From Candidatus Binatia bacterium (GTDB lineage Bacteria > Desulfobacterota > Binatia > Bin18), in contig JAJDTY010000007.1 in NCBI GenBank assembly GCA_022826945.1, forward strand, positions 62,001 through 126,000: 64,000 bases of DNA. Reading direction: 5' to 3'. The notes under the pieces are model-generated. The model worked only from the letters and a program-made list of their open reading frames with translations, did not search any database and was not told the origin of the DNA. A program made the translations under genes and the position numbers. Below, in pieces: positions 1 through 64,000 of this stretch; positions within the stretch are counted from its first letter, which is position 1; each line of letters opens with the position of its first letter.

Positions 1-922
1 GGCGCTTAAAATAGACACTCGGTTTTTCCTTGAGCGGTACATTATCGCCCAGGCTGGTTTCATACGTCGTATCCATCCGGTCCAGGGCCGCGCCTATCCA
101 CCCCGCACCAGACTCAAGCAGCACGACTTTGATCTGGGGAAAGCGGTCAAACAGCCCCCATTGGAACAGGCCGTAGAGCGCCTGCTGTGGCCCCTGCATA
201 CCGAGCGTGTTTTGCATCCAGCGCGCGCTCTTCATGCCATCAAAACGCTGATAGGTCCGAATCTTGGGATGTTCGGCCATGGGGTGGATGGCGACCGGCA
301 CGGCAAGTTCCTGGGCCTTTGCCCAAAAGATATCGTGGTCAGGATGGGCGTGCGGAATACGGGTGAGTGTATAGGGGGCGAGAAAAGCGCCTTTGGCTCC
401 CGCACGCACGGAGCGTTCCAGTTCGACCGCGGCCGCAGTCGGGTCGGCCAGCGAAATATGGGCAATGGCAATCAGGCGACCGTCCGAGTCGGAACAGAAA
501 TCACAGAGCCAGCGGTTATACGCCTTGGCATACGCCAGAGACAGCTCTACGTCATCAAGCTCGCACTCCCAGGTGAGACCCAGGCTGGGGTAGAGAATGG
601 CTTTGGCAATGCCTTCTCGATCCAGGAGGGCCACCCGCTCTTGGGGATCCATGGAGCCGAAGGGGGCACTGCCGGGGTAGGACTGCTCCATCATCTGTTC
701 GATTTCTTTGGTCCCCTTCCCCATGCCACCCAGACCGGTCAGGACGCGCACGTCAAAAAAACGAGACGGCTTGCCGTTCATTTCCAGGACTTCTCGCCCC
801 TCAAGCGTCCGAATGCGGAGAGCCCGGTCTCGATAGGCGGGATCGATATACCGCTCCCAGGTGTCTGCCGGTTCAAGGATGTGACCGTCCGCGTCAATAA
901 TATTCTCATAGTCGAGCGCCAT
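1..922 (-). CDS. Amidohydrolase family protein (Amidohydro_2), partial
   Basis: The gene reads leftward and runs off the window edge, so its C-terminus is missing. The predicted N-terminus begins MALDYENIIDADGHILEP; the DADGH segment with EPADTW is typical of the amidohydrolase-2 / 2-amino-3-carboxymuconate-semialdehyde decarboxylase-like TIM barrel, where it supplies metal ligands. Further in, a segment reading AVPVAIHP and a late KVVLLESGAGW fit the same fold. The ATG at 922 is preceded by AGGAG about 10 nt upstream. Substrate is unknown; such proteins often sit among F420/LLM and acyl-CoA genes, as here. A decarboxylase or a hydrolase are both possible. Confidence 0.8.
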   Translation of the reverse strand, partial: MALDYENIIDADGHILEPADTWERYIDPAYRDRALRIRTLEGREVLEMNGKPSRFFDVRVLTGLGGMGKGTKEIEQMMEQSYPGSAPFGSMDPQERVALLDREGIAKAILYPSLGLTWECELDDVELSLAYAKAYNRWLCDFCSDSDGRLIAIAHISLADPTAAAVELERSVRAGAKGAFLAPYTLTRIPHAHPDHDIFWAKAQELAVPVAIHPMAEHPKIRTYQRFDGMKSARWMQNTLGMQGPQQALYGLFQWGLFDRFPQIKVVLLESGAGWIGAALDRMDTTYETSLGDNVPLKEKPSVYFKR

Positions 923-1070
923 GCTGTCTTCTCCTCCTGTTCCGTTTCTCTTCCCGGTTGGAATGCCCCGTCTGCGGCGCCCAAGACGCCATACGGTATT
1001 GGGCTTTTGTCATACCAATTTCCGGCCGATCCATCCACTCAGCCTGCCAGTTGACGATCGGCCTCCTACG

Positions 1071-1925
1071 TCAACTGGGGTGCTCAATCCGTGAGTCCGC
1101 TTTTAGCTTAACGCCCAGTGCATAGGCGTCTCGTTTGGGGATATGGCATACCTCACTCACCGCACGCGCGGCTTCTTTCACACCAATCCCGTCCGCCAAG
1201 AGCTGCCGCATCAGTGCTGCCGGAGATTGTGCTGGAGCGTTCCTCTCTTTCCCGTCCCAGCCCTCGACCACGAGGGCAATTTCACCTTTGACCGGCCGGT
1301 TGTGGAACGCGCGGCAAACTGCGCTGATAGGTCCACGCAGGATTTCCTCAAACCGCTTGGTCAGCTCCCGGCCAACGACGACCTGGCGGTCTCCGAAAAT
1401 ATGCATAAGGTCGTCCAAGGTGCTCAACAGACGGTGTGGAGACTCGTAAAAAATGAGCGACCGCTTCTCGTGGCAGAGTTCTCGTAACGCTCTTTGGCGC
1501 TGGCCCCTCTTTGTCGGCAGAAACCCCTCAAAAGCAAAACGATCGGTTGGCAGACCGCCCACACTCATCAACGCGGTCAGCATGGAGGGACCAGGGATGG
1601 GCACGATTGGAACGTCGGCCTCGGCCGCACTTTTGACCAAACGGTAGCCTGGGTCGGAGATGCATGGGGTGCCGGCATCACTGACCAGGGCGATATTTTT
1701 GCCCGCCAATAATGTTTCAACAAGTACGGAGGCTTTGGTTGATTCGCTGTGATCGTGATAGCTCGTCAGCGGAGTCGGAATGTCGTAATGCGCTAGGAGC
1801 TTGCGCGTATGGCGCGTATCTTCTGCAGCAATCAGGTCAACTTCTTTGAGAATACGCAACGCCCGGAGGGTGATATCTTCCAGGTTACCGATGGGCGTGG
1901 CGACAATGTAGAGCGTACCGGCCAC
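1071..1925 (-). CDS. rsmI: 16S rRNA (cytidine(1402)-2'-O)-methyltransferase RsmI
   Basis: RsmI uses SAM to methylate the ribose of C1402 in the decoding centre of 16S rRNA. The start of the tetrapyrrole-methylase-like fold is seen in GTLYIVATPIGNLEDIT, followed by AEDTR and the SDAGTPCISDPG loop. A GTG start at 1925 is chosen because it lies one base after the nadE stop (TGA-C-GTG) and places the conserved TLYIVATPIGN near the N-terminus, giving 284 aa, the usual family length. An ATG at about 1958 would add 11 unconserved residues that overlap nadE. Tight coupling to nadE suggests one transcript. Confidence 0.93.
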   Translation of the reverse strand: MAGTLYIVATPIGNLEDITLRALRILKEVDLIAAEDTRHTRKLLAHYDIPTPLTSYHDHSESTKASVLVETLLAGKNIALVSDAGTPCISDPGYRLVKSAAEADVPIVPIPGPSMLTALMSVGGLPTDRFAFEGFLPTKRGQRQRALRELCHEKRSLIFYESPHRLLSTLDDLMHIFGDRQVVVGRELTKRFEEILRGPISAVCRAFHNRPVKGEIALVVEGWDGKERNAPAQSPAALMRQLLADGIGVKEAARAVSEVCHIPKRDAYALGVKLKADSRIEHPS

Positions 1926-1926
1926 G

Positions 1927-2754
1927 TCACCGGCCCCAGTCGCGGGCATACCGAAAATCACGATCAATCGTGCGCTGAGAGACCTTGGCAATGACCGGGA
2001 GGCGACGCTTGTACTGCGAATTCATGATCCGACGTGCAATCTGATCGATAAAGTCGACCTGAAACCCCTCGGTGATCAATTCCTCACGAGAGTAGCGCTG
2101 ATCAACCAGAAGGTATAACAGCTCATCAACCTCCTGATAGGAAAATCCCAACTCTTGCTCATCGGTCTGCCCCGCCCATAGATCTGCGGAGGGCTGTTTG
2201 GTCACAACTGACTCTGGCACGCCGACACAATCAGACAAGGCCCAGACCTGGGTCTTATACAAATCGCCCAGAGGATTGATGGCCGAGGCCATATCGCCAA
2301 ACAGCGTCCCATAGCCCAGCAGCAGTTCGGTTTTATTACTCGTGCCCAGCACGAGCGCGTTCCAGCGGGCCGAGTGGTCATACAGAATGGTCATACGCTC
2401 GCGGGCCATTTTATTGCCGCGGCGCATATTGTCAGCGTCGGGGAATTTGGCGAAGTACGCGTCCACCTGGGCTGAAATATCAACCGTGATCGACGCTATC
2501 CCAGTTGCGGCAATCACCAGGTCGGCGTGCTCGATACTCTCTTTGCTCGATGTTTTATACGGCATTTTCACGGCCAGCACGTTGTCGGGTCCTAGGGCCG
2601 TAGCCGCCAGACATGCGCTTAAGGCAGAGTCCACCCCACCCGAGAGCCCCACAACCACCCGCTTGAGACCGACTTTGTGGACTTCGTTGATAATGAATGC
2701 AGACAAGACGTGCCGGAGGAGTTCCGGATTGGTTGGAATACGACTCATACTCAC
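1927..2754 (-). CDS. nadE: NH3-dependent NAD+ synthetase
   Basis: NadE makes NAD+ by ATP-dependent amidation of deamido-NAD+. The PP-loop SGGVDSAL lies near residue 40, and the [15 protein letters not shown] segment (about residue 140) and KQPSADLW motif fit the substrate and ATP sites of NAD synthetases. At 275 aa it is the short, glutaminase-free form, so it should use ammonia, or glutamine through a separate amidase. The listed start is GTG at 2754; an ATG at 2748 is equally likely. It is translationally coupled to rsmI, whose start lies one base beyond its stop. Confidence 0.94.
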
Positions 2755-2818
2755 TCGTCTTTTGTCACTCGCGTCACGGCCGGGACAGCCGTCCCGTCCA
2801 ACCCAGGGGGGCAGGCCC

Positions 2819-3601
2819 TCAGCCCATCAACCCAGGGTTGGCTCCGCCGTCTATAGTGATATTGGCACCGTGGATAAAGGCCGCGCGCGCGGAGGAGAGA
2901 AACAGGATCAGGTCCGCGACTTCCTCCGCTTCGCCAACTCGACCCAGCGGGGTCATTTTGCGGAGGGTTTCTTCAGGGCTGCCGCCTCCCTGACTGAAGA
3001 CGGAGGCAAACTTTCGGAGCCGTTCGGTCAGAATCGGACCGGGGTTGATGCCGACGACGCGTACCCCATGCTGCGCCCCTTCGGCAGCCAGGGCTTTTGT
3101 AAAATGGTTGAGCGCCGCGTTTGCCGCGCCACCGACCATATAGCTGGCTATGGGTCGGAGGCCGCCGGTTCCAATAATGTTCACCATAACACCGCCGCCC
3201 TGCTGCTGCATGTGCGGAAAAACCTCACGCGCCATCCGCACATAGCCAAAGAATTTGAGCGTCCAGTCCTCCGTCCAGTCCTCGTCCGAGATCTCAAGAA
3301 ACGGCCCAGGCCGGGCACTACCGGCATTGTTTACCAGAATATCGACCCGTCCAAATTCTTCCAGGCAACGCGCCACTACGTTCTTGATCGCCTCGACCTG
3401 GGTGAGGTCGGCCTGCATGGCGATGAGGCGTCCACGCCCCACACCCTGGGCCAGCGCGACGGTCTCGTCCAGGGCTTCCGAGCCACGAGCGCAAATGAGG
3501 ACAGACGCCCCTTCGGCGAGAAAACCGAACGCGGTGGCCCGCCCTATTCCTTTGCTGCCCCCGGTTACGAGTACGACTTTGTTTTCGAGTTCGAGTTGCA
3601 T
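2819..3601 (-). CDS. SDR-family oxidoreductase with non-canonical active site
   Basis: A short-chain dehydrogenase/reductase of 260 aa. The N-terminal TGGSKGIG dinucleotide loop and the NNAGSA motif are present, and the C-terminus [13 protein letters not shown] is typical. The usual catalytic YxxxK is replaced by YMVGG within [15 protein letters not shown], so the lysine is missing while the tyrosine stays. This variant (YxxG with a downstream NAAL) recurs in a subset of SDR proteins, so it is probably not a sequencing error. It begins 8 nt after the DUF35 gene stop, so the two are likely co-transcribed. Substrate is unknown. Confidence 0.88.
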
Positions 3602-3609
3602 GCGACGCT

Positions 3610-4026
3610 CTATACCGGACGAAATTTGGGAATCTTGACCCCAGGTTCGTGTTCAACAAAGACGACCTCGACCGGCATATCCATGGTGATCGCGTCGTTG
3701 TCGATATCGATCAGACTGGTCACCATAATGAGGTCGGCATCTTCGTCTAATTGCACCTGTGCCACGTTATACGGCACTTTTTCATTCGCGGCCGGGTGGA
3801 CCGGATGGACAATAATGGTCCACGAAAACACTTTGCCTCTGCCGCTCATTTTCACCCATTCGTGCTCCAGGGTGTTGCAGTGCGGACACATGGGTTTGGG
3901 CAGCCAACGAAACCGCTGGCAGGCGGTACACCGCTGCATCAACAGTTCATCACGATTACAGCCATTCCAGAACTCTTCGTCGTCTATGTTCGGTACTGGA
4001 CGAGGAAAATTTATTGCGTCAGCCAC
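3610..4026 (-). CDS. DUF35 zinc-ribbon/OB-fold protein
   Basis: A 138-aa protein with an N-terminal rubredoxin-like zinc ribbon (CTAC then CPHC) followed by an OB-fold region containing GRGKVFSWTIIVHPVHPA. DUF35 proteins usually partner with thiolases or acyl-CoA enzymes and are thought to hand over acyl-CoA substrates. No thiolase lies beside it; its neighbours are an SDR and an LLM oxidoreductase. The GTG start at 4026 is chosen over an upstream ATG at 4128 because GGGGAG lies about 8 nt upstream and the longer form would overlap the LLM gene by about 50 bases with unconserved sequence. Confidence 0.87.
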   Translation of the reverse strand: MADAINFPRPVPNIDDEEFWNGCNRDELLMQRCTACQRFRWLPKPMCPHCNTLEHEWVKMSGRGKVFSWTIIVHPVHPAANEKVPYNVAQVQLDEDADLIMVTSLIDIDNDAITMDMPVEVVFVEHEPGVKIPKFRPV

Positions 4027-4079
4027 ACTCAGGTCTCCCCTTTCCTTTTCCTGGTGACTTTCCTTATCCCAGAACGGTC

Positions 4080-4940
4080 CTATTGAATAGAGGCAATCAG
4101 CTTTGCGTAGCCTTCGAGCACCGGCCACTGCGCGTCAGGCTGGTCCGGTTCAATAAGAAAGAGGACGCGATTCGCCCCAACGCCTAGCAGTTCCTCAACC
4201 CGGCTTTCGACCGAGTTCTCTCCGGCAAACGTCGCTCCGGTGATCACGCTCAGGTCAAACTGCTCCATAGAGCGTCCATGCTGTTCCATCTGTTCACGGA
4301 TCGCAGCGAGTCCGCTGGCGATGTCCGGCCGATCAATGGGAATCCAGCCGTCGCAGTATTCGGCAATCCGCTTGGGCGACCACTTCGAGTCCGCTCCCAT
4401 CAAGATCGGTGGACCACCCGCTTGCACCGGCTTGGGCCAGCACCAGATGGGATCAAAGTCAACAAACTGACCGTGAAATTCCGCCTCGTCCCTGGTCCAG
4501 ATTTCTCGGATGGCCAGCACGCGTTCGCGGGTCTGCTTCCAGCGATCCTTGAACGCGATCCCATGATCACCCATCTCCTCGGCGTTCCAGCCTGCGCCAA
4601 TACCAAACAGGAAACGACCGTTGGACACCCGGTCCAGACAGGCCGTGCTCTTGGCCAAGTTAATAGGGTTGTGCTCCGGCACTAGACAGACCGACGTTCC
4701 AATCTTGAGCGTACTGGTCACTGCCGCCACTGCGGTCAACCCGACGAAGGGATCGTAGAACTCGCTGTAATACATGGGGAGCTCTCCACCCAGCGGAAAC
4801 GGCGTCTTACGGCTGGTGGGAATATGCGAGTGTTCTCCAAAGAACAGAGACTCAAAGCCACTCTCTTCGGCCCAACGCGCCAGGTCTGCGGGTTGGATGG
4901 TGTAATGCGTTGGAATCGTTACCAGGCCAAGGTCTGCCAT
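4080..4940 (-). CDS. LLM-class flavin/F420-dependent oxidoreductase
   Basis: A luciferase-like TIM-barrel oxidoreductase of 286 aa. FESLFFGEHSHIPTS near residue 30 and the LFGIGAGWNAEEM segment near residue 115 are characteristic of F420-dependent members (glucose-6-phosphate dehydrogenase and mer-like group). Expected cofactor is F420 or FMN; the substrate cannot be read. It lies upstream of the DUF35 and SDR genes in the same direction with a 53-nt gap, so the three may form a short catabolic operon. ATG at 4940 follows GAGAG. Confidence 0.9.
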   Translation of the reverse strand: MADLGLVTIPTHYTIQPADLARWAEESGFESLFFGEHSHIPTSRKTPFPLGGELPMYYSEFYDPFVGLTAVAAVTSTLKIGTSVCLVPEHNPINLAKSTACLDRVSNGRFLFGIGAGWNAEEMGDHGIAFKDRWKQTRERVLAIREIWTRDEAEFHGQFVDFDPIWCWPKPVQAGGPPILMGADSKWSPKRIAEYCDGWIPIDRPDIASGLAAIREQMEQHGRSMEQFDLSVITGATFAGENSVESRVEELLGVGANRVLFLIEPDQPDAQWPVLEGYAKLIASIQ

Positions 4941-4984
4941 ACATCTCTCCCTTCATATTACTTTCCTTGAGTGAACCACAAAAC

Positions 4985-5013
4985 AAAAAGGGCGGCCGTG
5001 CGGTCGCCCTTTC
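4985..5013 (-). terminator. Rho-independent terminator after the FmdB-like gene
   Basis: On the minus strand AGGGCGACCG, a short CAC loop and CGGCCGCCCT form a GC-rich stem with one mismatch, followed by TTTTTGTTTT. It sits just after the stop of the His-rich FmdB gene and would separate that operon from the LLM gene. Confidence 0.8.
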
Positions 5014-5031
5014 AGTACGGTTGCCATCACC

Positions 5032-5574
5032 TTAGTGCGCATGCGCTGGCTGCTTCTTCTTTTGCTTCCCCTGCCCGTGGCTATGGGAATGGGCATGGTC
5101 GTGCGACTGCCCTTTTGCCTGCGCGTGTCCGTGGAGCCGGAAGTTGGTGTCATGACTGTGCGTGTGTCCGTGGTCGTGATCGTGCCCATGCGTCGCCGGC
5201 GCATAGGTCGGCTGTTTCAGCCCACGCTGTTTGCGGACTTCCTTGGCCCGCGCAACGGAGTCGTCAAACTCGTCGCCCTTCCCCGCGGCGTGCGCGGCAA
5301 AACGTTTAACCGAATACTCATCCATGTGGCAGGACAGCGGGACCTGAGAATGCTGCATGCACAAGGGTCGTGGGTCACGCGAGTTCTTGCGCGAGGCAGT
5401 CACTGGATCATAGGGTTCCCCGCTCACGCCGTGAGAGATGGCAAAAGAGGACACGATCCGAGGAGCCTTTCTGCCACAGTCCGGACAGGGTTTTTTCGTC
5501 TGTGCCTCGCTCAGTGAGCAGAGTTCTTCAAAGACGATGTTACAGGGCGGGCAGTGGTATTCGTAGAGTGGCAT
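5032..5574 (-). CDS. FmdB-type zinc-ribbon protein with long His-rich tail
   Basis: The N-terminus MPLYEYHCPPC with C8, C11, C30 and C33 is the FmdB/putative regulatory zinc ribbon (PF09723-type). Family members are normally about 70-110 aa; this one is 180 aa because of a C-terminal tail with about 16 histidines in alternating HGHDHDHGH-like runs mixed with Lys and Gln. The tail resembles metal-storage tails of nickel or zinc chaperones (HypB, SlyD, ZinT types), so metal binding is a reasonable inference. It lies 14 nt downstream of the metallo-beta-lactamase-fold gene, whose zinc site could be a client. No clear Shine-Dalgarno was seen. Confidence 0.82.
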   Translation of the reverse strand: MPLYEYHCPPCNIVFEELCSLSEAQTKKPCPDCGRKAPRIVSSFAISHGVSGEPYDPVTASRKNSRDPRPLCMQHSQVPLSCHMDEYSVKRFAAHAAGKGDEFDDSVARAKEVRKQRGLKQPTYAPATHGHDHDHGHTHSHDTNFRLHGHAQAKGQSHDHAHSHSHGQGKQKKKQPAHAH

Positions 5575-5588
5575 ACTGACCGCCCCCT

Positions 5589-6374
5589 TTACTCAATGGC
5601 GGTTGGCGCGTGGGGCAGCTCATCCCAGTCTTCCGGGTCGTGCGAGATCCAGACCGTACACTCGTGCAGATCCCGAATGGCCCGCAGGCGCTGGATGGAC
5701 AACGACGAGGCCGCAGGATCGGTATCCAGCGGCATCCCGGACAGAGTGTTGAATTGTGCGCGTAGGTGGAGCGTATCGCCAACCAAAAGAATAGAGCGAT
5801 TCGGCAGGCGCACATGTAGTGAGCTTTCCCCAGGGGTATGCCCCGGAGTTTTCAGCATATGCAGACTACCGTCCCCAAAAACGTCAAAGTCGCCGTTGAG
5901 TTCCAGCCACTGAAAGCCCCGCGTAGGTACAATATCTTTGAACACAAACACATCGCGCAGGTGGGGCTCCGGCCAGTAGGCGTAGCGCAACTCGTCCTGC
6001 ATGATGATGAAGGTCGCGTTGGGAAAGGCGTGCATATAGCCCGTGTGGTCGAGATGTAGATGGGAGAGCAGGACGTACTTGATATCCGACATCTTATAGC
6101 CAAGCGCCTGAATCTGTCGATCGAGCAGCATCTCCTTGGGGTACGAAACCTGAAGATGCTCGGCAAACGGTCCCCAGTGCGCGACCGGGTCATCCGCCAC
6201 CGCGGGGTGACAGCCGGTGTCGAACAAGACCAAGCCCTTCTCGTGTTCAATCAGATAGGCCGGACAGGGTATGGTCACCGAATCCGGTGCACCGCCGTGC
6301 ATCAGCAACGCTTGCGGAACCGTTAGTTCCGCGTTCGGCAATGCCCACATACGCCGCGCTTTTCCATCCGCCAT
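5589..6374 (-). CDS. Metallo-beta-lactamase-fold hydrolase, N-acyl homoserine lactonase-like
   Basis: A 261-aa dinuclear zinc hydrolase. The HLHLDHTG motif (HxHxDH) is at about residue 106, with a later TPGHTPGESSLHV histidine and an aspartate in LLVGDT. Length, the YLIEHEKGLVLFDTGCHP segment and overall layout match AttM/AiiB-type quorum-quenching lactonases, which open homoserine lactone rings. Other MBL hydrolases with the same layout exist, so the substrate is inferred. Start ATG at 6374 follows CAGGAGGG. It heads a two-gene unit with the FmdB-like protein. Confidence 0.88.
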   Translation of the reverse strand: MADGKARRMWALPNAELTVPQALLMHGGAPDSVTIPCPAYLIEHEKGLVLFDTGCHPAVADDPVAHWGPFAEHLQVSYPKEMLLDRQIQALGYKMSDIKYVLLSHLHLDHTGYMHAFPNATFIIMQDELRYAYWPEPHLRDVFVFKDIVPTRGFQWLELNGDFDVFGDGSLHMLKTPGHTPGESSLHVRLPNRSILLVGDTLHLRAQFNTLSGMPLDTDPAASSLSIQRLRAIRDLHECTVWISHDPEDWDELPHAPTAIE

Positions 6375-6493
6375 AAAACCCTCCTGTTTTTGTCGGAAAG
6401 CCCTGTTGAGAACCCGCTGAGAACCGTTGCCCGCATCCTAGGCCATGCCTGTCTGCTGTGTCAAACAAATCATACTCGACCACCTGCCTTAAG

Positions 6494-6912
6494 TTATTTG
6501 GTTGCCCGATAGTGATGTAGCAGTTCTACGATTTCCATGTAGCCTGTCTCATAGGGCGCAGGCGTTCCGTCCGTGGCTTGCGTGTCCACCTCAGTCCCAT
6601 CTCCCAGGAGAACTCTAACAATTTCCGCCTCTACCGCCTCTACCGCACTGTGGAGCGCGGTCGCCCCATTCTTGTGTCGCCCCATTCTTGTCTTGCGTGT
6701 CCACATCTGCCCCGTTTTCCAGAAGAATCCTGACAAGCGATGTCTTCCTCCCATGCCGCCCAATGGAGTGCGGTCGCTCCGTCCTCGTCTTGCGCGTCCG
6801 TGTCTGCCCCGTATTTCAGAAAGAGATTGCCGGCTGTCACGTCATCCGCCCTTATTGCCCTATGGAGCGCGATCGCTCCGTCCGTGGCTTGCGTATGGGC
6901 ATTTTTGGCCAT
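6494..6912 (-). pseudogene. Ankyrin-repeat gene broken by two frameshifts
   Basis: Three ankyrin repeats can be read leftward, but in three different frames. The first (DGAIALHRAIRADDV, then NLFLKYGADTDAQDEDGATALHWAAW) runs to about 6735. The second continues as LVRILLENGADVDTQDKNGAT in another frame, and the third as ATALHSAVEAVEAEIVRVLL in the third. The second shift is explained exactly by a 16-bp tandem duplication at 6660-6691; removing one copy joins DKNG to ATALHS. The first shift is a small indel near 6735. Ankyrin proteins mediate protein contacts and are common in host-associated bacteria. This copy appears inactive unless the shifts are assembly errors. Confidence 0.75.
6660..6691. 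repeat. 16-bp tandem duplication inside the ankyrin gene
   Basis: GTCGCCCCATTCTTGT occurs twice in tandem (6660-6675 and 6676-6691). The unit is not a multiple of three, so it shifts the ankyrin reading frame. A 9-bp in-frame duplication lies next to it at about 6628-6645. Confidence 0.95.
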
Positions 6913-6945
6913 GCCTTTTCCTTTCGTTCTTCTCGCGCCACCACC

Positions 6946-8133
6946 TCACCGGCTTTTCGGCAGCTTCAATACGCGCTCGCCAATGACCCCACGCAGAATC
7001 TCATTTGTGCCGGCGGCAATGGTCCCAGATCGGGCGGTGAGGGCCCGGTACGACCAGCGTGCCTGATCAATGGCAAATGGGGAATCCTTGGCCAGGGTCG
7101 AGTAAGGTCCCAAGAGTTCCATGGCAAAGTTGGCGACACGCAGATTTAGTTCCGTGGAGGTGATTTTCGCAAAAGATCCTTCCGGGCCCGGCGGCTGGCC
7201 TTTCATCTGACGCGTGAGCCGCCGCAGCTCATTATACTTTATCGCGGCGGCTTCTATGGCAAACTGGGCGAGTTGCTGGCGTACGGCGGCACTTTCGCTG
7301 GCCGGCCTTCCATCGCGTTCCAACCGGTGCGCCAAGTCATACAGTTGAGGCAAAAGTGTCTCCACCCGGTAATAACTGCTGGTGGCCACACGTTCAAACA
7401 TCAGGGTGGTAATCGCCACCATCCAGCCGCGGTTTTTTTCGCCTACCAAGTTCTCTTTGGGCACCCGGACATCTTCGAAAAAGACTTCGTTAAACTCGGC
7501 ATCGCCATTCATCTGGACGAGCGGCCGGACGGTAATGCCGGGGCTGCGCATATCAACCAGCAGATAGCTGATGCCGTTATGCTTGGGCGCGTCCGGGTCA
7601 GTGCGGACCAACAAAAAACACCAGTCCGAGTGCTGTGCCCAGCTTGTCCATACCTTCTGACCGTTCACCACAAAATGATCGCCGTCTTCCACCGCGCGCG
7701 TCTGAAGGGAGGCCAGGTCCGAACCCGAGCCCGGCTCGGAGTAACCCTGACACCACAGCTCTTCGGCCGGCAGGATTTTGGGCAGGAAGCGCTGCTTTTG
7801 CTCCTCCGTCCCCCAGTGCATCAGCGTGGGCCCCAGCATGGTGACCCCGCTCATATTGATCCCACCGGGTACTTGAGCGCGCGCCAGCTCTTCATTGAAA
7901 ATCGCCTGTTCGCTGACCGACGCTCCCCGTCCGCCGTATTCCTGCGGCCACCACAGGCCAATCCAGCCCCCGGCGTGCAGCGTTTTATGCCAGTCTTTGC
8001 GCCGCTCCCAGCGTTCGTCGATGCTGAGGTCGTCGTCTTTTCCAGCCCGTAAATCGGCCGGTATATGTGCTTCCAGCCAGGAGCGAACCTCATGACGAAA
8101 TTGCTCTTCTTCAGGCGTATAGCTGAAGTCCAT
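6946..8133 (-). CDS. Acyl-CoA dehydrogenase
   Basis: A flavoprotein of 395 aa that would oxidise an acyl-CoA at the alpha-beta bond. Seen are the LWCQGYSEPGSGSDLASL signature (about residue 130), WTSWAQHSDWCFLLVRTD in the middle beta domain, and AAGTNEILRGVIGERVL at the C-terminus. ATG at 8133 is chosen because AGGAG lies 8 nt upstream and MDFSYTPEEEQFR is the normal start; an in-frame ATG at 8190 adds unconserved residues. It is divergent from the CDP-alcohol phosphatidyltransferase gene. Chain-length specificity cannot be read. Confidence 0.92.
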   Translation of the reverse strand: MDFSYTPEEEQFRHEVRSWLEAHIPADLRAGKDDDLSIDERWERRKDWHKTLHAGGWIGLWWPQEYGGRGASVSEQAIFNEELARAQVPGGINMSGVTMLGPTLMHWGTEEQKQRFLPKILPAEELWCQGYSEPGSGSDLASLQTRAVEDGDHFVVNGQKVWTSWAQHSDWCFLLVRTDPDAPKHNGISYLLVDMRSPGITVRPLVQMNGDAEFNEVFFEDVRVPKENLVGEKNRGWMVAITTLMFERVATSSYYRVETLLPQLYDLAHRLERDGRPASESAAVRQQLAQFAIEAAAIKYNELRRLTRQMKGQPPGPEGSFAKITSTELNLRVANFAMELLGPYSTLAKDSPFAIDQARWSYRALTARSGTIAAGTNEILRGVIGERVLKLPKSR

Positions 8134-8332
8134 AACCTCTCCTTTTCTGCGCGGTCTGGGTATTACACCAAACGTCTTCTTGAGGCACAAGAGGACCGTC
8201 GAGCAGCAATCGACCGGAAGAAGACCCAGGGGACTGCATCGTGAACTGGACGATTTTTATGATAGGAGAAAGCTTATACAATCACTGGAATCTGGGGTGA
8301 GCAAGAATCATCCCCGCCCGGAAGCAGCGCAA

Positions 8333-9628
8333 ATGATTACCACAGCCTGCATTTTTATTCCTGCGACAGGTCCCGACCCCTTGGCTCTGCTGGGGGGAGT
8401 GTCTCTTCTGAAACGCGCCATCCTCAGTGCCCAACGTGTCGGAGCAAAAACGTGCTATCTGGTCATGGACGCACGGTCAGAAGCCCAACCCGCTCGGCGG
8501 GAAGAATTGCAACGCGACCTGTCCGGCGATAAACGCCTCACAACTCAAGTCGTCTGGATGCAGCCGGCTGATGATCCCTCCACTCAACCCGCACCGGCCC
8601 AGGCTGTCACCGAAGGGTACTGTCTCTACTATTCGCTCGCCACGCTCTTTTCCCCAGCTCTGGCATTTGACCTCGACCGGACTGCTCAGCCGGGCGAGAC
8701 AGTGAGCGTTGAAACGGGTGATGGCACGTCCGCATTGATACTCGGCTCACAGCCGGACGCCGCCTTCGGTCTTCCTATCCAGGAAACGGTCTCAAGGGCT
8801 GGGACAGCGGCTCTGGCCGTTCAGCCTCAGACACCGCTCAGGACCGTCTCGGATTCTCCCCACCGGCTCTACCAGTTGACTGATTCAACTTCCCTGCGGC
8901 ATACGGAATCGGCTCTTCTCGCCTCGCTCGATAATCCAAAGGACGGTCTGGTCGATACCTATCTCAATCGCAAACTCTCTCGTTTTTTGACGCATTTTCT
9001 TTTACAGACGGCCCTGACTCCAAACCTGATTACGTTACTGTCCTGCCTGATCGGTCTCTTTGGCGCGGCCTGTTTCTTTCAGGCCGACTATTGGGGGCCT
9101 GTTTTTGGCGCCCTCCTCTTGCAGTTCTCCGCCGTGCTTGACTGCTGTGATGGGGAAGTCGCCCGGATGAAGTTTCTCGAATCCCGGTTGGGCGTCTGGC
9201 TCGATATTACGCTCGATACCGTCGTTCATATTGCCACCTTCGTCGGTCTGGGCTTCGCAGTCTGGACCCAGGGCGGGACGCAGGCACCATTTGTTCTTGT
9301 CGGTCTTATGGTCGGAGGAATTATGTTGTCTTTCGCCTGTGTCGTCGTGGCGGACCGAACGGTCGTGCCAGGTCCGTACCAGCAAACCTGGCAGGCTAGG
9401 CTGTTACACAGAATGGTATTCGGCGTAGCGAGTCGTGACTATTCGCTGTTAATCTTCCCGTGTGCAGTGTTCCAACAATTATCGTGGTTTCTCTGGGCCG
9501 CAGCTATCGGGGTGCAAGTGTTCTGGCTAACGGTGACGGTCCTGTTGTATCACGTCCGACGGTTCAAACGCGCGGCCCATTGCCCAACGCATAGCCCCCT
9601 GCAACGCTCAGCCTCTCGCCTCCCCTAG
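8333..9628 (+). CDS. CDP-alcohol phosphatidyltransferase with N-terminal nucleotidyltransferase-like domain
   Basis: The C-terminal half is a CDP-alcohol phosphotransferase: DCCDGEVARMKF then G and two aspartates in LGVWLDITLD give the full DG(x)2AR(x)8G(x)3D(x)3D motif, followed by several membrane helices. The N-terminal 200 residues (LLGGVSLLKRAILSAQRVGA) look like a degenerate sugar/inositol-phosphate nucleotidyltransferase, with the Gly-rich loop worn down. The order resembles archaeal-type IPCT-DIPPS fusions that make di-myo-inositol phosphate. It may make a phosphodiester lipid or solute at the membrane. The ATG at 8333 is the best-supported start; an upstream GTG at 8297 is possible. 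Confidence 0.82.
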   Translation: MITTACIFIPATGPDPLALLGGVSLLKRAILSAQRVGAKTCYLVMDARSEAQPARREELQRDLSGDKRLTTQVVWMQPADDPSTQPAPAQAVTEGYCLYYSLATLFSPALAFDLDRTAQPGETVSVETGDGTSALILGSQPDAAFGLPIQETVSRAGTAALAVQPQTPLRTVSDSPHRLYQLTDSTSLRHTESALLASLDNPKDGLVDTYLNRKLSRFLTHFLLQTALTPNLITLLSCLIGLFGAACFFQADYWGPVFGALLLQFSAVLDCCDGEVARMKFLESRLGVWLDITLDTVVHIATFVGLGFAVWTQGGTQAPFVLVGLMVGGIMLSFACVVVADRTVVPGPYQQTWQARLLHRMVFGVASRDYSLLIFPCAVFQQLSWFLWAAAIGVQVFWLTVTVLLYHVRRFKRAAHCPTHSPLQRSASRLP

Positions 9629-9711
9629 GTTCGTCTCATCACCACGCCTTGCACGGCTCTGCTCCGGTCCGTACCATGTGACGGAACATCTGACAGCCCG
9701 AGGATTTCGCT

Positions 9712-10863
9712 ATGGATTTTGCCTTTTCAGAAGACCAGCTCTTGCTGCAACAGACCCTCCGCCAATACGCCAAGGACAAGCTGGCACCTAATTATCACCG
9801 CTGGGACCGAGGCGAGGTTATTTCACGTGCCCTCATCAAAGAAGCCGCTGAACTCGGCGTCTTCGGCTTGCGGGTCCCGGAGCAGTTTGGTGGGATGATG
9901 GCCGACTATGTGACCTGCGGCCTGATGGCGGAAGAATTGTCTCGTGGTGACTTCAACTATAGTCTCTATATTCAGCTTGGACTCATTGCCTCCGAGCTGT
10001 TGGCGGACTTTGCTCACCCCGAAGTCCAGGCAGAATGGCTCCCCCGGCACGCGGTTGGCGAGGCGGTGATCGCCTTTGGTCTGACAGAGCCGGGGGCGGG
10101 CTCGGACGCGGCCAATATTACGACCCGAGCAGAGAAAATAGGCGACGACTACATCATTATCGGCGAAAAGGCCTCTATCACCTTTGCCGGGTATGCAGAC
10201 GCGTGCATTGTCTTTGCCCGGACCGGAGACGCAGGCGCCCGCGGCATCTCGGCCTTTCTGGTTCCGCTCGACGCTCCCGGCGTTACTCGTCAACCCTATT
10301 TTGCGGCCGGAGAGCGATTGACCCAGCGCGGCTCTCTCTTTTTCGACGAAGTCCGGGTTCCTGCGCGTAATATGGTGGGCGAGCCGGGTAAAGGCTTTTA
10401 CCAGGCAATGATCGCCTTTGATTTCAACCGGGCGATCATTGCCCTGGCGTGTATTGGAGCGGCTCAGCAGTCTATTGATGAGACGATTGAGTATACAAAG
10501 GGCCGAGAGGTGTTCGGCAAACCGCTGGCAATGTTTGAAGGGGTGGCCTTCCAGATTGCCGAACATCTGACGCTGTTAGAGTCTGCCCGGGTCTTGTCGT
10601 ATAAATGTTTGTGGCTCAAAGATCAGGGACGTAAGCACACGTCAGAAGCCGCCATGGTCAAATGGTTTGGCCCGAAGTCAGCGGCTGAGGCTATTCATGC
10701 CTGTATGATCTTACATGGGCACTATGGCTATAACATGGAATCCCCGCTCGAACAGCGCTGGCGCGATGTCGTGGGACTCGAAATCGGCGACGGAACGCCG
10801 GAAATCATGAAGGGCATCGTTGCCCGGGAGGCGTTTGGTCGGGAATATACTTCGTATCGATAG
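9712..10863 (+). CDS. Acyl-CoA dehydrogenase
   Basis: A 383-aa FAD enzyme distinct from the one at 6946-8133. AFGLTEPGAGSDAAN (about residue 118) is the flavin/substrate signature, and the C-terminus EIGDGTPEIMKGIVAREAFG closes the fold. Start ATG at 9712 follows GAGGA. It begins 83 nt after the phosphatidyltransferase gene. The family includes short-chain and (2S)-methylsuccinyl-type enzymes as well as cyclohex-1-ene-carboxyl-CoA dehydrogenases, so the substrate stays open. Confidence 0.92.
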   Translation: MDFAFSEDQLLLQQTLRQYAKDKLAPNYHRWDRGEVISRALIKEAAELGVFGLRVPEQFGGMMADYVTCGLMAEELSRGDFNYSLYIQLGLIASELLADFAHPEVQAEWLPRHAVGEAVIAFGLTEPGAGSDAANITTRAEKIGDDYIIIGEKASITFAGYADACIVFARTGDAGARGISAFLVPLDAPGVTRQPYFAAGERLTQRGSLFFDEVRVPARNMVGEPGKGFYQAMIAFDFNRAIIALACIGAAQQSIDETIEYTKGREVFGKPLAMFEGVAFQIAEHLTLLESARVLSYKCLWLKDQGRKHTSEAAMVKWFGPKSAAEAIHACMILHGHYGYNMESPLEQRWRDVVGLEIGDGTPEIMKGIVAREAFGREYTSYR

Positions 10864-10866
10864 GAG

Positions 10867-10898
10867 CCGGGGCACGGCAGGCTGTACCCCGGTTTAAC
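10867..10898. terminator. Weak hairpin between convergent genes
   Basis: CCGGGG (10867-10872) pairs with CCCCGG (10887-10892), followed by TTTAACTT. It lies between the stop codons of the rightward acyl-CoA dehydrogenase and the leftward hydrolase. The stem is short and the T-run poor. Confidence 0.4.
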
Positions 10899-11690
10899 TT
10901 AGGCCAGAAAACTGCGGACCTTCTCAACGAACGTACCCGCCTGCTCAACCTCGGGGCGATGACCACACCCCTCCAGCACGACCAGTTCGGAGCCAGCAAT
11001 GGACTGCTGATAGACTGCGGCCGCGCTCACCGGAGCAATTTGGTCGTCCTGACCCCAGATAATCAGCGTCTTGACTTCACCGCCGCACTCAAGCAGAGGC
11101 CCCATGCTGGGGTTGAACATATACGGCTCCCAAGCAATACGTGCGCTTTCAGCCCGCGCATCTTCCCATGCCTCGAACTGCTCCGGCGTGGGCTCGCCGC
11201 CGTACAGCTTGGCAAACTCTGGGGTGCCTTCAATATCCTTCACACTGGCATCCAGGTAGGCCTTGGCCGTCACCTGGAACATATCCGCAATATATCCCTC
11301 CGGCGGGCGGACCCCAAAAGGCGCAACGAGCACCATACGTCGAAACTGCGCAGCGTTGCAGGCCGCCATCTCCGCCGCAATCCAGCCCCCCAGGGAAAAA
11401 CCAATAATATTTGCCGGTGCGATATTCTGTTCTCGCAGCACACGGCTGTACAGGCCAGCCAAGTCACGGATATTACTCACCCATCCGACGCGCTCGGTCT
11501 GACCGAATCCTGGATGTAAGGGGATCATGACCGTATGGTCCCGAGCCAGTTCGTTATGCCAGTTCGTAATCCCAGGGTGGCCGAGTTCTTCATGCAGCAC
11601 GACCAGGGGACTGCCGGAACCGCCCTCAATAACGTTCAACTCAGCGTCCCCGACTGTAACTTTCTTTTCCTCCCATTGTGTTTCTGCCAA
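10899..11690 (-). CDS. Alpha/beta hydrolase
   Basis: A 263-aa alpha/beta-hydrolase. The nucleophile elbow GFSLGG is near residue 98, an acid residue in IIWGQDDQIAPV, and the catalytic histidine in LEGCGHRPEVEQ. A TTG start at 11690 is chosen: AGGAG lies 8 nt upstream, and the protein then begins with the ordinary AETQWEEKKVTVG; the ATG at 11762 would add low-complexity residues. It could be a C-C hydrolase (BphD/MhpC type) or an esterase; the context of acyl-CoA genes does not settle this. Confidence 0.87.
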   Translation of the reverse strand: MAETQWEEKKVTVGDAELNVIEGGSGSPLVVLHEELGHPGITNWHNELARDHTVMIPLHPGFGQTERVGWVSNIRDLAGLYSRVLREQNIAPANIIGFSLGGWIAAEMAACNAAQFRRMVLVAPFGVRPPEGYIADMFQVTAKAYLDASVKDIEGTPEFAKLYGGEPTPEQFEAWEDARAESARIAWEPYMFNPSMGPLLECGGEVKTLIIWGQDDQIAPVSAAAVYQQSIAGSELVVLEGCGHRPEVEQAGTFVEKVRSFLA

Positions 11691-11857
11691 GGCAGTGTCT
11701 CCTTTCCTTTTGTATACAGAACGGCCACCCCTACCACACCCCGTTCGGGATGGAAAGAGCACACCACCGAATAAGGGTGGGGCGTACGACGTTTACCCAA
11801 CTATCGAGACTGACCGGATGGGTGAGAAGAAGAGCAAGCCGCTCTCAACATTGTGAT

Positions 11858-12322
11858 TTAGTTCCCTCCAGGGAGCGGAGAGAAATGCCAACTCACAATC
11901 TGCCATTGTCCCGAAGGCCGCGCATACGTAAACATGTACTGCCCGTTCACCGTCTGCTCCATACCGTTCTTCGGCTTGGTCGTCAGTTGATACAGCCCCC
12001 AAGCCACTCCGGTCTCCCCGATGACCATATATTCTTCATGCGCCGGGTTGAGGTTCGCCTCTTCAAAGGAGTCAAAGTAGTCTTGTACGGCCTGACGAAA
12101 GGCCGCCTTCCCGACAGCAGGAAACGGTGAATATAACCCAAACAAGACAACCTCCTCGTGGACATGGGACATCACGTCGTTGAGGTCTTTCCCGTTAATG
12201 GCCTGTATCTCCTCTCCAAAGCTCTGGATCAGGGCGTCTCGCGTCTGCTGGGCAGCACTCTCCGAGGCTATACTCCCGAGCAATAATGCAGCGGCCGCAA
12301 CAAGCACGCATCTCCAACTCAT
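11858..12322 (-). CDS. Secreted NTF2-like (SnoaL/DUF4440-type) protein
   Basis: A 154-aa protein with an N-terminal signal peptide (MSWRCVLVAAAALLLGSIAS, cleavage near SAAQQ) and an NTF2-like cone fold: INGKDLNDVMSHVHEEVVLF, then GKAAFRQAVQDYF and a C-terminal WQIVSWHFSPL. These are usual for SgcJ/DUF4440-like proteins, which bind small ligands or act as isomerase-like enzymes. ATG at 12322 follows AAGGA; the upstream ATG at 12346 is less likely. It is a tandem paralogue of the gene at 12358-12822, 35 nt upstream. Confidence 0.85.
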   Translation of the reverse strand: MSWRCVLVAAAALLLGSIASESAAQQTRDALIQSFGEEIQAINGKDLNDVMSHVHEEVVLFGLYSPFPAVGKAAFRQAVQDYFDSFEEANLNPAHEEYMVIGETGVAWGLYQLTTKPKNGMEQTVNGQYMFTYARPSGQWQIVSWHFSPLPGGN

Positions 12323-12357
12323 GGTCCTTCTTTCCTGGTTTCTCATTGCACCCCCCT

Positions 12358-12822
12358 TTACTCTTCAACCCCGAGCGGAGAGAAATGCAGTCCGACCAGG
12401 ACCCATTTCCCATCTCTTTTTGCGTAGGTGAACGTGTATCGGCCATGGATGACCTCGCGCGGCCCAACGGCTGGGACCTCGGTATTCGTAAAATGCCCCC
12501 AGGCCAAGGCACTCGCGCCAATAATGCGGAATTCGGGATTGATCGGAGTCAAGGTCACACGTTCGCTATCGGCAAAGAATCCTTCCAGCATGTCTGTTAT
12601 GGCGGCTTTGCCCCTAACGGCAAAGGGAGACAACATGCCGAACAGGACGACATCATCGTGCGCGGCCGTCGAAAAAGCCGAAGCATCCTTGGCATTAAAG
12701 CGCTTCATATCGGCGTTAAAGGCAGCCTTCACATCATCCAAATCATCTCCATAGGCTGCTCCGGTTACGCACAGGAACAGCAACGCCATACTCGCGACAA
12801 TTCCTCGCTTCTCGTAAATCAT
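12358..12822 (-). CDS. Secreted NTF2-like protein, tandem paralogue
   Basis: A 154-aa protein with a signal peptide (MIYEKRGIVASMALLFLCVT, cleavage near AYG-DD) and the same NTF2-like layout as its downstream neighbour: FNAKDASAFSTAAHDDVVLFG, GKAAITDMLEGFF and a terminal WVLVGLHFSPLG. The shared VVLFG and HFSPL segments show a local duplication. ATG at 12822 follows GGGGG; an in-frame start at 12921 would place the signal peptide internally. Likely periplasmic; ligand unknown. Confidence 0.84.
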   Translation of the reverse strand: MIYEKRGIVASMALLFLCVTGAAYGDDLDDVKAAFNADMKRFNAKDASAFSTAAHDDVVLFGMLSPFAVRGKAAITDMLEGFFADSERVTLTPINPEFRIIGASALAWGHFTNTEVPAVGPREVIHGRYTFTYAKRDGKWVLVGLHFSPLGVEE

Positions 12823-12960
12823 GCGTCCCCCTTTCTGTCGGATCATTTTTCTTCCCCTGAGGTTTGTAAATACGAAAAAGGACGAAAGCGCAAGGGTGAC
12901 AGAGCGTCTAATTGCCACCACAACGCATAGAGACGAATATTGCCAGGAAGGAAAAGAAAG

Positions 12961-13035
12961 CGCGCCCTGGAGGATTCGAACCTCCGACCTACAGATTCGT
13001 AGTCTGCCGCTCTATCCGGACTGAGCTAAGGGCGC
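12961..13035 (-). tRNA. tRNA-Arg (anticodon ACG)
   Basis: A 75-nt cloverleaf on the minus strand: acceptor GCGCCCT/AGGGCGC, D stem GCTC/GAGC, anticodon stem GCAGA/TCTGT with loop CTACGAA (anticodon ACG), T arm GGAGG-TTCGAAT-CCTCC, discriminator G. No CCA is encoded. Confidence 0.96.
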
Positions 13036-13121
13036 GTAGGTAGGAAAACTAAACACGGGAACGATTCAGCAGAGCCCCTTTCCTATCACATACGAGAAGG
13101 GAACCGCAACGTTGATCGGAA

Positions 13122-13210
13122 CGGAGAGGGAGGGATTCGAACCCTCGGTACGCGATTAAACGTACACTCGCTTAGCAGGCGAGCGCCTTCGACCACTCGG
13201 CCACCTCTCC
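13122..13210 (-). tRNA. tRNA-Ser (anticodon GCT)
   Basis: An 89-nt class II tRNA on the minus strand: acceptor GGAGAGG/CCTCTCC with discriminator G, anticodon stem CTCGC/GCGAG with loop CTGCTAA (anticodon GCT), a long variable arm and T arm with GGTTCGAATCC. It lies 86 nt from tRNA-Arg. No CCA is encoded. Confidence 0.96.
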
Positions 13211-13315
13211 GTATCAATGTGAGGTGTGGATAGTACCGATTCCTTCTGCTCCACGCAACGACGCTACTTTATGTCGCCGATAAATCTGGATATCAGGGTA
13301 TTGACAATTGAAATT

Positions 13316-13334
13316 GAAAATGATTCTCAATTTC
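13316..13334. promoter_or_regulatory. Fur-box-like operator upstream of the Com-like gene
   Basis: GAAAATGATTCTCAATTTC matches 13 of 19 positions of the Fur consensus and is an inverted repeat. A TTGACA -35-like hexamer lies at 13301-13306. The operator ends 4 nt before the ATG at 13339, so it would cover the transcription start. Confidence 0.6.
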
Positions 13335-13338
13335 ATCT

Positions 13339-13590
13339 ATGAGTGAAACAGACCAACCCCCCAAGTCTGTTACCAATGTTCATCACGTTGTTTATGAATG
13401 CCGATGCCCGTGCGGCAGTCTGTTAGCCAGGCAAAACACTGACGGTATAGAACTCAAGTGTCGCCGCTGCAAGCGCGTCGTTTTCATCCCCTGGGAGACC
13501 CCTTCAACATGGCAGACTATCACAACGCGGTCACCCGAAGGGCAGTCAGAACAATGCGAATCTGGGCAAAAAAATGGGCGGCCCAAATGA
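13339..13590 (+). CDS. Small zinc-ribbon protein, Com-like
   Basis: An 83-aa protein with CPCG near residue 24 and CRRC near residue 42 inside CPCGSLLARQNTDGIELKCRR, the pattern of Mu Com-type translational regulators, which bind nucleic acid through a zinc ribbon. No Mu genes are nearby, so it is a chromosomal relative. No Shine-Dalgarno is visible and a Fur-like operator ends 4 nt before the ATG, suggesting a leaderless, iron-controlled transcript. Its 3' end overlaps the ferritin terminator. Whether it regulates RNA or DNA is unknown. Confidence 0.6.
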   Translation: MSETDQPPKSVTNVHHVVYECRCPCGSLLARQNTDGIELKCRRCKRVVFIPWETPSTWQTITTRSPEGQSEQCESGQKNGRPK

Positions 13591-13603
13591 AGCGGCCGCC
13601 CAT
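13567..13603 (-). terminator. Rho-independent terminator of the ferritin-like gene
   Basis: On the minus strand ATGGGCGGCC and GGCCGCCCAT form a perfect 10-bp stem around a 10-nt loop, followed directly by a run of seven T. It lies 24 nt after the ferritin stop and inside the end of the convergent Com-like gene. Confidence 0.9.
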
Positions 13604-13626
13604 GAAAGCACCAAGCGAGGCAGCGG

Positions 13627-14088
13627 TTATTTTACTCGGCGAAGCGTGACCTCAGGCTCAACATTTTTCGTTTCCACCATGCCCAGGTACATCTCCAATT
13701 CTTCAATATCCTCCTGTTCCCCTTCAATATGGTTCTCGAGCATGGAGCGCAGCGCGACGTTGCCTTCGGCCAAGCCATGGGCTTCCAGATACGCCTGCAT
13801 GGCTTCTTTTTCGAGCGCCAGGTCCTGCTGCAACATTTCTTCTAGGTCAGTTGACTGGTGCACCGTCGTCCCAATCTCAACTGATGGGACACCACCCAAG
13901 GAAACGATCTTTTGGCCAAACGTATGGGCATGGGAAAGCGCGGTCTTGCTTTGGCCCTCAAAGAAATCAGCAAAAACCTTACGCCACAGACCGTTCACCA
14001 GGAGGGCGTGCTGCTGGTATTGGAGGGTCGCGGCGTGTTCAAGGGAAACAGCTTTGTTCAACGCGGTAACAACTTTTTGGGCATCCAT
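13627..14088 (-). CDS. Ferritin-like (bacterioferritin-type) iron storage protein
   Basis: A 153-aa four-helix protein. Carboxylate and histidine ligands are visible in order: E17 in LEHAATLQYQQH, the SHAHTFGQKI helix, LEKEAMQAYLEAH and EGEQEDIEELEMYL. This is the di-iron pattern of ferritins/bacterioferritins; no haem-ligating Met can be assigned with confidence. It should oxidise and store iron in the cytoplasm. ATG at 14088 follows AGGAGG. A good promoter (14135-14163) and two Fur-like boxes lie upstream, and a perfect terminator follows, so it is likely monocistronic and iron-controlled. Confidence 0.88.
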   Translation of the reverse strand: MDAQKVVTALNKAVSLEHAATLQYQQHALLVNGLWRKVFADFFEGQSKTALSHAHTFGQKIVSLGGVPSVEIGTTVHQSTDLEEMLQQDLALEKEAMQAYLEAHGLAEGNVALRSMLENHIEGEQEDIEELEMYLGMVETKNVEPEVTLRRVK

Positions 14089-14134
14089 GGGAGACCTCCT
14101 TGGTTACGAGAATTAATCAACCAACGATGAATAC

Positions 14135-14163
14135 ACTATACACATTCCCATGATCTTTGTCAA
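14135..14163 (-). promoter_or_regulatory. Sigma70-type promoter of the ferritin-like gene
   Basis: On the minus strand TTGACA (14163-14158), a 17-nt spacer and TATAGT (14140-14135) make a near-consensus promoter, 47 nt before the ferritin ATG. The Fur-like boxes lie about 30 bp upstream of its -35. Confidence 0.8.
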
Positions 14164-14192
14164 CTCTAAGTTATTGATTTTATTAGAGAATT

Positions 14193-14211
14193 GATTTTGA
14201 TAATCATTTTC
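14193..14211. promoter_or_regulatory. Fur box (strong match)
   Basis: GATTTTGATAATCATTTTC matches 16 of 19 positions of the Fur consensus GATAATGATAATCATTATC. It lies in the divergent region between the ferritin gene and the 14332 gene. Confidence 0.8.
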
Positions 14212-14227
14212 AACTAGATGCTGAAAC

Positions 14228-14246
14228 GATTTTGAAATTCACTTTC
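14228..14246. promoter_or_regulatory. Second Fur-like box
   Basis: GATTTTGAAATTCACTTTC matches 13 of 19 consensus positions and lies 16 bp from the strong box, so a tandem operator is likely. It is nearer to the rightward genes starting at 14332. Confidence 0.55.
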
Positions 14247-14331
14247 AATATGGCCTGAATAACGCCCTATAGCCCGGATAACAGGCCCATGACCAAGATA
14301 ATCGAACAGACAAGAAGGAAGGGAGAGAAAT

Positions 14332-14568
14332 ATGAGAGACAAGGAGAAAGGCGGGCAAGACCTACAAGATCAATTTGCGAAGGTCTTTACCAATGACGCC
14401 GGCATTACGGCGCGCGTCTGTCCGCAAGGGCATGTCTATCTTCAGGTTGGACATACCTGCATTTCGTTCCGGAAAGAACACTTTGTGGACTTGGCCCAGG
14501 TCGTCCACGCGGCAGAACGACATATCTTAGAGACCAGTTCCCACTGGACCTCGCATACACAACATTAG
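14332..14568 (+). CDS. Small protein with a triplicated domain of unknown function (copy A)
   Basis: A 78-aa protein of unrecognised family. From C30 on it aligns without gaps to the proteins at 19529 and 19031: a cysteine, nine residues, a glycine, ten residues, then Phe, followed by an amphipathic helix (LAQVVHAAERHI). The segment reads VCPQGHVYLQVGHTCISF. No signal peptide or membrane helix. ATG at 14332 follows GGGAG. It sits just downstream of two Fur-like boxes and upstream of the imelysin/cytochrome genes, so a role in iron or haem handling is inferred from context only. Confidence 0.75.
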   Translation: MRDKEKGGQDLQDQFAKVFTNDAGITARVCPQGHVYLQVGHTCISFRKEHFVDLAQVVHAAERHILETSSHWTSHTQH

Positions 14569-14697
14569 AGAACTGCAACAATCGACGATTCTGTAACACA
14601 ATACTCAACAACCTTCCCTGAGCATACAGCGGCCCGCGGTCCCAACCCAGAGCCCAGCGCAGAGCGCACTCGGGTATCCGTTCCATCGGAGGGTAGA

Positions 14698-14982
14698 ATG
14701 TTCCGCGACCCGTTCATTGCTGACGCTTGGCAACTCCGTCACCAAGCGAACCTCGTTCCTTTCCAAGTCTTCCTATCGGCAGCCGTATGGTTGGAAGAGC
14801 GCTATCAGCGTTCCCCCTCGGCTCAGACCGCTCGCAGCATTGCTTTTCACTATTTACTGCTAGCCATGCGCCCGAACCTCGCGTCTGTCCGCATGGCTGA
14901 AGAGTATGCTACTCGCGCGGTCCGCTGGCGAGAACGGGCTGGAGAAGCGTTCACGCCTGAGCAGGCTCTCTTCTTACAATAA
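14698..14982 (+). CDS. Small helical protein of unknown function
   Basis: A 94-aa protein, probably all alpha-helical (VFLSAAVWLEERYQRS; ASVRMAEEYATRAVRWRERA). No cysteine, signal peptide or clear membrane helix; family not recognised. ATG at 14698 has CGGAGGG about 5 nt upstream, which supports translation. It lies between small protein A and the imelysin gene in the same direction, and ends before a hairpin at 15013-15047. Confidence 0.65.
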   Translation: MFRDPFIADAWQLRHQANLVPFQVFLSAAVWLEERYQRSPSAQTARSIAFHYLLLAMRPNLASVRMAEEYATRAVRWRERAGEAFTPEQALFLQ

Positions 14983-15012
14983 CGGTGGGTGGAGTCCCCT
15001 CTCCTCCTCCCA

Positions 15013-15047
15013 GGGTCCCTAGGGAATCCCTCCTCGCCTAGGGACCC
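15013..15047 (+). terminator. Perfect 11-bp hairpin, possible terminator
   Basis: GGGTCCCTAGG (15013-15023) and CCTAGGGACCC (15037-15047) pair perfectly around a 13-nt loop. The following CTCCTTCTCTT is pyrimidine-rich but not a clean T-run, so it may be a weak terminator or a processing/stability element between the small genes and the imelysin gene. Confidence 0.5.
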
Positions 15048-15233
15048 CCTCCTTCTCTTATCGAACGGGGGCATAAACAGGGACGAGCGAACAAGACAAC
15101 GTTATGCAGAACAAAGGAGCGTACAGAATGGCCGGACCATAACACTTCACCGGGAGTAACGTACCGTGACCCCGCCAGCTCTGACCGGGCAGGCGGACAA
15201 CACAACAGCATACACAACCAAGGAGCACACAGA

Positions 15234-16919
15234 ATGACTGCATCTCAACCTTTCACCATATCGACTTGGAAATGGCTGCTCGGTCTGAGCGTCTTTTTTC
15301 TCACCCTGCTTATCAGCGCACCGAGTTTTGCCCGGATTGTCATGCACCACGAAAGTCCACGCTCCGGAGACATTGTCTCGGGTGGTACCCTGATTGCGGG
15401 CTGGGCCTATTCGACTAAAGGCACGGACGTGACCGTCAAGCTGCGCCTCGACGGAGAAGTAGTCGAAGAAATCCCATGTTGTGGCCCGCGTACGGATGTC
15501 CAAGCTGGGCACACTGACGCCCCACTGGAAACCAGCTATGGGCTGTTATACAATTATGAGAATCTTTCAGCCGGGGTGCATACTGTTGGCGTGGAAGTCA
15601 GCGCCCCTGGCGAAGAAACCGTGGTCGTCGATCAGGCCGTCATCGTCATTTTCCCCGGCAACTTTGGACGCCTCAGCACCGTTAATCTCGACGCGGCTGA
15701 GGCCAGCATTAAGGGCAACACCATTGTCGTAAACGGGGTTGAGGTCACGGACGCAGACAGTGGAGAGACTGCGACCATCAATATCGACCTCAGCTATTCC
15801 CTTCGGCAATCCTTTCATATCTCGGCCGCACAAGAGCCTGGTACTCCGACAGCCTCTTTTGATGTCAGCCAAATCCTGAGTGATGTCGCCCACGCCATTT
15901 TCGCCACCTATGACGCGTTGCATATGGCGTCGGAATGCCCGGATTCATCTCAGAGGCAGGCGTCCGTGGCCACCCTGTGTGCAGCGGTCTATACCCTGGT
16001 CGGGACAAGCTCTCAAAGCGAGGCTGATGCTATTGCCTTGCTGCCCGCCGTCCAAAATGCCTGGCGGGATGCGCGTGTCCCCTGGGAGCAGAGCGAGGCG
16101 TTTCTGTTTGGTCCGGTGGATACGGAAGGCCACGACCCCACCCTGGACTCCTGGCCGCTCGACGTCACTCGCCTCGAAGCGATCATCGCGTCTAGCGATG
16201 ACATTGACACCTACGATCTTACTGGCCCTGACGAGGAGGCCGTCCAGGGCTTCCATGCCCTGGAATATCTGCTGTTCCAGGACATGAACGGTAACACCGA
16301 CCCGGCCGCGATTGTGGCCGCCCTCCACAACGACCCACGCAGGAGAGCCTACGCGCGAAGGATGGCTTCTGAGTTTGTCAGCCATACCCAGGCGCTCCGC
16401 GACAGTTGGGACCCCGATATGGGGAATTTCGTGGCGCAACTTGCCATGGCCGGTCCAGGCAGTATGACCTACGACAACCAGGAATCGGCCATGCAAACGC
16501 TGGTCGAGAGCATGGTCGGGATTGCGGCGGAACTCGCTGGAGCAAAAATGGGCGACCCCTTAGCAGCAATGAGCAATGCGGAAGAAGAGTCGCGCTACAG
16601 CAACAACTCCAGGATCGACTTCCTCAACAACGTACGCAGTATCAACAATGTTTATGAGGGCCGTTTTGATCGGACCGACAGCACCTCGATGGGGGTGACG
16701 GATTTTGTCGCCGATCAAGACCCGGCCCTGGACGCGGAGGTCCGGATGGCGATCCATGATGCCATGGCGGCTATCATCGCCATCCCAGAGCCCTTTGGCC
16801 AGAGCATCACTGCCTATCCCGAGGCTGTCCAAAAGGCCGTTGATGCAGCCGCGCACTTGGAGACGACGCTGCAAAGAATCCTTGACGAGGTTATCGCTAC
16901 GGCGAATTTCGCCTCCTAA
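15234..16919 (+). CDS. Imelysin-family (M75) protein with N-terminal beta module
   Basis: A 561-aa secreted protein. Residues 1-33 are a signal peptide ending SAPSFA. Residues 35-140 form an Ig-like module (SGGTLIAGWAYSTKGTDV, IPCCGPRTDVQ, LSAGVHTVGVEV) shared with the next gene. The rest is an imelysin/ICMP domain: WEQSEAFLFGPVD at about residue 283 and GFHALEYLLFQD at about residue 340 (GxHxxE). Imelysins (IrpA, EfeO) are iron-regulated surface or periplasmic proteins linked to iron uptake, not proven peptidases. The gene pair with DUF1111 is known in other bacteria; the shared module here is unusual. Confidence 0.88.
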   Translation: MTASQPFTISTWKWLLGLSVFFLTLLISAPSFARIVMHHESPRSGDIVSGGTLIAGWAYSTKGTDVTVKLRLDGEVVEEIPCCGPRTDVQAGHTDAPLETSYGLLYNYENLSAGVHTVGVEVSAPGEETVVVDQAVIVIFPGNFGRLSTVNLDAAEASIKGNTIVVNGVEVTDADSGETATINIDLSYSLRQSFHISAAQEPGTPTASFDVSQILSDVAHAIFATYDALHMASECPDSSQRQASVATLCAAVYTLVGTSSQSEADAIALLPAVQNAWRDARVPWEQSEAFLFGPVDTEGHDPTLDSWPLDVTRLEAIIASSDDIDTYDLTGPDEEAVQGFHALEYLLFQDMNGNTDPAAIVAALHNDPRRRAYARRMASEFVSHTQALRDSWDPDMGNFVAQLAMAGPGSMTYDNQESAMQTLVESMVGIAAELAGAKMGDPLAAMSNAEEESRYSNNSRIDFLNNVRSINNVYEGRFDRTDSTSMGVTDFVADQDPALDAEVRMAIHDAMAAIIAIPEPFGQSITAYPEAVQKAVDAAAHLETTLQRILDEVIATANFAS

Positions 16920-17002
16920 CCGCGCAATTGCAGGACCAATGAGCCGGAGTGGGTTCGACCCGCTCCGGCTGCCATGACATAGTCTCACGTTGGGAACAGT
17001 TC

Positions 17003-18886
17003 ATGCAGAAACCTCGCTTTGTCGTCTTCACCCTCACGTTGCTCACACTGTGTGTCTCCACTTTCTGCCGGTATTCCTCGGCCTGGGCCGCTATTGCCGC
17101 GACCCTGGAAAACCCGCCCGACGGGGAACACATGTCCGGCACTCGTACTATCTCGGGCTGGGCGTATAGCGCTACTGGCGCGCCGGTCAGCATCCGGCTT
17201 CGCATTGACGGCGAACTCCGGGAAGCGATTCCGTGTTGCGGTGAACGCAGCGATGTCCAAGCCATTTTTCCGGACGCCCCTTTGGCCACATCCTTCAGTC
17301 TGTTGTTCAATTACGGCCGGCTCAGCGCCGGAGTGCATACTATTGGAATCGAAGTCCAGGCCGCTGGTGAGACCGCAGTGGTTCTGGATCACGCTGTGGC
17401 GGTCGTCAAACCAGGGGACGTGGAGTTTGTGGAGACGGTGGATATGACGGCCGCCACTGTCCGTATTGAGGACAACGAGTTGCTGATAGCCGATGCGCTG
17501 GTCCAGCATATCCCGACTGACCTGCGTCTCAAATATGCGACCAGCCTCCAATCGCCGCTCCTGGTTGAAGCCAGGCCGAGCGGAGCCGATGGAAGCCAGA
17601 CCGCGGCTTTGGCCGGCGGAGCCACAACGATTTTTAGTGCCGCCAGCCAAGCGTTTGAGCTGCCGGCTCCGAATCTCGACGGGGCACAGCTGGATAAACA
17701 TCTGGCTGGGGATCTCGCCTTTGGAGACCGTTTTGTCACCGCCCCCTCTCCAGTCTTCAGCGGGCTGGGACCCATCTTCAATAATAATGCCTGCGATAGC
17801 TGCCATCCAAAAAACGGCCGCGGACGACCGCCGCGGGACGGCGAACGCATGGCCTCCATGTTTCTTCGAGTCAGCCTGCCCGGCACCGATCCCTTGACGG
17901 GCGGTCCTCTGGCGGTCCCCGGTATGGGCACGCAACTCCAGCACCTAGCCAACTTTGGAGTGCTGCCCGAAGCCGATGTTGCCATCAGCGAAGAGTCCAG
18001 CGACGGCATGTTTGGCGACGGCGAGGCGTTTGAGTTGCGTCGTCTGCACTTTCAGATCGAGAATCTCGCCCAGCCGCTTCCAGATACGGTTCTCACCTCA
18101 CCACGGGTGGCTCTGCCAGTCTTTGGGCGGGGTCTGCTTGAAGCGATCGATGAGGACACTATTCTCGACTTTGCGGACGAGAACGATGCGGATGGCGATG
18201 GCATCTCAGGCCGACCCAATTGGGTCTGGGACGTGGTGCGGCAGCAAACGGCGCTCGGACGCTTTGGCTGGAAGGCCAACAATCCGAACCTCTTGCAGCA
18301 GACCTTTACCGCCTACAACCAGGACATGGGCGTGACCAACCCCTTCCTTCCCCAAGAAAGCGCATTTGGTCAGATCCAGGATGACGGCTTGGCGGACGAC
18401 CCTGAGATTGATCGGGAAACGGTTGATGTCGCCACTTTTTATGTCCAGACACTTGCCGTGCCCGCCCGTCGGAATCTCGACGACCCGCAGGTGCAGGACG
18501 GAGAAGACCTCTTTCATGAGGCGCAGTGCGCGGGCTGTCATATTCCGACCATCCGGACCGGCGTCTTAGCCGGGGTGCCGGAAGTGTCCAATCAGACCAT
18601 TCATCCCTACACCGACCTGCTTCTGCACGACATGGGAGACGGCCTGGCGGATGGTCGACCCGATTTTGTCGCAACGGGCCGGGAATGGCGGACACCGCCG
18701 TTATGGGGAATCGGCCTGACCCGGCGCGCCCAAGGTCACACCTTTTTCCTGCACGATGGTCGAGCACGTAATCTTACAGAGGCCATTCTGTGGCATGGCG
18801 GAGAAGCCGAAGCCGCACGGGAAGCCTTCCGCCTGATGCCCATGGACGAGCGCGAGGCATTACTCACCTTTTTGGAGTCGCTATAG
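17003..18886 (+). CDS. Di-haem cytochrome c / DUF1111 protein with N-terminal beta module
   Basis: A 627-aa secreted protein with a signal peptide (MQKPRFVVFTLTLLTLCVS). The next ~100 residues repeat the module of the imelysin gene (TRTISGWAYSATGAPVSI, IPCCGERSDVQ, LSAGVHTIGIEV). The remainder is a DUF1111 di-haem oxidoredictase domain with two c-type haem sites, CDSCH (C264-H268) and CAGCH (C509-H513). The family is related to MauG/CcpA peroxidases. Expected to be periplasmic and to act with the imelysin protein in iron redox handling. ATG at 17003 is chosen because it starts the signal peptide; upstream in-frame residues from 16949 are non-hydrophobic. Confidence 0.9.
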   Translation: MQKPRFVVFTLTLLTLCVSTFCRYSSAWAAIAATLENPPDGEHMSGTRTISGWAYSATGAPVSIRLRIDGELREAIPCCGERSDVQAIFPDAPLATSFSLLFNYGRLSAGVHTIGIEVQAAGETAVVLDHAVAVVKPGDVEFVETVDMTAATVRIEDNELLIADALVQHIPTDLRLKYATSLQSPLLVEARPSGADGSQTAALAGGATTIFSAASQAFELPAPNLDGAQLDKHLAGDLAFGDRFVTAPSPVFSGLGPIFNNNACDSCHPKNGRGRPPRDGERMASMFLRVSLPGTDPLTGGPLAVPGMGTQLQHLANFGVLPEADVAISEESSDGMFGDGEAFELRRLHFQIENLAQPLPDTVLTSPRVALPVFGRGLLEAIDEDTILDFADENDADGDGISGRPNWVWDVVRQQTALGRFGWKANNPNLLQQTFTAYNQDMGVTNPFLPQESAFGQIQDDGLADDPEIDRETVDVATFYVQTLAVPARRNLDDPQVQDGEDLFHEAQCAGCHIPTIRTGVLAGVPEVSNQTIHPYTDLLLHDMGDGLADGRPDFVATGREWRTPPLWGIGLTRRAQGHTFFLHDGRARNLTEAILWHGGEAEAAREAFRLMPMDEREALLTFLESL

Positions 18887-18963
18887 GGATCACTATGCAG
18901 CGACCAAGGATGCCGCATTGCTATAGAATATCAAGTTGCAGGGGGGAGGCTGCCTTCCCTGCC

Positions 18964-19003
18964 GCAGGCCCTGGGGTTTTCCTACCCCAACCCTGGGGCC
19001 TGC
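18964..19003 (+). terminator. GC-rich hairpin after the DUF1111 gene
   Basis: GCAGGCCCTGGGGTT (18964-18978) faces AACCCTGGGGCCTGC (18989-19003) with two central mismatches. It lies 80 nt past the stop. No good T-run follows, so termination is only likely. Confidence 0.45.
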
Positions 19004-19030
19004 TCCCCTCGGGCTGACATTTCGGGCTGG

Positions 19031-19516
19031 ATGAGGAATGGTATGGTACTAAAAAACGCATCCTCTCGCAGACCGCAACCCCGCTTTCTCAGCGCCCATA
19101 CCATACTCTTGCTCTCCGAGTACAGCCTGATCGTCTTTCTCTTGTGGGCGGTCGCTGTCGAGCAGACCAAATCCACCAGGCCATTAGTTTCTCAGCGATC
19201 CGAAGCCTCAGAGATGCCGCTGACCAGCGTGGCCCATGCGGCCCTCCCGTCCCATTCATCGCCGGGACAACACATGCCCATGCAGTGGCAATGTCAGCCG
19301 GCTGAAGCTCCTGGGCAATGGTCTGGTGTGACCCAGGTTGATCTGTGCCCCGACCCTGGCGTGCCCATCCAAATCGGCACGCTCCGCTTGCACGTCTGCC
19401 AGCACGACTTTTTTCAGATAGCCCAGGCCGTTAACGCAGTCGTAGCCCACTTACCCGCAGCTGAAACAACGACAACGCTGAGCGAAACAGACCCGGATCC
19501 CCACCCCCAAGAATAA
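19031..19516 (+). CDS. Membrane-anchored small protein with the triplicated domain (copy C)
   Basis: A 161-aa protein with one N-terminal hydrophobic segment (about residues 23-43, ILLLSEYSLIVFLLWAVAV), a hydrophilic linker, and a C-terminal copy of the small domain beginning at C106 (LCPDPGVPIQIGTLRLHV, then FFQIAQAVNAVVAHL). Cysteine, glycine and phenylalanine spacing equals copies A and B. An in-frame ATG at 19043, which follows GAGGAA, may be the real start. It ends 12 nt before copy B, so the two are co-translated. The domain probably faces the periplasm. Function unknown. Confidence 0.72.
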   Translation: MRNGMVLKNASSRRPQPRFLSAHTILLLSEYSLIVFLLWAVAVEQTKSTRPLVSQRSEASEMPLTSVAHAALPSHSSPGQHMPMQWQCQPAEAPGQWSGVTQVDLCPDPGVPIQIGTLRLHVCQHDFFQIAQAVNAVVAHLPAAETTTTLSETDPDPHPQE

Positions 19517-19528
19517 AGGAGAACGACT

Positions 19529-19732
19529 ATGTATGACACGCACCTATGGCAAACGTCGGACAAACGCATCAGTGTTTCTTTGTGTTCCGAAGGCTGTCTT
19601 CATGTGATGGTGGGCCGAGCCATCATTAAAATGACCCCGGAAGAGTTCTTTGCGATGCAAGCCGTGGTAGCCAAGGCGGCCCAGGATTTGCGGAATTCAC
19701 CCGTCCCACAGCAGGGCTCGGTAGGCCATTAA
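19529..19732 (+). CDS. Small protein with the triplicated domain (copy B)
   Basis: A 67-aa protein that is almost only the domain: C19, G29 and F40-F41 in SLCSEGCLHVMVGRAIIKM and EEFFAMQAVVAKAAQDL. It has a strong AAAGGAG ribosome site before the ATG at 19529. No signal peptide, so it is probably cytoplasmic, unlike membrane copy C just upstream. Function unknown; association with the imelysin/cytochrome genes is the only clue. Confidence 0.78.
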   Translation: MYDTHLWQTSDKRISVSLCSEGCLHVMVGRAIIKMTPEEFFAMQAVVAKAAQDLRNSPVPQQGSVGH

Positions 19733-19810
19733 GAGCGGAGATACGCGCGGAAGTGAGTGACGGGCGACCCAATAGCCAAGGTCAGACCGGTCAGCATAGG
19801 GTCAGTGCGT

Positions 19811-20569
19811 TCAAATCAATCCCGGCAGTATGGTACGCCGTTGCAAAGGATAATTCTCAAATGTCTCGTGATACCAAGCGTGGCGCCAGAGTGCCCTCGG
19901 CACCATGTTTGCGATCGTCCACAGGGCAAACGCGAGGCCCGGCAGCGACCAGCTCAACAGCGCGAAGCCGACCCATTCGACTATTTCACCCAGCAGATTG
20001 GGGCATGACACGAGATTGAAAACACCGCCGCGGGGAATGACGTATTTGCCACCGTTATCCATACGCAGCCGCCAAAGACGATAATCAGACCAGATATTCA
20101 ACGCGCCGCCGCTTATTGCCAACGTCAGACCGCCGACAAATCGCGGGTCGGTCACCCAATCGTTGGCATAATCGGCGATGTACCCCATAGACCATCCCCA
20201 TAAGCCGCCGTTGAGTACGTTGAAAACTATGCCGGACGCGCATAGCATGACTCGTATCTTGCTATCGCGCCTTGGAACAATCCACGACCAGATTAGCGCT
20301 CGATGGGTGTAGTGCGCGACCCACAGAGCGACCACTGTATTGCCGACAAAATGATGGTGTGGGCTGAAAAAGTACATGCCCGGGAAGGTAAGCAGCGCGG
20401 GCACCTCCATCACAAACCAACCCCAGCGGCTATTGATACGAGGCCCGATACCCGTGCCCCCAACGCGCTCCACCGGGTCCCACTTCACCAAACCCGCGAT
20501 CAGTGCCAACGGCGCCAGCCCCACCCAAATCCCGGCGAGAACCTCAAATGCGGGAAATTCCCCGCTCAC
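19811..20569 (-). CDS. 3-oxo-5-alpha-steroid 4-dehydrogenase family membrane protein
   Basis: A 252-aa polytopic membrane protein. The C-terminal GGVFNLVSCPNLLGEIVEWV and the last ENYPLQRRTILPGLI match the steroid 5-alpha-reductase C-terminal domain (PF02544), which binds NADPH and reduces a conjugated C=C bond. The GTG start at 20569 overlaps the upstream stop as GTGA and has GGGA upstream; a TTG at 20596 would be the only longer choice. Coupled to a 3-beta-HSD-like gene, it could reduce an enone in a sterol, hopanoid or other isoprenoid. The substrate is inferred. Confidence 0.85.
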   Translation of the reverse strand: MSGEFPAFEVLAGIWVGLAPLALIAGLVKWDPVERVGGTGIGPRINSRWGWFVMEVPALLTFPGMYFFSPHHHFVGNTVVALWVAHYTHRALIWSWIVPRRDSKIRVMLCASGIVFNVLNGGLWGWSMGYIADYANDWVTDPRFVGGLTLAISGGALNIWSDYRLWRLRMDNGGKYVIPRGGVFNLVSCPNLLGEIVEWVGFALLSWSLPGLAFALWTIANMVPRALWRHAWYHETFENYPLQRRTILPGLI

Positions 20570-21606
20570 AAACCCATTCCCTGTTCTTTGAACCAATTGA
20601 GGGCATCGCGGATCGATTCTTCAAGTGGTCGAGATTCGTATCCCAGTTGTCTCCTCGCCGAGGACTCATCAACGGACACCGGACAGTCCCGTAAAAGGTC
20701 AAGCGAATTTCTGGAGTAAAGAGGTGGTCGATTTTTTATCGCGGCATACAGTTGAACAAAAGGCAAACCCGCCAGAGCCAGAAAATAGGGCATGGCGGGG
20801 CGCGTCACACGACGCCCCAGAATATGGGAACACAGACGCGCCAGTTCAATAATCTTTGCGTATCGACCCACGGTAAAATACACCCCACCATGACATTCGC
20901 TCTGCCCCACCGCATTTACGGTAGCGGCCGCCACATCTCGCACATCGCTCCACCAGAATCCCTCGTCAATGAGGCACGGCAACCGCTTTTGCGCGATGGC
21001 GAGCAACATATCACCAACGAGGGTCGGCTCCGTATCGCCGGGACCTATAAGACTCGAAGGACAGATAACAGAGGCATTGATCCGACCACTCTTCGCCGCT
21101 TCGGGCACACTGCCATGCGCTTCGGTTTTTGTGATCGTATAGGGGATTTTGGAATGCTGTCCCAGCTTTGAATCAGCGTCTAAAACCCTTCCACGCAACG
21201 GGCTGAATGCGTGTATGGAACCGATATGCACCAGCCTGCGTACGCCGCTGTCAATACACGCTTTAATCGCGTTTCGGGTACCCGTCAGGTTGACCGCCCT
21301 GACCAAATCCTCGGGATCGGTGCCAATCGTCACAATCGCAGCAGTGTGTACGACGGCATCGGCATTTTGGAATGCCGAGTTCAACGATTCGACATTTCGA
21401 ACATCCGCAGGCCACAATTCAACCCGCTTGCTCAGGTCATCGGGAAATTTGCGACTGCTGCCCTGGCGCGTAACAGCACGCACCGTATACCCGCACCGCA
21501 GCAAGGCGCGGCATATATGGCTCCTAAGAAAACCTGCGGCACCGGTCACGGCGACGAGGCGTTTGGTGCCTTTAGGATAGTATGCCTTGTCGTTGGAATC
21601 AGACAT
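20566..21606 (-). CDS. NAD-dependent epimerase/3-beta-hydroxysteroid dehydrogenase-like protein
   Basis: An extended SDR of 346 aa. The nucleotide loop is TGAAGFLRSH, where the third glycine of GxxGxxG is Arg; the catalytic YTITK is intact, preceded by a serine-containing strand (LVHIGSIHAFSP). Best matches by eye are 3-beta-HSD/isomerase and dihydroflavonol-reductase types. ATG at 21606 has GAGGA 7 nt upstream. Its stop overlaps the start of the 5-alpha-reductase-like gene, so the two enzymes likely act on one substrate. A Fur-like box lies about 380 bp upstream. Confidence 0.87.
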   Translation of the reverse strand: MSDSNDKAYYPKGTKRLVAVTGAAGFLRSHICRALLRCGYTVRAVTRQGSSRKFPDDLSKRVELWPADVRNVESLNSAFQNADAVVHTAAIVTIGTDPEDLVRAVNLTGTRNAIKACIDSGVRRLVHIGSIHAFSPLRGRVLDADSKLGQHSKIPYTITKTEAHGSVPEAAKSGRINASVICPSSLIGPGDTEPTLVGDMLLAIAQKRLPCLIDEGFWWSDVRDVAAATVNAVGQSECHGGVYFTVGRYAKIIELARLCSHILGRRVTRPAMPYFLALAGLPFVQLYAAIKNRPPLYSRNSLDLLRDCPVSVDESSARRQLGYESRPLEESIRDALNWFKEQGMGL

Positions 21607-21609
21607 CAC

Positions 21610-22088
21610 CCATTCCTCAGTTATCAGGCGGCGCTATTGGCCAATTCCAGGACGAGTATCACTCCCTATGCCTTAAACCTCAACATGTTACAGGATCCAT
21701 TGCAACATCCTTCGTCACTGAAAAGACGGGAGCCCTTCAGGGTCAGCCCAATCGTCTACTCCGCTGTCGGAAATGTAGGGCGGTGGTCTGGCCGGTTCTG
21801 GTCTATGGGGAAGAGCCCCGGGGCTGTAGGAGGGATGCCCCGGGGCCAGATGCAAGGCCCAACACCAAACCTTGCATAGCGAAAACGACAAACCTGCGGC
21901 CCGTGTTCGACCTTGCACAAATAAAGCTCGTAGCGATGACTACTGCGGGCTCGGAGCTCAAGGGCGGTGGGCCTCATATAGGTTTAATTGAAATTGACAT
22001 TCAATTTCAATTAAATAATTTTTATCTTTCAGATCGATATTTGTCAAGTCCCGCAGTCAGGGGGGGGGAGATGTGGAGGGTGGAGTTT
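21610..22088. other. Intergenic stretch with hairpins and a Fur-like operator
   Basis: No convincing gene was found. It holds two GCCCCGGGGC palindromes (21815-21824, 21837-21846), an 8-bp inverted repeat ATGCAAGG/CCTTGCAT (21850-21877) and the operator at 21987-22011. These could be the leader of the leftward 3-beta-HSD-like gene or a small iron-regulated RNA. On the minus strand TTGAAT, 18 nt and TATATG near the operator make a plausible promoter. Confidence 0.5.
21987..22011. promoter_or_regulatory. Fur-like palindromic operator
   Basis: ATTGAAATTGA-CAT-TCAATTTCAAT is a perfect inverted repeat of two 11-bp arms. The core at 21990-22008 follows the Fur-box layout and nearly equals the operator before feoA. 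It overlaps promoter-like hexamers in both directions (TTGACA at 21994 rightward; TTGAAT leftward). Confidence 0.65.
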
Positions 22089-22322
22089 CTACCGAAAGAA
22101 TGGCCATTTAGGCACCGGTACGGGCGCGCGCTCCTCTGCTCGAAAGCCCGCTTCTATGTGGCTACCGTCACAATACGGCTTGTTTTTGGACTTGCCGCAC
22201 CGACATAAATACAGGGGATCTTTTTGCCCCCGGTACTTCCCCCCTCTCCTGTCCGTAAGGCTGGGTTCTCCGCGAACTTCATAGGGACCATTCTTTAAGG
22301 CGCGGATCGTCACTTTTGCCAT
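22089..22322 (-). CDS. CDGSH iron-sulfur domain protein
   Basis: A 77-aa protein with C40, C42, C51 and H55 in [16 protein letters not shown], the complete CDGSH motif that binds a [2Fe-2S] cluster through three Cys and one His, as in mitoNEET relatives. The N-terminal [17 protein letters not shown] is usual for bacterial members. Soluble; likely in Fe-S or redox transfer. It reads leftward, towards the Fur-like operator 78 bp beyond its stop. Confidence 0.93.
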
Positions 22323-22524
22323 GCAGGTCGCTTTCTGTTCAGCACTCTCGGGTCCACGCTATCATGCACGGGAGTGCGTGCTAGGGCGGTTCTGCCCCGG
22401 CCTGCCCCAACGGGTGGCGTGTTGGAATTGAACCAGAGTTTGATAGGCGGAATCAGTAGATCGGGGCTTCCCTAATACGTGCATGTATTATTATACGGCG
22501 TACTACTTCATTCAAATGATTTGC

Positions 22525-22558
22525 CAGACTTTTCAAAACAGGCTAAATGAAAAGTCTG
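22525..22558. repeat. Perfect 11-bp inverted repeat beside the tRNA-like sequence
   Basis: CAGACTTTTCA (22525-22535) and TGAAAAGTCTG (22548-22558) pair perfectly around a 12-nt loop. It lies 6 nt from the tRNA-like element. No T-run follows on either strand. Confidence 0.7.
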
Positions 22559-22564
22559 AGGGAA

Positions 22565-22639
22565 GGCCCGGGTGGGAATCGAACCCAACAGATCAATGCT
22601 TTGGCGGAGTACTGCCGTTTACCAATTCGGCACTGGGCC
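22565..22639 (-). tRNA. tRNA-like sequence, possible relic (anticodon position GCC)
   Basis: On the minus strand a 75-nt sequence can be folded as a cloverleaf: acceptor GGCCCAG/CCGGGCC with one mismatch, a perfect D stem GCCG/CGGC, and a T arm with GGGTTCGATTCCC. The anticodon stem GTACT/AGCAT has an internal mismatch and the loop CCGCCAA has C instead of U33, so anticodon GCC (Gly) is doubtful. It looks like a decayed or element-borne tRNA. It lies 157 nt before the transposase gene. Confidence 0.45.
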
Positions 22640-22796
22640 TTTCCTCCCTTCAAGCACACTTCAGAACAACTTGTAAAATCTCCCCTCCTAGCCACTACCC
22701 GACAAAACAAAAAAACCTGTGTAATATCAGGTACTTACTTGACTTTTGAAGTGAAATTCTGTAAACTTTTTCTTGTAGCAAGAGGGAGGAAACAGG

Positions 22797-23675
22797 ATGA
22801 ATCTCTTCACTGTCATGCAGCGTTTTCCCACTCACCGGGACTGCCTCAACTACCTCGAGGATGTCCGATGGGGCGACGATCCTGAGTGCCCCTACTGCCA
22901 GTCCAATGACGTGGAGAGGAAGCAGGAGAAGGGCCGCCAGGGACGGTGGAACTGCTACACCTGTACTTCGTCCTTCAACGTGCTGTCTGGCACGATTATG
23001 GAACAGACCCGCATCCCGCTCCAGAAATGGTTTGTGGCGCTGTCACTCATGATTAACGCCAAGAAGAGTCTCTCTAGCTGTCAATTGGGCCGTGATATCG
23101 AGCTGAACCAGAAGTCGGCCTGGTACATGCAACAGCGTATCCGCACGGCAATGGCTTCTGAGGGGGAGAACGAACTGCTCCAAGGCTTAGTAGAGGCGGA
23201 CGAGACGTTCGTCGGCGGAAAGCCCCGCAAGGCGAATAAACGAGTAGATGACAATAAGGAGTTAGGGCGGAAAGTCAGCAAAAAGGTTGCGGTGCTAGGG
23301 GCGGTCGAGCGCGGTGGGAGGGTCAAGACGACAGTGCCCCGCGACGTGAGCGGCTGGTCGATCTATCGGTTTCTGAAATCTGCCGTCAATCCCGACGTGA
23401 CCACGCTCATTACGGACGAATACCGCGCCTACAACTCGGTCTCTGGCACCGTGCCCCACTACGTCATCAAGCACGAAGAGCGCTATGTCGATGATTGGGT
23501 GCACACGAATACCATTGAAGGGTTCTGGTCCGGCGTCAAGCGGGCGTGGTATGGGACCCACCATCACTACACCAGAGAGTACATGCCGCTCTATCTGGCG
23601 GAAGCGAGCTGGAAGTACAACGAGCGGCAGAACCCCCACTCTTTCAGCGACTTCATGCAGGGGTTGTTTGGGTAG
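22797..23675 (+). CDS. IS1595-family (ISXO2-like) transposase
   Basis: A 292-aa transposase. An N-terminal zinc ribbon (CPYC near residue 32, CYTC near residue 53) precedes a DDE-type domain: EADETFVGG, ITDEYRAY and the HTNTIEGFWSGVKR segment with the third acidic/Asn site. C-terminal YNERQNPHSFSDFMQGL is typical. Length is normal and uninterrupted. ATG at 22797 follows GGGAGGA. No terminal inverted repeats or target duplication were found near 22640-22796 or 23676-23710, so element ends are unassigned. Confidence 0.92.
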   Translation: MNLFTVMQRFPTHRDCLNYLEDVRWGDDPECPYCQSNDVERKQEKGRQGRWNCYTCTSSFNVLSGTIMEQTRIPLQKWFVALSLMINAKKSLSSCQLGRDIELNQKSAWYMQQRIRTAMASEGENELLQGLVEADETFVGGKPRKANKRVDDNKELGRKVSKKVAVLGAVERGGRVKTTVPRDVSGWSIYRFLKSAVNPDVTTLITDEYRAYNSVSGTVPHYVIKHEERYVDDWVHTNTIEGFWSGVKRAWYGTHHHYTREYMPLYLAEASWKYNERQNPHSFSDFMQGLFG

Positions 23676-23710
23676 CAACTCTTTACTAATCGATTGAACC
23701 GTCCGTGTAA

Positions 23711-24313
23711 TCAGATGGAGTCCCTTATCATACGGAGAGCTTCCATTTCTATCGGACCAAGCCGTCGAGTTTTATTCTGCATGTAAGTGAGAAAGCCAAG
23801 GAGAAGGGAAATGATGCTCACGCAGAAAGAGACCAGTTCTAAACGTATCGGTTCAACTGGCGGATTATCTTGGTAGTATGGGACCCTCCTGCTGCTTAAT
23901 TCCTCGTACGGATGCTTGACATTTTCCGATACTGGAGAGAATTGCGGCTGTGTAGCCGATTCGACAGGTTCCTGCTCAGATTCCTCCCCTTCAAAGTAGG
24001 AAGGGGTAGTCGGTATAGGAGGCTCCGTTTGTTCAAGGTTTTCTTGGGGGGTGGGGGAATCGTTGTTTGATGCTACGGAAGATTCACTTTCATTGCTTAC
24101 CGTGTCCTCCATTCCACCTGCAAAAGGGGGAACGAAAAAAGGCCGAGGACAATTTGAGCAGCGTAAATGCCGTGGCTGATTCTGATTCTGATCTTTGTCC
24201 CAGGGGGGCACGACAGGGCTTGCTATAGCAGCATTATACCAACCACACAGAAACATCAGAAGAACAGAGAAAACCGTTTGACGTAGCGGGCTTAGTCGGG
24301 TAATCTTAAACAT
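23711..24313 (-). CDS. Secreted/membrane protein of unknown function
   Basis: A 200-aa protein, not recognised. An N-terminal signal sequence (SVLLMFLCGWYNAAIASP), a Pro/Glu/Ser/Gln-rich extracytoplasmic middle with a CSNC pair near residue 53, and one C-terminal membrane helix (LVSFCVSIISLLLGFLTYM) followed by a basic tail are visible. ATG at 24313 has AAAGGG upstream. It lies next to the transposase in a region of accessory genes. Topology suggests a membrane-tethered protein with a disordered stalk. Confidence 0.65.
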   Translation of the reverse strand: MFKITRLSPLRQTVFSVLLMFLCGWYNAAIASPVVPPWDKDQNQNQPRHLRCSNCPRPFFVPPFAGGMEDTVSNESESSVASNNDSPTPQENLEQTEPPIPTTPSYFEGEESEQEPVESATQPQFSPVSENVKHPYEELSSRRVPYYQDNPPVEPIRLELVSFCVSIISLLLGFLTYMQNKTRRLGPIEMEALRMIRDSI

Positions 24314-24348
24314 GTGGTACCCTTTCTGGCTCTATAGAGCCGGATATG

Positions 24349-24387
24349 AAGCCCGCAGCGATCTTAGTCGTTAGCTGCGGGCTTTTT
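24349..24387 (+). terminator. Rho-independent terminator (rightward)
   Basis: AAGCCCGCAGC (24349-24359) and GCTGCGGGCTT (24374-24384) form an 11-bp stem with a 14-nt loop and run into TTTTT. It reads rightward, though no rightward gene ends just before it; the closest is the transposase 670 bp upstream. Confidence 0.75.
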
Positions 24388-24720
24388 GCTGTCCGCCAAC
24401 CATAAATGCATTCTCCTTGACTCCGAAAATCTGCTGGTAACTATAACCCTACTATGCATCATTGTCCAGACGTGTCCACCGCTTGGTCAATCCCGCCCAC
24501 CACACACAGTTCTTGATCTCCTAGTCCTCTGTGTGCGACAGTACGTGGTGAATCTACCGTACGGAGGCCCGATGTCGGGTCGCCTACGCCATACCATAGC
24601 CGTGTTCTCGGTGTGGGAGTAGCTACCCGCGCCCCGGCGAAACCGTAGGACCCTCCACGAACTCCGTGCAGGTAGATTCAACGGCCCGGCGACCTTGCCG
24701 GGACCGCCGGCGAGTCCTCT
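24388..24720. ncRNA. Non-coding stretch with long paired element, candidate structured RNA
   Basis: No gene is supported here. GAATCTACC-GT-ACGGAG (24550-24566) can pair with CTCCGT-GCA-GGTAGATTC (about 24662-24679), closing a roughly 130-nt domain that holds a CCCGA/TCGGG hairpin. A second hairpin CCCGGC-GACCTT-GCCGGG lies at 24685-24702, about 20 nt before the next ATG. The layout would suit a structured 5' leader of the gene at 24721 or an element-derived RNA. No known riboswitch class was recognised. Confidence 0.35.
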
Positions 24721-25260
24721 ATGCACGAATTGCAATACCTCGCGGACCTGCTACGCGTGAGGAACGCGACCGAACAGGCCATCACCAGAATCATCAGACG
24801 GCCTGCGTCTATTGGTCACATTGGAGAGTTTATTGCCAGCCAAATCTTTTCCATTCAATTGGAGGAGTCAGCAACGAATCGAGGCCATGATGGACGGTTT
24901 CTGTCTGGTGTCCTACGGGGCAAGACCGTCAACGTGAAGATGTACGGCAAGAGGGAAGGGTCGCTGGACATCAAGCCCTCTTCACTCCCGGAGTATTACT
25001 TGGTGCTGACAGGCCCGAAAGCATCTGCGACGAACTCGAAAGACCAGACCCGGCCTTGGGTGATTTCTGAGGTGTTTCTGTTTGACGCCCCTGCGTTGGT
25101 AGAGAGGCTCCGCATTCGCGGGGTTCGTATGGGAGTAGCAACAAGCGTGACGTTAGCAGAATGGGACGCAGCGCGGATTTATCCCCCGTCTGAGTTCGCT
25201 CCTTTGGCGCTGACTGAGGGGCAGATGCTGGCGGTGCGTTTGTTTGAGGGTGTGGGGTGA
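24721..25260 (+). CDS. DUF6998-like protein, possible restriction-like nuclease fold
   Basis: A 179-aa protein. IGHIGEFIASQIFSIQLEE followed by a D...VNVKMYGKREG segment and PEYYLVLTGPK resembles DUF6998-type proteins. The spacing of Asp in GHDGRF and Lys in VNVKMY is like the core of PD-(D/E)XK nucleases, but this is only a resemblance. Single gene with a structured leader; neighbours are accessory genes, so it may be a mobile or defence-linked gene. No Shine-Dalgarno is clear. Confidence 0.6.
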   Translation: MHELQYLADLLRVRNATEQAITRIIRRPASIGHIGEFIASQIFSIQLEESATNRGHDGRFLSGVLRGKTVNVKMYGKREGSLDIKPSSLPEYYLVLTGPKASATNSKDQTRPWVISEVFLFDAPALVERLRIRGVRMGVATSVTLAEWDAARIYPPSEFAPLALTEGQMLAVRLFEGVG

Positions 25261-25271
25261 GTCCACTTTTT

Positions 25272-25523
25272 TTATCCCAGCCAATCTTTAGGATTAAAGT
25301 TTCTATGCTCTCGCCAGGCTTGTATGTGTTCCCACACGGTGATGCCAAACCAGATGAGTGAAAAGGTTCCTACACATATGGCAATGAGAGGTAAAAAGGC
25401 GCGTAGCAGGGGCCATGACTCCAGTATCATCGTTCCCACCTTCCATATGTTACCCAGCATAACGACAGCAGCAATAATGCCTGTGCCTGACCCTGCATAG
25501 TGAACCTTTTGCTTCAGTGTCAT
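25272..25523 (-). CDS. Small two-helix membrane protein, unknown
   Basis: An 83-aa protein with two predicted membrane segments (GIIAAVVMLGNIW and LPLIAICVGTFSLIWFGITV) and a basic, polar tail ending FNPKDWLG. Family not recognised. It is convergent with the DUF6998-like gene, 11 nt apart. Only a weak GGCGGG precedes the ATG. Confidence 0.5.
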   Translation of the reverse strand: MTLKQKVHYAGSGTGIIAAVVMLGNIWKVGTMILESWPLLRAFLPLIAICVGTFSLIWFGITVWEHIQAWREHRNFNPKDWLG

Positions 25524-25615
25524 CCCGCCGTTATAGCGGGCTGAGTGCCCTTAAACTATCAATCCCACGTCTCCCAAGGGTGTCAATCTGGTGTGCAGAA
25601 TGCCCATTCTCAAAC

Positions 25616-25652
25616 CAAGCCCCTATCTACTGGGTCCGTTGATAGGGGCTTG
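25616..25652. terminator. Perfect 12-bp hairpin before feoA
   Basis: CAAGCCCCTATC (25616-25627) and GATAGGGGCTTG (25641-25652) form a perfect stem with a 13-nt loop, followed by TTTCTATA. It would insulate feoAB from upstream transcription and overlaps the feoA -35 region. Confidence 0.7.
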
Positions 25653-25656
25653 TTTC

Positions 25657-25662
25657 TATAAT
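25657..25662 (+). promoter_or_regulatory. Perfect -10 hexamer upstream of feoA
   Basis: TATAAT lies 77 nt before the feoA ATG; the -35 region is poor. Expected start of transcription falls inside the Fur-like box at 25664-25682, which is a classic repression arrangement. Confidence 0.5.
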
Positions 25663-25663
25663 T

Positions 25664-25682
25664 GAAATTGACTATCAATTTC
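25664..25682. promoter_or_regulatory. Fur-like operator of feoAB
   Basis: GAAATTGACTATCAATTTC matches 13 of 19 Fur-consensus positions, is an inverted repeat with 9-bp arms extended by flanking T/A, and differs from the operator at 21990 only in the central bases. It directly follows the feoA -10. Confidence 0.72.
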
Positions 25683-25738
25683 ATCCAGGGAGAGGAACCG
25701 GACCTACCTAAACGAAAGCCCCTACTTCTACGTGTCTT

Positions 25739-25966
25739 ATGAAAACACTGGCCGACCTCGGCCCCGAAGAGCAGGGACGTATTCACTCTGTCACGGGTAC
25801 AGACGGCGTTTCCCAGCGGCTGGCTGAACTCGGCTTTACCAGCGGTCAGACCGTGCAGATCATCCGTTTTGCGCCGCTGGGTGATCCCATGCAAATACGT
25901 ATTCGAGGCTTTTCCCTCGCGCTCCGACTCCACGAGGCCAAACGGGTCCGTCTTGCTGAACAATGA
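25739..25966 (+). CDS. feoA: Ferrous iron transport protein FeoA
   Basis: A 75-aa SH3-like protein. The family features are GRIHSVTG, the QRLAELGFTSGQTV turn and the PLGDPMQIRIRGFSLALR strand pair with a C-terminal basic residue run. FeoA assists FeoB in the inner membrane during Fe(II) import. It lies 26 nt before feoB, downstream of the operator and -10. No clear Shine-Dalgarno is seen before the ATG at 25739. Confidence 0.93.
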   Translation: MKTLADLGPEEQGRIHSVTGTDGVSQRLAELGFTSGQTVQIIRFAPLGDPMQIRIRGFSLALRLHEAKRVRLAEQ

Positions 25967-25992
25967 GAATGAGGAGTAGGCTGCCCTAGTAC

Positions 25993-28227
25993 ATGTCTTG
26001 CCCTGCCGCTATGGATGTCGAAACACCAACCGCTTCGTCTGCTCATGCCGCCACCCCCTCCGGTACCACCTCCTATCGGGTTGCGGTGATGGGGAATCCC
26101 AATACGGGCAAGACGACCCTCTTTAACGCCCTCACCGGACTCAGCCAGCACACCGGGAATTATCCTGGGGTGACCGTCGAAAGTGCGCTCGGAGAGTTTC
26201 GTCAGAATGGCATCCGGTTTCTCGCGGTTGACCTGCCAGGGGTCTATTCGCTTGCGCCTCGTGCGCCGGATGAGATGGTCGCCGTCTCCGTCCTGCTCGG
26301 CTCCGGCGACGAAGCAGTCACGCCGGATGTTGTCCTGTGCGTGGTCGATGCCACGAACCTTGATCGCAATCTGTATATTGCGACCCAGATCATGGATATC
26401 GGGCTGCCCTGCGTCATCGCGCTGACCATGCTCGATCTGGCGGAAAAGCAGGGCCTGCATATCGATATTGCCGCTCTTGAAAAACGCTTGGGAGTGCGGG
26501 TTGTTCCGGTACAGGCCACCAAACGTCGGGGGATCGATCACCTCCGTCAGGCCCTGTGCGATACGCTCAATGCAGGCGTCTCTCCCCCCCGACCCGTCGT
26601 GTTTCCCGAAGCGTTCACACAAGAGGCCCAGACGCTGGCCCAGCAGTTCACCCAGGCCCATCCGACTACCCGCTTCCCCGACTTTCTGATTGAACGGCTA
26701 TTGATCGACGCTGGCGGCATGGTCGAGCAGGACCTGACCCGACAGCACGGAGCGCAGGTGCGGGCCTCCGTCCACGCGGCCCGGCAGCGTTTGGCCGATA
26801 ACGCGGTCCAACTCCCGCGGATGGAAGTGGATCACCGCTATGCGTGGATCGCCCGGGTCGTGGCGGACGCGCAGCGCTCTTCGTCCAGCCTGGACCGTGA
26901 CCGGACCGACTGGTCCGAGTCGATTGACTCCCTCGTCACCCATAAAGTCTGGGGGCTGGTGATTTTTCTGGCGGTTATGGGCGTGACCTTTCAGTCGATT
27001 TTTTCCTGGGCTCTCCCCCTCATGGACAGCATTGACACCGTCTTTTCGGCCCTGGGTCCCTGGGTCGGCAGCGCACTGCCCGAGGGCCCGCTGCAAAGCC
27101 TGATTGTCGATGGCGTGATCGGCGGGGTGGGCGCGGTGGTGGTGTTTGTCCCGCAGATTGCGATTCTGTTCGGTTTGATCGCCATCCTTGAAGATTCCGG
27201 CTATATGGCGCGGGCGGCCTTTCTCATGGATCGGGTGATGGCCGGCTTTGGACTGTCGGGACGGAGCTTTATTCCGCTGCTCTCCTCTTTCGCCTGCGCA
27301 ATTCCAGGCATTATGGCGGCCCGAACCATTGACAATCAGCGGGACCGGATTGCAACTATTCTTATCGCGCCGCTGATGAGCTGTAGCGCGCGGCTACCGG
27401 TGTACGTGCTGTTGATTGCGGCTTTTATCCCGGCCCAGACCGTGTGGGGCATTTTTGGCTTGCAGGGACTGACGCTCTTTTGCATGTATTGTCTCGGCCT
27501 GCTTGTTGCCCCCCCTATTGCCTGGATACTCAAGCGGACACTGCTGAGTGGTGAGACCGTGCCTTTTCTCATGGAACTGCCGCCCTTTAAGCTGCCAGCC
27601 TGGCGGGTAGTCGTGTTTCGTATGTACGATCGCAGCATGGCCTTTCTCAAGCGTGCCGGCAGCATCATCCTGGCCACTACGATCCTGGTCTGGGCCCTCT
27701 CCTATTACCCAAATCAGGATCTTGTCTCAGAAGAATTTAAGGCCCGCCGGGCGACTGCCACGGAAGTCGAGTTGGCGCTGCTTGAGAGCGAGTTGGCCGG
27801 CATTCGTTTGCGCGAGAGTTATCTTGGACAGGCCGGACGGGCGATTGAGCCGTTTGTCCAGCCATTAGGCTGGGACTGGAAAATCGGCATGGCCACGCTG
27901 GCGAGTTTTCCGGCCCGTGAGGTGATTATTGCCGCCCTCGGGACGATCTATAATCTGGGCGCCGGCCAGGATGAGGAGAGTGTCGAGTTGCGCCAGGCCA
28001 TGCGGGCGGAGCGCTGGCCGGACGGCCGACCGGTATATACACCGGTTGTGGCGATTTCGATCATGGTCTTTTTTGCCCTGTGCTGTCAGTGCGGTGCCAC
28101 CCTGGCGACTATCAAGCGAGAGACGAATTCCTGGGGCTATCCGCTCTTGACATTTGTCTATATGACGAGTCTGGCGTATCTTGGAGCACTGGCGGTGTAT
28201 CAAATAGGCAGTCGGTTGACTTGGTGA
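25993..28227 (+). CDS. feoB: Ferrous iron transporter FeoB
   Basis: A 744-aa GTP-dependent Fe(II) permease. The G domain starts GNPNTGKTTLFNALTG (G34-K40), continues with TGNYPGVTVE and DLPGVYSL, followed by a helical GDI-like spacer, then Gate repeats with about ten membrane helices (DSGYMARAAFLMDRVM; LLSSFACAIPGIMAART). FASFPAREVIIAALGT near residue 640 is also conserved. Start 25993 is listed; ATG at 26011 is possible. Fur-like operator upstream implies iron repression. Transport activity is well supported by the family. Confidence 0.96.
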   Translation: MSCPAAMDVETPTASSAHAATPSGTTSYRVAVMGNPNTGKTTLFNALTGLSQHTGNYPGVTVESALGEFRQNGIRFLAVDLPGVYSLAPRAPDEMVAVSVLLGSGDEAVTPDVVLCVVDATNLDRNLYIATQIMDIGLPCVIALTMLDLAEKQGLHIDIAALEKRLGVRVVPVQATKRRGIDHLRQALCDTLNAGVSPPRPVVFPEAFTQEAQTLAQQFTQAHPTTRFPDFLIERLLIDAGGMVEQDLTRQHGAQVRASVHAARQRLADNAVQLPRMEVDHRYAWIARVVADAQRSSSSLDRDRTDWSESIDSLVTHKVWGLVIFLAVMGVTFQSIFSWALPLMDSIDTVFSALGPWVGSALPEGPLQSLIVDGVIGGVGAVVVFVPQIAILFGLIAILEDSGYMARAAFLMDRVMAGFGLSGRSFIPLLSSFACAIPGIMAARTIDNQRDRIATILIAPLMSCSARLPVYVLLIAAFIPAQTVWGIFGLQGLTLFCMYCLGLLVAPPIAWILKRTLLSGETVPFLMELPPFKLPAWRVVVFRMYDRSMAFLKRAGSIILATTILVWALSYYPNQDLVSEEFKARRATATEVELALLESELAGIRLRESYLGQAGRAIEPFVQPLGWDWKIGMATLASFPAREVIIAALGTIYNLGAGQDEESVELRQAMRAERWPDGRPVYTPVVAISIMVFFALCCQCGATLATIKRETNSWGYPLLTFVYMTSLAYLGALAVYQIGSRLTW

Positions 28228-28230
28228 ACC

Positions 28231-28371
28231 ATGGATTTCCAGACTCTGCTGATATTCCCGGTTATTGTCGTGGCCGTCTTATACGTTGGCCGCGTGCTCT
28301 GGCCCAGACGTAAGAAAACAGGCTGCGCCTCGTGTCCGCAGAATCGGCAGCGCGCGGACGATTACGTGTGA
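28231..28371 (+). CDS. FeoB-associated Cys-rich small membrane protein
   Basis: A 46-aa protein beginning 3 nt after feoB. It has one N-terminal membrane helix (LLIFPVIVVAVLYVGRVL), a basic stop-transfer RRKK, then GCASCPQN with a CxxC pair. This is the layout of FeoB-associated Cys-rich membrane proteins, which replace FeoC in many Feo operons and may help regulate or deliver iron. Its size falls below normal gene-calling cut-offs. Context and layout make it a confident call. Confidence 0.85.
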   Translation: MDFQTLLIFPVIVVAVLYVGRVLWPRRKKTGCASCPQNRQRADDYV

Positions 28372-28446
28372 AGATAGGCACCGTAGGACCGTCTCCCGCC
28401 TTTTTGTGCTCCGGTTGTCCGTTCCTTCTAGTGGCTCCCAACCACC

Positions 28447-29673
28447 ATGAACACCCACCTCCGCCAAGCCACTCCCCTGGCTCTCTTCTGGTTTTTGATC
28501 ATGGGGGCACTCGGGGTCTTTTTCCCCTACTACGGTCTGTATTTACGTGAGAACGTCGGGCTTGACGGGTTTCAGGTGGGCGTTGTCTTTGCCACTCTCC
28601 CCTTGGTCGGTTTCTTTGTTCAGCCCCTGTGGGGCATTGTCGCGGACCGGAGTGGGCTGCGGATTCGCGTCCTGGCCGTGTTGGCTTCGGGTTCGGCAGC
28701 CGGGTATTTCTTGCTTGGCTGTGTGGAGAGCTTTCTGGCGCTGGTGTGTATCGCGGTTCTGTTCGCCTTTTTTTCCCGTGCCCTTATTCCCATGACCGTT
28801 TCGGTTAGCCTGGCAGTGTTACAGGGGAGCCAACATGCCTTTGGCGTTATCAGAGCATTTGGAACACTCGGATTTTTCTGCGCTGTGCTTGGCTTTCCGT
28901 GGTTATTGGCCGCCCTCCCCCCGCTAGCAGTCTTCCAGACACCATCTCTCAGCCAACCGTCAGAGCCCCAACTTGGAATTCTCTTCCCGCTTGCCGCTGG
29001 TCTCACTCTATGCGCAACCGTCTCAGCGCTCACCCTTCCCCATCGTGGGCCGGTTGCGCTGCGCGCTCTGCACGGCGAATGGCGTAGCCTCCTCTCTCAG
29101 GGCCCGTTCCTGCGCGTGACCCTGGTTGGATTTCTCGCCTTTTTCTTTCTCCATGGTCCGATGGATATCTTTCCTATTTATATCCGCGACAGAGGGGGCG
29201 ATATCGAGACCATTCGCAACATGTGGTGTGTGATGCTCATCCCGGAGATTATCTTCATGGCCCTACTGGGAACGAGTGTCCGCCGCCTTGGTGCGCGTGG
29301 ACTCCTGGCTGTGGGGATCGGTGCCGGCGCCATCCGCTGGCTTTTCCTCAGTCAAGTGACCGCCCTCCCGCTGCTCTACCCGGTCCAGGTTCTCCATGCC
29401 CTGACGGTCACCGGGCTCTTTCTAGGGGGACCGCTTTATCTCGAAGCAACCATCCCACCCCAACTGCGCTCAACCGGCCAGGCTCTGTTTAGCATGATCA
29501 GTATGGGCTTGGGCGGGGGGTGTTCCAGCTTGATGACTGGAGCTCTCCTTGAACAAGCTGGGATTAACGCGCCATATCTCGTCGGCGGAGCGGGAGCGCT
29601 CCTGTTGGTACTGCTGATCCCATCCCTCCTCCCCTCCCTTCATCCCTCTCCGTTATCGCAGGACCACGGCTGA
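28447..29673 (+). CDS. MFS transporter (MFS_1-like, PPP/3-phenylpropionate group)
   Basis: A 408-aa transporter with twelve predicted helices. The N-terminal LFWFLIMGALGVFFPYYGLYL and the first loop PLWGIVADRSGLRIRVL (motif A) are typical of the MFS_1_like group; GHAFGVIRAFGTLGF-like sequence QHAFGVIRAFGTLGFF follows in helix 4-5. Substrate unknown. The gene ends 2 nt before the convergent hyuA stop. ATG at 28447 has only a weak ribosome site. Confidence 0.88.
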   Translation: MNTHLRQATPLALFWFLIMGALGVFFPYYGLYLRENVGLDGFQVGVVFATLPLVGFFVQPLWGIVADRSGLRIRVLAVLASGSAAGYFLLGCVESFLALVCIAVLFAFFSRALIPMTVSVSLAVLQGSQHAFGVIRAFGTLGFFCAVLGFPWLLAALPPLAVFQTPSLSQPSEPQLGILFPLAAGLTLCATVSALTLPHRGPVALRALHGEWRSLLSQGPFLRVTLVGFLAFFFLHGPMDIFPIYIRDRGGDIETIRNMWCVMLIPEIIFMALLGTSVRRLGARGLLAVGIGAGAIRWLFLSQVTALPLLYPVQVLHALTVTGLFLGGPLYLEATIPPQLRSTGQALFSMISMGLGGGCSSLMTGALLEQAGINAPYLVGGAGALLLVLLIPSLLPSLHPSPLSQDHG

Positions 29674-29674
29674 A

Positions 29675-31738
29675 TTACTGCGGGATCTCGATGTAAAAGT
29701 CGCCGTATACGGAGACTTTCAAGATGTGGCCGGGAAAGACGACAATCGTCGTAGTCGGTAGCTCGACAACGGCCGAGCCCTGTACCGTCATGCCGGGTTC
29801 GAGGGCTTGGCCCGCGTAGATATTCGTGTCGGTGAAACCGCCGTACTCGGGAAAGTAGAGCGGCCGCCTGCCCGACTTTGCCGGTGATGGATTGTCAGGA
29901 CCCAACGTCTGCTCTTCCAGCAGCAGCGACGGCAGTCGACCCGTCGCGGTGACCCGCCAGCCATTCATGTCGACCGGCATATCGCGCAGGCAATAAGTGT
30001 AGAGGCGTTCGTGAGTATCGTGGAATGAGTTGGCCAGGTGTTCGATGTCGTCCTCGCCGAGCGGACCGCTCGGGATTGGCACGATGATCTCGTGCGTCTG
30101 GTAGGGGTATTTCGCGTCGGCAAACCGTGTTGTCTTGATGTCCTCGGCCGTGAAGCCCTGCGCCTTGAGCTCCGCCTGGGCCTGGGCCTCCATCTCGTCG
30201 TAGATCGCGCTGACGACACTAATATCCATGTCCCCGGTATTCATCGGCCGCGTCGTGAGGTAGGCGTGTCCAACATCTGCGGCGAGCATACCGAACGCGC
30301 ACAACCCGCCTGCGATGGTTGGGCAGATGACCTTGCTGACCCCGAGTTCCTGCGCGATCTTTGCAGCGTGCGCGCCGCCAGCCCCACCGCCGACGACGAT
30401 GGTATAGCCGCGCGGGTCGACACCGCGCATGACCGAAACCGCGCGCATCGCACCGACCATCTCGGTGTTAACGATTCGGTAGATCGCCGCTGCCGTTTCG
30501 ACCGCGCTCATGTCGAGGCGGTCGCCGATGATTGTCAACGCATGTTCGGCTGCCGCGCGGTCGAGCGTCATTCGTCCACCGAGAAAATTCTCGGGATTGA
30601 TATAGCCGAGGATCAGGTTCGCGTCGGTGACGGTCGGTGCCGTGCCGCCGTGGCCATAACACGCGGGCCCCGGCACAGCGCCAGCGCTTTGCGGTCCTAC
30701 ACGCAGCATGCCACCAGGATCGATCCACGCTATGCTCCCGCCGCCCGCCCCGATCGAATGGATGTCGACGGCGGCCACGCCAAGCGGAAAACCCGCGATC
30801 TCCATATCCGTACTCATCGGGATCTCGCCGCCCGTAATCATGGACACCTCGAAGCTCGTGCCGCCCATCTCGATCAGCATTTGATTTCGCTCGCCGTGGC
30901 GGTGACCGATGAATACACTCGCCGGCGGGCCCGCCGCGGGCCCCGAGCCGACCGCGAGCACCGGCCGCTTCTGGATCTCGGGCACGCGTGCCGACCCGCC
31001 GGTGACCTGCATGATCAAGAGGTCTTTCTGATAGCCATTGTCACGAAAGAACTCGGCGATCTTGGTCAGATAGTCTTTGATCGCGGGACCGACATAGGCG
31101 CTCAACACCGTGGCACAGGCCCTCGGGTATTCCCGGATCCGGGGCAAGATGTCGGTGCTCAATGCCGTATAGGCGTCAGGCATTTCCTCGGCGAGAATCG
31201 CCTCGATACGCCTTTCGTGCGCGGGATTGATCATCGACCACATCAGGCACACGGCGACCGAGTCGACGCCTTCCTCTTTGAAGTGGGCGAGCGCGCGCTG
31301 CACGCTGTCTTCTTCGAGCGGTTTCTCGACTTCGCCGGTATAGAGCATGCGTTCGGATACGCCCAAGCACAGGTGTCGCGGGATCAGCGGCTCGGGAGGC
31401 GAGAGCTGGAGGTTATAGCGGTCCGGTTTGTGGCCGTCGCGAAGGTACAGGATGTCGCGGAATCCCTCGGTGTGAAGGATCCCCATCTTGGGGCCACTGC
31501 GATTGATGATGGTATTGGTCGCGATAGTGGTGCCGTGGATGATGTGGTCGCACCGTGAGACGAATTGTGTGACGTCCAGGCCCTGTTGCCGAGCGAGGTC
31601 TCGCACACCGTTGAAGACGGCCTGCTCGGGCGCCGTCGGCGTGCTCGGCGTCTTCCAGACCTCGAGGCCGCCCGCCTCGGTCGCGAGGATGAAATCGGTG
31701 AACGTGCCGCCGATATCGATGCCGAGGCGTATGCCCAT
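29675..31738 (-). CDS. hyuA: Hydantoinase/oxoprolinase A subunit (HyuA-like)
   Basis: A 687-aa ATP-dependent hydantoinase A / acetone carboxylase beta-type subunit. GIDIGGTFTDFI near the start is the actin-like ATPase loop, HGTTIATNTIINRSG the second conserved segment, and LIEMGGTSFEVSMI and VGGGAGGAHAAKIA the later ATPase motifs. It acts with the B subunit just upstream to hydrolyse hydantoins, 5-oxoproline or related cyclic amides. The C-terminal beta domain is intact. ATG at 31738. Confidence 0.92.
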   Translation of the reverse strand: MGIRLGIDIGGTFTDFILATEAGGLEVWKTPSTPTAPEQAVFNGVRDLARQQGLDVTQFVSRCDHIIHGTTIATNTIINRSGPKMGILHTEGFRDILYLRDGHKPDRYNLQLSPPEPLIPRHLCLGVSERMLYTGEVEKPLEEDSVQRALAHFKEEGVDSVAVCLMWSMINPAHERRIEAILAEEMPDAYTALSTDILPRIREYPRACATVLSAYVGPAIKDYLTKIAEFFRDNGYQKDLLIMQVTGGSARVPEIQKRPVLAVGSGPAAGPPASVFIGHRHGERNQMLIEMGGTSFEVSMITGGEIPMSTDMEIAGFPLGVAAVDIHSIGAGGGSIAWIDPGGMLRVGPQSAGAVPGPACYGHGGTAPTVTDANLILGYINPENFLGGRMTLDRAAAEHALTIIGDRLDMSAVETAAAIYRIVNTEMVGAMRAVSVMRGVDPRGYTIVVGGGAGGAHAAKIAQELGVSKVICPTIAGGLCAFGMLAADVGHAYLTTRPMNTGDMDISVVSAIYDEMEAQAQAELKAQGFTAEDIKTTRFADAKYPYQTHEIIVPIPSGPLGEDDIEHLANSFHDTHERLYTYCLRDMPVDMNGWRVTATGRLPSLLLEEQTLGPDNPSPAKSGRRPLYFPEYGGFTDTNIYAGQALEPGMTVQGSAVVELPTTTIVVFPGHILKVSVYGDFYIEIPQ

Positions 31739-31770
31739 GAATACCGGTTCCCTGGTCGTCGGATCAGGAA

Positions 31771-33729
31771 TTAGAGCGTGGCGTCCGCATCCTCCGGCGG
31801 GAGTGGATTGAGCGCGTACTCGTCTCCCGGTCCGAGGAGGGAGCGGAAGTACGTCCCCGCGTTCGGCCCGGGCGGATCGATGATCTCGATGGTCTGACCC
31901 GCCCGCATCTTGGCGCGTAATGCCTTGGTGGCTGCTTCGTCTACCGTGAAGGTTTCCGGATCGAGCACGACACCGTAATCGTTGCGCGCGGTTTCAACGC
32001 TGATGAACTCGTCGCGCGCGTCGCGCGCGACTTTATCCGTCGGGCGATCGAGTGGATTGCCGTAACCGCCACCACCGGTCGAGACCGCGCACCAGGTCTC
32101 GCCTTCACGCGTTCGGAAGTACGATGACGCACTCACGATATACTTCTTGCCGTCCTTGTCCACGCGGTACAGCGCGCCACCGTCACCCGGCTTGCCGCCG
32201 AACAGTCCGAACGGCGGATTGGACATGCCGTCGCCGTACCCATAATTGTCGATCTGGCCAGTGCCGCACGGCGTCACAAAGAAATTCAGACCCGGTCCGC
32301 CGCAATGCTTGCCGGCGCCCATCGAATCGGTACGTATCTGGTATTCCTTCACCACGAGTGGGAAGTGCATCTCAATGATCTCGATCGGGGCAAAGCGCAG
32401 CCCACCCACGGTGCCGGGCGTGACCATAAACGGCCAGCCGTCGGAGGTTGCCGACGCACCCCCGCCGGAGCTACCGTTGAAGAGGATCACGCCGAAGGGT
32501 TTCTCGACGCCTTCGATGCGTCGGTCGATTCCGGTCGTCACGCAGTTCGGCGTCACGTGCCCGCAGCCGGCGACGACCTTCTCCGGGATCGCCTGCGCGA
32601 GACATTTCCACACCGCGTCGGTGATCGAATCGGCCGGCACAATGGTCGCCGCTGCAGTCGGTCCCGGCCATTCGGCGTTGACGATGGTGCCCTTCGGTGC
32701 CTTGACCTCGATGTGTTGCAGGCAGCCTTCGTTATGCGGGATGCTGGGATCGATACACATGAGAATTGCGGTCGACACCGAATTGCGGCAGGTCGCCCAG
32801 CCTGCGTTCACGCCACCACGCCCCTGAGGATCGGAACCGTCGAAATCGATGCTGAGATTGTGGCCGTCGATGGTCAGCTTGCAGCGAATCGCGATATCGG
32901 TGCGCCCGTAACCGTCCGAATCGACCCAGGCTTCGGACTCATAGATTCCGTCCGGCCAGGTTTCGAGCTCTTCGCGCGTGCGCCGGTCGGCGTACGCGAT
33001 GATCTCGCGCGAGAAGCGCTTGAGCGTATCGGCACCCCAAGTGTCCAGGAGCTCCAGCAGGCGCTTCTTCCCGGTTTTCGCTGAACCGATCTGTGACATC
33101 AGATCGCCGTAGATGAAGTCGCGGTAGCGGACGTTTTCCAACAGGAAATTCAGGACATCCTTTCGCATCTCGCCGCGGTCGGCGATCTTCAAGGGCGAGA
33201 TCTGCAGGCCCTCGCTCCAAATATCCGTAGCGTAGGTCGGCACGCTGGTACGATACGCCGAGCCGACGTCCATTTGGTGCCCAGTCGCCGCCGACCAGAA
33301 CAGATGCTTGCCCTTGTAGAAGACGGGTGTGGCGAGCACGAAATCGCCCAGATGCGTATTACCGTAATAGGCGCTGTTGACGAGGATCAAATCGCCGTCG
33401 TGGAGTTCCTCGGGGCCGAAGAACTTCGCGATCTCGCCGATCGCGACGGGCTGCGCGTTGACGTGAATGGGCAACCCGTCGAACACGCAGAGTGCGTTCG
33501 GCGGGACCTCCGCATCGTAGACCGCGCAGGAGAAATCCCGCGCCTCGGCGATAATCGACGACCATGCAGAGTATTCGAAGGTCAACGACATCTCTTTAAC
33601 GATCGCGTTGAGTGCGTTAAAGATCACCGCAAAGGTGGTCGGATCGAGTTTGCGCGGGGCGTCCTCGAGTGTCCCGCACGCCGTCGTGGGAGCCTCGGCG
33701 GCGGCTTCTTTCTTGATTGTACTCCCCAC
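31771..33729 (-). CDS. hyuB: Hydantoinase/oxoprolinase B subunit (HyuB-like)
   Basis: A 652-aa hydantoinase B subunit. LDPTTFAVIFNALNAIVKEM starts the domain; HDGDLILVNSAYYGNTHLGDF and NEGCLQHIEVKAPKGTIVNA are the usual conserved segments, and GWATCRNSVSTAI is near residue 330. It completes the heteromer with HyuA. The GTG start at 33729 gives the ordinary length; it is 12 nt after the isochorismatase-like gene stop, indicating one operon. Confidence 0.92.
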   Translation of the reverse strand: MGSTIKKEAAAEAPTTACGTLEDAPRKLDPTTFAVIFNALNAIVKEMSLTFEYSAWSSIIAEARDFSCAVYDAEVPPNALCVFDGLPIHVNAQPVAIGEIAKFFGPEELHDGDLILVNSAYYGNTHLGDFVLATPVFYKGKHLFWSAATGHQMDVGSAYRTSVPTYATDIWSEGLQISPLKIADRGEMRKDVLNFLLENVRYRDFIYGDLMSQIGSAKTGKKRLLELLDTWGADTLKRFSREIIAYADRRTREELETWPDGIYESEAWVDSDGYGRTDIAIRCKLTIDGHNLSIDFDGSDPQGRGGVNAGWATCRNSVSTAILMCIDPSIPHNEGCLQHIEVKAPKGTIVNAEWPGPTAAATIVPADSITDAVWKCLAQAIPEKVVAGCGHVTPNCVTTGIDRRIEGVEKPFGVILFNGSSGGGASATSDGWPFMVTPGTVGGLRFAPIEIIEMHFPLVVKEYQIRTDSMGAGKHCGGPGLNFFVTPCGTGQIDNYGYGDGMSNPPFGLFGGKPGDGGALYRVDKDGKKYIVSASSYFRTREGETWCAVSTGGGGYGNPLDRPTDKVARDARDEFISVETARNDYGVVLDPETFTVDEAATKALRAKMRAGQTIEIIDPPGPNAGTYFRSLLGPGDEYALNPLPPEDADATL

Positions 33730-33741
33730 GCCATCACCCGA

Positions 33742-34395
33742 TCACGCCACGCGAGTCGAGGGTTCGGGCAGTTGCTTGAAAGCCTCGAGCAGTTGCTCAA
33801 GACTCCACACGGCACCCCAACCAACTTCGCACATCCTGATGGTCGGGGCGTGTAACTCGGGCAAGGTCGTGCCGCAGCAGTCCTCGATCATGATGGCCTT
33901 ATAGTCGCGGTACATCGCGTCCTTCGTGGTGCCGGCGACGCATTGATTCGTGAGCACGCCCGAGATGATCAGGGTCTCGACCGTGAGCCCCTTCAGGATC
34001 GTGTCGAGCTCGGTGTTGAAGAACGCACTCAAACGCCGCTTGTCCACGATCCACTCGTCGGGGAGTACTTCGTACTCGTCATATATACCGTGGCCCCAGG
34101 AGCCGACGCGGAAGCCGCCGCCGTGGAGAAACGGCCGCGTATCCCAGAAGACTCCGGCATCGATCTCGTTGTGCAGGCCGTGGGTGGTCCATATTACCGG
34201 CACGCCCTTGGCGCGAGCACCGTCGAGCATGCGCTTGGTCGGCTCGATGACGCGTTGCATATGGGAGATGTCGACGCCGCTCTTCGCGTACCAGCCGTCG
34301 TTCGAAAGAACGTCGTTCTGCAGGTCGATCAGGACCAAAGCAGTATGGCCGGGCACCAACGACCAATCGGGAGCGTCGTAAGGTTGTCTTGACAT
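33742..34395 (-). CDS. Isochorismatase-family cysteine hydrolase
   Basis: A 217-aa cysteine hydrolase. The catalytic triad can be read as D25 in LIDLQNDV, lysine in VDKRRLSAFF and cysteine in GVLTNQCVAGT. This layout matches N-carbamoylsarcosine amidase, biuret hydrolase and RutB ureidoacrylate hydrolase. In this operon with HyuAB it may cleave a ureido/carbamoyl product. ATG at 34395 has an excellent AGGAGG site. Substrate is inferred. Confidence 0.9.
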   Translation of the reverse strand: MSRQPYDAPDWSLVPGHTALVLIDLQNDVLSNDGWYAKSGVDISHMQRVIEPTKRMLDGARAKGVPVIWTTHGLHNEIDAGVFWDTRPFLHGGGFRVGSWGHGIYDEYEVLPDEWIVDKRRLSAFFNTELDTILKGLTVETLIISGVLTNQCVAGTTKDAMYRDYKAIMIEDCCGTTLPELHAPTIRMCEVGWGAVWSLEQLLEAFKQLPEPSTRVA

Positions 34396-34408
34396 TGGGG
34401 ACCTCCTC

Positions 34409-35413
34409 TCAGCGAATATAGGGCATTACCTTGTTGGCAAACAATTCGAGCGACTCGGCCACCTTTTCGTGTGCCAGGCCCGGGAAATGCCACAGGCCCC
34501 ACACCTCGTGGATATCGGGGTAATCTGCCTTGAGCTTGTTCACGCGTTCGATTGCGTGCTCGGGCGTGCCGACGATGTAGAGGTCGTCCTCCAACAAATC
34601 ATCCGCGTTGAGCTCGTCGCCGATTACCTGGGTCACACCGCGATCCTTCGAATTCTGAAACCATTTGTCGTAGACCTTCATCATGTTCTCGGCATAGGGT
34701 TTCAATTCAGCCCAGGTTTTCTCGGGATCCTCGGAAACGACGAAGTAGCGAAGGTGGCGCACGTCTCCAGGTCCCCAGCCGAGCTTCTTGCATTCCTCTG
34801 CGTAGAGCTTGGGGGATTCCATGCCTGGTCCCTGTGAGAGAATTCCGACGCGATCTCTTGCCGCACGGCGCAGGCCGACGGGCGCGCGGGCGCCATAGAG
34901 AATCGGAATATCATGCGCGGGCGGTGGGTCCGGCGTAATATTGGAGTATTTCCAGAACTCGCCGTCGTAGCTGAAGGTCTCGTCCTGCCAACACTTGCGA
35001 ATGATGTCTACTCCTTCGCTTATGCGTGATCCGCGCTCACTGGTCGAGATTCCCCAGCCGTCGTATTCGACCTCACGGTAGCCTTGTACCAGCCCGAGGC
35101 AGAAACGCCCGCCGGACATCAAGTCAATGACGGCTGCTTCCTCTGCCACCAAAACGGGATCGTGCAGCGGCAGAATGAGGTTCGGCCCGATTTCCATACG
35201 TTTGGTACGCGCCGCCAGCGCGGCACAGACCGCCATAGGTGAGGTGCAATGACCTTCGGGCTCGGTGAAGTGATGCTCGTAGACCCAGCAGCTGTCAAAC
35301 CCCAGCTCTTCGGCATAAACAGCGAGATCGATTTCATCCTGATAGAGCTGTGACCAGGACTTGGTGCGGAACTGTTGCGGATACCTCATGTGGATCGAGA
35401 AACCTACTTTCAT
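34409..35413 (-). CDS. LLM-class flavin-dependent oxidoreductase
   Basis: A 334-aa luciferase-like monooxygenase, first gene of the hydantoinase operon. GFDSCWVYEHHFTEPEG near residue 38 is the EHH-type flavin/F420 site, and SGGRFCLGLVQGYREVEYDGW (split here as read) lies near residue 105. Distant similarity to RutA-like ring-opening enzymes fits an operon acting on a cyclic ureide. ATG at 35413 follows GGAGAA. Flavin or F420 use cannot be told apart. Confidence 0.88.
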   Translation of the reverse strand: MKVGFSIHMRYPQQFRTKSWSQLYQDEIDLAVYAEELGFDSCWVYEHHFTEPEGHCTSPMAVCAALAARTKRMEIGPNLILPLHDPVLVAEEAAVIDLMSGGRFCLGLVQGYREVEYDGWGISTSERGSRISEGVDIIRKCWQDETFSYDGEFWKYSNITPDPPPAHDIPILYGARAPVGLRRAARDRVGILSQGPGMESPKLYAEECKKLGWGPGDVRHLRYFVVSEDPEKTWAELKPYAENMMKVYDKWFQNSKDRGVTQVIGDELNADDLLEDDLYIVGTPEHAIERVNKLKADYPDIHEVWGLWHFPGLAHEKVAESLELFANKVMPYIR

Positions 35414-35621
35414 ACCGTTCTCCGTTTGTTATTTGTTCTTCGGAAACTACAGATCCACATCCGGCCTACCGGCGGCCGACCAATAAGCCGCACCATAACA
35501 TCAGGCGCTACACTTTCATACTACGAAAGAGACCCCTGCAAATACCACGGCTGAATACACGGACGCGGCCGACATCTTCGCGGTACGGTTTCCCAAGGAG
35601 GGCGCTCAGGTAGCACACCCG

Positions 35622-36032
35622 TCAGTCTGTCCGACGAATGACTTCCACCTCAATAGTGGACGAGGAGGCGTGTGTATGGGCTTCAAGACGCCGCCGAATA
35701 GCGCGCTTCAGTGCAGTCCGGGTTGGGGGAAAAAGCAAACTGAAACCGACGACATCGGTCACAATCCCAGGTGTAATCAAGAGGAGTCCGGCCCCGAGAA
35801 TAAGCGCCGCGTCGATGAACTCTCCGGTTGGTGCAATCCCGTTGTGGAGGTTTTCCTGCATCTGCCGCAGCGTCCGCCAGCCTTCCAGCCGTGCCAGGTA
35901 CGCTCCAACAATGCCCGTACCAACAACCAGGAGGATCGTCAGGCCGACTCCAAGGATACTGCCGACCTGGAGGAGCAGATACAACTCCGCGAGCGGAACA
36001 ACAGTGAATAATACGAGGAGTCGAAAGAACAT
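35622..36032 (-). CDS. fxsA: FxsA-family membrane protein
   Basis: A 136-aa inner-membrane protein. MFFRLLVLFTVVPLAELYLL opens the family, followed by ILGVGLTILLVVGTGIVGAYLA, and GAGLLLITPGIVTDVVGF is the conserved core. In E. coli FxsA overproduction affects exclusion of phage T7 by F plasmids; its normal role is unclear. ATG at 36032 (GGAAG upstream) is preferred to the upstream ATG at 36230, which adds 66 residues of shadow sequence crossing another gene. Three to four helices predicted. Confidence 0.9.
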   Translation of the reverse strand: MFFRLLVLFTVVPLAELYLLLQVGSILGVGLTILLVVGTGIVGAYLARLEGWRTLRQMQENLHNGIAPTGEFIDAALILGAGLLLITPGIVTDVVGFSLLFPPTRTALKRAIRRRLEAHTHASSSTIEVEVIRRTD

Positions 36033-36091
36033 GGCTTCCACACCGTCGGGGTCAAGCCCGTCCGAAGAGACGAAAGGCAGTGACAGGATCG

Positions 36092-36295
36092 TTATTGCAC
36101 GGCGCGTCTCAATCGATCGGGCAGAAGATTGCGTACAAACGGCAGTCCGACCACGAGAACGGCGACACCAAGAACGAACCAGATCCCGTTGCGCCACACC
36201 ATCCCCATGACGATCATGGACAACCCCCACAGGGCGATGAGCAGACAGAGGGCAACTTGCAGGACAGCAGGGGTCATCAGCGTATCTCTTTTCAT
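36092..36295 (-). CDS. Small two-helix membrane protein
   Basis: A 67-aa protein: VALCLLIALWGLSMIVMGM and IWFVLGVAVLVVGLPF make two helices, followed by a basic tail RNLLPDRLRRAV. Family not named. It lies between the rubrerythrin-like gene and fxsA in the same direction, 18 and 59 nt away, so it belongs to that operon. A second ATG seven codons in (MTPAVLQV) may be the real start. Confidence 0.65.
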   Translation of the reverse strand: MKRDTLMTPAVLQVALCLLIALWGLSMIVMGMVWRNGIWFVLGVAVLVVGLPFVRNLLPDRLRRAVQ

Positions 36296-36313
36296 TCGTC
36301 TCGCGCGCTGCCC

Positions 36314-36898
36314 TTAGGATGCCCTCTGGGCCTGGTCGGCGGCCAGGGCGTCAACCCTATGGTCTACCAGGGCGTCGGCGCGCGCCAACAGGGCTTCATC
36401 GTTGGTGAACTTCTCAACCATATAGCTCAGGTCGCTGAGATCGTGAATCAGGAGCTTGACCGCCTGTTCACGGACCATTTGCTCACGGACCACGTGGAGA
36501 AGGTCAACAACCACGTCTTCCAGCTCGGAGCCTTCGACGTCTATGGCCATTTCAAAAGCGCGCTCAACAGAAATCTCTTTTCCAGCCTCACGGCTATAGG
36601 CGTTGAGGAGAGACCGGAGGCGGACCACAGTTGACGGGTCAAACCAGACCTTGCTGCTCTCTGCGACACTAGGATCGTTTTCAACCACACCTTCGACGAG
36701 GGCCAGCGCCCCCAGATGGCTGGCCTCGTGACGTGCCATGCCAAACCAGAACTTACGCAGTTCTTCCTGGTCTTCAAACAGGTGGGTGAACTGCATATAG
36801 AGGGCCATCGCCTTTTTTTCGAGGTTGACCGCGGTGCGGAGAATATCCCTCACCGTCGTCCGTTGCGGTCGCCGCCGCAGATCCGCTCGTTCAGCCAT
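36314..36898 (-). CDS. Rubrerythrin/ferritin-like protein
   Basis: A 194-aa four-helix protein of the rubrerythrin/ferritin superfamily. Ligand candidates are LEKKAMALYMQF (Glu near 28), ARHEASHLGAL (ExxH near 57), and EMAIDVEGSELEDVV for the second pair. No rubredoxin domain follows. Expected to bind a di-iron centre in peroxide defence or as a coenzyme-handling structural protein. Fe-related activity is inferred; a cofactorless member is possible. Confidence 0.75.
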   Translation of the reverse strand: MAERADLRRRPQRTTVRDILRTAVNLEKKAMALYMQFTHLFEDQEELRKFWFGMARHEASHLGALALVEGVVENDPSVAESSKVWFDPSTVVRLRSLLNAYSREAGKEISVERAFEMAIDVEGSELEDVVVDLLHVVREQMVREQAVKLLIHDLSDLSYMVEKFTNDEALLARADALVDHRVDALAADQAQRAS

Positions 36899-36958
36899 GC
36901 TCTTCTCTTAGCAAAATTGGGGTGGAGAAAAAACCGGGACGTGAAGGCTGGGGAGGCA

Positions 36959-37708
36959 TTATAGCACGACCTTCTGCTGCTTCAGCAGTACGCCGTTTTC
37001 CGGATCGAGGGTCACGACCGCCACACTCCCACCATCGTCCACCCCCATATATAACGGGGCCGGTGTGCCGGGATAACACGACGTTGTTACCCCCTGACTG
37101 AGGTCACTGAAAACATGCACATGTCCCATGGCCAGATAATCCAGGCCGGACTGTTCGATCTCTTCCGGTTTCACCGGCGAAGAGCGCTGTATTTCCTCGT
37201 CTTCGACATAATAGCCGTGGGCCATACCGATATGCCACCAATCTTCTTGGCGGTTCGGCACTCCGGCCAGGGGACGGAAGGAGGGGTCATGCTCAATCAG
37301 ACCTTTGCCCCACACAGTTGCCTGCAACTCCGGGAATTGGATGGTGCGACCCGCTTCCTCCGTCAGGGTATGGACGTGCGGTCCGGCGTCGGTGAAATCG
37401 ACTTTTTTGTAGATCGACCGATGGTCATAACAGTCGTGATTGCCAGGAATGAGAATGGCCGGGCAGGGAACGCGCCGGAGCTCGGCATTGACAAATTCGA
37501 CTCCGGATTCCGGCACCCGGTTTGAGTCAAACAGGTCTCCGGCAATGAGGAATAAATCGGCCGGTGTATCGCACACCAAGTCAACGACTCTTCGGAACGC
37601 ATCCTGAATACGGCTTCGATAGACTTGACCGGCCTCTCCACGGCCAAAGGTATCGCTCTCAAGATGGACATCAGAGGTATGAATAATGGTCAGGCGTGAT
37701 TGCGCCAT
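36959..37708 (-). CDS. Metallophosphoesterase, SbcD/Mre11-like nuclease
   Basis: A 249-aa phosphoesterase. The dinuclear metal motifs are complete: HTSDVHLE, GDLFDSN, GNHDC and LAMGHVHVF. Such proteins are usually single-domain DNA repair exonuclease-like enzymes. No SbcC partner is seen. ATG at 37708 has AAAGGAG upstream; the ORF opens 11 codons earlier. It is 10 nt beyond the MaoC gene stop, so probably co-transcribed with it. Confidence 0.88.
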   Translation of the reverse strand: MAQSRLTIIHTSDVHLESDTFGRGEAGQVYRSRIQDAFRRVVDLVCDTPADLFLIAGDLFDSNRVPESGVEFVNAELRRVPCPAILIPGNHDCYDHRSIYKKVDFTDAGPHVHTLTEEAGRTIQFPELQATVWGKGLIEHDPSFRPLAGVPNRQEDWWHIGMAHGYYVEDEEIQRSSPVKPEEIEQSGLDYLAMGHVHVFSDLSQGVTTSCYPGTPAPLYMGVDDGGSVAVVTLDPENGVLLKQQKVVL

Positions 37709-37718
37709 GTAGACTCCT

Positions 37719-38174
37719 TTAGGCAGTCCGGTTCTGATCAAGATCAGCTTTCAGAGGCAAGAGGACCGTGGCACTCCCAAGCGTGAGGCGTGCCGCTTCC
37801 GCATTCTCAACCCAGACATCGCAGGTGACATGCCCCGTCCCGGCCTCGACCCACTTCTTCGTCACCGTGCCTGTGCACACCAGACACTCATTGACATAGG
37901 CAATATCACGGTTGGCATACGACAGCTTCTTCAGCGTGCCCTGTTCACCAATCCACGTGGTCAATAATTGCGATAAGAATGCCCCGCGTAGCGGGCCGTG
38001 CACCACAATATCCCGATAGCCTTCGCCCTGGGCGAAATCCTTATCAAAGTGAATCCGCTGCGGGTTCCAGGTGATGCTGCTATACAGGAACAGCAGGGTG
38101 TTTGACGGCGTCTTCTCCAGACTCGGCAGCGCCATCCCCTCGGTCACATCTTCATAATACAGCTGTGTCTCCAT
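37719..38174 (-). CDS. MaoC-like hydratase (half subunit)
   Basis: A 151-aa single hot-dog protein. NPQRIHFDKDFAQGEGYRDI holds the hydratase-2 motif (D-x4-H-type dyad: the His of RIHFDKD and nearby Asp), followed by VVHGPLRGAFL. It is likely the second half of a heteromeric enoyl-CoA hydratase, with the neighbour at 38196. Both could act on the acyl-CoA pathways implied by the dehydrogenases. ATG at 38174. Confidence 0.85.
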   Translation of the reverse strand: METQLYYEDVTEGMALPSLEKTPSNTLLFLYSSITWNPQRIHFDKDFAQGEGYRDIVVHGPLRGAFLSQLLTTWIGEQGTLKKLSYANRDIAYVNECLVCTGTVTKKWVEAGTGHVTCDVWVENAEAARLTLGSATVLLPLKADLDQNRTA

Positions 38175-38195
38175 GACTCCCTGGCCCCGCGCCGG

Positions 38196-38690
38196 TTAGC
38201 GCAAAATAGACGACCCTTTTTCAATAACGACGACCTCATCGTTCTGGTTCGTATAGGTGGTCTCGCGTACCACAAAGATCAAGGACCCGGAGCGCCCCTC
38301 TTTCTGGTAGATGTCCACGATCTTACTGCGCGCGGTCAGGGTGTCGCCCACACGAATCGGAGTAAAAAACTCGATGTCCGTACCACCATCCATCAGGCGC
38401 GGGAGCGGGGTCGGCGGAATGGGAAAGCGCCCTTCATAGGGCAGTCCGTCGGGCCGGAGTTCGTCTTCGGGGACCGGGTCCGTCAGTGGAGCCATATAGA
38501 ACAGGGGTGGCGCTATCAGCCCGCCATAGCGGCTCTGCTTCGCTCGCTCGGCATCCGTGTAGAAGGGGTTTCGGTCATCGGTTGCCACCGCGAAGCGCTT
38601 GACATCCAGCGCCGTGACCTCAATCGTCCACGGTGGTGACTGACGACCGGTCCAGGCCCGAATTTCGTCCGTAATCAGCGACTCTGCCAC
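38196..38690 (-). CDS. MaoC-like N-terminal (FAS1-like) dehydratase
   Basis: A 164-aa hot-dog protein. TGRQSPPWTIEVTALDVKRF, the FAVATDDRNPFYTD motif and GGLIAPPLFYMAP are hallmarks of the FAS1-like dehydratase half. It likely pairs with the downstream hydratase, 21 nt away. GTG at 38690 is preferred: GAGGAA lies about 6 nt upstream and the product then begins with the conserved SLITDEIRAW. An ATG at 38726 is the alternative. Confidence 0.82.
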   Translation of the reverse strand: MAESLITDEIRAWTGRQSPPWTIEVTALDVKRFAVATDDRNPFYTDAERAKQSRYGGLIAPPLFYMAPLTDPVPEDELRPDGLPYEGRFPIPPTPLPRLMDGGTDIEFFTPIRVGDTLTARSKIVDIYQKEGRSGSLIFVVRETTYTNQNDEVVVIEKGSSILR

Positions 38691-38839
38691 AATCTTCCTC
38701 GTCAGCAATCTAATAATCAGTCCCATTTTCCTACCAGTTGGCTGTTGGAACGGCAAGCAGGAACACCGTGCCGGGACCTCCTCAAGGAGGCTCCCCCTCC
38801 CGGCTTGAGATCATATTCGGGGGTCGGTACAGTCCGGGC

Positions 38840-39670
38840 ATGACTGACTTTGCGCATACGTTTCTCCTCCTCTTCGGCCAACTCGCCTTTGGCGGTATCT
38901 TTGCCCTGAGCGTACCGGGATTTCATGAGATTGAACGGGGATTTTTCAAGTCCACAGCCTGCGTCTATCTGGGGTGTGGTCTGATTATCTGCATCGGCAA
39001 ACTGTCCCTGGCCTACTCAGCACTTCCAGGTACGCTGTGGCATATACGGACTTTTGAAGGCGGTTTGTGGCTACTGTTTTGCGTGCTGTGCGGATTATAC
39101 ACCTCTACCTTATGGGGAGAACGCTTTGTCCTCCGCGCCCGCGCCTATCTGTTCACCCTCCTCTCCGGGCTAATTGCTTTGAGTTTCAGCGCCAGCGTGT
39201 ATAGGACGGCACCGCTTTTTTCAGTCGAGACGCTTGTCTATCCACTCAGTTTTCTGACCTCGGCCTTGATGCTGGGCGCGGTGGCAACCGGCATGTCCCT
39301 GGGTCATTGGTATCTCATCGAACTCGATCTCTCGCTCGACCCTTTTAAGCGCGTCTTTAAATTTTATGCCGGCACTATCGTCGTCCAGCTCGCAACCCTG
39401 ACCCTTGGCCTTGGCCTCCTCCTGCTCAGTAGCCACACGGCAACAAGCACCAGCGTCCGGGAGCTGTGGACGGATCATCAGACCCTGCTCTGGATGCGGC
39501 TTGGCCTGGGGCCGCTGGCCTCGCTCGGCGTCGCCTATATGATCTGGCGGACGCTTCAGATTCCGCAGACCATGGCGGCAACCGGTCTTTTTTATGTCGC
39601 TATTCTGGCGGCTATTGTAGGCGAATTTTTAGGGCGTTTTGTACTGTTTCGGACAACCCTGCCGCTCTAA
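38840..39670 (+). CDS. Polytopic membrane protein, unknown (DmsC-like layout)
   Basis: A 276-aa protein with about eight hydrophobic helices (FAHTFLLLFGQLAFGGIFAL; LLFCVLCGLYTSTLW; VQLATLTLGLGLLLL). Small polar stretches HW and H residues recall quinol-linked anchor proteins such as DmsC, but no diagnostic motif is present. ATG at 38840 is chosen because it starts the first helix. The ORF could open at 38738, but the added segment is low in hydrophobicity. Function unknown. Confidence 0.7.
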   Translation: MTDFAHTFLLLFGQLAFGGIFALSVPGFHEIERGFFKSTACVYLGCGLIICIGKLSLAYSALPGTLWHIRTFEGGLWLLFCVLCGLYTSTLWGERFVLRARAYLFTLLSGLIALSFSASVYRTAPLFSVETLVYPLSFLTSALMLGAVATGMSLGHWYLIELDLSLDPFKRVFKFYAGTIVVQLATLTLGLGLLLLSSHTATSTSVRELWTDHQTLLWMRLGLGPLASLGVAYMIWRTLQIPQTMAATGLFYVAILAAIVGEFLGRFVLFRTTLPL

Positions 39671-39696
39671 TGACCGTGCGCCTCAACAGATGAGAG

Positions 39697-39978
39697 CTAG
39701 TCGTAGATTTTCAGGGTCGATATGCGCAGCCCCTGCGAAGTCCAGCCAACGTCAAAGCCTACACGCATGCCCTCGGTCAGGAATCGAATGTCCAGACGCG
39801 GGGCTCCAATCAGCCGTAAAAACGGAAAGACGAAGGGAATTTCTTTCCCGGAATCGCTCAGGACGACGCCGGTTTCATTGCCGGAAGAAATTTTATGGAT
39901 CACTCCCCGATAGAAACGATCCTGGGAGTGGTCTGAAGCGAGTTCGCCCCTCGGCTTTTGCGGGATATCCTGTGCCAC
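39697..39978 (-). CDS. Cold-shock-like OB-fold protein
   Basis: A 93-aa protein with a single beta-barrel. YRGVIHKISSGNETGVVL, then GKEIPFVFPFL, EGMRVGFDV and SQGLRISTLKI follow the layout of cold-shock domains, although the RNP1 aromatic motif (KGFGFI type) is not present. A GTG start at 39978 fits the family length. It follows ilvB by 26 nt in the same direction. Nucleic-acid binding is possible but not shown. Confidence 0.6.
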   Translation of the reverse strand: MAQDIPQKPRGELASDHSQDRFYRGVIHKISSGNETGVVLSDSGKEIPFVFPFLRLIGAPRLDIRFLTEGMRVGFDVGWTSQGLRISTLKIYD

Positions 39979-40004
39979 GGCTGGGCCATTTTCCCTGTTC
40001 GGCT

Positions 40005-41711
40005 CTACGCAAAGAGCATTTCATGCATGGCGCTACCAGCCGGCACCATGGGGAACACCCCTTCGCTTTTCGGAATGACCACTTCCACCAGAACGGGTCC
40101 CGCCTCCGCAAAGGCGGCCCGCAGTGTGGCGGACAGTTCGGACGATTTTTCCGCCCGAAAGCCTTTGGCTCCATAGGCTTCGGCCAGTTTCACAAAGTCC
40201 GGCATGGCGTCCATATAGGAGTGGGAGTAGCGCTCCTCGTAGAACTTCTCCTGCCACTGTCTCACCATGCCCAGATAGTGGTTGTTCAGAATGATGACCT
40301 TGACCGGAACATCATACTGGACGGCGGCGGACAGTTCCTGAATGTTCATCTGAATACTGCCGTCACCGCTAATCACCACAACCTGCCTGTCAGGGGCGGC
40401 AAAGTGGGCACCGATCCCGGCCGGCAAGCCATAGCCCATGGTCCCGAGTCCGCCCGACGTCAGCCATGAGCGCGGCTGGGTAAATTTCATCATCTGAGCG
40501 GCCCACATCTGGTGTTGCCCTACATCGGTCACGACGATGGCGTCGCCCCCGGTTATCTGGTTGATCTCTTCCAGCACGGCCCGGGGGAGAATTTCCCCAT
40601 TCGCGCCCTGGGTCTGATAGGGCAGAGGCTTTTCCTGTTTCCAGGCCATGATGTGCTGGCGCCACTCTCCCCATATCTTCTGGCGCGGCGCCAGTTGCTC
40701 ACGGGTTTTCACTTTGCCGAGCATGACCTGCAAGACTTCCTTGATATCCCCCACAATGGGGACATCGACTTTGATGTTCTTGCTAATCGAAGAGGGGTCG
40801 ATATCGATATGCACGATCTTCTCTGCTTTGGGGGCAAAGTCGCTCGTCCGGCCCGTGACCCGGTCATCAAACCGTGCCCCCACGGCGATGAGCGCATCAC
40901 AGTTCTGCACCGCCATGTTGGTCCAATACCCACCGTGCATGCCCAACATACCCAGGTTTAACGGATCGTCGCTCGGGTACACACCCAAGGCCATAACCGT
41001 TGTGGTAATCGGAATCTTGAGTCCGCGGACCAGTTCGATGAGCGGTTTGGACGCTCCAGACCACTGCACTCCGCCCCCCACGTAGAAGAGTGGTCGTTCG
41101 GCCTGTTCAATGACTTCAAGCGCGCGTTCGATCTGGCGGATATTACCCTTGAAGGTCGGCTTATAGCCGCGCATGCTCACAGTTTCCGGATAGGAAAAGG
41201 GAGCTTCGGCGGTCTGCACGTCCTTGGGTAAATCAATCAGGACCGGTCCCGGTCGTCCGCTGCCGGCAATATGAAAGGCCTCTTTAATCGTCCGGGAGAT
41301 GTCGTTGACATCACGGATCAAATAATTGTGCTTGGTACAGGGACGGGTGATACCGGTCACATCGGCTTCCTGAAAGGCATCATTGCCGATCATATTGGTC
41401 GGCACCTGGCCACAGATGACGACGAGTGGGGTTGAATCCATATAGGCATCCGCGATGCCGGTGACCGTATTCGTTGCCCCTGGTCCCGAAGTCACCAGCA
41501 CGACACCGGGGCGACCGGACACGCGTGCATACCCCTCGGCCATATGGGCCGCACCCTGTTCGTGTCGGACCAGGATGTGGCGTAGGGCCGTATTCTGAAC
41601 CAGGGCGTCATAGGTCGGCAGGATGGCACCACCAGGGTAACCAAAGATGGTATCTACGCCTTCAGCCAGCAGACTTTCGATAGTGATCTGCGCACCGGTC
41701 ATTGTTGTCAT
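40005..41711 (-). CDS. ilvB: Acetolactate synthase large subunit (ThDP-dependent)
   Basis: A 568-aa ThDP enzyme. GYPGGAILPTYDAL, the VRHEQGAAHMAEGYARVSG segment with the catalytic Glu, TSGPGATNTVTGIADAYMD and the ThDP/Mg site GDGSIQMNIQEL...NNHYLGM are all present. It condenses two pyruvates (or pyruvate and 2-ketobutyrate) in branched-chain amino-acid synthesis. No ilvN regulatory subunit or ilvC lies nearby. ATG at 41711 follows AGAGG. Divergent from an Lrp-type gene, which commonly controls ilv genes. Confidence 0.94.
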   Translation of the reverse strand: MTTMTGAQITIESLLAEGVDTIFGYPGGAILPTYDALVQNTALRHILVRHEQGAAHMAEGYARVSGRPGVVLVTSGPGATNTVTGIADAYMDSTPLVVICGQVPTNMIGNDAFQEADVTGITRPCTKHNYLIRDVNDISRTIKEAFHIAGSGRPGPVLIDLPKDVQTAEAPFSYPETVSMRGYKPTFKGNIRQIERALEVIEQAERPLFYVGGGVQWSGASKPLIELVRGLKIPITTTVMALGVYPSDDPLNLGMLGMHGGYWTNMAVQNCDALIAVGARFDDRVTGRTSDFAPKAEKIVHIDIDPSSISKNIKVDVPIVGDIKEVLQVMLGKVKTREQLAPRQKIWGEWRQHIMAWKQEKPLPYQTQGANGEILPRAVLEEINQITGGDAIVVTDVGQHQMWAAQMMKFTQPRSWLTSGGLGTMGYGLPAGIGAHFAAPDRQVVVISGDGSIQMNIQELSAAVQYDVPVKVIILNNHYLGMVRQWQEKFYEERYSHSYMDAMPDFVKLAEAYGAKGFRAEKSSELSATLRAAFAEAGPVLVEVVIPKSEGVFPMVPAGSAMHEMLFA

Positions 41712-41744
41712 GATATGCCTCTGCTCCAGTCTCCGGAGCGGATA

Positions 41745-41772
41745 ATTATACGAGGGCCAAGGAAAAACTCAA
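41745..41772 (-). promoter_or_regulatory. Candidate ilvB promoter
   Basis: On the minus strand TTGAGT (41772-41767), a 16-nt spacer and TATAAT (41750-41745) precede ilvB by 33 nt. On the plus strand TTGACA at 41799-41804 is a candidate -35 for the divergent Lrp-type gene with a poor -10 near 41822. Confidence 0.55.
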
Positions 41773-41891
41773 GGAACCACAAGCCCCTGAACATTCACTT
41801 GACACAATAACCCATTCTCCGCTATTTGTTAGCCCTCTGGCACTTTTAGCCTCAATAAATTCGGCACACGATCGAAGTGGGCAGGGTCCAT

Positions 41892-42431
41892 ATGGAAATC
41901 GATAATATTGACAGTGTGGACAGACATATCCTCTCGGTTCTCCAGGAAAACTGCAAGCTACCACTGGTGAAAATTGGCGAACGCGTGGGGCTGTCGGCTC
42001 CGTCCGTAATCGAGCGTATTAAGAAATTGGAGGAGAGCGGGGTCATACGCGGGTATACCGCCGTTCTCGACGCCCGCAAGCTGGGGAAGGATACCACCGC
42101 TTTTATTGGCGTTTCCATTAATCATCCCAAGCTGATTACGCAGTTTGAAACGGCCATTGAGGGTTTTGAAGATATTCAGGAATGTCACCATGTGACTGGC
42201 GAATACACCCTGCTGCTGAAGGTCAAAGCCGATAACACCTCAGACCTTGAGGAGGTCATTCGTCAGATTCGCTCACTCGAAGGAGTCGAACGGACGGAAA
42301 CATCCGTGGTGTTGTCCACGCATACTGAAGGACTGTGGTTAAGACTCCAGTTGGAGAAAAAGGCGGCCGTGGACGGCCGGCAGCAGGCAGTGGCAACTGC
42401 CCTCGCCCCACGGGTGAGACGTGGAGCCTGA
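41892..42431 (+). CDS. Lrp/AsnC-family transcriptional regulator
   Basis: A 179-aa regulator. An N-terminal AsnC-type helix-turn-helix ([21 protein letters not shown], residues about 22-42) is followed by a RAM domain ([33 protein letters not shown]) that senses amino acids. It is placed between ilvB and gltBD, whose products make and use amino-acid nitrogen, so it is likely to control one or both. ATG at 41892 has AGGG about 6 nt upstream. An in-frame GTG at 41877 is less likely. Confidence 0.9.
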
Positions 42432-42484
42432 CAGCCCATGGCAACAGGAATCCCTATGCAGCACAGAGACAGGAAGGGGCGTAC

Positions 42485-45400
42485 ATGACACACGCCGGTA
42501 TACCTCAGAAACAGGGGCTCTATGATCCCAGCTTTGAACACGACGCTTGCGGTATTGGCTTTGTGGTCAACATCAAAGGTGAGCGTTCTCATCAAGTAGT
42601 CGAACAAGGTTTAACCGTTCTGGTCAATCTGGATCATCGTGGGGCACGCGGCTGTGAAGAAGGCACGGGAGACGGCGCGGGTATGCTCCTCCAGCTCCCC
42701 CATCGCTTCCTGAGCACGGCCTGTCGGACTCTGGGCGTGAGCCTGCCCGCTCCGGGCCAGTACGGGGTTGGCATGGTCTATCTGCCGCCCGACCCTACCC
42801 AGCGACACGACTGCGAGCAGCGCCTGGAGGCTATCGTCAGAGAAGAAGGCCAAACGGTCCTGGGCTGGCGGGATGTTCCGACAAATAACGCCGACCTGGG
42901 GGAGACGGCCAAGGCGTGTGAGCCGCACATTCGGCAAGTTTTCATTGGCCGCAGTGCCGACGGTCTAGCGGATGATCTCGCCTTTGAGCGCAAGCTGTAT
43001 GTAATCCGCCGTCGCGTGACAAACGCCATCCGTTACGGCGAGGTCACAGGTGGAGAATATTTCTATATTCCCAGCCTGTCGTACAAAACCATGATCTATA
43101 AGGGCATGCTCACCCCGCAGCAGCTCGAAACCTTCTATCCAGACCTGTCCGACCCGGACATGGAAAGCGCCATTGCCTTGGTCCACTCACGCTTTAGTAC
43201 CAACACTTTTCCGAGCTGGGAACGCTCTCACCCGTATCGCTACCTCATCCATAATGGTGAGATTAATACCCTGCGGGGGAACGTCAACTGGATGCGAGCC
43301 CGGCAGGCATTAATGGCGTCAGAGCTCTTTGGTGACGATCTGTCGAAAATCTTTCCCGTCATCCTGGAAGACGGCAGTGATTCCGCCATTTTTGATAACT
43401 GCCTGGAATTCCTGGCGCTGAGCGGACGTTCGCTACCGCACGCGATGATGATGATGATCCCCGAGCCGTGGGAGAATCATGCCAGCATGGCCGACGCAAA
43501 ACGGGCCTTTTATGAATATCACAGCTGTCTGATGGAGCCCTGGGATGGCCCGGCCTCCATTGCCTTCACGGACGGCACCCGCGTGGGAGCCGTCTTGGAC
43601 CGAAATGGGCTCCGTCCGTCTCGGTACTATGTGACCAAGGATGACTTGGTCATCATGGGCTCCGAGGTCGGTGCGCTCGAAGTCGAGCCAGAGCGCGTCT
43701 TAGAAAAACGACGGCTCCAGCCGGGGCGGATGTTCCTGGTCGATACGGAGAAGGGCCGTATTATTAGTGATGAAGAGTTGAAACGGGAAATCATTAGCGC
43801 CCGTCCCTACCGTCAGTGGCTGAATGAACACACGATATATTTCGATCAGCTTCCAGATGTGGTAGAGGAGCAGCCGGTATACGATCATGAGGCTATGCTC
43901 CGACGCCTGCGCGCGTTTGGCTACAGCTTTGAGGATTTGAAGGTCAATATTGGGCCAATGGCGCTGAACAAAATCCAGCCCATCGGTTCCATGGGCACGG
44001 ATACGCCGCTGGCCGTATTGTCCGATAAACCCCAGCTTTTATACAATTATTTCAAGCAGCTCTTCGCCCAGGTCACCAATCCTCCCATTGACCCGATTCG
44101 AGAAGAACTCGTCACCTCAACAACGCTGACACTGGGCTCAGAGGGGAATATGCTCGACCCCCGGCCAGATAATTGTCGCCAAATCCGGCTGCCTATTCCG
44201 ATCCTGAAGAATTCGGACCTTGAGAAGCTGCGGCGTGTTGACCAACCGGGGCTCAAGGCCGTGACCCTGCCCATACTCTTTAACCCAAAGCACGGCAAAG
44301 ATGGCCTAGTGCAGGCTTTAGACGAACTGTATCAGGCCGCGGATGCTGCGATTGAGCACGGCGCAACGCTGCTGATCCTATCAGATAGAGACGTGAATGC
44401 CGAACGTGCCGCGATCCCGGCTTTGCTGGCGGCGTCGGGCTTACACCATCATCTGATTCGGGCCGGCAGTCGGACCCGAGTCGGACTCGTGCTCGAATCG
44501 GGCGAGCCGCGCGAGGTTCATCATTTCTGTGTGCTGCTCGGCTATGGCGTCCAGGCGATTAACCCCTATATGGTCTACGAGTGTCTGAACGACATGATCG
44601 GCGAGGGCATGCTAACGGGCATTGCCTATGATGACGCGGTGAGCGGCTATATCAAGGCCGCGGTCAAGGGCATCGTCAAAGTCATGTCCAAGATGGGCAT
44701 TTCAACGATTAAATCCTACTGCGGTGCGCAGATTTTTGAAGCTATCGGTCTGGGTCGGGAGCTGGTTGATCGCTATTTTACCTGGACACCCTCCCGTGTC
44801 GGCGGCATTAGTCTGGCGGAACTCGCCCAAGAGGCGAGCCAACAACATGCCAGAGCCTTCCCGGCCATTCCGGTTCGTGGCCAGACGCTTGAGGTGTACG
44901 GTCAGTATCAGTTCCGCAAGGACGGCGAACTGCACCTCTTTAACCCGCGTACTATTCATCTGCTGCAAAAGGCCTGTCGCATAAACGACTATGCCACCTT
45001 TAAGGAGTATACGCGTCTCATAGACGACCAATCGGAACGGCTCGCTACGCTGCGCGGGTTGCTGGAATTGAAACCAGCGGCTGAGCCGATTCCGATTGAG
45101 GAAGTCGAGCCGATTGAGACCATTACCACTCGCTTTAAGACCGGTGCCATGTCCTACGGCTCGATCAGTAAAGAGGCGCATGAAGCGCTGGCGATTGCCA
45201 TGAACCGTATCGGCGGCAAAAGCAATACGGGAGAAGGCGGCGAAGACATTGCACGCTATACGCCGGACTCCAATGGTGATTCGCGGAACAGCGCGATCAA
45301 GCAGGTCGCCTCGGGCCGTTTTGGCGTCACCAGCGAATATCTGACCCAGGCGCGTGAAATCCAGATCAAAATGGCCCAGGGGGCGAAGCCCGGGGAAGGC

Positions 45401-47086
45401 GGCGAGCTGCCCGGTCGGAAAGTCTATCCGTGGATTGCCAAGGTGCGGCTCTCCACCCCTGGTGTTGGACTGATTTCGCCGCCCCCCCACCACGATATCT
45501 ATTCGATTGAAGACCTAGCTCAGCTCATTCATGACTTAAAGAACGCCAATACCGAGGCACGAATCAGCGTGAAGCTGGTCTCCGAGGTCGGAGTCGGTAC
45601 GATTGCCGCCGGTGTTGCAAAAGGCCATGCCGATGTCGTGTTGATTAGTGGTCATGACGGTGGGACCGGGGCTTCGCCGCAGACCAGTATCAAACACGCC
45701 GGTCTCCCTTGGGAACTCGGCCTAGCGGAAACGCATCAGACCCTGGTCCTCAACAATCTACGCAGCCGGATTACCGTCGAAACCGACGGCCAACTCAAAA
45801 CCGGACGGGATGTGGTGATTGCCGCCCTGCTGGGCGCAGAAGAGTTCGGTTTTGCCACCGCCGCCCTGGTTTCACTCGGCTGTATTATGATGCGGGTCTG
45901 CCATCTCGACACCTGTCCGGTCGGCGTCGCGACCCAGAATCCTGCATTGCGCAAGAAGTTTATGGGCGACCCGGTCCACGCAGTTCATTTCATGCAGTTC
46001 GTTGCTCAGGAAATCCGTGAGTATATGGCCCAACTCGGCTTTCGGACCATGAATGATATGATTGGTCGGACTGATAAGATCGAGGCTCGTAAAGCAATAG
46101 ACCACTGGAAGGCCAAAGGGCTGGACTACGCCGATATTTTGCACCAACCTCAGGTGGGTTCTGAGATCGGGCGGTACTGTCAGATTGGCCAAAACCACGG
46201 CATTGAGCGCTCTCTGGATAAGCAGGCCCTGATTGACTTGGCACGTCCGGCGCTGGAACGTCAAGAAAAAGTGTCCGCTACGCTGCCCATTCAAAACGTC
46301 AACCGTGTCACCGGAACAATCCTGGGCAGTGAGGTCACCCGACGCTACGGTCGGGACGGCCTGCCGGAGGATACCATACACTTTCATTTCCAGGGGTCGG
46401 CCGGTCAGAGTTTTGGGGCGTTTGTTCCACCCGGTATGACGCTGGAACTAGAGGGCGATGCCAATGACTATTTCGCTAAAGGGCTTTCTGGCGGAAAGGT
46501 TATACTCTATCCCCCAACAGGTTCGACTTTTACCGCGGAGGACAACATCATTGTCGGCAATGTGGCCTTTTATGGGGCGACCAACGGGGAGGCCTATATT
46601 CGCGGCATGGCGGGCGAACGTTTCTGTGTACGCAACAGCGGTGTGCACGCCGTGATCGAAGGAGTCGGCGATCACGGCTGTGAGTATATGACGGGCGGGC
46701 GCGTGGTGGTGCTGGGTGAGACCGGGCGCAACTTCGCCGCGGGCATGTCCGGCGGGATTGCTTACGTCTTGGATAGAAACGCAACCTTTCACAACCAGTG
46801 CAATCTCGAAACCGTCACCCTGGACAGGCTCAACGAGGGTGATTTTCAGGACGTCCGCGCCATGCTGCAAAGACACGTCCAGTACACCCGCAGCACTCAA
46901 GCGCAGCAGATTCTTGACGACTGGGAGGCAAGAGCGCTGGAATTTGTCAAAGTCATGCCCAAGGACTATCAACGCATGCTCGACGCGATTAGCCGAGCCG
47001 AAGGCAGTGGCTTAACCGGCGACGAAGCCATCATGGCGGCCTTTGAGGCCAATAAGAACGATGCCGCACGAGTGAGCGGCAACTAA
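42485..47086 (+). CDS. gltB: Glutamate synthase large subunit
   Basis: A 1533-aa NADPH/ferredoxin GOGAT large subunit. A short propeptide precedes the nucleophile Cys of [10 protein letters not shown] (about residue 22), then come the amidotransferase strands, the central domain, the FMN TIM-barrel ([12 protein letters not shown] near 915) and a 3Fe-4S site with [12 protein letters not shown] (C-x5-C-x4-C) near 1140. The C-terminal glutamate synthase beta helix ends with [21 protein letters not shown]. It makes two glutamates from glutamine and 2-oxoglutarate with GltD. ATG at 42485 gives the correct propeptide length. Confidence 0.96.
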
Positions 47087-47125
47087 CACTTTGCAACAGC
47101 AGGCAGACTGACGAAGGAAGACCGT

Positions 47126-48610
47126 ATGGGGAAGCCTACTGGATTCATGGAATACGAGCGGGAATTACCCGTAGACCGTTCACCAGCCGAGCGGGTGAAT
47201 GACTGGGAGGAGTTTCATCAGCATTTTCCTGAGAGCAAGCTCCAGGAGCAGGGCGGCCGCTGCATGGACTGCGGCATCCCATTCTGTCACACCGGAACCC
47301 TGATCAGCGGCATGGCCTCAGGTTGTCCGATTAACAACCTGATCCCAGAGTGGAATGACTTGATCTATCGAGGACTCTGGCGGGAGGCGTTGGAGAGGCT
47401 GCACAAAACCAACAATTTCCCGGAGTTCACCGGTCGGGTGTGCCCGGCGCCGTGCGAGGGATCGTGCGTACTCGGGATTACGAATCCACCGGTCACCATC
47501 AAAAATATTGAGTGCTCCATTGTTGATCGGGGCTTTGCCGAAGGCTGGGTTGTCCCGCACCCACCGGAAAAGCGGACCGGGAAAAAAGTGGCGGTGATTG
47601 GTTCGGGTCCAGCTGGCCTCTCGTGTGCCGCGCAGCTCAATAAGGCTGGTCACGCGGTCACCGTCTACGAACGGGCCGACCGTATTGGCGGCCTGCTCAT
47701 GTATGGCATTCCCAATATGAAGCTGGACAAGGTCATTGTGCAGCGCCGCGTTGACCTGATGGCCCAAGAGGGCATTACCTTTGTAACGAATACGGCCATT
47801 GGCAGCGACATTCCGGCTGCTCAATTACGAGAAGATTTTGACGCCACCGTCTTGTGCGGGGGAGCGACAAAACCACGAGACCTACCGGCAGAGGGCCGCA
47901 ACCTCGATGGCATCCATTTCGCCATGGAGTTCCTCCACGCTAATACCAAAAGCCTGCTCGACTCGAACCATGTGGATGGAGCGTATATCTCCGCGACGGA
48001 TAAAAATGTGATCGTTATTGGAGGTGGAGACACCGGTACCGACTGTGTTGGCACGGCCCTCCGTCACAAATGCAAGACGCTGACCCAATTTGAAATTCTT
48101 CCGCAGCCTCCCTTGGAGCGGCAGCCGGACAATCCCTGGCCGGAGTGGCCCAAAATTTTGCGGGTCGATTATGGACAAGAGGAAGCAGAAGCCCGGTTTG
48201 GTGCGGACCCACGTATTTATCTGATTCAGACGGAACGATTTGTAGGCGACGCACACGGCAATGTCAAAGAGTTGCACACCGTCGAGATAGAATGGGGGAA
48301 AAACGAAAACGGCGCGTTTATTCCCAAGCCCCTGTCAGGAACAGAAAAGGTCTGGCCGGCAGACTTGGTTCTGCTCGCTATGGGCTTTCTTGGGCCGGAA
48401 GATCCGGTCCTCGAACAACTCGGGGTTGAACGTGACCCGCGCTCAAATGCCAAGGCAGAATACGGTCAGTTCCAAACAAATGTAGACGGCGTATTTGCCG
48501 CCGGTGATATGCGTCGTGGCCAGAGTCTGGTCGTCTGGGCTTTTAATGAAGGGCGCGGGGCGGCCAGAGAGGTAGACCGATACCTCATGGGCGGCACCGG
48601 GCTGCCATAG
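47126..48610 (+). CDS. gltD: Glutamate synthase small subunit
   Basis: A 494-aa FAD/NADPH subunit of GOGAT. The N-terminal Fe-S cysteines CMDCGIPFC and [11 protein letters not shown] are present, with [11 protein letters not shown]; the first Rossmann motif [12 protein letters not shown] and GIPNMKLDK follow, and the second is [15 protein letters not shown]. It shuttles electrons from NADPH to GltB. It follows gltB by 39 nt with GAAGGAAG before the ATG. A Sec-containing glutaredoxin gene begins 48 nt after its stop. Confidence 0.96.
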
Positions 48611-48658
48611 CGCCTGCTCTTACGGTATACAGATAACGAAGTGAAAGGATCAGCATTC

Positions 48659-48913
48659 ATGAAAAAGATTACCGTCTACTCAACAGATTATTGAGGCTTT
48701 TGCACCGCAGCAAAGGCTTTGCTCACCCAAAAAGGCGTTCCGTTCGAAGACATCGACGTGTCGGACGACCCTGCCATGCGGCAAGAGATTGCCCAGCGTT
48801 CAGGGCAGCGCACCGTCCCTCAGATTTTTATTGGGGAAGAGCCCATCGGCGGCTTCATGGAGTTGCGCGTCCTGGAAGTCAGTGGCGAACTGGACGACAT
48901 GCTGGCCGACTGA
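48659..48913 (+). CDS. Selenocysteine-containing glutaredoxin (in-frame UGA read as Sec)
   Basis: An 84-aa glutaredoxin. [11 protein letters not shown] is followed by TGA (48692-48694) at position 12, then GFCTAAKAL: the usual CxxC active site becomes U-G-F-C. Both sides of the TGA are glutaredoxin sequence, with the [14 protein letters not shown] glutathione-binding segment present, so reading stops only at 48913. ATG at 48659 follows AAAGGA. A SECIS-like hairpin lies 14 nt downstream of the TGA. It follows gltD and should reduce glutathione-linked disulfides with high reactivity. Selenoprotein glutaredoxins are known but uncommon. Confidence 0.9.
48709..48723 (+). promoter_or_regulatory. 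Bacterial SECIS-like hairpin in the glutaredoxin gene
   Basis: AGCAAA-GGC-TTTGCT is a perfect 6-bp stem with a 3-nt loop whose first base is G. The loop starts 20 nt after the UGA, within the spacing known for bacterial SECIS elements. An alternative 8-bp stem (48696-48717, loop ACCGCA) begins too near the UGA. Confidence 0.75.
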
Positions 48914-48958
48914 CGGACGACTTGACATGGCCACATCAACACATAAAACACATAGGCT

Positions 48959-49324
48959 GTGGCCATAAAAAATATTACCCTCAGCATCGACGAAGACGTT
49001 ATCCGCACGGTGCAACGCTACGCGGCTGAGCACGGCTCCACAGTCAACGCGCTCGTCCGAGAGTTCCTGACCGGTATCGCACACCGAGAAGATCGCGCCC
49101 GTAAGGCGAGGCGGCGAATCCGGCAGCTCAGCGAGCAAGTCAACGGCTCGGGTCGGTTCACGCTCTTGGACCCGCGAGGAACTGCATGGGCGTTCATGAA
49201 TATGAAGGGAACATGGGCCCGAGGAATGCAGCCCGGCATAGGCGTACTCTGTCCACGCTCATGCGCCGGTACGATACACCCGTCATGGATAACGTTTATC
49301 GTGCCGATTATGTCGAGTGTTTAG
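48959..49324 (+). CDS. RHH/VapB-type antitoxin-like protein, probably frameshifted
   Basis: The first 70 residues (NITLSIDEDVIRTVQRYAAEHGSTVNALVREFL) are a ribbon-helix-helix-type antitoxin domain. Past about residue 68 the frame yields unrelated sequence. In the +2 frame the same DNA reads SWTREELHGRS and stops at 49197-49199, exactly the expected C-terminus of DUF6364/VapB-like antitoxins. A one- or two-base indel near 49150-49165 is therefore likely. With that correction the gene would end 13 nt before the nuclease-like gene instead of overlapping it by 112 nt. GTG start at 48959. Confidence 0.65.
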   Translation: MAIKNITLSIDEDVIRTVQRYAAEHGSTVNALVREFLTGIAHREDRARKARRRIRQLSEQVNGSGRFTLLDPRGTAWAFMNMKGTWARGMQPGIGVLCPRSCAGTIHPSWITFIVPIMSSV

Positions 49325-49734
49325 TCACCTTTACGCTTGGAGCCGACTGGTGGCTTACCTGGACGCACGGCTGGGACTGGGCCGCGTGGGATTGCCAGCA
49401 TACGTCCGGGGCACGGCTTGAGGTCAAGCATGCCGCGGCGAGGCAACCATGGGACCGTGAGACACTCGCACGGCGTCGCTCTCCCAGCTTCGACATCGCT
49501 CCCCGCACAGGTTGCTGGACACAAGATGGGAGATGGGTGGACTCTCCAGGGCGTCCGGCGGACCTTTATGTTTTTGCGTGGCATGACGAGCGCCGAGACG
49601 GATACACCGATCACCGCGATGCCAACCAATGGCTTTTCTTCGTCGTGGTAGAGCAAGACCTACCCAAGAACCAAAAGCGCATTGGGTTCAGGGCTCAAAG
49701 CAATCGCCTCACCGTGCCGTATCGCGGGCCTTAA
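49213..49734 (+). CDS. PD-(D/E)XK nuclease-like protein
   Basis: A 173-aa protein. YRADYVECLVTFTLG starts the fold and WDWAAWDCQHTSGARLEVKHAA carries a D...ExK core (LEVKHAA) as in PD-(D/E)XK nucleases; later WVDSPGRPADLYVFAWH gives the next strand. It resembles short hypothetical proteins found near restriction or toxin genes. It lies where a VapC-type toxin would be expected after the antitoxin-like gene. ATG at 49213 follows AAGGG. Cleavage activity is inferred from the motif only. Confidence 0.65.
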   Translation: MGPRNAARHRRTLSTLMRRYDTPVMDNVYRADYVECLVTFTLGADWWLTWTHGWDWAAWDCQHTSGARLEVKHAAARQPWDRETLARRRSPSFDIAPRTGCWTQDGRWVDSPGRPADLYVFAWHDERRDGYTDHRDANQWLFFVVVEQDLPKNQKRIGFRAQSNRLTVPYRGP

Positions 49735-49947
49735 ACGCGCAGTCGAGGGCGCATGCCCCGCACGAGGAGCACTCAAAGCCGCGCTCGAATCTACCAAGTG
49801 ATGTAAGGAATTCCCTAACCAAGAAAGCCCGATACCGAAAGCCCCGTACCGCTTCGTTGCGATACTCCCTACTTCAGTCGGCCGGCTTCCCTTTTTCTCC
49901 TGTCCGGACTTTGCTATACCCTCAACATCTTTTTTGAGGAGGAAAGC

Positions 49948-50256
49948 ATGGCACTCTATCTTGACGAAGTTTGGCTCAAGGACCCAAGCCCGGAGCGAAT
50001 GAAGGAGTTTGTCGGACTCATAGGCTCGGCCGCAAAAAATCCGGCCTCGGTCGGCGCCCCGCAAGAGGTTCGCTTTGCCGGTGGCCCGTGGTTCTCAAAT
50101 GAAGAGCCCAAGGTCATCTTTCTGGTGGATATTCCCGACCATACCCCTACCTTTCAGGTCTTTGGTAAAATCGTCTCAAGCGGCTTGGTTGAAAAACGAC
50201 GCCTAACCCCGATTGTGGAATGGAGCGAAGTCGAGAAGCTGGTCGAGCAGTTGTAA
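49948..50256 (+). CDS. Small conserved-looking protein, DUF3303-like
   Basis: A 102-aa soluble protein with a ferredoxin-like (alpha/beta dimeric barrel) pattern: VRFAGGPWFSNEEPKVIFLVDI followed by PTFQVFGKI. It is similar in layout to DUF3303 proteins but the family call is tentative. TTGAGGAGGAAAGC before the ATG is a strong ribosome site. No partner gene is evident. Confidence 0.65.
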   Translation: MALYLDEVWLKDPSPERMKEFVGLIGSAAKNPASVGAPQEVRFAGGPWFSNEEPKVIFLVDIPDHTPTFQVFGKIVSSGLVEKRRLTPIVEWSEVEKLVEQL

Positions 50257-50272
50257 AAACCCCAGCATACAG

Positions 50273-50731
50273 TCAGTCGTTGGGAGGAGGTTGGACCAAC
50301 TCAAGGACAATCTGGTCGGGGTCCCAAAAGTAACAGGTGTACCCTCCCCGGTTGACGCCTGAAGTGATAGCGTTCGGCGGCGAGAAGAAATGAACGCCGT
50401 CCGCCGTGAGTTGCTCGTAACGAGCGTGGATGTCCGTAATTGTTAGGGCGAGGTGGGCCTCGCCGGGATTACAGATGTCCGGCTTCTGCCGCCTGCCTTT
50501 TGGATGGATGTACTCAACCAACTCAAGGTCGTGGGTCGAGCGACCACGCGGCTGGCCTGGGATGATGAATTGGGCGACCTTGAGGTGAGCGTTCTCATAC
50601 CCAACCAAGCGACTCGTATAGGCGTTGGCCTGTTCCTGGACGAGCATCAGCTTGAGTCCGAGCTTCTGGTAGAACACGATTGATCGTTCAAGGTCCGAGA
50701 CGGTCAGGCTGAAATGCCACACGCCCAACAT
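50273..50731 (-). CDS. VOC-family (glyoxalase/dioxygenase) protein
   Basis: A 152-aa vicinal oxygen chelate protein with two beta-alpha-beta modules. Metal ligand candidates are the His of VWHFSLTVSDLERS near residue 5, the Glu in LELVEYIHP (about 70), His in AHLALTITDI (about 88) and Glu in IVLELVQPP near the end. The set supports a mononuclear metal site; the reaction (lyase, isomerase, dioxygenase) is unknown. ATG at 50731 follows AAAGGAGG. Confidence 0.85.
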   Translation of the reverse strand: MLGVWHFSLTVSDLERSIVFYQKLGLKLMLVQEQANAYTSRLVGYENAHLKVAQFIIPGQPRGRSTHDLELVEYIHPKGRRQKPDICNPGEAHLALTITDIHARYEQLTADGVHFFSPPNAITSGVNRGGYTCYFWDPDQIVLELVQPPPND

Positions 50732-50786
50732 GGCAGCCTCCTTTGACGCTCAAGAGATAGAGAGCGTTCACTGTCTTCCAGATCCC

Positions 50787-51563
50787 TCAGTCAAATGCCA
50801 ATCCACCGCAGACGTTAAGCGCCTGGCCAGTTATATAGCTCGCTGCATCTGACAGGAGAAACCAAATAACCTCAGCAACTTCCTGGGGACTTTCGATCCG
50901 TCCGAGGGGAATAGTGTCGGCCAACCCAGCCAGAGATTCTTCCACGCTGATGCCGCACCGGACGGCCCGCTCCCTATGGATGCCATACGTCATTGGAGTA
51001 TCAACGATTCCTGGGCAGACCGCATTGACCTGGATATTGGCAGCAGCGAGACTGGCGGCTGCGGAGCGAACCAAACTGATGAGGCCGGCTTTACTCGCCG
51101 CGTAGTCACTACTATCGGCACGCGGACCGCGCCCGGCAACCGAGGCAACCATCACCATCCGGCCGGGTTGATTGTTCTCGATCAGGTGACGAGCAGTAGC
51201 CTGGATACTGCAAAATGCGCCGGTCAGATTCACTTCGAACGTCCGGCGCCACTGACGGGGAGACAGCTCCAGAAAGTTGCCGGTATAGATAATGCCGGCC
51301 GTATACACGAGCCGAGTGACGACGCCGAAGGCCGCCCGCGCCTGGGCAATCAAAGAGGCAACGGACGCCTCATCGGTCACGTCAACGCTGCGGGCGAGGG
51401 CCTCGGTGGAGAGATTAGCGACGCTTGCCTCAGCGCGCGCATCATCGATATCAGCGGCAACAAGCGGGATCCCCTGGTCGGCGAGCTTGGCAATGACCGC
51501 GCTGCCAATACCGCCGCACCCAACCACCACAGTGGCTCCACCAAGTGAGTCACGCCCTGCCAT
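50787..51563 (-). CDS. SDR-family oxidoreductase
   Basis: A 258-aa short-chain dehydrogenase. The nucleotide loop reads VVVGCGGIGSAV rather than TGxxxGIG, while the catalytic YAASK (about residue 158) and serine in VASVAGRG are normal, so it is likely active. C-terminus DAASYITGQALNVCGGLAFD is typical. ATG at 51563 has AGGAG upstream; the earlier in-frame ATG at 51590 is not needed. It sits after the GrdB-like selenoprotein gene. Confidence 0.88.
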   Translation of the reverse strand: MAGRDSLGGATVVVGCGGIGSAVIAKLADQGIPLVAADIDDARAEASVANLSTEALARSVDVTDEASVASLIAQARAAFGVVTRLVYTAGIIYTGNFLELSPRQWRRTFEVNLTGAFCSIQATARHLIENNQPGRMVMVASVAGRGPRADSSDYAASKAGLISLVRSAAASLAAANIQVNAVCPGIVDTPMTYGIHRERAVRCGISVEESLAGLADTIPLGRIESPQEVAEVIWFLLSDAASYITGQALNVCGGLAFD

Positions 51564-51671
51564 TGCGTCTCCTCGGAGAGAAATCCCCACCCTGGTCCTC
51601 TCCCGAAGGGGGAGGAAACAGATCTCGGAGGGGATACTGTCTTCCTCTGCCCGACAGTCTGTGTCCGCCTC

Positions 51672-52571
51672 TTAAGCCGCCGTCTCACACACCCCGCAGG
51701 CTTCCGGGTCGTTCTGCTCAGCCAGAATACGGTCTTCTTCGGTTTGATACTGCGGGGTATCGCGGCGTGGGGTGCGGGTGTCGCCGTCATTCATCACGCT
51801 ATCTTTCCAGCTATCATCCTCCGCCCAGCGGAACGGCAGGTGCTTGGTCTGACCAGGCTCTGTAAACGAGGAGAACGCATCAAGAGCCTCAAGCAGGATC
51901 GCGCGCTGGAGTTCCGGCTCGAACGGCTTGCCTGCTGTGTGGCCGAGCAGGTAGTCGAGAAAAGCCGCACGCGGCGGGTAAACGGACTGGAGAATATCCA
52001 GCGCACTCCCCATGCATAATGTCGGGATGCCAGCGGCCTCAGCATTACGGGCAATCAGTCCCACGGACTGATGACACACCGGTCAAACGGGGACCAGCAA
52101 AGCCACATCAACACGCTCGGCCTTCAACTGTTCGGTCAGTTGCGGTGCTAATGCCTCACGGACTTTCCGGGTTGAATAAATACCGCCCATAAAGGTAAAG
52201 GCATGGTCGGCCAGTTCGCCGATGACACCTTCTTCTTCTAAGCGGCGGAGCGTGTCAATTGGGAAGACGACGTTGGGATCACGCCGGGCGTCCGTCTGGT
52301 CGTAAGCAAAATGGGCAGTCCGCAGGTCTGAGGTTGCGACGTCCTTGGGGATGGCTCGGAAGGAAAAATCATCCTTGGTATGAAAAGCGACTTGGCCGGT
52401 CACATAAATGCCACCGGAAGCGATCAAGCCCAGGCGGCATTCCGACAGGGGCTTGGCCAGCGGGGTCCACGGCGGCGTGTCTTCGTTGTGCACCCATTGA
52501 TACGTCTTGTAGCCAAGCGCGGCATAATTGGCCGTAATGCGTTTGATGTAATCGACCGGTGGCTTCTGCAT
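51672..52571 (-). CDS. GrdB-family selenoprotein (glycine/betaine/sarcosine reductase component B-like), UGA read as Sec
   Basis: A 299-aa protein when the in-frame TGA at 52085-52083 is read through. Upstream sequence ends DVALLVPV and downstream continues PVCHQSVGLIARN, giving U163-x-x-C166 in VALLVPVUPVCHQSVG. Both halves fit the GrdB-like family, which has Cys in most homologues. C-terminal half ends DPEACGVCETAA with another CxxC. The canonical GrdB is longer (about 430 aa) and no grdA/grdC is nearby, so this is a short stand-alone reductase of unknown substrate. ATG at 52571 follows GGAGG. Splitting here gives two false ORFs. Confidence 0.88.
52054..52072 (-). promoter_or_regulatory. 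Bacterial SECIS-like hairpin in the GrdB-like gene
   Basis: On the minus strand ATCAGTCC-GTG-GGACTGAT is a perfect 8-bp stem with a 3-nt loop starting with G. The loop lies 18 nt after the UGA (10-nt spacer plus stem), as expected of bacterial SECIS elements. Confidence 0.8.
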
Positions 52572-52648
52572 ATCTTCCTCCAAGGCCCTCACACTGTCAG
52601 GTTTTCTTTACAAAGACAACGGGCCTCTGTTCCGTTTTTCTCGGGTCT

Positions 52649-53431
52649 TCACTCTGGGACGGCACCAAATTCGGCAATAACCGGAGCGTGATCCGAAGCG
52701 CCCTTGCCTTTGCGCGCCTCGCGGTCTATGACAGCGTCCGTGCAGTGCTCGGCCAGCGACTGGGTAACGAGAATATGGTCAATCCGCAGCCCCTTGTTTT
52801 TGGGGAAGGCCAGTTGGCGATAATCCCACCAGCTATACAGCTTGCCTTCGGCGTAATGGAGGCGAAACGTATCAACCAGACCCCACTCACGCAGAGCGGC
52901 AAACGCCTGGCACATATCCGGATGAAACAGGACGCTGTCTTGCCATTCCTCCGGGTCATGGACGTCCCGCGCTTCGGGCGCGATATTCAAATCTCCACAC
53001 AGGGCGAGCGGCTTTTCGGTATCGCACTGAGCGTCAAGAAAGCGCCGGACGCGGCTCAGCCAAGTCCGCTTATACACAAACTTCTCACTTCCGACCACCT
53101 GTCCGTTCGGAACGTAGAGACACAGGATGTGGACTCCTGTAATCTGAGCGGACAAGAAACGAGCTTCAATATCCTCAGGATCACCGTCGAGGCGGCGCAC
53201 GACCTGGCTCGGCTCAGAGCGAGACAAGATAGCGACGCCGTTATAGGTCTTTTGTCCACAAACGGTTACGCAGTAGCCGATGTCCTCAAAGTCACGGCGA
53301 GGAAAGGCGTCGTCCGTGACTTTTGTTTCTTGCAGACAAACGATTTCAGGCAGTTGCTGGCGGGTGAGCCAGTCCAGCACCCGCTCCTTGCGTGCCCGAA
53401 TCGAATTGACATTCCACGTGGCAATACGCAC
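52649..53431 (-). CDS. xthA: Exodeoxyribonuclease III
   Basis: A 260-aa exonuclease/AP endonuclease. ATWNVNSIRARKERVLDW and CLQETKV (Mg-ligand Glu), CGDLNIAP near residue 150, and LRIDHILVT and ASDHAPVIAEF at the C-terminus make the full set. It acts on abasic sites and 3' blocked ends. The GTG start at 53431 lies 4 nt after the nuoG stop (TGA-GCCT-GTG). Confidence 0.94.
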   Translation of the reverse strand: MRIATWNVNSIRARKERVLDWLTRQQLPEIVCLQETKVTDDAFPRRDFEDIGYCVTVCGQKTYNGVAILSRSEPSQVVRRLDGDPEDIEARFLSAQITGVHILCLYVPNGQVVGSEKFVYKRTWLSRVRRFLDAQCDTEKPLALCGDLNIAPEARDVHDPEEWQDSVLFHPDMCQAFAALREWGLVDTFRLHYAEGKLYSWWDYRQLAFPKNKGLRIDHILVTQSLAEHCTDAVIDREARKGKGASDHAPVIAEFGAVPE

Positions 53432-53435
53432 AGGC

Positions 53436-55037
53436 TCAGCTATCGGTCTCTGGTCCGGCTTCGACTAAGGGTGCTCCCTGGAGGCCGATCTTCCCATACG
53501 TCAGCCCGGCAAAGGATGGGACTGAGTGCGTTAATTCGCTAAAAACGTCGCTAATCGAAACAGAGTCCGGGCCGTCCAACCGCGTGCTCAGCAGGGCCAA
53601 CGCCTCCCATCCGGCTTTTGCTTCTCCCGGTGGCGGGAAGGCCTGAGAGAGCCGCTGGACACGCCCGGCCTGATTCGTACACGTCCCGTCCGTCTCCACC
53701 GCCGCCGCGACCGGCAGCACAATGTCCGCGTACTCTGTCGTGCCGTTATAGTCCGTGTCGAGCACGATAACGGTTGTTTCGCCCAAGGCGCGATCAATAC
53801 GTTCTTGGCCAAATGCCGTGACGAGATCCGCGCCAAGAATAAAGAGGACTTTCACCTGCCCCTGCTCTGCCGTAGCGAGAACCGCCTCGGCCTCGCCCCC
53901 ACCGTTCAGTAGCCCCAGACTCTTCAGTCCCTGCGTGTTCGGATTTTTGTCGGCGTGGATCAGGAAGTCATCATGAAACGCATCGGTCGGAGACCACGAC
54001 AAGCCTGCCGTGTGTGTGGAACCGATTTGCTCTCTGAGCAGGCGGGAGAGCAGAAAGGCTTCTTCGTTAGTTGCCTTGGCTCCAATAATCGCCGCGACCG
54101 CATCCGCCCCATGCTCGTCTTGGGTCGAACGGACGGCGTGGGCCACCTTTTTTCCAGCCTCGTCCCACGAGGCGACCGTAAAAGACGATTCATCGCGGAC
54201 TAAAGGAGTGGGAATCCGGCTGTCCTGTTGAAAGGACTTGTACCAGTGCCGCCCCTCATCACACATCCAATACGCATTGACGTCGGGATTCTGGCGCGGC
54301 CGAAACCGAAAGATCTCGCTCCGCCGATGGTAGATATCGATATTGCAACCGGTGGCGCAACGGGTGCAGGTCGAGGGCGTTTTTTCAAGATACCAGACCC
54401 GGGACTTGAAGCGGAAATCCTTGCTCGTCAGCGCCCCTACCGGGCACACGTCAACAACGTTGCCGGAATAGGGATTGTCGAGTTTCTTCCCTGGAAAGAG
54501 ACTGATGCGAGAATGATCCCCGCGCTCAAAAATACCTAACTCGCCGGTCTGGGTTATTTCATCGCAGAAGCGGGTACAGCGGGCGCACAGAATACAGCGC
54601 TCTTCGTCGAGCACGACTTCGGGTCCCAGGTCAACCACTTTCCCCTTATGCACCTTGGCTTCAAGCTGCATCTCACTCTTATAGGCGCCGTACAGCATGT
54701 AATAGTCTTGGAGCTTGCACTCGCCAGCCTGGTCGCAGATGGGACAATCAATCGGATGGTTGATCAAAAGAAATTCGAGCACCGCGGCTTGGGCATGTTT
54801 CGCTCTTTCACTGGTGGTTTTTACCACCATCCCATCGGCAACACGCGTATTACAGCCGATCTGGAGCTTAGGCATGTTTTCGATCTCGACCAGGCACATG
54901 CGGCAGTTCCCCGATATGCTGAGTCCGGGATGGTAACAGTAGTGCGGTACTTCAATGCCGACCTGTTCGGCGGCTTGGATGACGTTGAGACCGTCTTCGA
55001 CCGTCACTTCTTGGCCATCGATTTCAAGTGTTGGCAT
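53436..55037 (-). CDS. nuoG: NADH-quinone oxidoreductase subunit G
   Basis: A 533-aa complex I subunit. N-terminal 2Fe-2S ligands C (HYCYHPGLSISGNCRMC), the H-x3-C-x2-C-x5-C set in HPIDCPICDQAGEC, CILCARCTRFCDE with DVCPVGAL, and CTRCATGCN (N7-type) are visible. The C-terminal molybdopterin-like fold is present but short. Complex I moves electrons from NADH to quinone at the membrane. It follows nuoF by 19 nt. No nuoE is adjacent. Confidence 0.93.
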   Translation of the reverse strand: MPTLEIDGQEVTVEDGLNVIQAAEQVGIEVPHYCYHPGLSISGNCRMCLVEIENMPKLQIGCNTRVADGMVVKTTSERAKHAQAAVLEFLLINHPIDCPICDQAGECKLQDYYMLYGAYKSEMQLEAKVHKGKVVDLGPEVVLDEERCILCARCTRFCDEITQTGELGIFERGDHSRISLFPGKKLDNPYSGNVVDVCPVGALTSKDFRFKSRVWYLEKTPSTCTRCATGCNIDIYHRRSEIFRFRPRQNPDVNAYWMCDEGRHWYKSFQQDSRIPTPLVRDESSFTVASWDEAGKKVAHAVRSTQDEHGADAVAAIIGAKATNEEAFLLSRLLREQIGSTHTAGLSWSPTDAFHDDFLIHADKNPNTQGLKSLGLLNGGGEAEAVLATAEQGQVKVLFILGADLVTAFGQERIDRALGETTVIVLDTDYNGTTEYADIVLPVAAAVETDGTCTNQAGRVQRLSQAFPPPGEAKAGWEALALLSTRLDGPDSVSISDVFSELTHSVPSFAGLTYGKIGLQGAPLVEAGPETDS

Positions 55038-55056
55038 GAAAACCTCTGGGGGAGAC

Positions 55057-56349
55057 TTAGGCAGCTTCGGGCTGGACCGCTGCTTTTTTCAGCGGGCAGC
55101 CACCTTCCGTCACATGGGCAACAAACTCGTCGCGAAACTTCGTCAGATAACTCTGGGTTGGCATGGCCGCCGCGTCAGCTAGGACACACACCGTATTGCC
55201 CATCATATTAGTACAAATACGGTCTATCAGGTCGATATCCTCGGCTTTGCCGTTGCCCTCTTCGAGTCGAACCAGGAGTTTGTGTAACCAGCCGGTTCCT
55301 TCTCGACACGGCGAGCATTGGCCGCAGGACTCGTGATGATAGAAGCGGTCAACGATCTCCAAGGCGCGCACCATACAGGTATCTTCGTCCATCACGATAA
55401 TGCCGGCGGTACCCAGAAAGGCACCGATGGCGCGCATGGAGTCGAAATCCATATGGACATCAATCTCATCCGGCGTCAAAACAGGGAAGGACGACCCGGC
55501 CGGCATGACGGCCTTGAGTTGTTTGCCATCCTTGATACCCCCCGCATAGTCGTAAATCACCTCGCGCAGCGGCATACCCATGGGCAGCTCAAACATACCG
55601 GGCTTCTCAACATGCCCGCTGACTCCATATATTTTGGGGCCCGGTCCGCTTTCCGGCCCAATGGACCGAAACCAGTCTGGACCGTTTTTGATGATAGACG
55701 GCACGCAGGCAAGCGTTTCCACATTATTCACGATAGTTGGGCAGCCAAATAAGCCATATACGGCGGGGAACGGCGGTTTGATGCGGGGGTAGGCGCGCTT
55801 GCCCTCAAGCGACTCAATCAGACCGGTCTCCTCTCCACAGATATAGGCCCCGGCTCCCCGGTGGACGTAGACCTCAAGATCAAAGCCGGTCCCGAAAATA
55901 TCTTTGCCAAACAGTCCCTGGTCATACGCCTCGGCCAAGGCTTGTTCCAGACATTTTGCACCGTAAGCGAATTCACCTCTGATATAGATATAGGCCGTGT
56001 GGGCGTTGATGGCATAGCAGGTGATGAGAATACCTTCTAAGAGGATATGGGTGTTCTTTTCGATGATCGCCCGATCTTTGAACGTTCCGGGCTCACTCTC
56101 GTCTGCGTTGCAGCATAGATAGACGGGCTTATCCGAGTCCTTGGGCAAGAACCCCCATTTGACGCCTGCCGGAAAACCCGCCCCGCCTCGCCCACGCAGG
56201 TTCGATTCTTTTACTTGAGCGGTGACTTCTTCAGGCTTGAGCGTCGTCAGCGCCTGACGCGCTGCGGCATAGCCATCATGAGCCAGGTAGACATCAAGTT
56301 TGTGAATGTCAGGGATATCTTCATGGCGCAGTAAGACGTTTTCGGCCAT
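55057..56349 (-). CDS. nuoF: NADH-quinone oxidoreductase subunit F
   Basis: A 430-aa flavoprotein. LRGRGGAGFPAGVKWGF is the NADH/FMN site, GAGAYICGEETGLIESLEG the FMN binding segment, and ESCGQCSPCREGTGW plus a late Cys near MMGNTVC supply the N3 cluster. It takes electrons from NADH in complex I. ATG at 56349 follows AAGGAAGG. It opens the nuoF-nuoG-xthA unit; the divergent side has no nuoE. Confidence 0.95.
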   Translation of the reverse strand: MAENVLLRHEDIPDIHKLDVYLAHDGYAAARQALTTLKPEEVTAQVKESNLRGRGGAGFPAGVKWGFLPKDSDKPVYLCCNADESEPGTFKDRAIIEKNTHILLEGILITCYAINAHTAYIYIRGEFAYGAKCLEQALAEAYDQGLFGKDIFGTGFDLEVYVHRGAGAYICGEETGLIESLEGKRAYPRIKPPFPAVYGLFGCPTIVNNVETLACVPSIIKNGPDWFRSIGPESGPGPKIYGVSGHVEKPGMFELPMGMPLREVIYDYAGGIKDGKQLKAVMPAGSSFPVLTPDEIDVHMDFDSMRAIGAFLGTAGIIVMDEDTCMVRALEIVDRFYHHESCGQCSPCREGTGWLHKLLVRLEEGNGKAEDIDLIDRICTNMMGNTVCVLADAAAMPTQSYLTKFRDEFVAHVTEGGCPLKKAAVQPEAA

Positions 56350-56496
56350 TCGTCCTTCCTTATCTCTCCTAAGGGAACATAAAACAAAGAGAAAACATCA
56401 AGTCCGGTCAAGATATCGGCCCCCGTTTTGAGTGTCAAACATCCTTATCGGGCGGCCATTTACATTTCTAGTGCCCTCTGGTTTAACGTCCGCCTG

Positions 56497-57027
56497 ATGA
56501 GTGATTTCATTCTCCTATGGACGCATGTCCTCAGCTTGGCGGTCTTCTTTGGCAGTGGCGTCACCCTCCTCGTCACCTTGCTTCCACCGGCCGCTCAGAT
56601 TGATGACCCAGCAGCAAAACAGACCTACTTGGCCAAGGGTCTGAAATACTACAATCCGCTCAGCATCGGCTCACTCGGAGTCGTGCTGATGACCGGCGCG
56701 TGGAATCTCACGGCTTTCAAGGCCAAGCCCAGCTTAGCCTTCTTTACGCCAGAGGGATATTTATCAGACTTCGGTAGCCTGCTGAGCCTGAAACTTCTCA
56801 TTGTTTTTATTCTGATTAACGTGAGCGCTGCGGTTTCCCTGGGCATGGGTCATCGCCTGGTCCGCACCGAGGTGCGCGGGGAGGCATTCCCGCCGGATAA
56901 GCTACCTGGTCTGGTCAGGCGCATTCAAGTTTTTACTGGAGTGGCGCTGGTTCTGACCGCCTGGATTGTCTGGATTTCACTCGATATGTCGCGGCTGGGT
57001 TTGGCGGTGTCGGAGTTGGGCCTATAG
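56497..57027 (+). CDS. Polytopic membrane protein, unknown
   Basis: A 176-aa protein with four predicted helices (FILLWTHVLSLAVFFGSGVTLL; SIGSLGVVLMTGAWNL; SLKLLIVFILINVSAAVSL; RRIQVFTGVALVLTAWIVWI). A His in the first helix and GAWNL in the second recall CopD/DUF2269-like proteins, without proof. ATG at 56497 is favoured as it begins the first helix; the ORF opens at a TTG at 56428. Convergent with the enoyl-CoA hydratase gene. Confidence 0.68.
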   Translation: MSDFILLWTHVLSLAVFFGSGVTLLVTLLPPAAQIDDPAAKQTYLAKGLKYYNPLSIGSLGVVLMTGAWNLTAFKAKPSLAFFTPEGYLSDFGSLLSLKLLIVFILINVSAAVSLGMGHRLVRTEVRGEAFPPDKLPGLVRRIQVFTGVALVLTAWIVWISLDMSRLGLAVSELGL

Positions 57028-57031
57028 ACGC

Positions 57032-57853
57032 TCACTGTCCTGACCAACGCGGCGGACGCTTTTCCATGAAGGCGGCGACGCCTTCACGAAAGTTCGGTTC
57101 GGTCATCATGCGGTCAATCAGACTGCGCGAACGTTGGACTGCCGAGGCCGCATCGCCGTGCAAGTCGGCATAGATCTGGTTTTTGGTTGTCCGTAAAGAC
57201 CCAGGGGAAACACGTGTTATCATTTTGCGGATGTAGTCGTACGTGTAGGGCAGGAGTTCGTCGAACGGTAGGACTTTATTGACCAGCCCTAATTCATAGG
57301 CTTCTTCTGCCAGAAAGATACGGCTCGTGAGCAGGATATCATTCGCCCGCGTGACGCCCATCAGACGCGGGAGCAGCCAGGATAGACCAAACTCAGCCGG
57401 CAGGTTCAGAGCCCCGTGGGCGGTCGTAAATTTCGCACCTTCCGCAGCAAAACGGATATCGGCATAGCAGGCGACAGCTAGGCCGGCACCAGCGACCGCG
57501 CCGTTAATGGCCGCAATCACCGGTTTGGTCAGACCGAATTGATACGCAAAATCTGCGTCAAACTCAGGCCGAACGCCATAGCCAGGAGTCGGCATGGTGT
57601 CTGGCGTGCCTGGGTCGTAGCCGCCTTTTTCAACATGGCCCTCAAGCGCCCGCGAATCCGCCCCAACGCAAAAATCCCGGCCCGCTCCAGTCACAAGAAT
57701 GGCTCGCACCTCTGGGTCGTTCTCGGCTTGCTCAATGGACCAGCGATACTCAACGTGCATTCTCCCTGTCCACGAATTTCTGCGCTGAGGACGGTTGAGG
57801 GTGAGCGTGGCGATCTGGTCTTTAACGGTGTATGCGATGACTTTCCGTTCCAT
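57032..57853 (-). CDS. Enoyl-CoA hydratase/isomerase family protein
   Basis: A 273-aa crotonase. LVTGAGRDFCVGADSRALEG forms the first oxyanion-hole segment, and AAINGAVAGAGLAVACYADI with GA at the second; Glu of PAEFGLSWLLPRLMG is a catalytic candidate near residue 150. Ends with EKRPPRWSG. It belongs to the same leftward series as rsmA, 24 nt away. ATG at 57853 follows AAAGGGG. Substrate unknown. Confidence 0.92.
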   Translation of the reverse strand: MERKVIAYTVKDQIATLTLNRPQRRNSWTGRMHVEYRWSIEQAENDPEVRAILVTGAGRDFCVGADSRALEGHVEKGGYDPGTPDTMPTPGYGVRPEFDADFAYQFGLTKPVIAAINGAVAGAGLAVACYADIRFAAEGAKFTTAHGALNLPAEFGLSWLLPRLMGVTRANDILLTSRIFLAEEAYELGLVNKVLPFDELLPYTYDYIRKMITRVSPGSLRTTKNQIYADLHGDAASAVQRSRSLIDRMMTEPNFREGVAAFMEKRPPRWSGQ

Positions 57854-57877
57854 AGCATCCCCTTTTATACAGAGAAA

Positions 57878-58717
57878 TTACCCCCGCCAACTATTTGTCA
57901 GGCGTGCGAAGGCCTCAAGGCTCAGCGTCTCGCCACGGCGCTGCAAGTCAATATCCGCTCGTTGGCCAATGGCTTCAAGGTCTGCCCTACCAACCCCGCG
58001 CAACGCATTGCGGAGCGTTTTCCGGCGTTGATTAAAGGCCGCCTTCACGATCTGACGAAACAGACCCTCATCAGCAACTTCAACCCGAGGCTCTTTGTGA
58101 AAAATTAGTTTAATCACTTGGGAGTGTACTTGAGGCGCAGGGAAGAAACTGCGGGGCCCAACCGAGCACACCGCTTCCGTCGTCGCGTAGAGTTGAATCA
58201 AAACGGATAGCACGCCATACGCCTTTGTCCCCGGAGAGGCCGTAATACGCTCGGCCACCTCCCGCTGGAGCATGACCGTGGCCTGTGAGAAATGCGTCCG
58301 ATGGTTGAGCAACCGGAAGAGGATGGGCGTCGCCGCATTGTATGGGAGGCTGGACACGACCTTGAGAGACTGCTCTTGAAACGTGTCTTCTAGATCCAGG
58401 CGGAGAAAGTCAGCCACTATCATCCGGACGTGCCCGTCGTGAGCGAAGCGTGCAGCCAGTCGTTCGGCCAACGTCGCGTCCATTTCGACTAAAATGAACC
58501 GGCCCGCCTCCTTGACCAAAATTTCAGAGAGCGCTCCAAGCCCCGGTCCGATCTCCAACACGTTATCTTCAGGGCAGATGGCCGCCGCCACCATCATACG
58601 CTGAATAACGTCGGCATCAACGAGAAAATGCTGGCCAAGACGTTTATGGGGACGAATGCCAAGTTCGCCAAGGGCGAAACGGGCTTGTTGAAGCAAGGTC
58701 GGTGCGGAGGCTTTCAC
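57878..58717 (-). CDS. rsmA: 16S rRNA (adenine(1518/1519)-N6)-dimethyltransferase RsmA
   Basis: A 279-aa KsgA-type methyltransferase. KRLGQHFLVDADVIQRM and the SAM site LEIGPGLGALSEIL are followed by SSLPYNAATPILFRLL (NLPY-like motif) and the C-terminal FNQRRKTLRNAL. It dimethylates two adenosines at the 3' end of 16S rRNA. ATG at 58717; the tsaD stop is 12 nt upstream. Confidence 0.95.
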   Translation of the reverse strand: MKASAPTLLQQARFALGELGIRPHKRLGQHFLVDADVIQRMMVAAAICPEDNVLEIGPGLGALSEILVKEAGRFILVEMDATLAERLAARFAHDGHVRMIVADFLRLDLEDTFQEQSLKVVSSLPYNAATPILFRLLNHRTHFSQATVMLQREVAERITASPGTKAYGVLSVLIQLYATTEAVCSVGPRSFFPAPQVHSQVIKLIFHKEPRVEVADEGLFRQIVKAAFNQRRKTLRNALRGVGRADLEAIGQRADIDLQRRGETLSLEAFARLTNSWRG

Positions 58718-58729
58718 ACCGGGGCTCTC

Positions 58730-59752
58730 CTAGGCATTCTCTAACGGCAGCACGGCAGACGCATTCAGATCCAACCCAGAGCGCTGTCCCGCGGTAAGAC
58801 GCCAAGCCCCGGCAAAAGCGATCATGGCTGCATTATCCGTACACAGCTTCAACGGCGGGAAGAAGGACCGGAAACCGTTTCGCTCTCCGGCTTCGGTCAT
58901 GCACTGGCGCAGCCGGGAATTGGCCGAGACGCCGCCGGATACGACAACACGGCTGATGTTCAGATCATGAGCTGCTCGTATAGTGGTGTCCACCACAGAG
59001 TCTACCACGGCTTCTTGATAACTGGCTGCAATATCGGCGGGGGTATATCGATCTCGCTCCGGAGAGACGAGAAATTGTCGTAGCGCAGTCTTGAGCCCAC
59101 TATAGCTAAAATCGTACCTCGCCTTTTTAATACGCGCACGGGGGAACCGAACAGCATCCCGTCGGCCTGCTTTGGCAAGTTCATCAATAATCCGACCGCC
59201 CGGATACCCGAGACCGAGCATTTTCGCGCCCTTATCGAACGCTTCACCGGCCGCATCATCCCGGGTCGCGCCGAGACGCTGGTAGTGTCCCCAGTCCCGT
59301 GCAAGATATAAACTCGTATGGCCACCGGACACTAATACGCATAGGAATGGAAAATCGACCTTGCGTTCGAGCTGCACCGCCAGCAGATGTCCCTCGAGGT
59401 GATTGATGCCAATAAAGGGGAGATTCTTGGCAAAGGCGAGCGCCTTCGCAAGCGACACGCCAACCAGCAACGAACCGACCAAACCCGGTCCAGCAGTGAC
59501 GGCGATCCCGTCAATAGCGTCGAGCGTGATATGGGCTTGCTCCAACGCCGCATCAAGAACGGGAAGGGTATTTTGTATATGCTGCCGCGAGGCTAGTTCA
59601 GGCACGATCCCACCATAGGGACCATGAACCGCATCCTGAGATGAGACAATGTTAGACAAGATGCTTCGTCCACGCAGGACGGCCACGGCTGTGTCGTCGC
59701 ACGAGGACTCAATGCCCAAGACCGTAAGTTCCTTTTGACTCGGCATGTTCAC
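58730..59752 (-). CDS. tsaD: tRNA N6-adenosine threonylcarbamoyltransferase TsaD
   Basis: A 340-aa ASKHA protein. GIESSCDDTAVAV starts it; INHLEGHLLAVQ holds the metal His pair, and VSGGHTSLYLARDWG and VVSGGVSANSRL are nucleotide segments. It makes t6A37 in tRNAs decoding ANN codons. Its start overlaps the TPR gene stop by 4 nt (ATGA). Confidence 0.96.
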   Translation of the reverse strand: MNMPSQKELTVLGIESSCDDTAVAVLRGRSILSNIVSSQDAVHGPYGGIVPELASRQHIQNTLPVLDAALEQAHITLDAIDGIAVTAGPGLVGSLLVGVSLAKALAFAKNLPFIGINHLEGHLLAVQLERKVDFPFLCVLVSGGHTSLYLARDWGHYQRLGATRDDAAGEAFDKGAKMLGLGYPGGRIIDELAKAGRRDAVRFPRARIKKARYDFSYSGLKTALRQFLVSPERDRYTPADIAASYQEAVVDSVVDTTIRAAHDLNISRVVVSGGVSANSRLRQCMTEAGERNGFRSFFPPLKLCTDNAAMIAFAGAWRLTAGQRSGLDLNASAVLPLENA

Positions 59753-60342
59753 GGCTCACTCTCATCGGGTAGCCGGGCAAGGCCACTCATGGCGCGTAAG
59801 CTTTGGGGAGAGATTTCCAGGCAGCGTTGGTAACTGAGCCGGGCCTCTCCATATTCTCCTAAGTCTTCATGAATCATTCCCTGGAGACATTTCGTTTTCG
59901 CCATCCAATCAGCGTTCTCTTCTGGTAACGCGAGCTCCGCTTTCAGTAAAAATACCAAGGCCTGGTGTGCGTCACCTTGAGCAAAAGTCGCGCGACCGAG
60001 AAAGTAATAACCGTAGGGTTGCAAAGGAGCAATGTTCACTGCTCGCTCGAAAAAGATGCGGGCACGATGGAAATCCTCCTGATTCAATGCGGCTTGGCCT
60101 TGTTCGACAAAATGGAGGGCGATACGATCCTGGGGAGAAAATACGGCAGGATCAGGCAGGGAGGGAGCCGCGTGCTCTTGTAGCATTCCCCGATACTGTA
60201 GCTGTCTTCCGTTTTGCTGCGCCGCTTCTTCGACTCGATTATAAGCTGCACCCTCTTGTGCGTATCCGGCGAGACTTCCACACGCCAGCACGAGAATGGC
60301 ACTCGGCAACAGAGACCTCCATAGAGAGCGCAGCAGTGTCAT
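59749..60342 (-). CDS. Secreted/lipid-anchored TPR-repeat protein
   Basis: A 197-aa protein with a signal sequence (SLLPSAILVLACGSLAGYAQ; the C may be a lipobox) and two or three tetratricopeptide repeats (QAALNQEDFHRARIFFERAV; DAHQALVFLLKAE; EYGEARLSYQRCLEI). ATG at 60342 overlaps the PBP stop as TAATG. It lies between the penicillin-binding protein gene and tsaD, so it may help envelope assembly; partners are unknown. Confidence 0.85.
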   Translation of the reverse strand: MTLLRSLWRSLLPSAILVLACGSLAGYAQEGAAYNRVEEAAQQNGRQLQYRGMLQEHAAPSLPDPAVFSPQDRIALHFVEQGQAALNQEDFHRARIFFERAVNIAPLQPYGYYFLGRATFAQGDAHQALVFLLKAELALPEENADWMAKTKCLQGMIHEDLGEYGEARLSYQRCLEISPQSLRAMSGLARLPDESEP

Positions 60343-62807
60343 TACAATATATTCCACCACGGTTTTGACCGGCCTAGTGGCGGTGATGGCGTAGCGACTG
60401 AAACAGGGTGCAAAGACTCAGACAGCACCACAGGCGCCTTTCCAACAGGTAGCTTAGGTACGGGGGATGGGAGATCTGCTGACGTCGTACGAACGGGGGG
60501 ACGGGACGGGGTCGAGCCAGCAGTGTGGTACGGACACGAAAGAATCGGCTCTTGCCCCTTTGGGAAAGCCTCTTGCATAACGTTGGGACAATGAGGAGTC
60601 GCACGCAAACCAGTTTGCTGATCAATCGCCACAAGCGTCACCCCAGGTGGAGACGAAAAATCCGTGACCGGCATCCCTACTGTTGCGCGCTTCATAAATG
60701 CAGTCCAAATAGGCAATGCCGCTTGGGCACCGGAGAGGTTAAGCGAAACTCGGCGATCAAACCCGACCCATACAACCGTCAAGAGATCAGGCGTATAGCC
60801 TACAAACCAGGCATCTCCGTAATCGTTCGTAGTTCCCGTCTTTCCTGCGGCAGGACGGACAAATCCCCGCCGACGGGCACCCACACCCGTTCCCTGTTTC
60901 ATTACTCCCTCCAGCAGGTGAGTCAAAACATACGCATCGTCCGCATGAATCTGCCGTTTGACCGTCATCTGGTGCTGCTCGATTGTTTCCCCCGTGCGAC
61001 TGGTGATCCAGTGAATAGTCTCTGGCTGGGTCGCAATACCTTGATTGGCCAGAGTACTGTACGCGAAGGCGACCTCGAGGGGAGTCACTTCAGCCGCTCC
61101 GAGAGCAAGTGAAGGGTAGGCCGGCAAAGGGCTGGTAAAGCCCATACGAACGGCCATTTGGCGAGCGGGTTCAAGACCGACTTCCTGAGCAATACGCGCC
61201 GTCGCCGCATTCGATGATTTTTCAAGAGCTTTTCGAAGACTCACCATACCCCGATAACGGTTCTTATAGTTGCGCGGACTCCATTCTTTATCTTCATAGA
61301 ACCAACTGAAGGGCGCATCGTTCACCAGACTAGTGGGCAGGAACCGACCGTCTCGCTGTTGCCTTTCTTTTTCAAGAGCTGCCAGAAACACCACTGGCTT
61401 AAAAATCGAGCCAAGTTGCCGGCGAGCTTGAACTGTCCGATTAAACTGCGATACTTGGTATTCACGCCCTCCCACCAAAGCAAGAATATGTCCAGTTTGA
61501 GGCTGGATAGCAACCAGGCATGCCTGAAGGCGCCCTTCGGGCATCTCTCGTTTCAACTGCGGGTGCCTTTCCTCAAGTTCCGCCAGCCCTGTCTGAATGA
61601 CTTCACGCGCGATCTGCTGAAGTCGCATATCTAAAACAGTAAATATATTGAGCCCGGCCTTGGTCAATGTTCCAGCAGGGTAACTGGCCTCAAGCTCTTT
61701 TCTGATGAAGTCGACAAAATACGGCGCTTTATTTTTCTCAGGGGGCATCTGACGCGGTCCCGTTTCTTCGTGCCGGGCCGCGTCTGCTTCCTCTTCCGTA
61801 ATGGTCCCTAATGTGACCATTCTTTGGAGAATATGATTACGCCGCAGGATGGCGCGCTCAGGATGACGGTTGGGTGCATATCGGTTCGGTGCTTTGATCA
61901 TGCCAGCAATGATTGCCATTTCTCCGAGCGTTAAATCACGAGGCGCCTTTCCAAAGTAGAATCGGGCTGCTTCCCAAATACCCAAAATGCTTTTCGCACC
62001 CCGCTGACCCAAGTAGATTTCATTCAAATAATTCTCGAGGATTTGCAGCTTGGAATAATGATTTTCAATAATGAGCGCCAGACAGACTTCGGTCAGCTTG
62101 CGCTTGATGGTTCTTTCTTGGGAAAGAAAGAAGTTCTTAATCAGCTGCTGCGTCAGCGTGCTGCCACCCTGGACGGTTCGTCCAGCCGTGACGTTTGCCC
62201 ATAAAGCTCCCAAGATGCGCCACCAATCAACCCCGCTATGCTCAAAAAAGCGATGATCTTCAGCCGCCAGCACGGCTTTGACAAGCAGAGAGGGAACCTC
62301 GTAGAGTTTTACTACCCTGCGTTCTTCCCACGCCTGGGCATAGAAACGCGTAATGATTTCCGGCTCCGTCTCGATAGCCTGGATTTCAGTCTCATCGTCA
62401 AGATCGGTCAGGTGTTCGATGCGCCCCTGTTCTATGGACAGCAGAATCCGTCGGGCAGAGCGCTCTCGTCCGGGATACGTAGATTCTCGTAAAAAAATCT
62501 GAACTTCTCCGCTTTGGGTATTGCGCCAATAATCTCCTCGAGCACGGATGGGATGTTCGACCTGTTGATAATCCAAGCGGGCCAGATGGTCGAAGAGAGC
62601 CACCTCTTCGACATTGAGGCCAGGGTAAAGGAGGAGCGGACGCGCATAAACCTTGGATGGGACTGCCCAGCGGTGGTCAGAGAAACGTGTAACGGCTGCG
62701 TCTTCTAATTTATGGTAAAACTGCCAGCCAAGAACACTCGCAATTCCAAGCAGGCCTAGGAAAAGACAACCAATGAGTTTCCACAATATTCGCTGCATAT
62801 CCATCAC
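60342..62807 (-). CDS. mrcB: Bifunctional penicillin-binding protein 1B
   Basis: An 821-aa class A PBP. One N-terminal membrane helix, a UB2H-like segment, the GT51 transglycosylase (EDHRFFEHSGVDWWRI with Glu/Asp; QGGSTLTQQLIKNFFL), then the transpeptidase with SIFK (in GSIFKPVVFLAAL), SSN and KTGT (GKTGTTNDYGDAWFVG). It polymerises and cross-links peptidoglycan. The C-terminal tail after residue 760 is rich in Pro/Ser and unconserved. ATG at 62807; overlaps the TPR gene. Confidence 0.95.
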   Translation of the reverse strand: MMDMQRILWKLIGCLFLGLLGIASVLGWQFYHKLEDAAVTRFSDHRWAVPSKVYARPLLLYPGLNVEEVALFDHLARLDYQQVEHPIRARGDYWRNTQSGEVQIFLRESTYPGRERSARRILLSIEQGRIEHLTDLDDETEIQAIETEPEIITRFYAQAWEERRVVKLYEVPSLLVKAVLAAEDHRFFEHSGVDWWRILGALWANVTAGRTVQGGSTLTQQLIKNFFLSQERTIKRKLTEVCLALIIENHYSKLQILENYLNEIYLGQRGAKSILGIWEAARFYFGKAPRDLTLGEMAIIAGMIKAPNRYAPNRHPERAILRRNHILQRMVTLGTITEEEADAARHEETGPRQMPPEKNKAPYFVDFIRKELEASYPAGTLTKAGLNIFTVLDMRLQQIAREVIQTGLAELEERHPQLKREMPEGRLQACLVAIQPQTGHILALVGGREYQVSQFNRTVQARRQLGSIFKPVVFLAALEKERQQRDGRFLPTSLVNDAPFSWFYEDKEWSPRNYKNRYRGMVSLRKALEKSSNAATARIAQEVGLEPARQMAVRMGFTSPLPAYPSLALGAAEVTPLEVAFAYSTLANQGIATQPETIHWITSRTGETIEQHQMTVKRQIHADDAYVLTHLLEGVMKQGTGVGARRRGFVRPAAGKTGTTNDYGDAWFVGYTPDLLTVVWVGFDRRVSLNLSGAQAALPIWTAFMKRATVGMPVTDFSSPPGVTLVAIDQQTGLRATPHCPNVMQEAFPKGQEPILSCPYHTAGSTPSRPPVRTTSADLPSPVPKLPVGKAPVVLSESLHPVSVATPSPPLGRSKPWWNIL

Positions 62808-62852
62808 AAATAAGGGCGGGGAGCCGACAATATCGACGACCGTATCGCCCCG

Positions 62853-63308
62853 CTACACAGGACCTCCTTCCCTTTTGAGCTTGACGTATCGCATCCGCAA
62901 ATCGTACAGTACATTTTCCAACATCTGCCCCTCACCTGCATCAAGGTTGCCAGAAGTTTTTTGTTGTAGCATAGCAAGGACGTCAATCATCTGCCGTGCG
63001 GCGGTAAGATCGGTTTGGGTTGCCTGACCAGGAGCGGCTGGAATCTCTCCGAGCGATATGAGCGCTTGTGTGCTCAGGCCAAGAATAAAGCTCGAAAAAG
63101 TAATCTCAACTTGGTCAGAGGCGGCCTCATGAGAGCGACCTTGCGCTGATGTCTCCTGCGTCTCGGCTTGAGGCTGATCCGGTTCTTGTTGGACATCCGC
63201 AGCACTCTCCTCTGTCTGCGTTGATCGAGGCTCTCCTGATTCCGGAGAGAAGCGGCGTCGGTCGGTGACCCGGAACCCCTGCCCCTGCCCTTGTTCTTCT
63301 TCGCTCAT
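62853..63308 (-). CDS. DUF1844 protein
   Basis: A 151-aa protein. The first half is low-complexity (Gln/Glu/Ser), the second has the DUF1844 core (ITFSSFILGLSTQALISLGE, then TDLTAARQMIDVLAML and LENVLYDLRMRYVKL). No signal peptide. These proteins are often near envelope genes; function is unknown. It precedes the PBP gene by 45 nt. Confidence 0.88.
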   Translation of the reverse strand: MSEEEQGQGQGFRVTDRRRFSPESGEPRSTQTEESAADVQQEPDQPQAETQETSAQGRSHEAASDQVEITFSSFILGLSTQALISLGEIPAAPGQATQTDLTAARQMIDVLAMLQQKTSGNLDAGEGQMLENVLYDLRMRYVKLKREGGPV

Positions 63309-63377
63309 TACAATGGCCCTCCATCAGTATCCCATCCATTATGCCACACTATAGTGGGTTCTCACACGCCTTGACAC

Positions 63378-64000
63378 TCAGTGGGCACGTCTAAGCCCTG
63401 TGGTCAGTCTCTCCAAGACTTGCTCTGGCGTCACTTCTTCCAGAGAAATCCCCGCTCGATCCGGCCATTTCTCGCGGCATCGGGTATTTTTGATGACCTG
63501 GAGCCTTCCCCCGAGAGGACACCATTGTTCAGGTCGAGTCGGTCCAAATATGACGACACCCTGTACGCCGGCCGCCCCGGCAAGATGGCTCACTCCAGAG
63601 TCATTTCCTAGATAACAGGTTGCTCGGGTAAGGATACTCGCGACCTGAGGAAGCTCAAGAGATGTCTCAACATGGCCACAGCGACGCCAATACTCGGCCT
63701 CCTCCGTCTCGGCAGGTCCAAGCAATATAAGCACTTCCCGGTCTACGCTTTTGCTCCACCGCTCGGCCACCTGCCGAAATCCTTCTGCTCTCCAGCGTTT
63801 TCTCTGCCCACCACTGCCTGGATGGACGATTAAGACATGCTTCGACTCCCACCCTCTTTGTCGCCAATATTCTATCCCCCATTGGATCCACGGCTCTTTG
63901 AGCTGTACGGAAGGAGGCCTATACAACCTTTCCTTTCCTTGCTCCCCTAGACAGTTCAAATAATAAACGCTGGCATGAGACTCAACTTGGCCTGAAAAAA
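63378..64000 (-). CDS. Glycosyltransferase family 9 (heptosyltransferase-like), partial
   Basis: The gene runs off the right edge, so its N-terminal half is missing. Visible are HPGSGGQRKRW (GT9 phosphate loop), ILLGPAETEEAE, and YLGNDSGVSHLAGAAG with FGPTRPEQW, which bind ADP-heptose/NDP-sugar in LPS core synthesis. In-frame sequence continues upstream of 63959 to the edge (FSGQVESHASVYYLN), so no start is visible. It supports a Gram-negative envelope. Confidence 0.9.
   Translation of the reverse strand, partial: FSGQVESHASVYYLNCLGEQGKERLYRPPSVQLKEPWIQWGIEYWRQRGWESKHVLIVHPGSGGQRKRWRAEGFRQVAERWSKSVDREVLILLGPAETEEAEYWRRCGHVETSLELPQVASILTRATCYLGNDSGVSHLAGAAGVQGVVIFGPTRPEQWCPLGGRLQVIKNTRCREKWPDRAGISLEEVTPEQVLERLTTGLRRAH

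Follow-up and report, generated by a model that had tools for sequence, protein, structure and literature searches.

In the present study, a gene that appears as two open reading frames in a window of 64,000 nucleotides (the whole stretch of Candidatus Binatia DNA that was analysed) was recognised as, almost certainly, a single selenoprotein gene at 52571-51672 on the minus strand, with its UGA decoded as selenocysteine (Sec). The product is predicted to be closer to the proline reductase protein PrdB than to GrdB, yet to be neither, so that the selenoprotein is ordinary as a decoding event and interesting as an enzyme lacking a reaction. Herein, we propose that it might be a stand-alone Sec reductase working without a partner subunit of the PrdA/GrdE type, a mechanism to which we give a probability of about 0.5. 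The features on which the argument draws are the following.

52577..52581, minus strand: GGAGG Shine-Dalgarno-like site, 5 nt 5' of the ATG at 52571 (sequence reading)
51672..52571, minus strand: PrdB-like selenoprotein gene, 299 aa, one Sec, stop codon TAA (one frame in kin)
52083..52085, minus strand: UGA codon for Sec163, residue 1 of the U-P-V-C-H motif (position the same in kin)
52074..52076, minus strand: Cys166, partner Cys of the UxxC motif (81 of 81 aligned rows)
52054..52072, minus strand: predicted bacterial SECIS hairpin, 8 bp stem, GTG loop (fold, covariation, codon choice, Cys homologues)
51687..51698, minus strand: C-terminal Cys292-x-x-Cys295 tail, proposed resolving dithiol (CxxC in 60 of 79 members)
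50787..51590, minus strand: short-chain dehydrogenase gene, 81 nt downstream, possibly co-transcribed (gene neighbours)
50273..50731, minus strand: glyoxalase/VOC-fold gene, further downstream, possibly on the same transcript (gene neighbours)

First, the selenoprotein call draws on conservation, which is decisive, and on the SECIS hairpin, the Sec machinery and the selection acting on the part beyond the UGA. The open reading frame list holds two minus-strand frames (52592-52083 and 52079-51672), in the same frame and split by the one TGA at 52085-52083, exactly as the sequence-only reading had described them. Read-through from the ATG at 52571, the likely start codon with GGAGG (52581-52577) directly upstream, gives the anticipated 299 aa, with ...VALLVPV-U-PVCHQSVG... 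and Sec163 at the first, redox position of the UxxC motif. On base composition alone, 135 open codons beyond a stop have a chance of about 0.7%. Among the best 80 of 194 confirmed relatives in a named-genome collection (hereafter the 80 named loci), 79 carry TGA at the Sec site and one, L092, carries Cys (TGC), even though one of the two search patterns behind the 194 had Cys codons at that site, a choice that would favour Cys forms. The frame disruption that the sequence-only reading had named as the outcome against it was not seen there, and the comparison with Cys homologues that it had recommended aligns Sec with Cys in L092 and in two alphaproteobacterial plasmid genes, L146 and L147, which group in the tree with a UGA-containing paralogue from the genome of the window (support 100/100). 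The phylum labels of members, given as in the records and some evidently outdated, include Binatota, Tectimicrobiota (Entotheonella), Pseudomonadota, Myxococcota, Actinomycetota, Chloroflexota, Acidobacteriota, Spirochaetota and Thermodesulfobacteriota, and the nearest kin among the 80 are mostly titled Candidatus Binatia or Binatota. Because Sec is kept in 79 of the best 80 relatives under so many labels, selenium seems to perform a task here for which Cys is a poor substitute. In a second set of 58 genomes, that of the window included, which overlaps the first (e.g. L066 is G004), 36 have a match. Each of the 24 places that cover the Sec site at 50% identity or more, the gene itself among them, has exactly one TGA; its position was read in 23 of them, loci L022, L028 and L031 being left out of that reading, and two more short pieces stop short of the site. 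At lower identity one TGA is usual, with extra stops in some places (e.g. G014:C362, G009:C227, G043:C29 and G057:C31). Moreover, dN/dS against five close relatives is 0.105-0.239 downstream of the UGA and 0.023-0.052 upstream, which points to purifying selection on the part after the TGA, somewhat weaker than on the part before it.

Second, a perfect 8-bp hairpin, ATCAGTCC-GTG-GGACTGAT (52072-52054), follows the UGA. In bacteria, a SECIS element is a hairpin just past the UGA whose loop, some 16-37 nt downstream, carries a G near its start; here the stem begins 10 nt after the TGA, and the loop, GTG, begins at 18 nt. The hairpin and its loop had thus been described correctly, but the 18 nt given as its distance is that to the loop and not to the stem. 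The fold (-15.2 kcal/mol, z -2.08, with 9 of 200 shuffles at least as good) is modest evidence when taken alone, and it is covariation and codon choice that make the hairpin evidence strong. Across 80 rows (74 distinct), 95.1% of stem cells are paired, against at most 45.6% for slid versions, and 18 double-change cells were observed against 3.7 in shuffles; two measures of covariation are weaker, the three pairs that changed on both sides being matched by 41 of 500 shuffles and the five further pair types by 214 of 500. The stems hold 7.61 of 8 pairs, compared with 5.55 expected under random synonymous codons, a null whose p values are not independent between related loci. The Gly codon in the stem is GGA in 64 of 76 genes and in 198 of 1404 cases elsewhere in the same genes, and all four genes with CAA for Gln have TTG for Leu opposite it, a codon used there in 2 of the 75 remaining genes. 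The stem is broken in all three Cys genes (L092, L146 and L147), with 4-5 of 8 pairs left; one Sec gene, L141, also has just 5 of 8. A search of Rfam returned no SECIS family at the hairpin. On these patterns, the 8-bp hairpin is the predicted SECIS element of the gene.

Third, the sel genes that the sequence-only reading had proposed to look for are all present in the genome. Its tRNA-Sec scores 70.7 bits, over the cut-off, has the anticodon tca (UCA) according to ARAGORN and adjoins selA on the same contig, and SelA (603.7 bits), SelB (384.9) and SelD (309.2) all exceed their cut-offs. A tRNA-Sec was also found at 1e-9 in 34 of 37 genomes behind other loci, three being without one; these genomes belong to 37 of the 80 named loci and were picked to span the groups. 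At 1e-9 the tRNA-Sec model matches 3 of 14 controls, and at a looser threshold it matches all 58 genomes and all 14 controls as well; the claim for the genome of the window therefore depends on the 70.7-bit match and ARAGORN. The SelD of this genus (G000:C17:182599-183516 and same-genus kin) is part of a TGA-free open frame some 760 aa long, which suggests a fused protein; in other genera of the family, several genomes carry one TGA within their SelD. A frame-broken pseudogene, or two separate genes, would account for the two open reading frames in mechanical terms and for the somewhat weaker selection downstream of the TGA. This explanation has a nearly negligible probability given the same-motif TGA at 79 of 80 loci, whose records name many phyla, the Sec/Cys exchange, the covarying SECIS, the Sec machinery and the dN/dS after the TGA, and it was rejected on the TGA conservation, the SECIS covariation and that dN/dS.

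The family to which this predicted selenoprotein belongs was assigned using profile models and a tree. The Pfam GRDB domain PF07355 matches at 5.8e-15 (55.9 bits; gathering cut-off 22 bits), and so the GrdB-like label given earlier holds at the level of the domain family. At the level of the protein it does not: the best NCBIfam model is PrdB (TIGR04483; 181.1 bits, 2.2e-53), compared with 59.1-61.8 bits for the GrdB-type models TIGR01917, NF040794 and NF040795. TIGR01917, with a cut-off of 602.2 over 431 positions, scores 59.1 bits and is matched in its second half only, and for the broad subfamily model TIGR01918 the score falls just short (60.7 vs 65.45), its cut-off being barely reached by L144, one of six other clade members scored. 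The observation that the protein is shorter than classical GrdB is explained by a PrdB-like length, since the model of PrdB is 238 positions long and those of the GrdB type begin to match only at position 200 or so. Canonical GrdB was rejected on the 59.1-61.8 bits, the second-half match and the finding of no PF09338 or GrdA in the genome. One might suppose instead that the gene encodes a D-proline reductase PrdB, transferred to other bacteria with its activity on D-proline retained, as PrdB is the best model, as plasmid-borne PrdB genes of Clostridia and Lactobacillales are 29-36% identical to the selenoprotein, as the UxxCH core is common to four PrdBs, and as PF07355/UxxC genes are listed as PrdB in ocean surveys. 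However, the selenoprotein falls short of the equivalog cut-off of 300, which two PrdB controls exceed (310.2 and 408.2 bits), and six other clade members score 144.9-184.3 (the Cys form L147, 86.7). In a 90-row tree (midpoint root; long branches make deep placement unsure), the clade is parted from the four PrdBs and from two other paralogues of the same genome by a branch with support 100/98; its motif is UP[VI]CHQ against UGTCHR in those PrdBs, and PrdA exceeds its cut-off in none of 58 genomes, that of the window included. D-proline cleavage is accordingly a highly improbable reading, and canonical PrdB was rejected on the score, the separate clade and the missing PrdA. The weaker of the two controls is an annotated PrdB on a plasmid of Peptoclostridium acidaminophilum (L148 2935-3648), barely over the cut-off. 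In addition, the genome of the window (G000) has three more genes of the family, C86:31647-32402 (L065), C54:16067-16636 (L002) and C29:2510-3115 (L003), each with one in-frame TGA at a UPxC motif, making four predicted selenoproteins of the PrdB-like kind; those on C54 and C29 have an extra C-terminal part of about 160-170 aa, and a Pfam search of the genome found C83, C54 and C29 and missed C86.

Characterised relatives work with a GrdE/PrdA-type subunit. Such a partner was looked for with profile models in the whole genome, and the lack of the usual partners, noted earlier for the neighbouring genes, extends to all of the assembly, which is 90% complete: no match to PF09338 (the GrdE/PrdA family), PrdA or GrdA was found in it. 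PF09338 gave no match in 52 of the 58 genomes, that of the window among them, and was absent from 32 of the 37 genomes behind named loci; PrdA (TIGR04480) was over its cut-off in none of the 58, with weak matches in three; GrdA matches occur in 7 of the 58, one of them marginal. The controls were found, two real PrdAs by PF09338 (79.3 and 94 bits) and the one PrdA tried by TIGR04480 (976.5 bits). Haem-copper oxidases have two matches in the genome of the window and at least one in 56 of the 58 genomes. Because no partner was found and such oxidases are present, a Stickland-type use of the selenoprotein is unlikely, in agreement with the earlier suggestion. Six genomes (G008, G029, G036, G043, G050 and G057) have GRDA with TGA together with one to seven PF09338 genes each and are predicted to carry Grd-type systems; haem-copper oxidase matches were found in five of these genomes. 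The protein could nevertheless be an amine reductase after all, with a distant, unrecognised partner subunit encoded elsewhere, as its characterised relatives use one. The GrdE-like subunit of a fluoroacetate system is described as having no pyruvoyl cysteines, so a working partner need not look canonical (PMC10838667). PF09338 genes are present in 6 of the 58 and 5 of the 37 genomes, and a partner may be too distant for the profile models. It can also lie far away, since the annotated PrdB L148 has no prdA within the 6.6 kb examined around it; the stronger control (408.2 bits) sits in a prd cluster. We consider such a partner improbable, as PF09338 and PrdA had no match in the genome while the controls were found, and as no unknown gene is a constant neighbour.

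The neighbouring genes were compared at the 80 named loci and in 21 regions, made up of the window, 19 stretches from relatives and one surrounding a paralogue of the same genome. No constant neighbour gene, known or unknown, stands beside the selenoprotein gene in either set, and none points to a substrate; the neighbours vary by lineage, so that the context yields no pathway, and function from gene neighbours was rejected as an approach. An SDR cluster member follows the selenoprotein gene in four of the six closest loci (L066, L068, L069 and L072; not L067 or L070). Upstream on the same strand are nuoF, nuoG and exodeoxyribonuclease III (52649-56349 of the window), an order retained in the three same-genus regions examined. 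Crotonase (ECH) matches are denser within 1.5 kb of the gene (16 in 226 kb, compared with 7 in 542 kb farther off), in counts that include related loci many times. These ECH genes form about five groups, with no more than 25-40% identity between groups, and ECH was therefore rejected as a single partner gene. Over the same distances, SDR has 9 matches near and 12 far (a 1.8-fold difference in density), ACAD 3 and 12, and LLM 2 and 7. A luciferase-like monooxygenase gene (L065 8121-9527) lies directly upstream of the C86 paralogue on the same strand. Genes of cluster 11, whose representative matches tryptophan halogenase, lie downstream on the opposite strand at L110, L117, L119, L123, L124 and L145, loci titled gammaproteobacterial or Pseudomonadales, and the Roseomonas Cys form adjoins selO (protein adenylyltransferase; L147 3881-5353).

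An AlphaFold2 model with Cys in place of Sec (mean pLDDT 83.7, pTM 0.88) puts residue 163 after strand 156-160 and just ahead of helix 164-179; residues from about 260 on are poorly defined, with low confidence in the CxxC tail. Sequence searches of the PDB found nothing useful, and Foldseek gave no PDB match at E <= 0.001 (top-ranked TM-score 0.24). As no solved structure matches the model well, the active site is not readable by analogy. The alignment has 63 positions that keep one residue in at least 77 of its 81 rows, and about 53 of these fall outside UPVCHQSVGL. Nearly invariant are Sec163, Cys166 and numerous polar residues, including R72, H87, R96, D98, N100, R175 and R201, and the polar ones look like a substrate pocket. 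Of the 79 members whose 3' end is known (L105, cut short by the end of its contig, was left out), 60 have a CxxC in their last 30 aa. It is missing in the other 19, including the Entotheonella rows, most of two groups that branch early as the midpoint-rooted tree is drawn, and the Cys form L092, so it cannot be essential to the family. For the stand-alone Sec reductase, the following mechanism is proposed. The Sec163 selenolate, at a helix N-terminus after a beta strand, would attack its substrate at an electrophilic carbon or leaving-group bond; this substrate would already be activated, because no partner is present to activate an amine. Cys166 would then form an Se-S bond, freeing the reduced product, and the flexible C-terminal CxxC tail, where present, would reduce this bond and be recharged by thioredoxin or a glutathione-type donor. 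A detoxifying or catabolic reduction in respiring bacteria would fit better than amino-acid fermentation. On the other hand, a role in stress defence as a general thiol/selenol-disulfide oxidoreductase or peroxidase, one that has no dedicated organic substrate, would also suit a UxxC at a helix start joined to a C-terminal CxxC, the lack of a constant neighbour gene and haem-copper oxidases in 56 of 58 genomes. It is the less likely reading: the many invariant positions outside the motif and the pocket-like polar residues speak against it, as does the lack of any named thioredoxin in the listed 50 best PDB fold matches, of which none is significant, and the divergence of the four paralogues in one genome suggests that their substrates differ.

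The family of this gene has very probably been seen before. The Sargasso Sea survey reported proline reductase PrdB with 42 Sec genes and one Cys homologue, describing D-proline cleavage, and stated that all its selenoprotein genes had been misannotated (PMC1088965); the GOS survey listed 235 Sec and 110 Cys forms of proline reductase PrdB with PF07355 and UxxC (PMC2398784); in a later marine survey, proline reductase made up 6.4% of selenoprotein genes (PMC9402790); and reviews equate D-proline reductase with TIGR04483 (PMC13188914, PMC9312934). Searches of open-access literature showed no description of a partnerless PrdB-like class. What is new here is that the selenoprotein is not PrdB by the tested criteria and that no partner was found in its genome. 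We therefore advance, tentatively and as a reading we would at present sooner doubt than accept, that one of the most abundant selenoprotein families in environmental bacteria of oxic habitats, which has carried the label of proline reductase for twenty years, may be a separate class of one-subunit Sec reductases that cleave an activated carbon-heteroatom bond, most of them recharging their selenium through a built-in CxxC tail and none with a pyruvoyl cofactor. If the survey label of proline reductase misfits the clade, part of the predicted selenium use of the ocean has no assigned reaction. Moreover, Sec would be used beside haem-copper respiration in this genome and in most relatives searched. 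Genes of this kind that contain UGA are easily misannotated, and the Cys forms L092, L146 and L147, the latter two alphaproteobacterial and plasmid-borne, offer testable proteins that need no Sec incorporation.

Compared with known systems, the selenoprotein has in common with PrdB (TIGR04483) the GRDB-domain core, the UxxCH motif, a UGA-coded Sec and a similar domain size. Unlike PrdB, it scores far under the cut-off, stands in a separate clade with UP[VI]CHQ in place of UGTCHR, has no PrdA found in its genome, belongs to a family with a C-terminal extension of about 50 aa (with the CxxC in 60 of 79 members), and occurs beside haem-copper oxidases. With GrdB and its sarcosine and betaine forms (TIGR01917, NF040794 and NF040795) it has PF07355, in the second half, and UxxC in common, but it is without the N-terminal half, matches beginning at model position 202 or later, and without PF09338 or GrdA as far as found. 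The Sargasso and GOS PrdB sets resemble the clade in being marine, with UxxC in both surveys, PF07355 in the GOS table and more Sec than Cys forms, and on the shared domain and motif we infer that they probably include it; they were taken there as proline reductase, and the accessible text of the two surveys discusses no partner gene (PMC1088965, PMC2398784). The fluoroacetate system of Cloacibacillus differs in belonging to an anaerobe and in having an operon with a GrdE-like partner, described as being without cysteines for the pyruvoyl group, and a radical SAM gene (PMC10838667). Nevertheless, in the accessible account of that system a GRDB-type Sec protein is proposed to cleave a non-amine C-X bond, as in the proposal made here. 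Without being evidence for fluoride in the present case, this parallel makes an activated non-amine substrate thinkable for the stand-alone Sec reductase.
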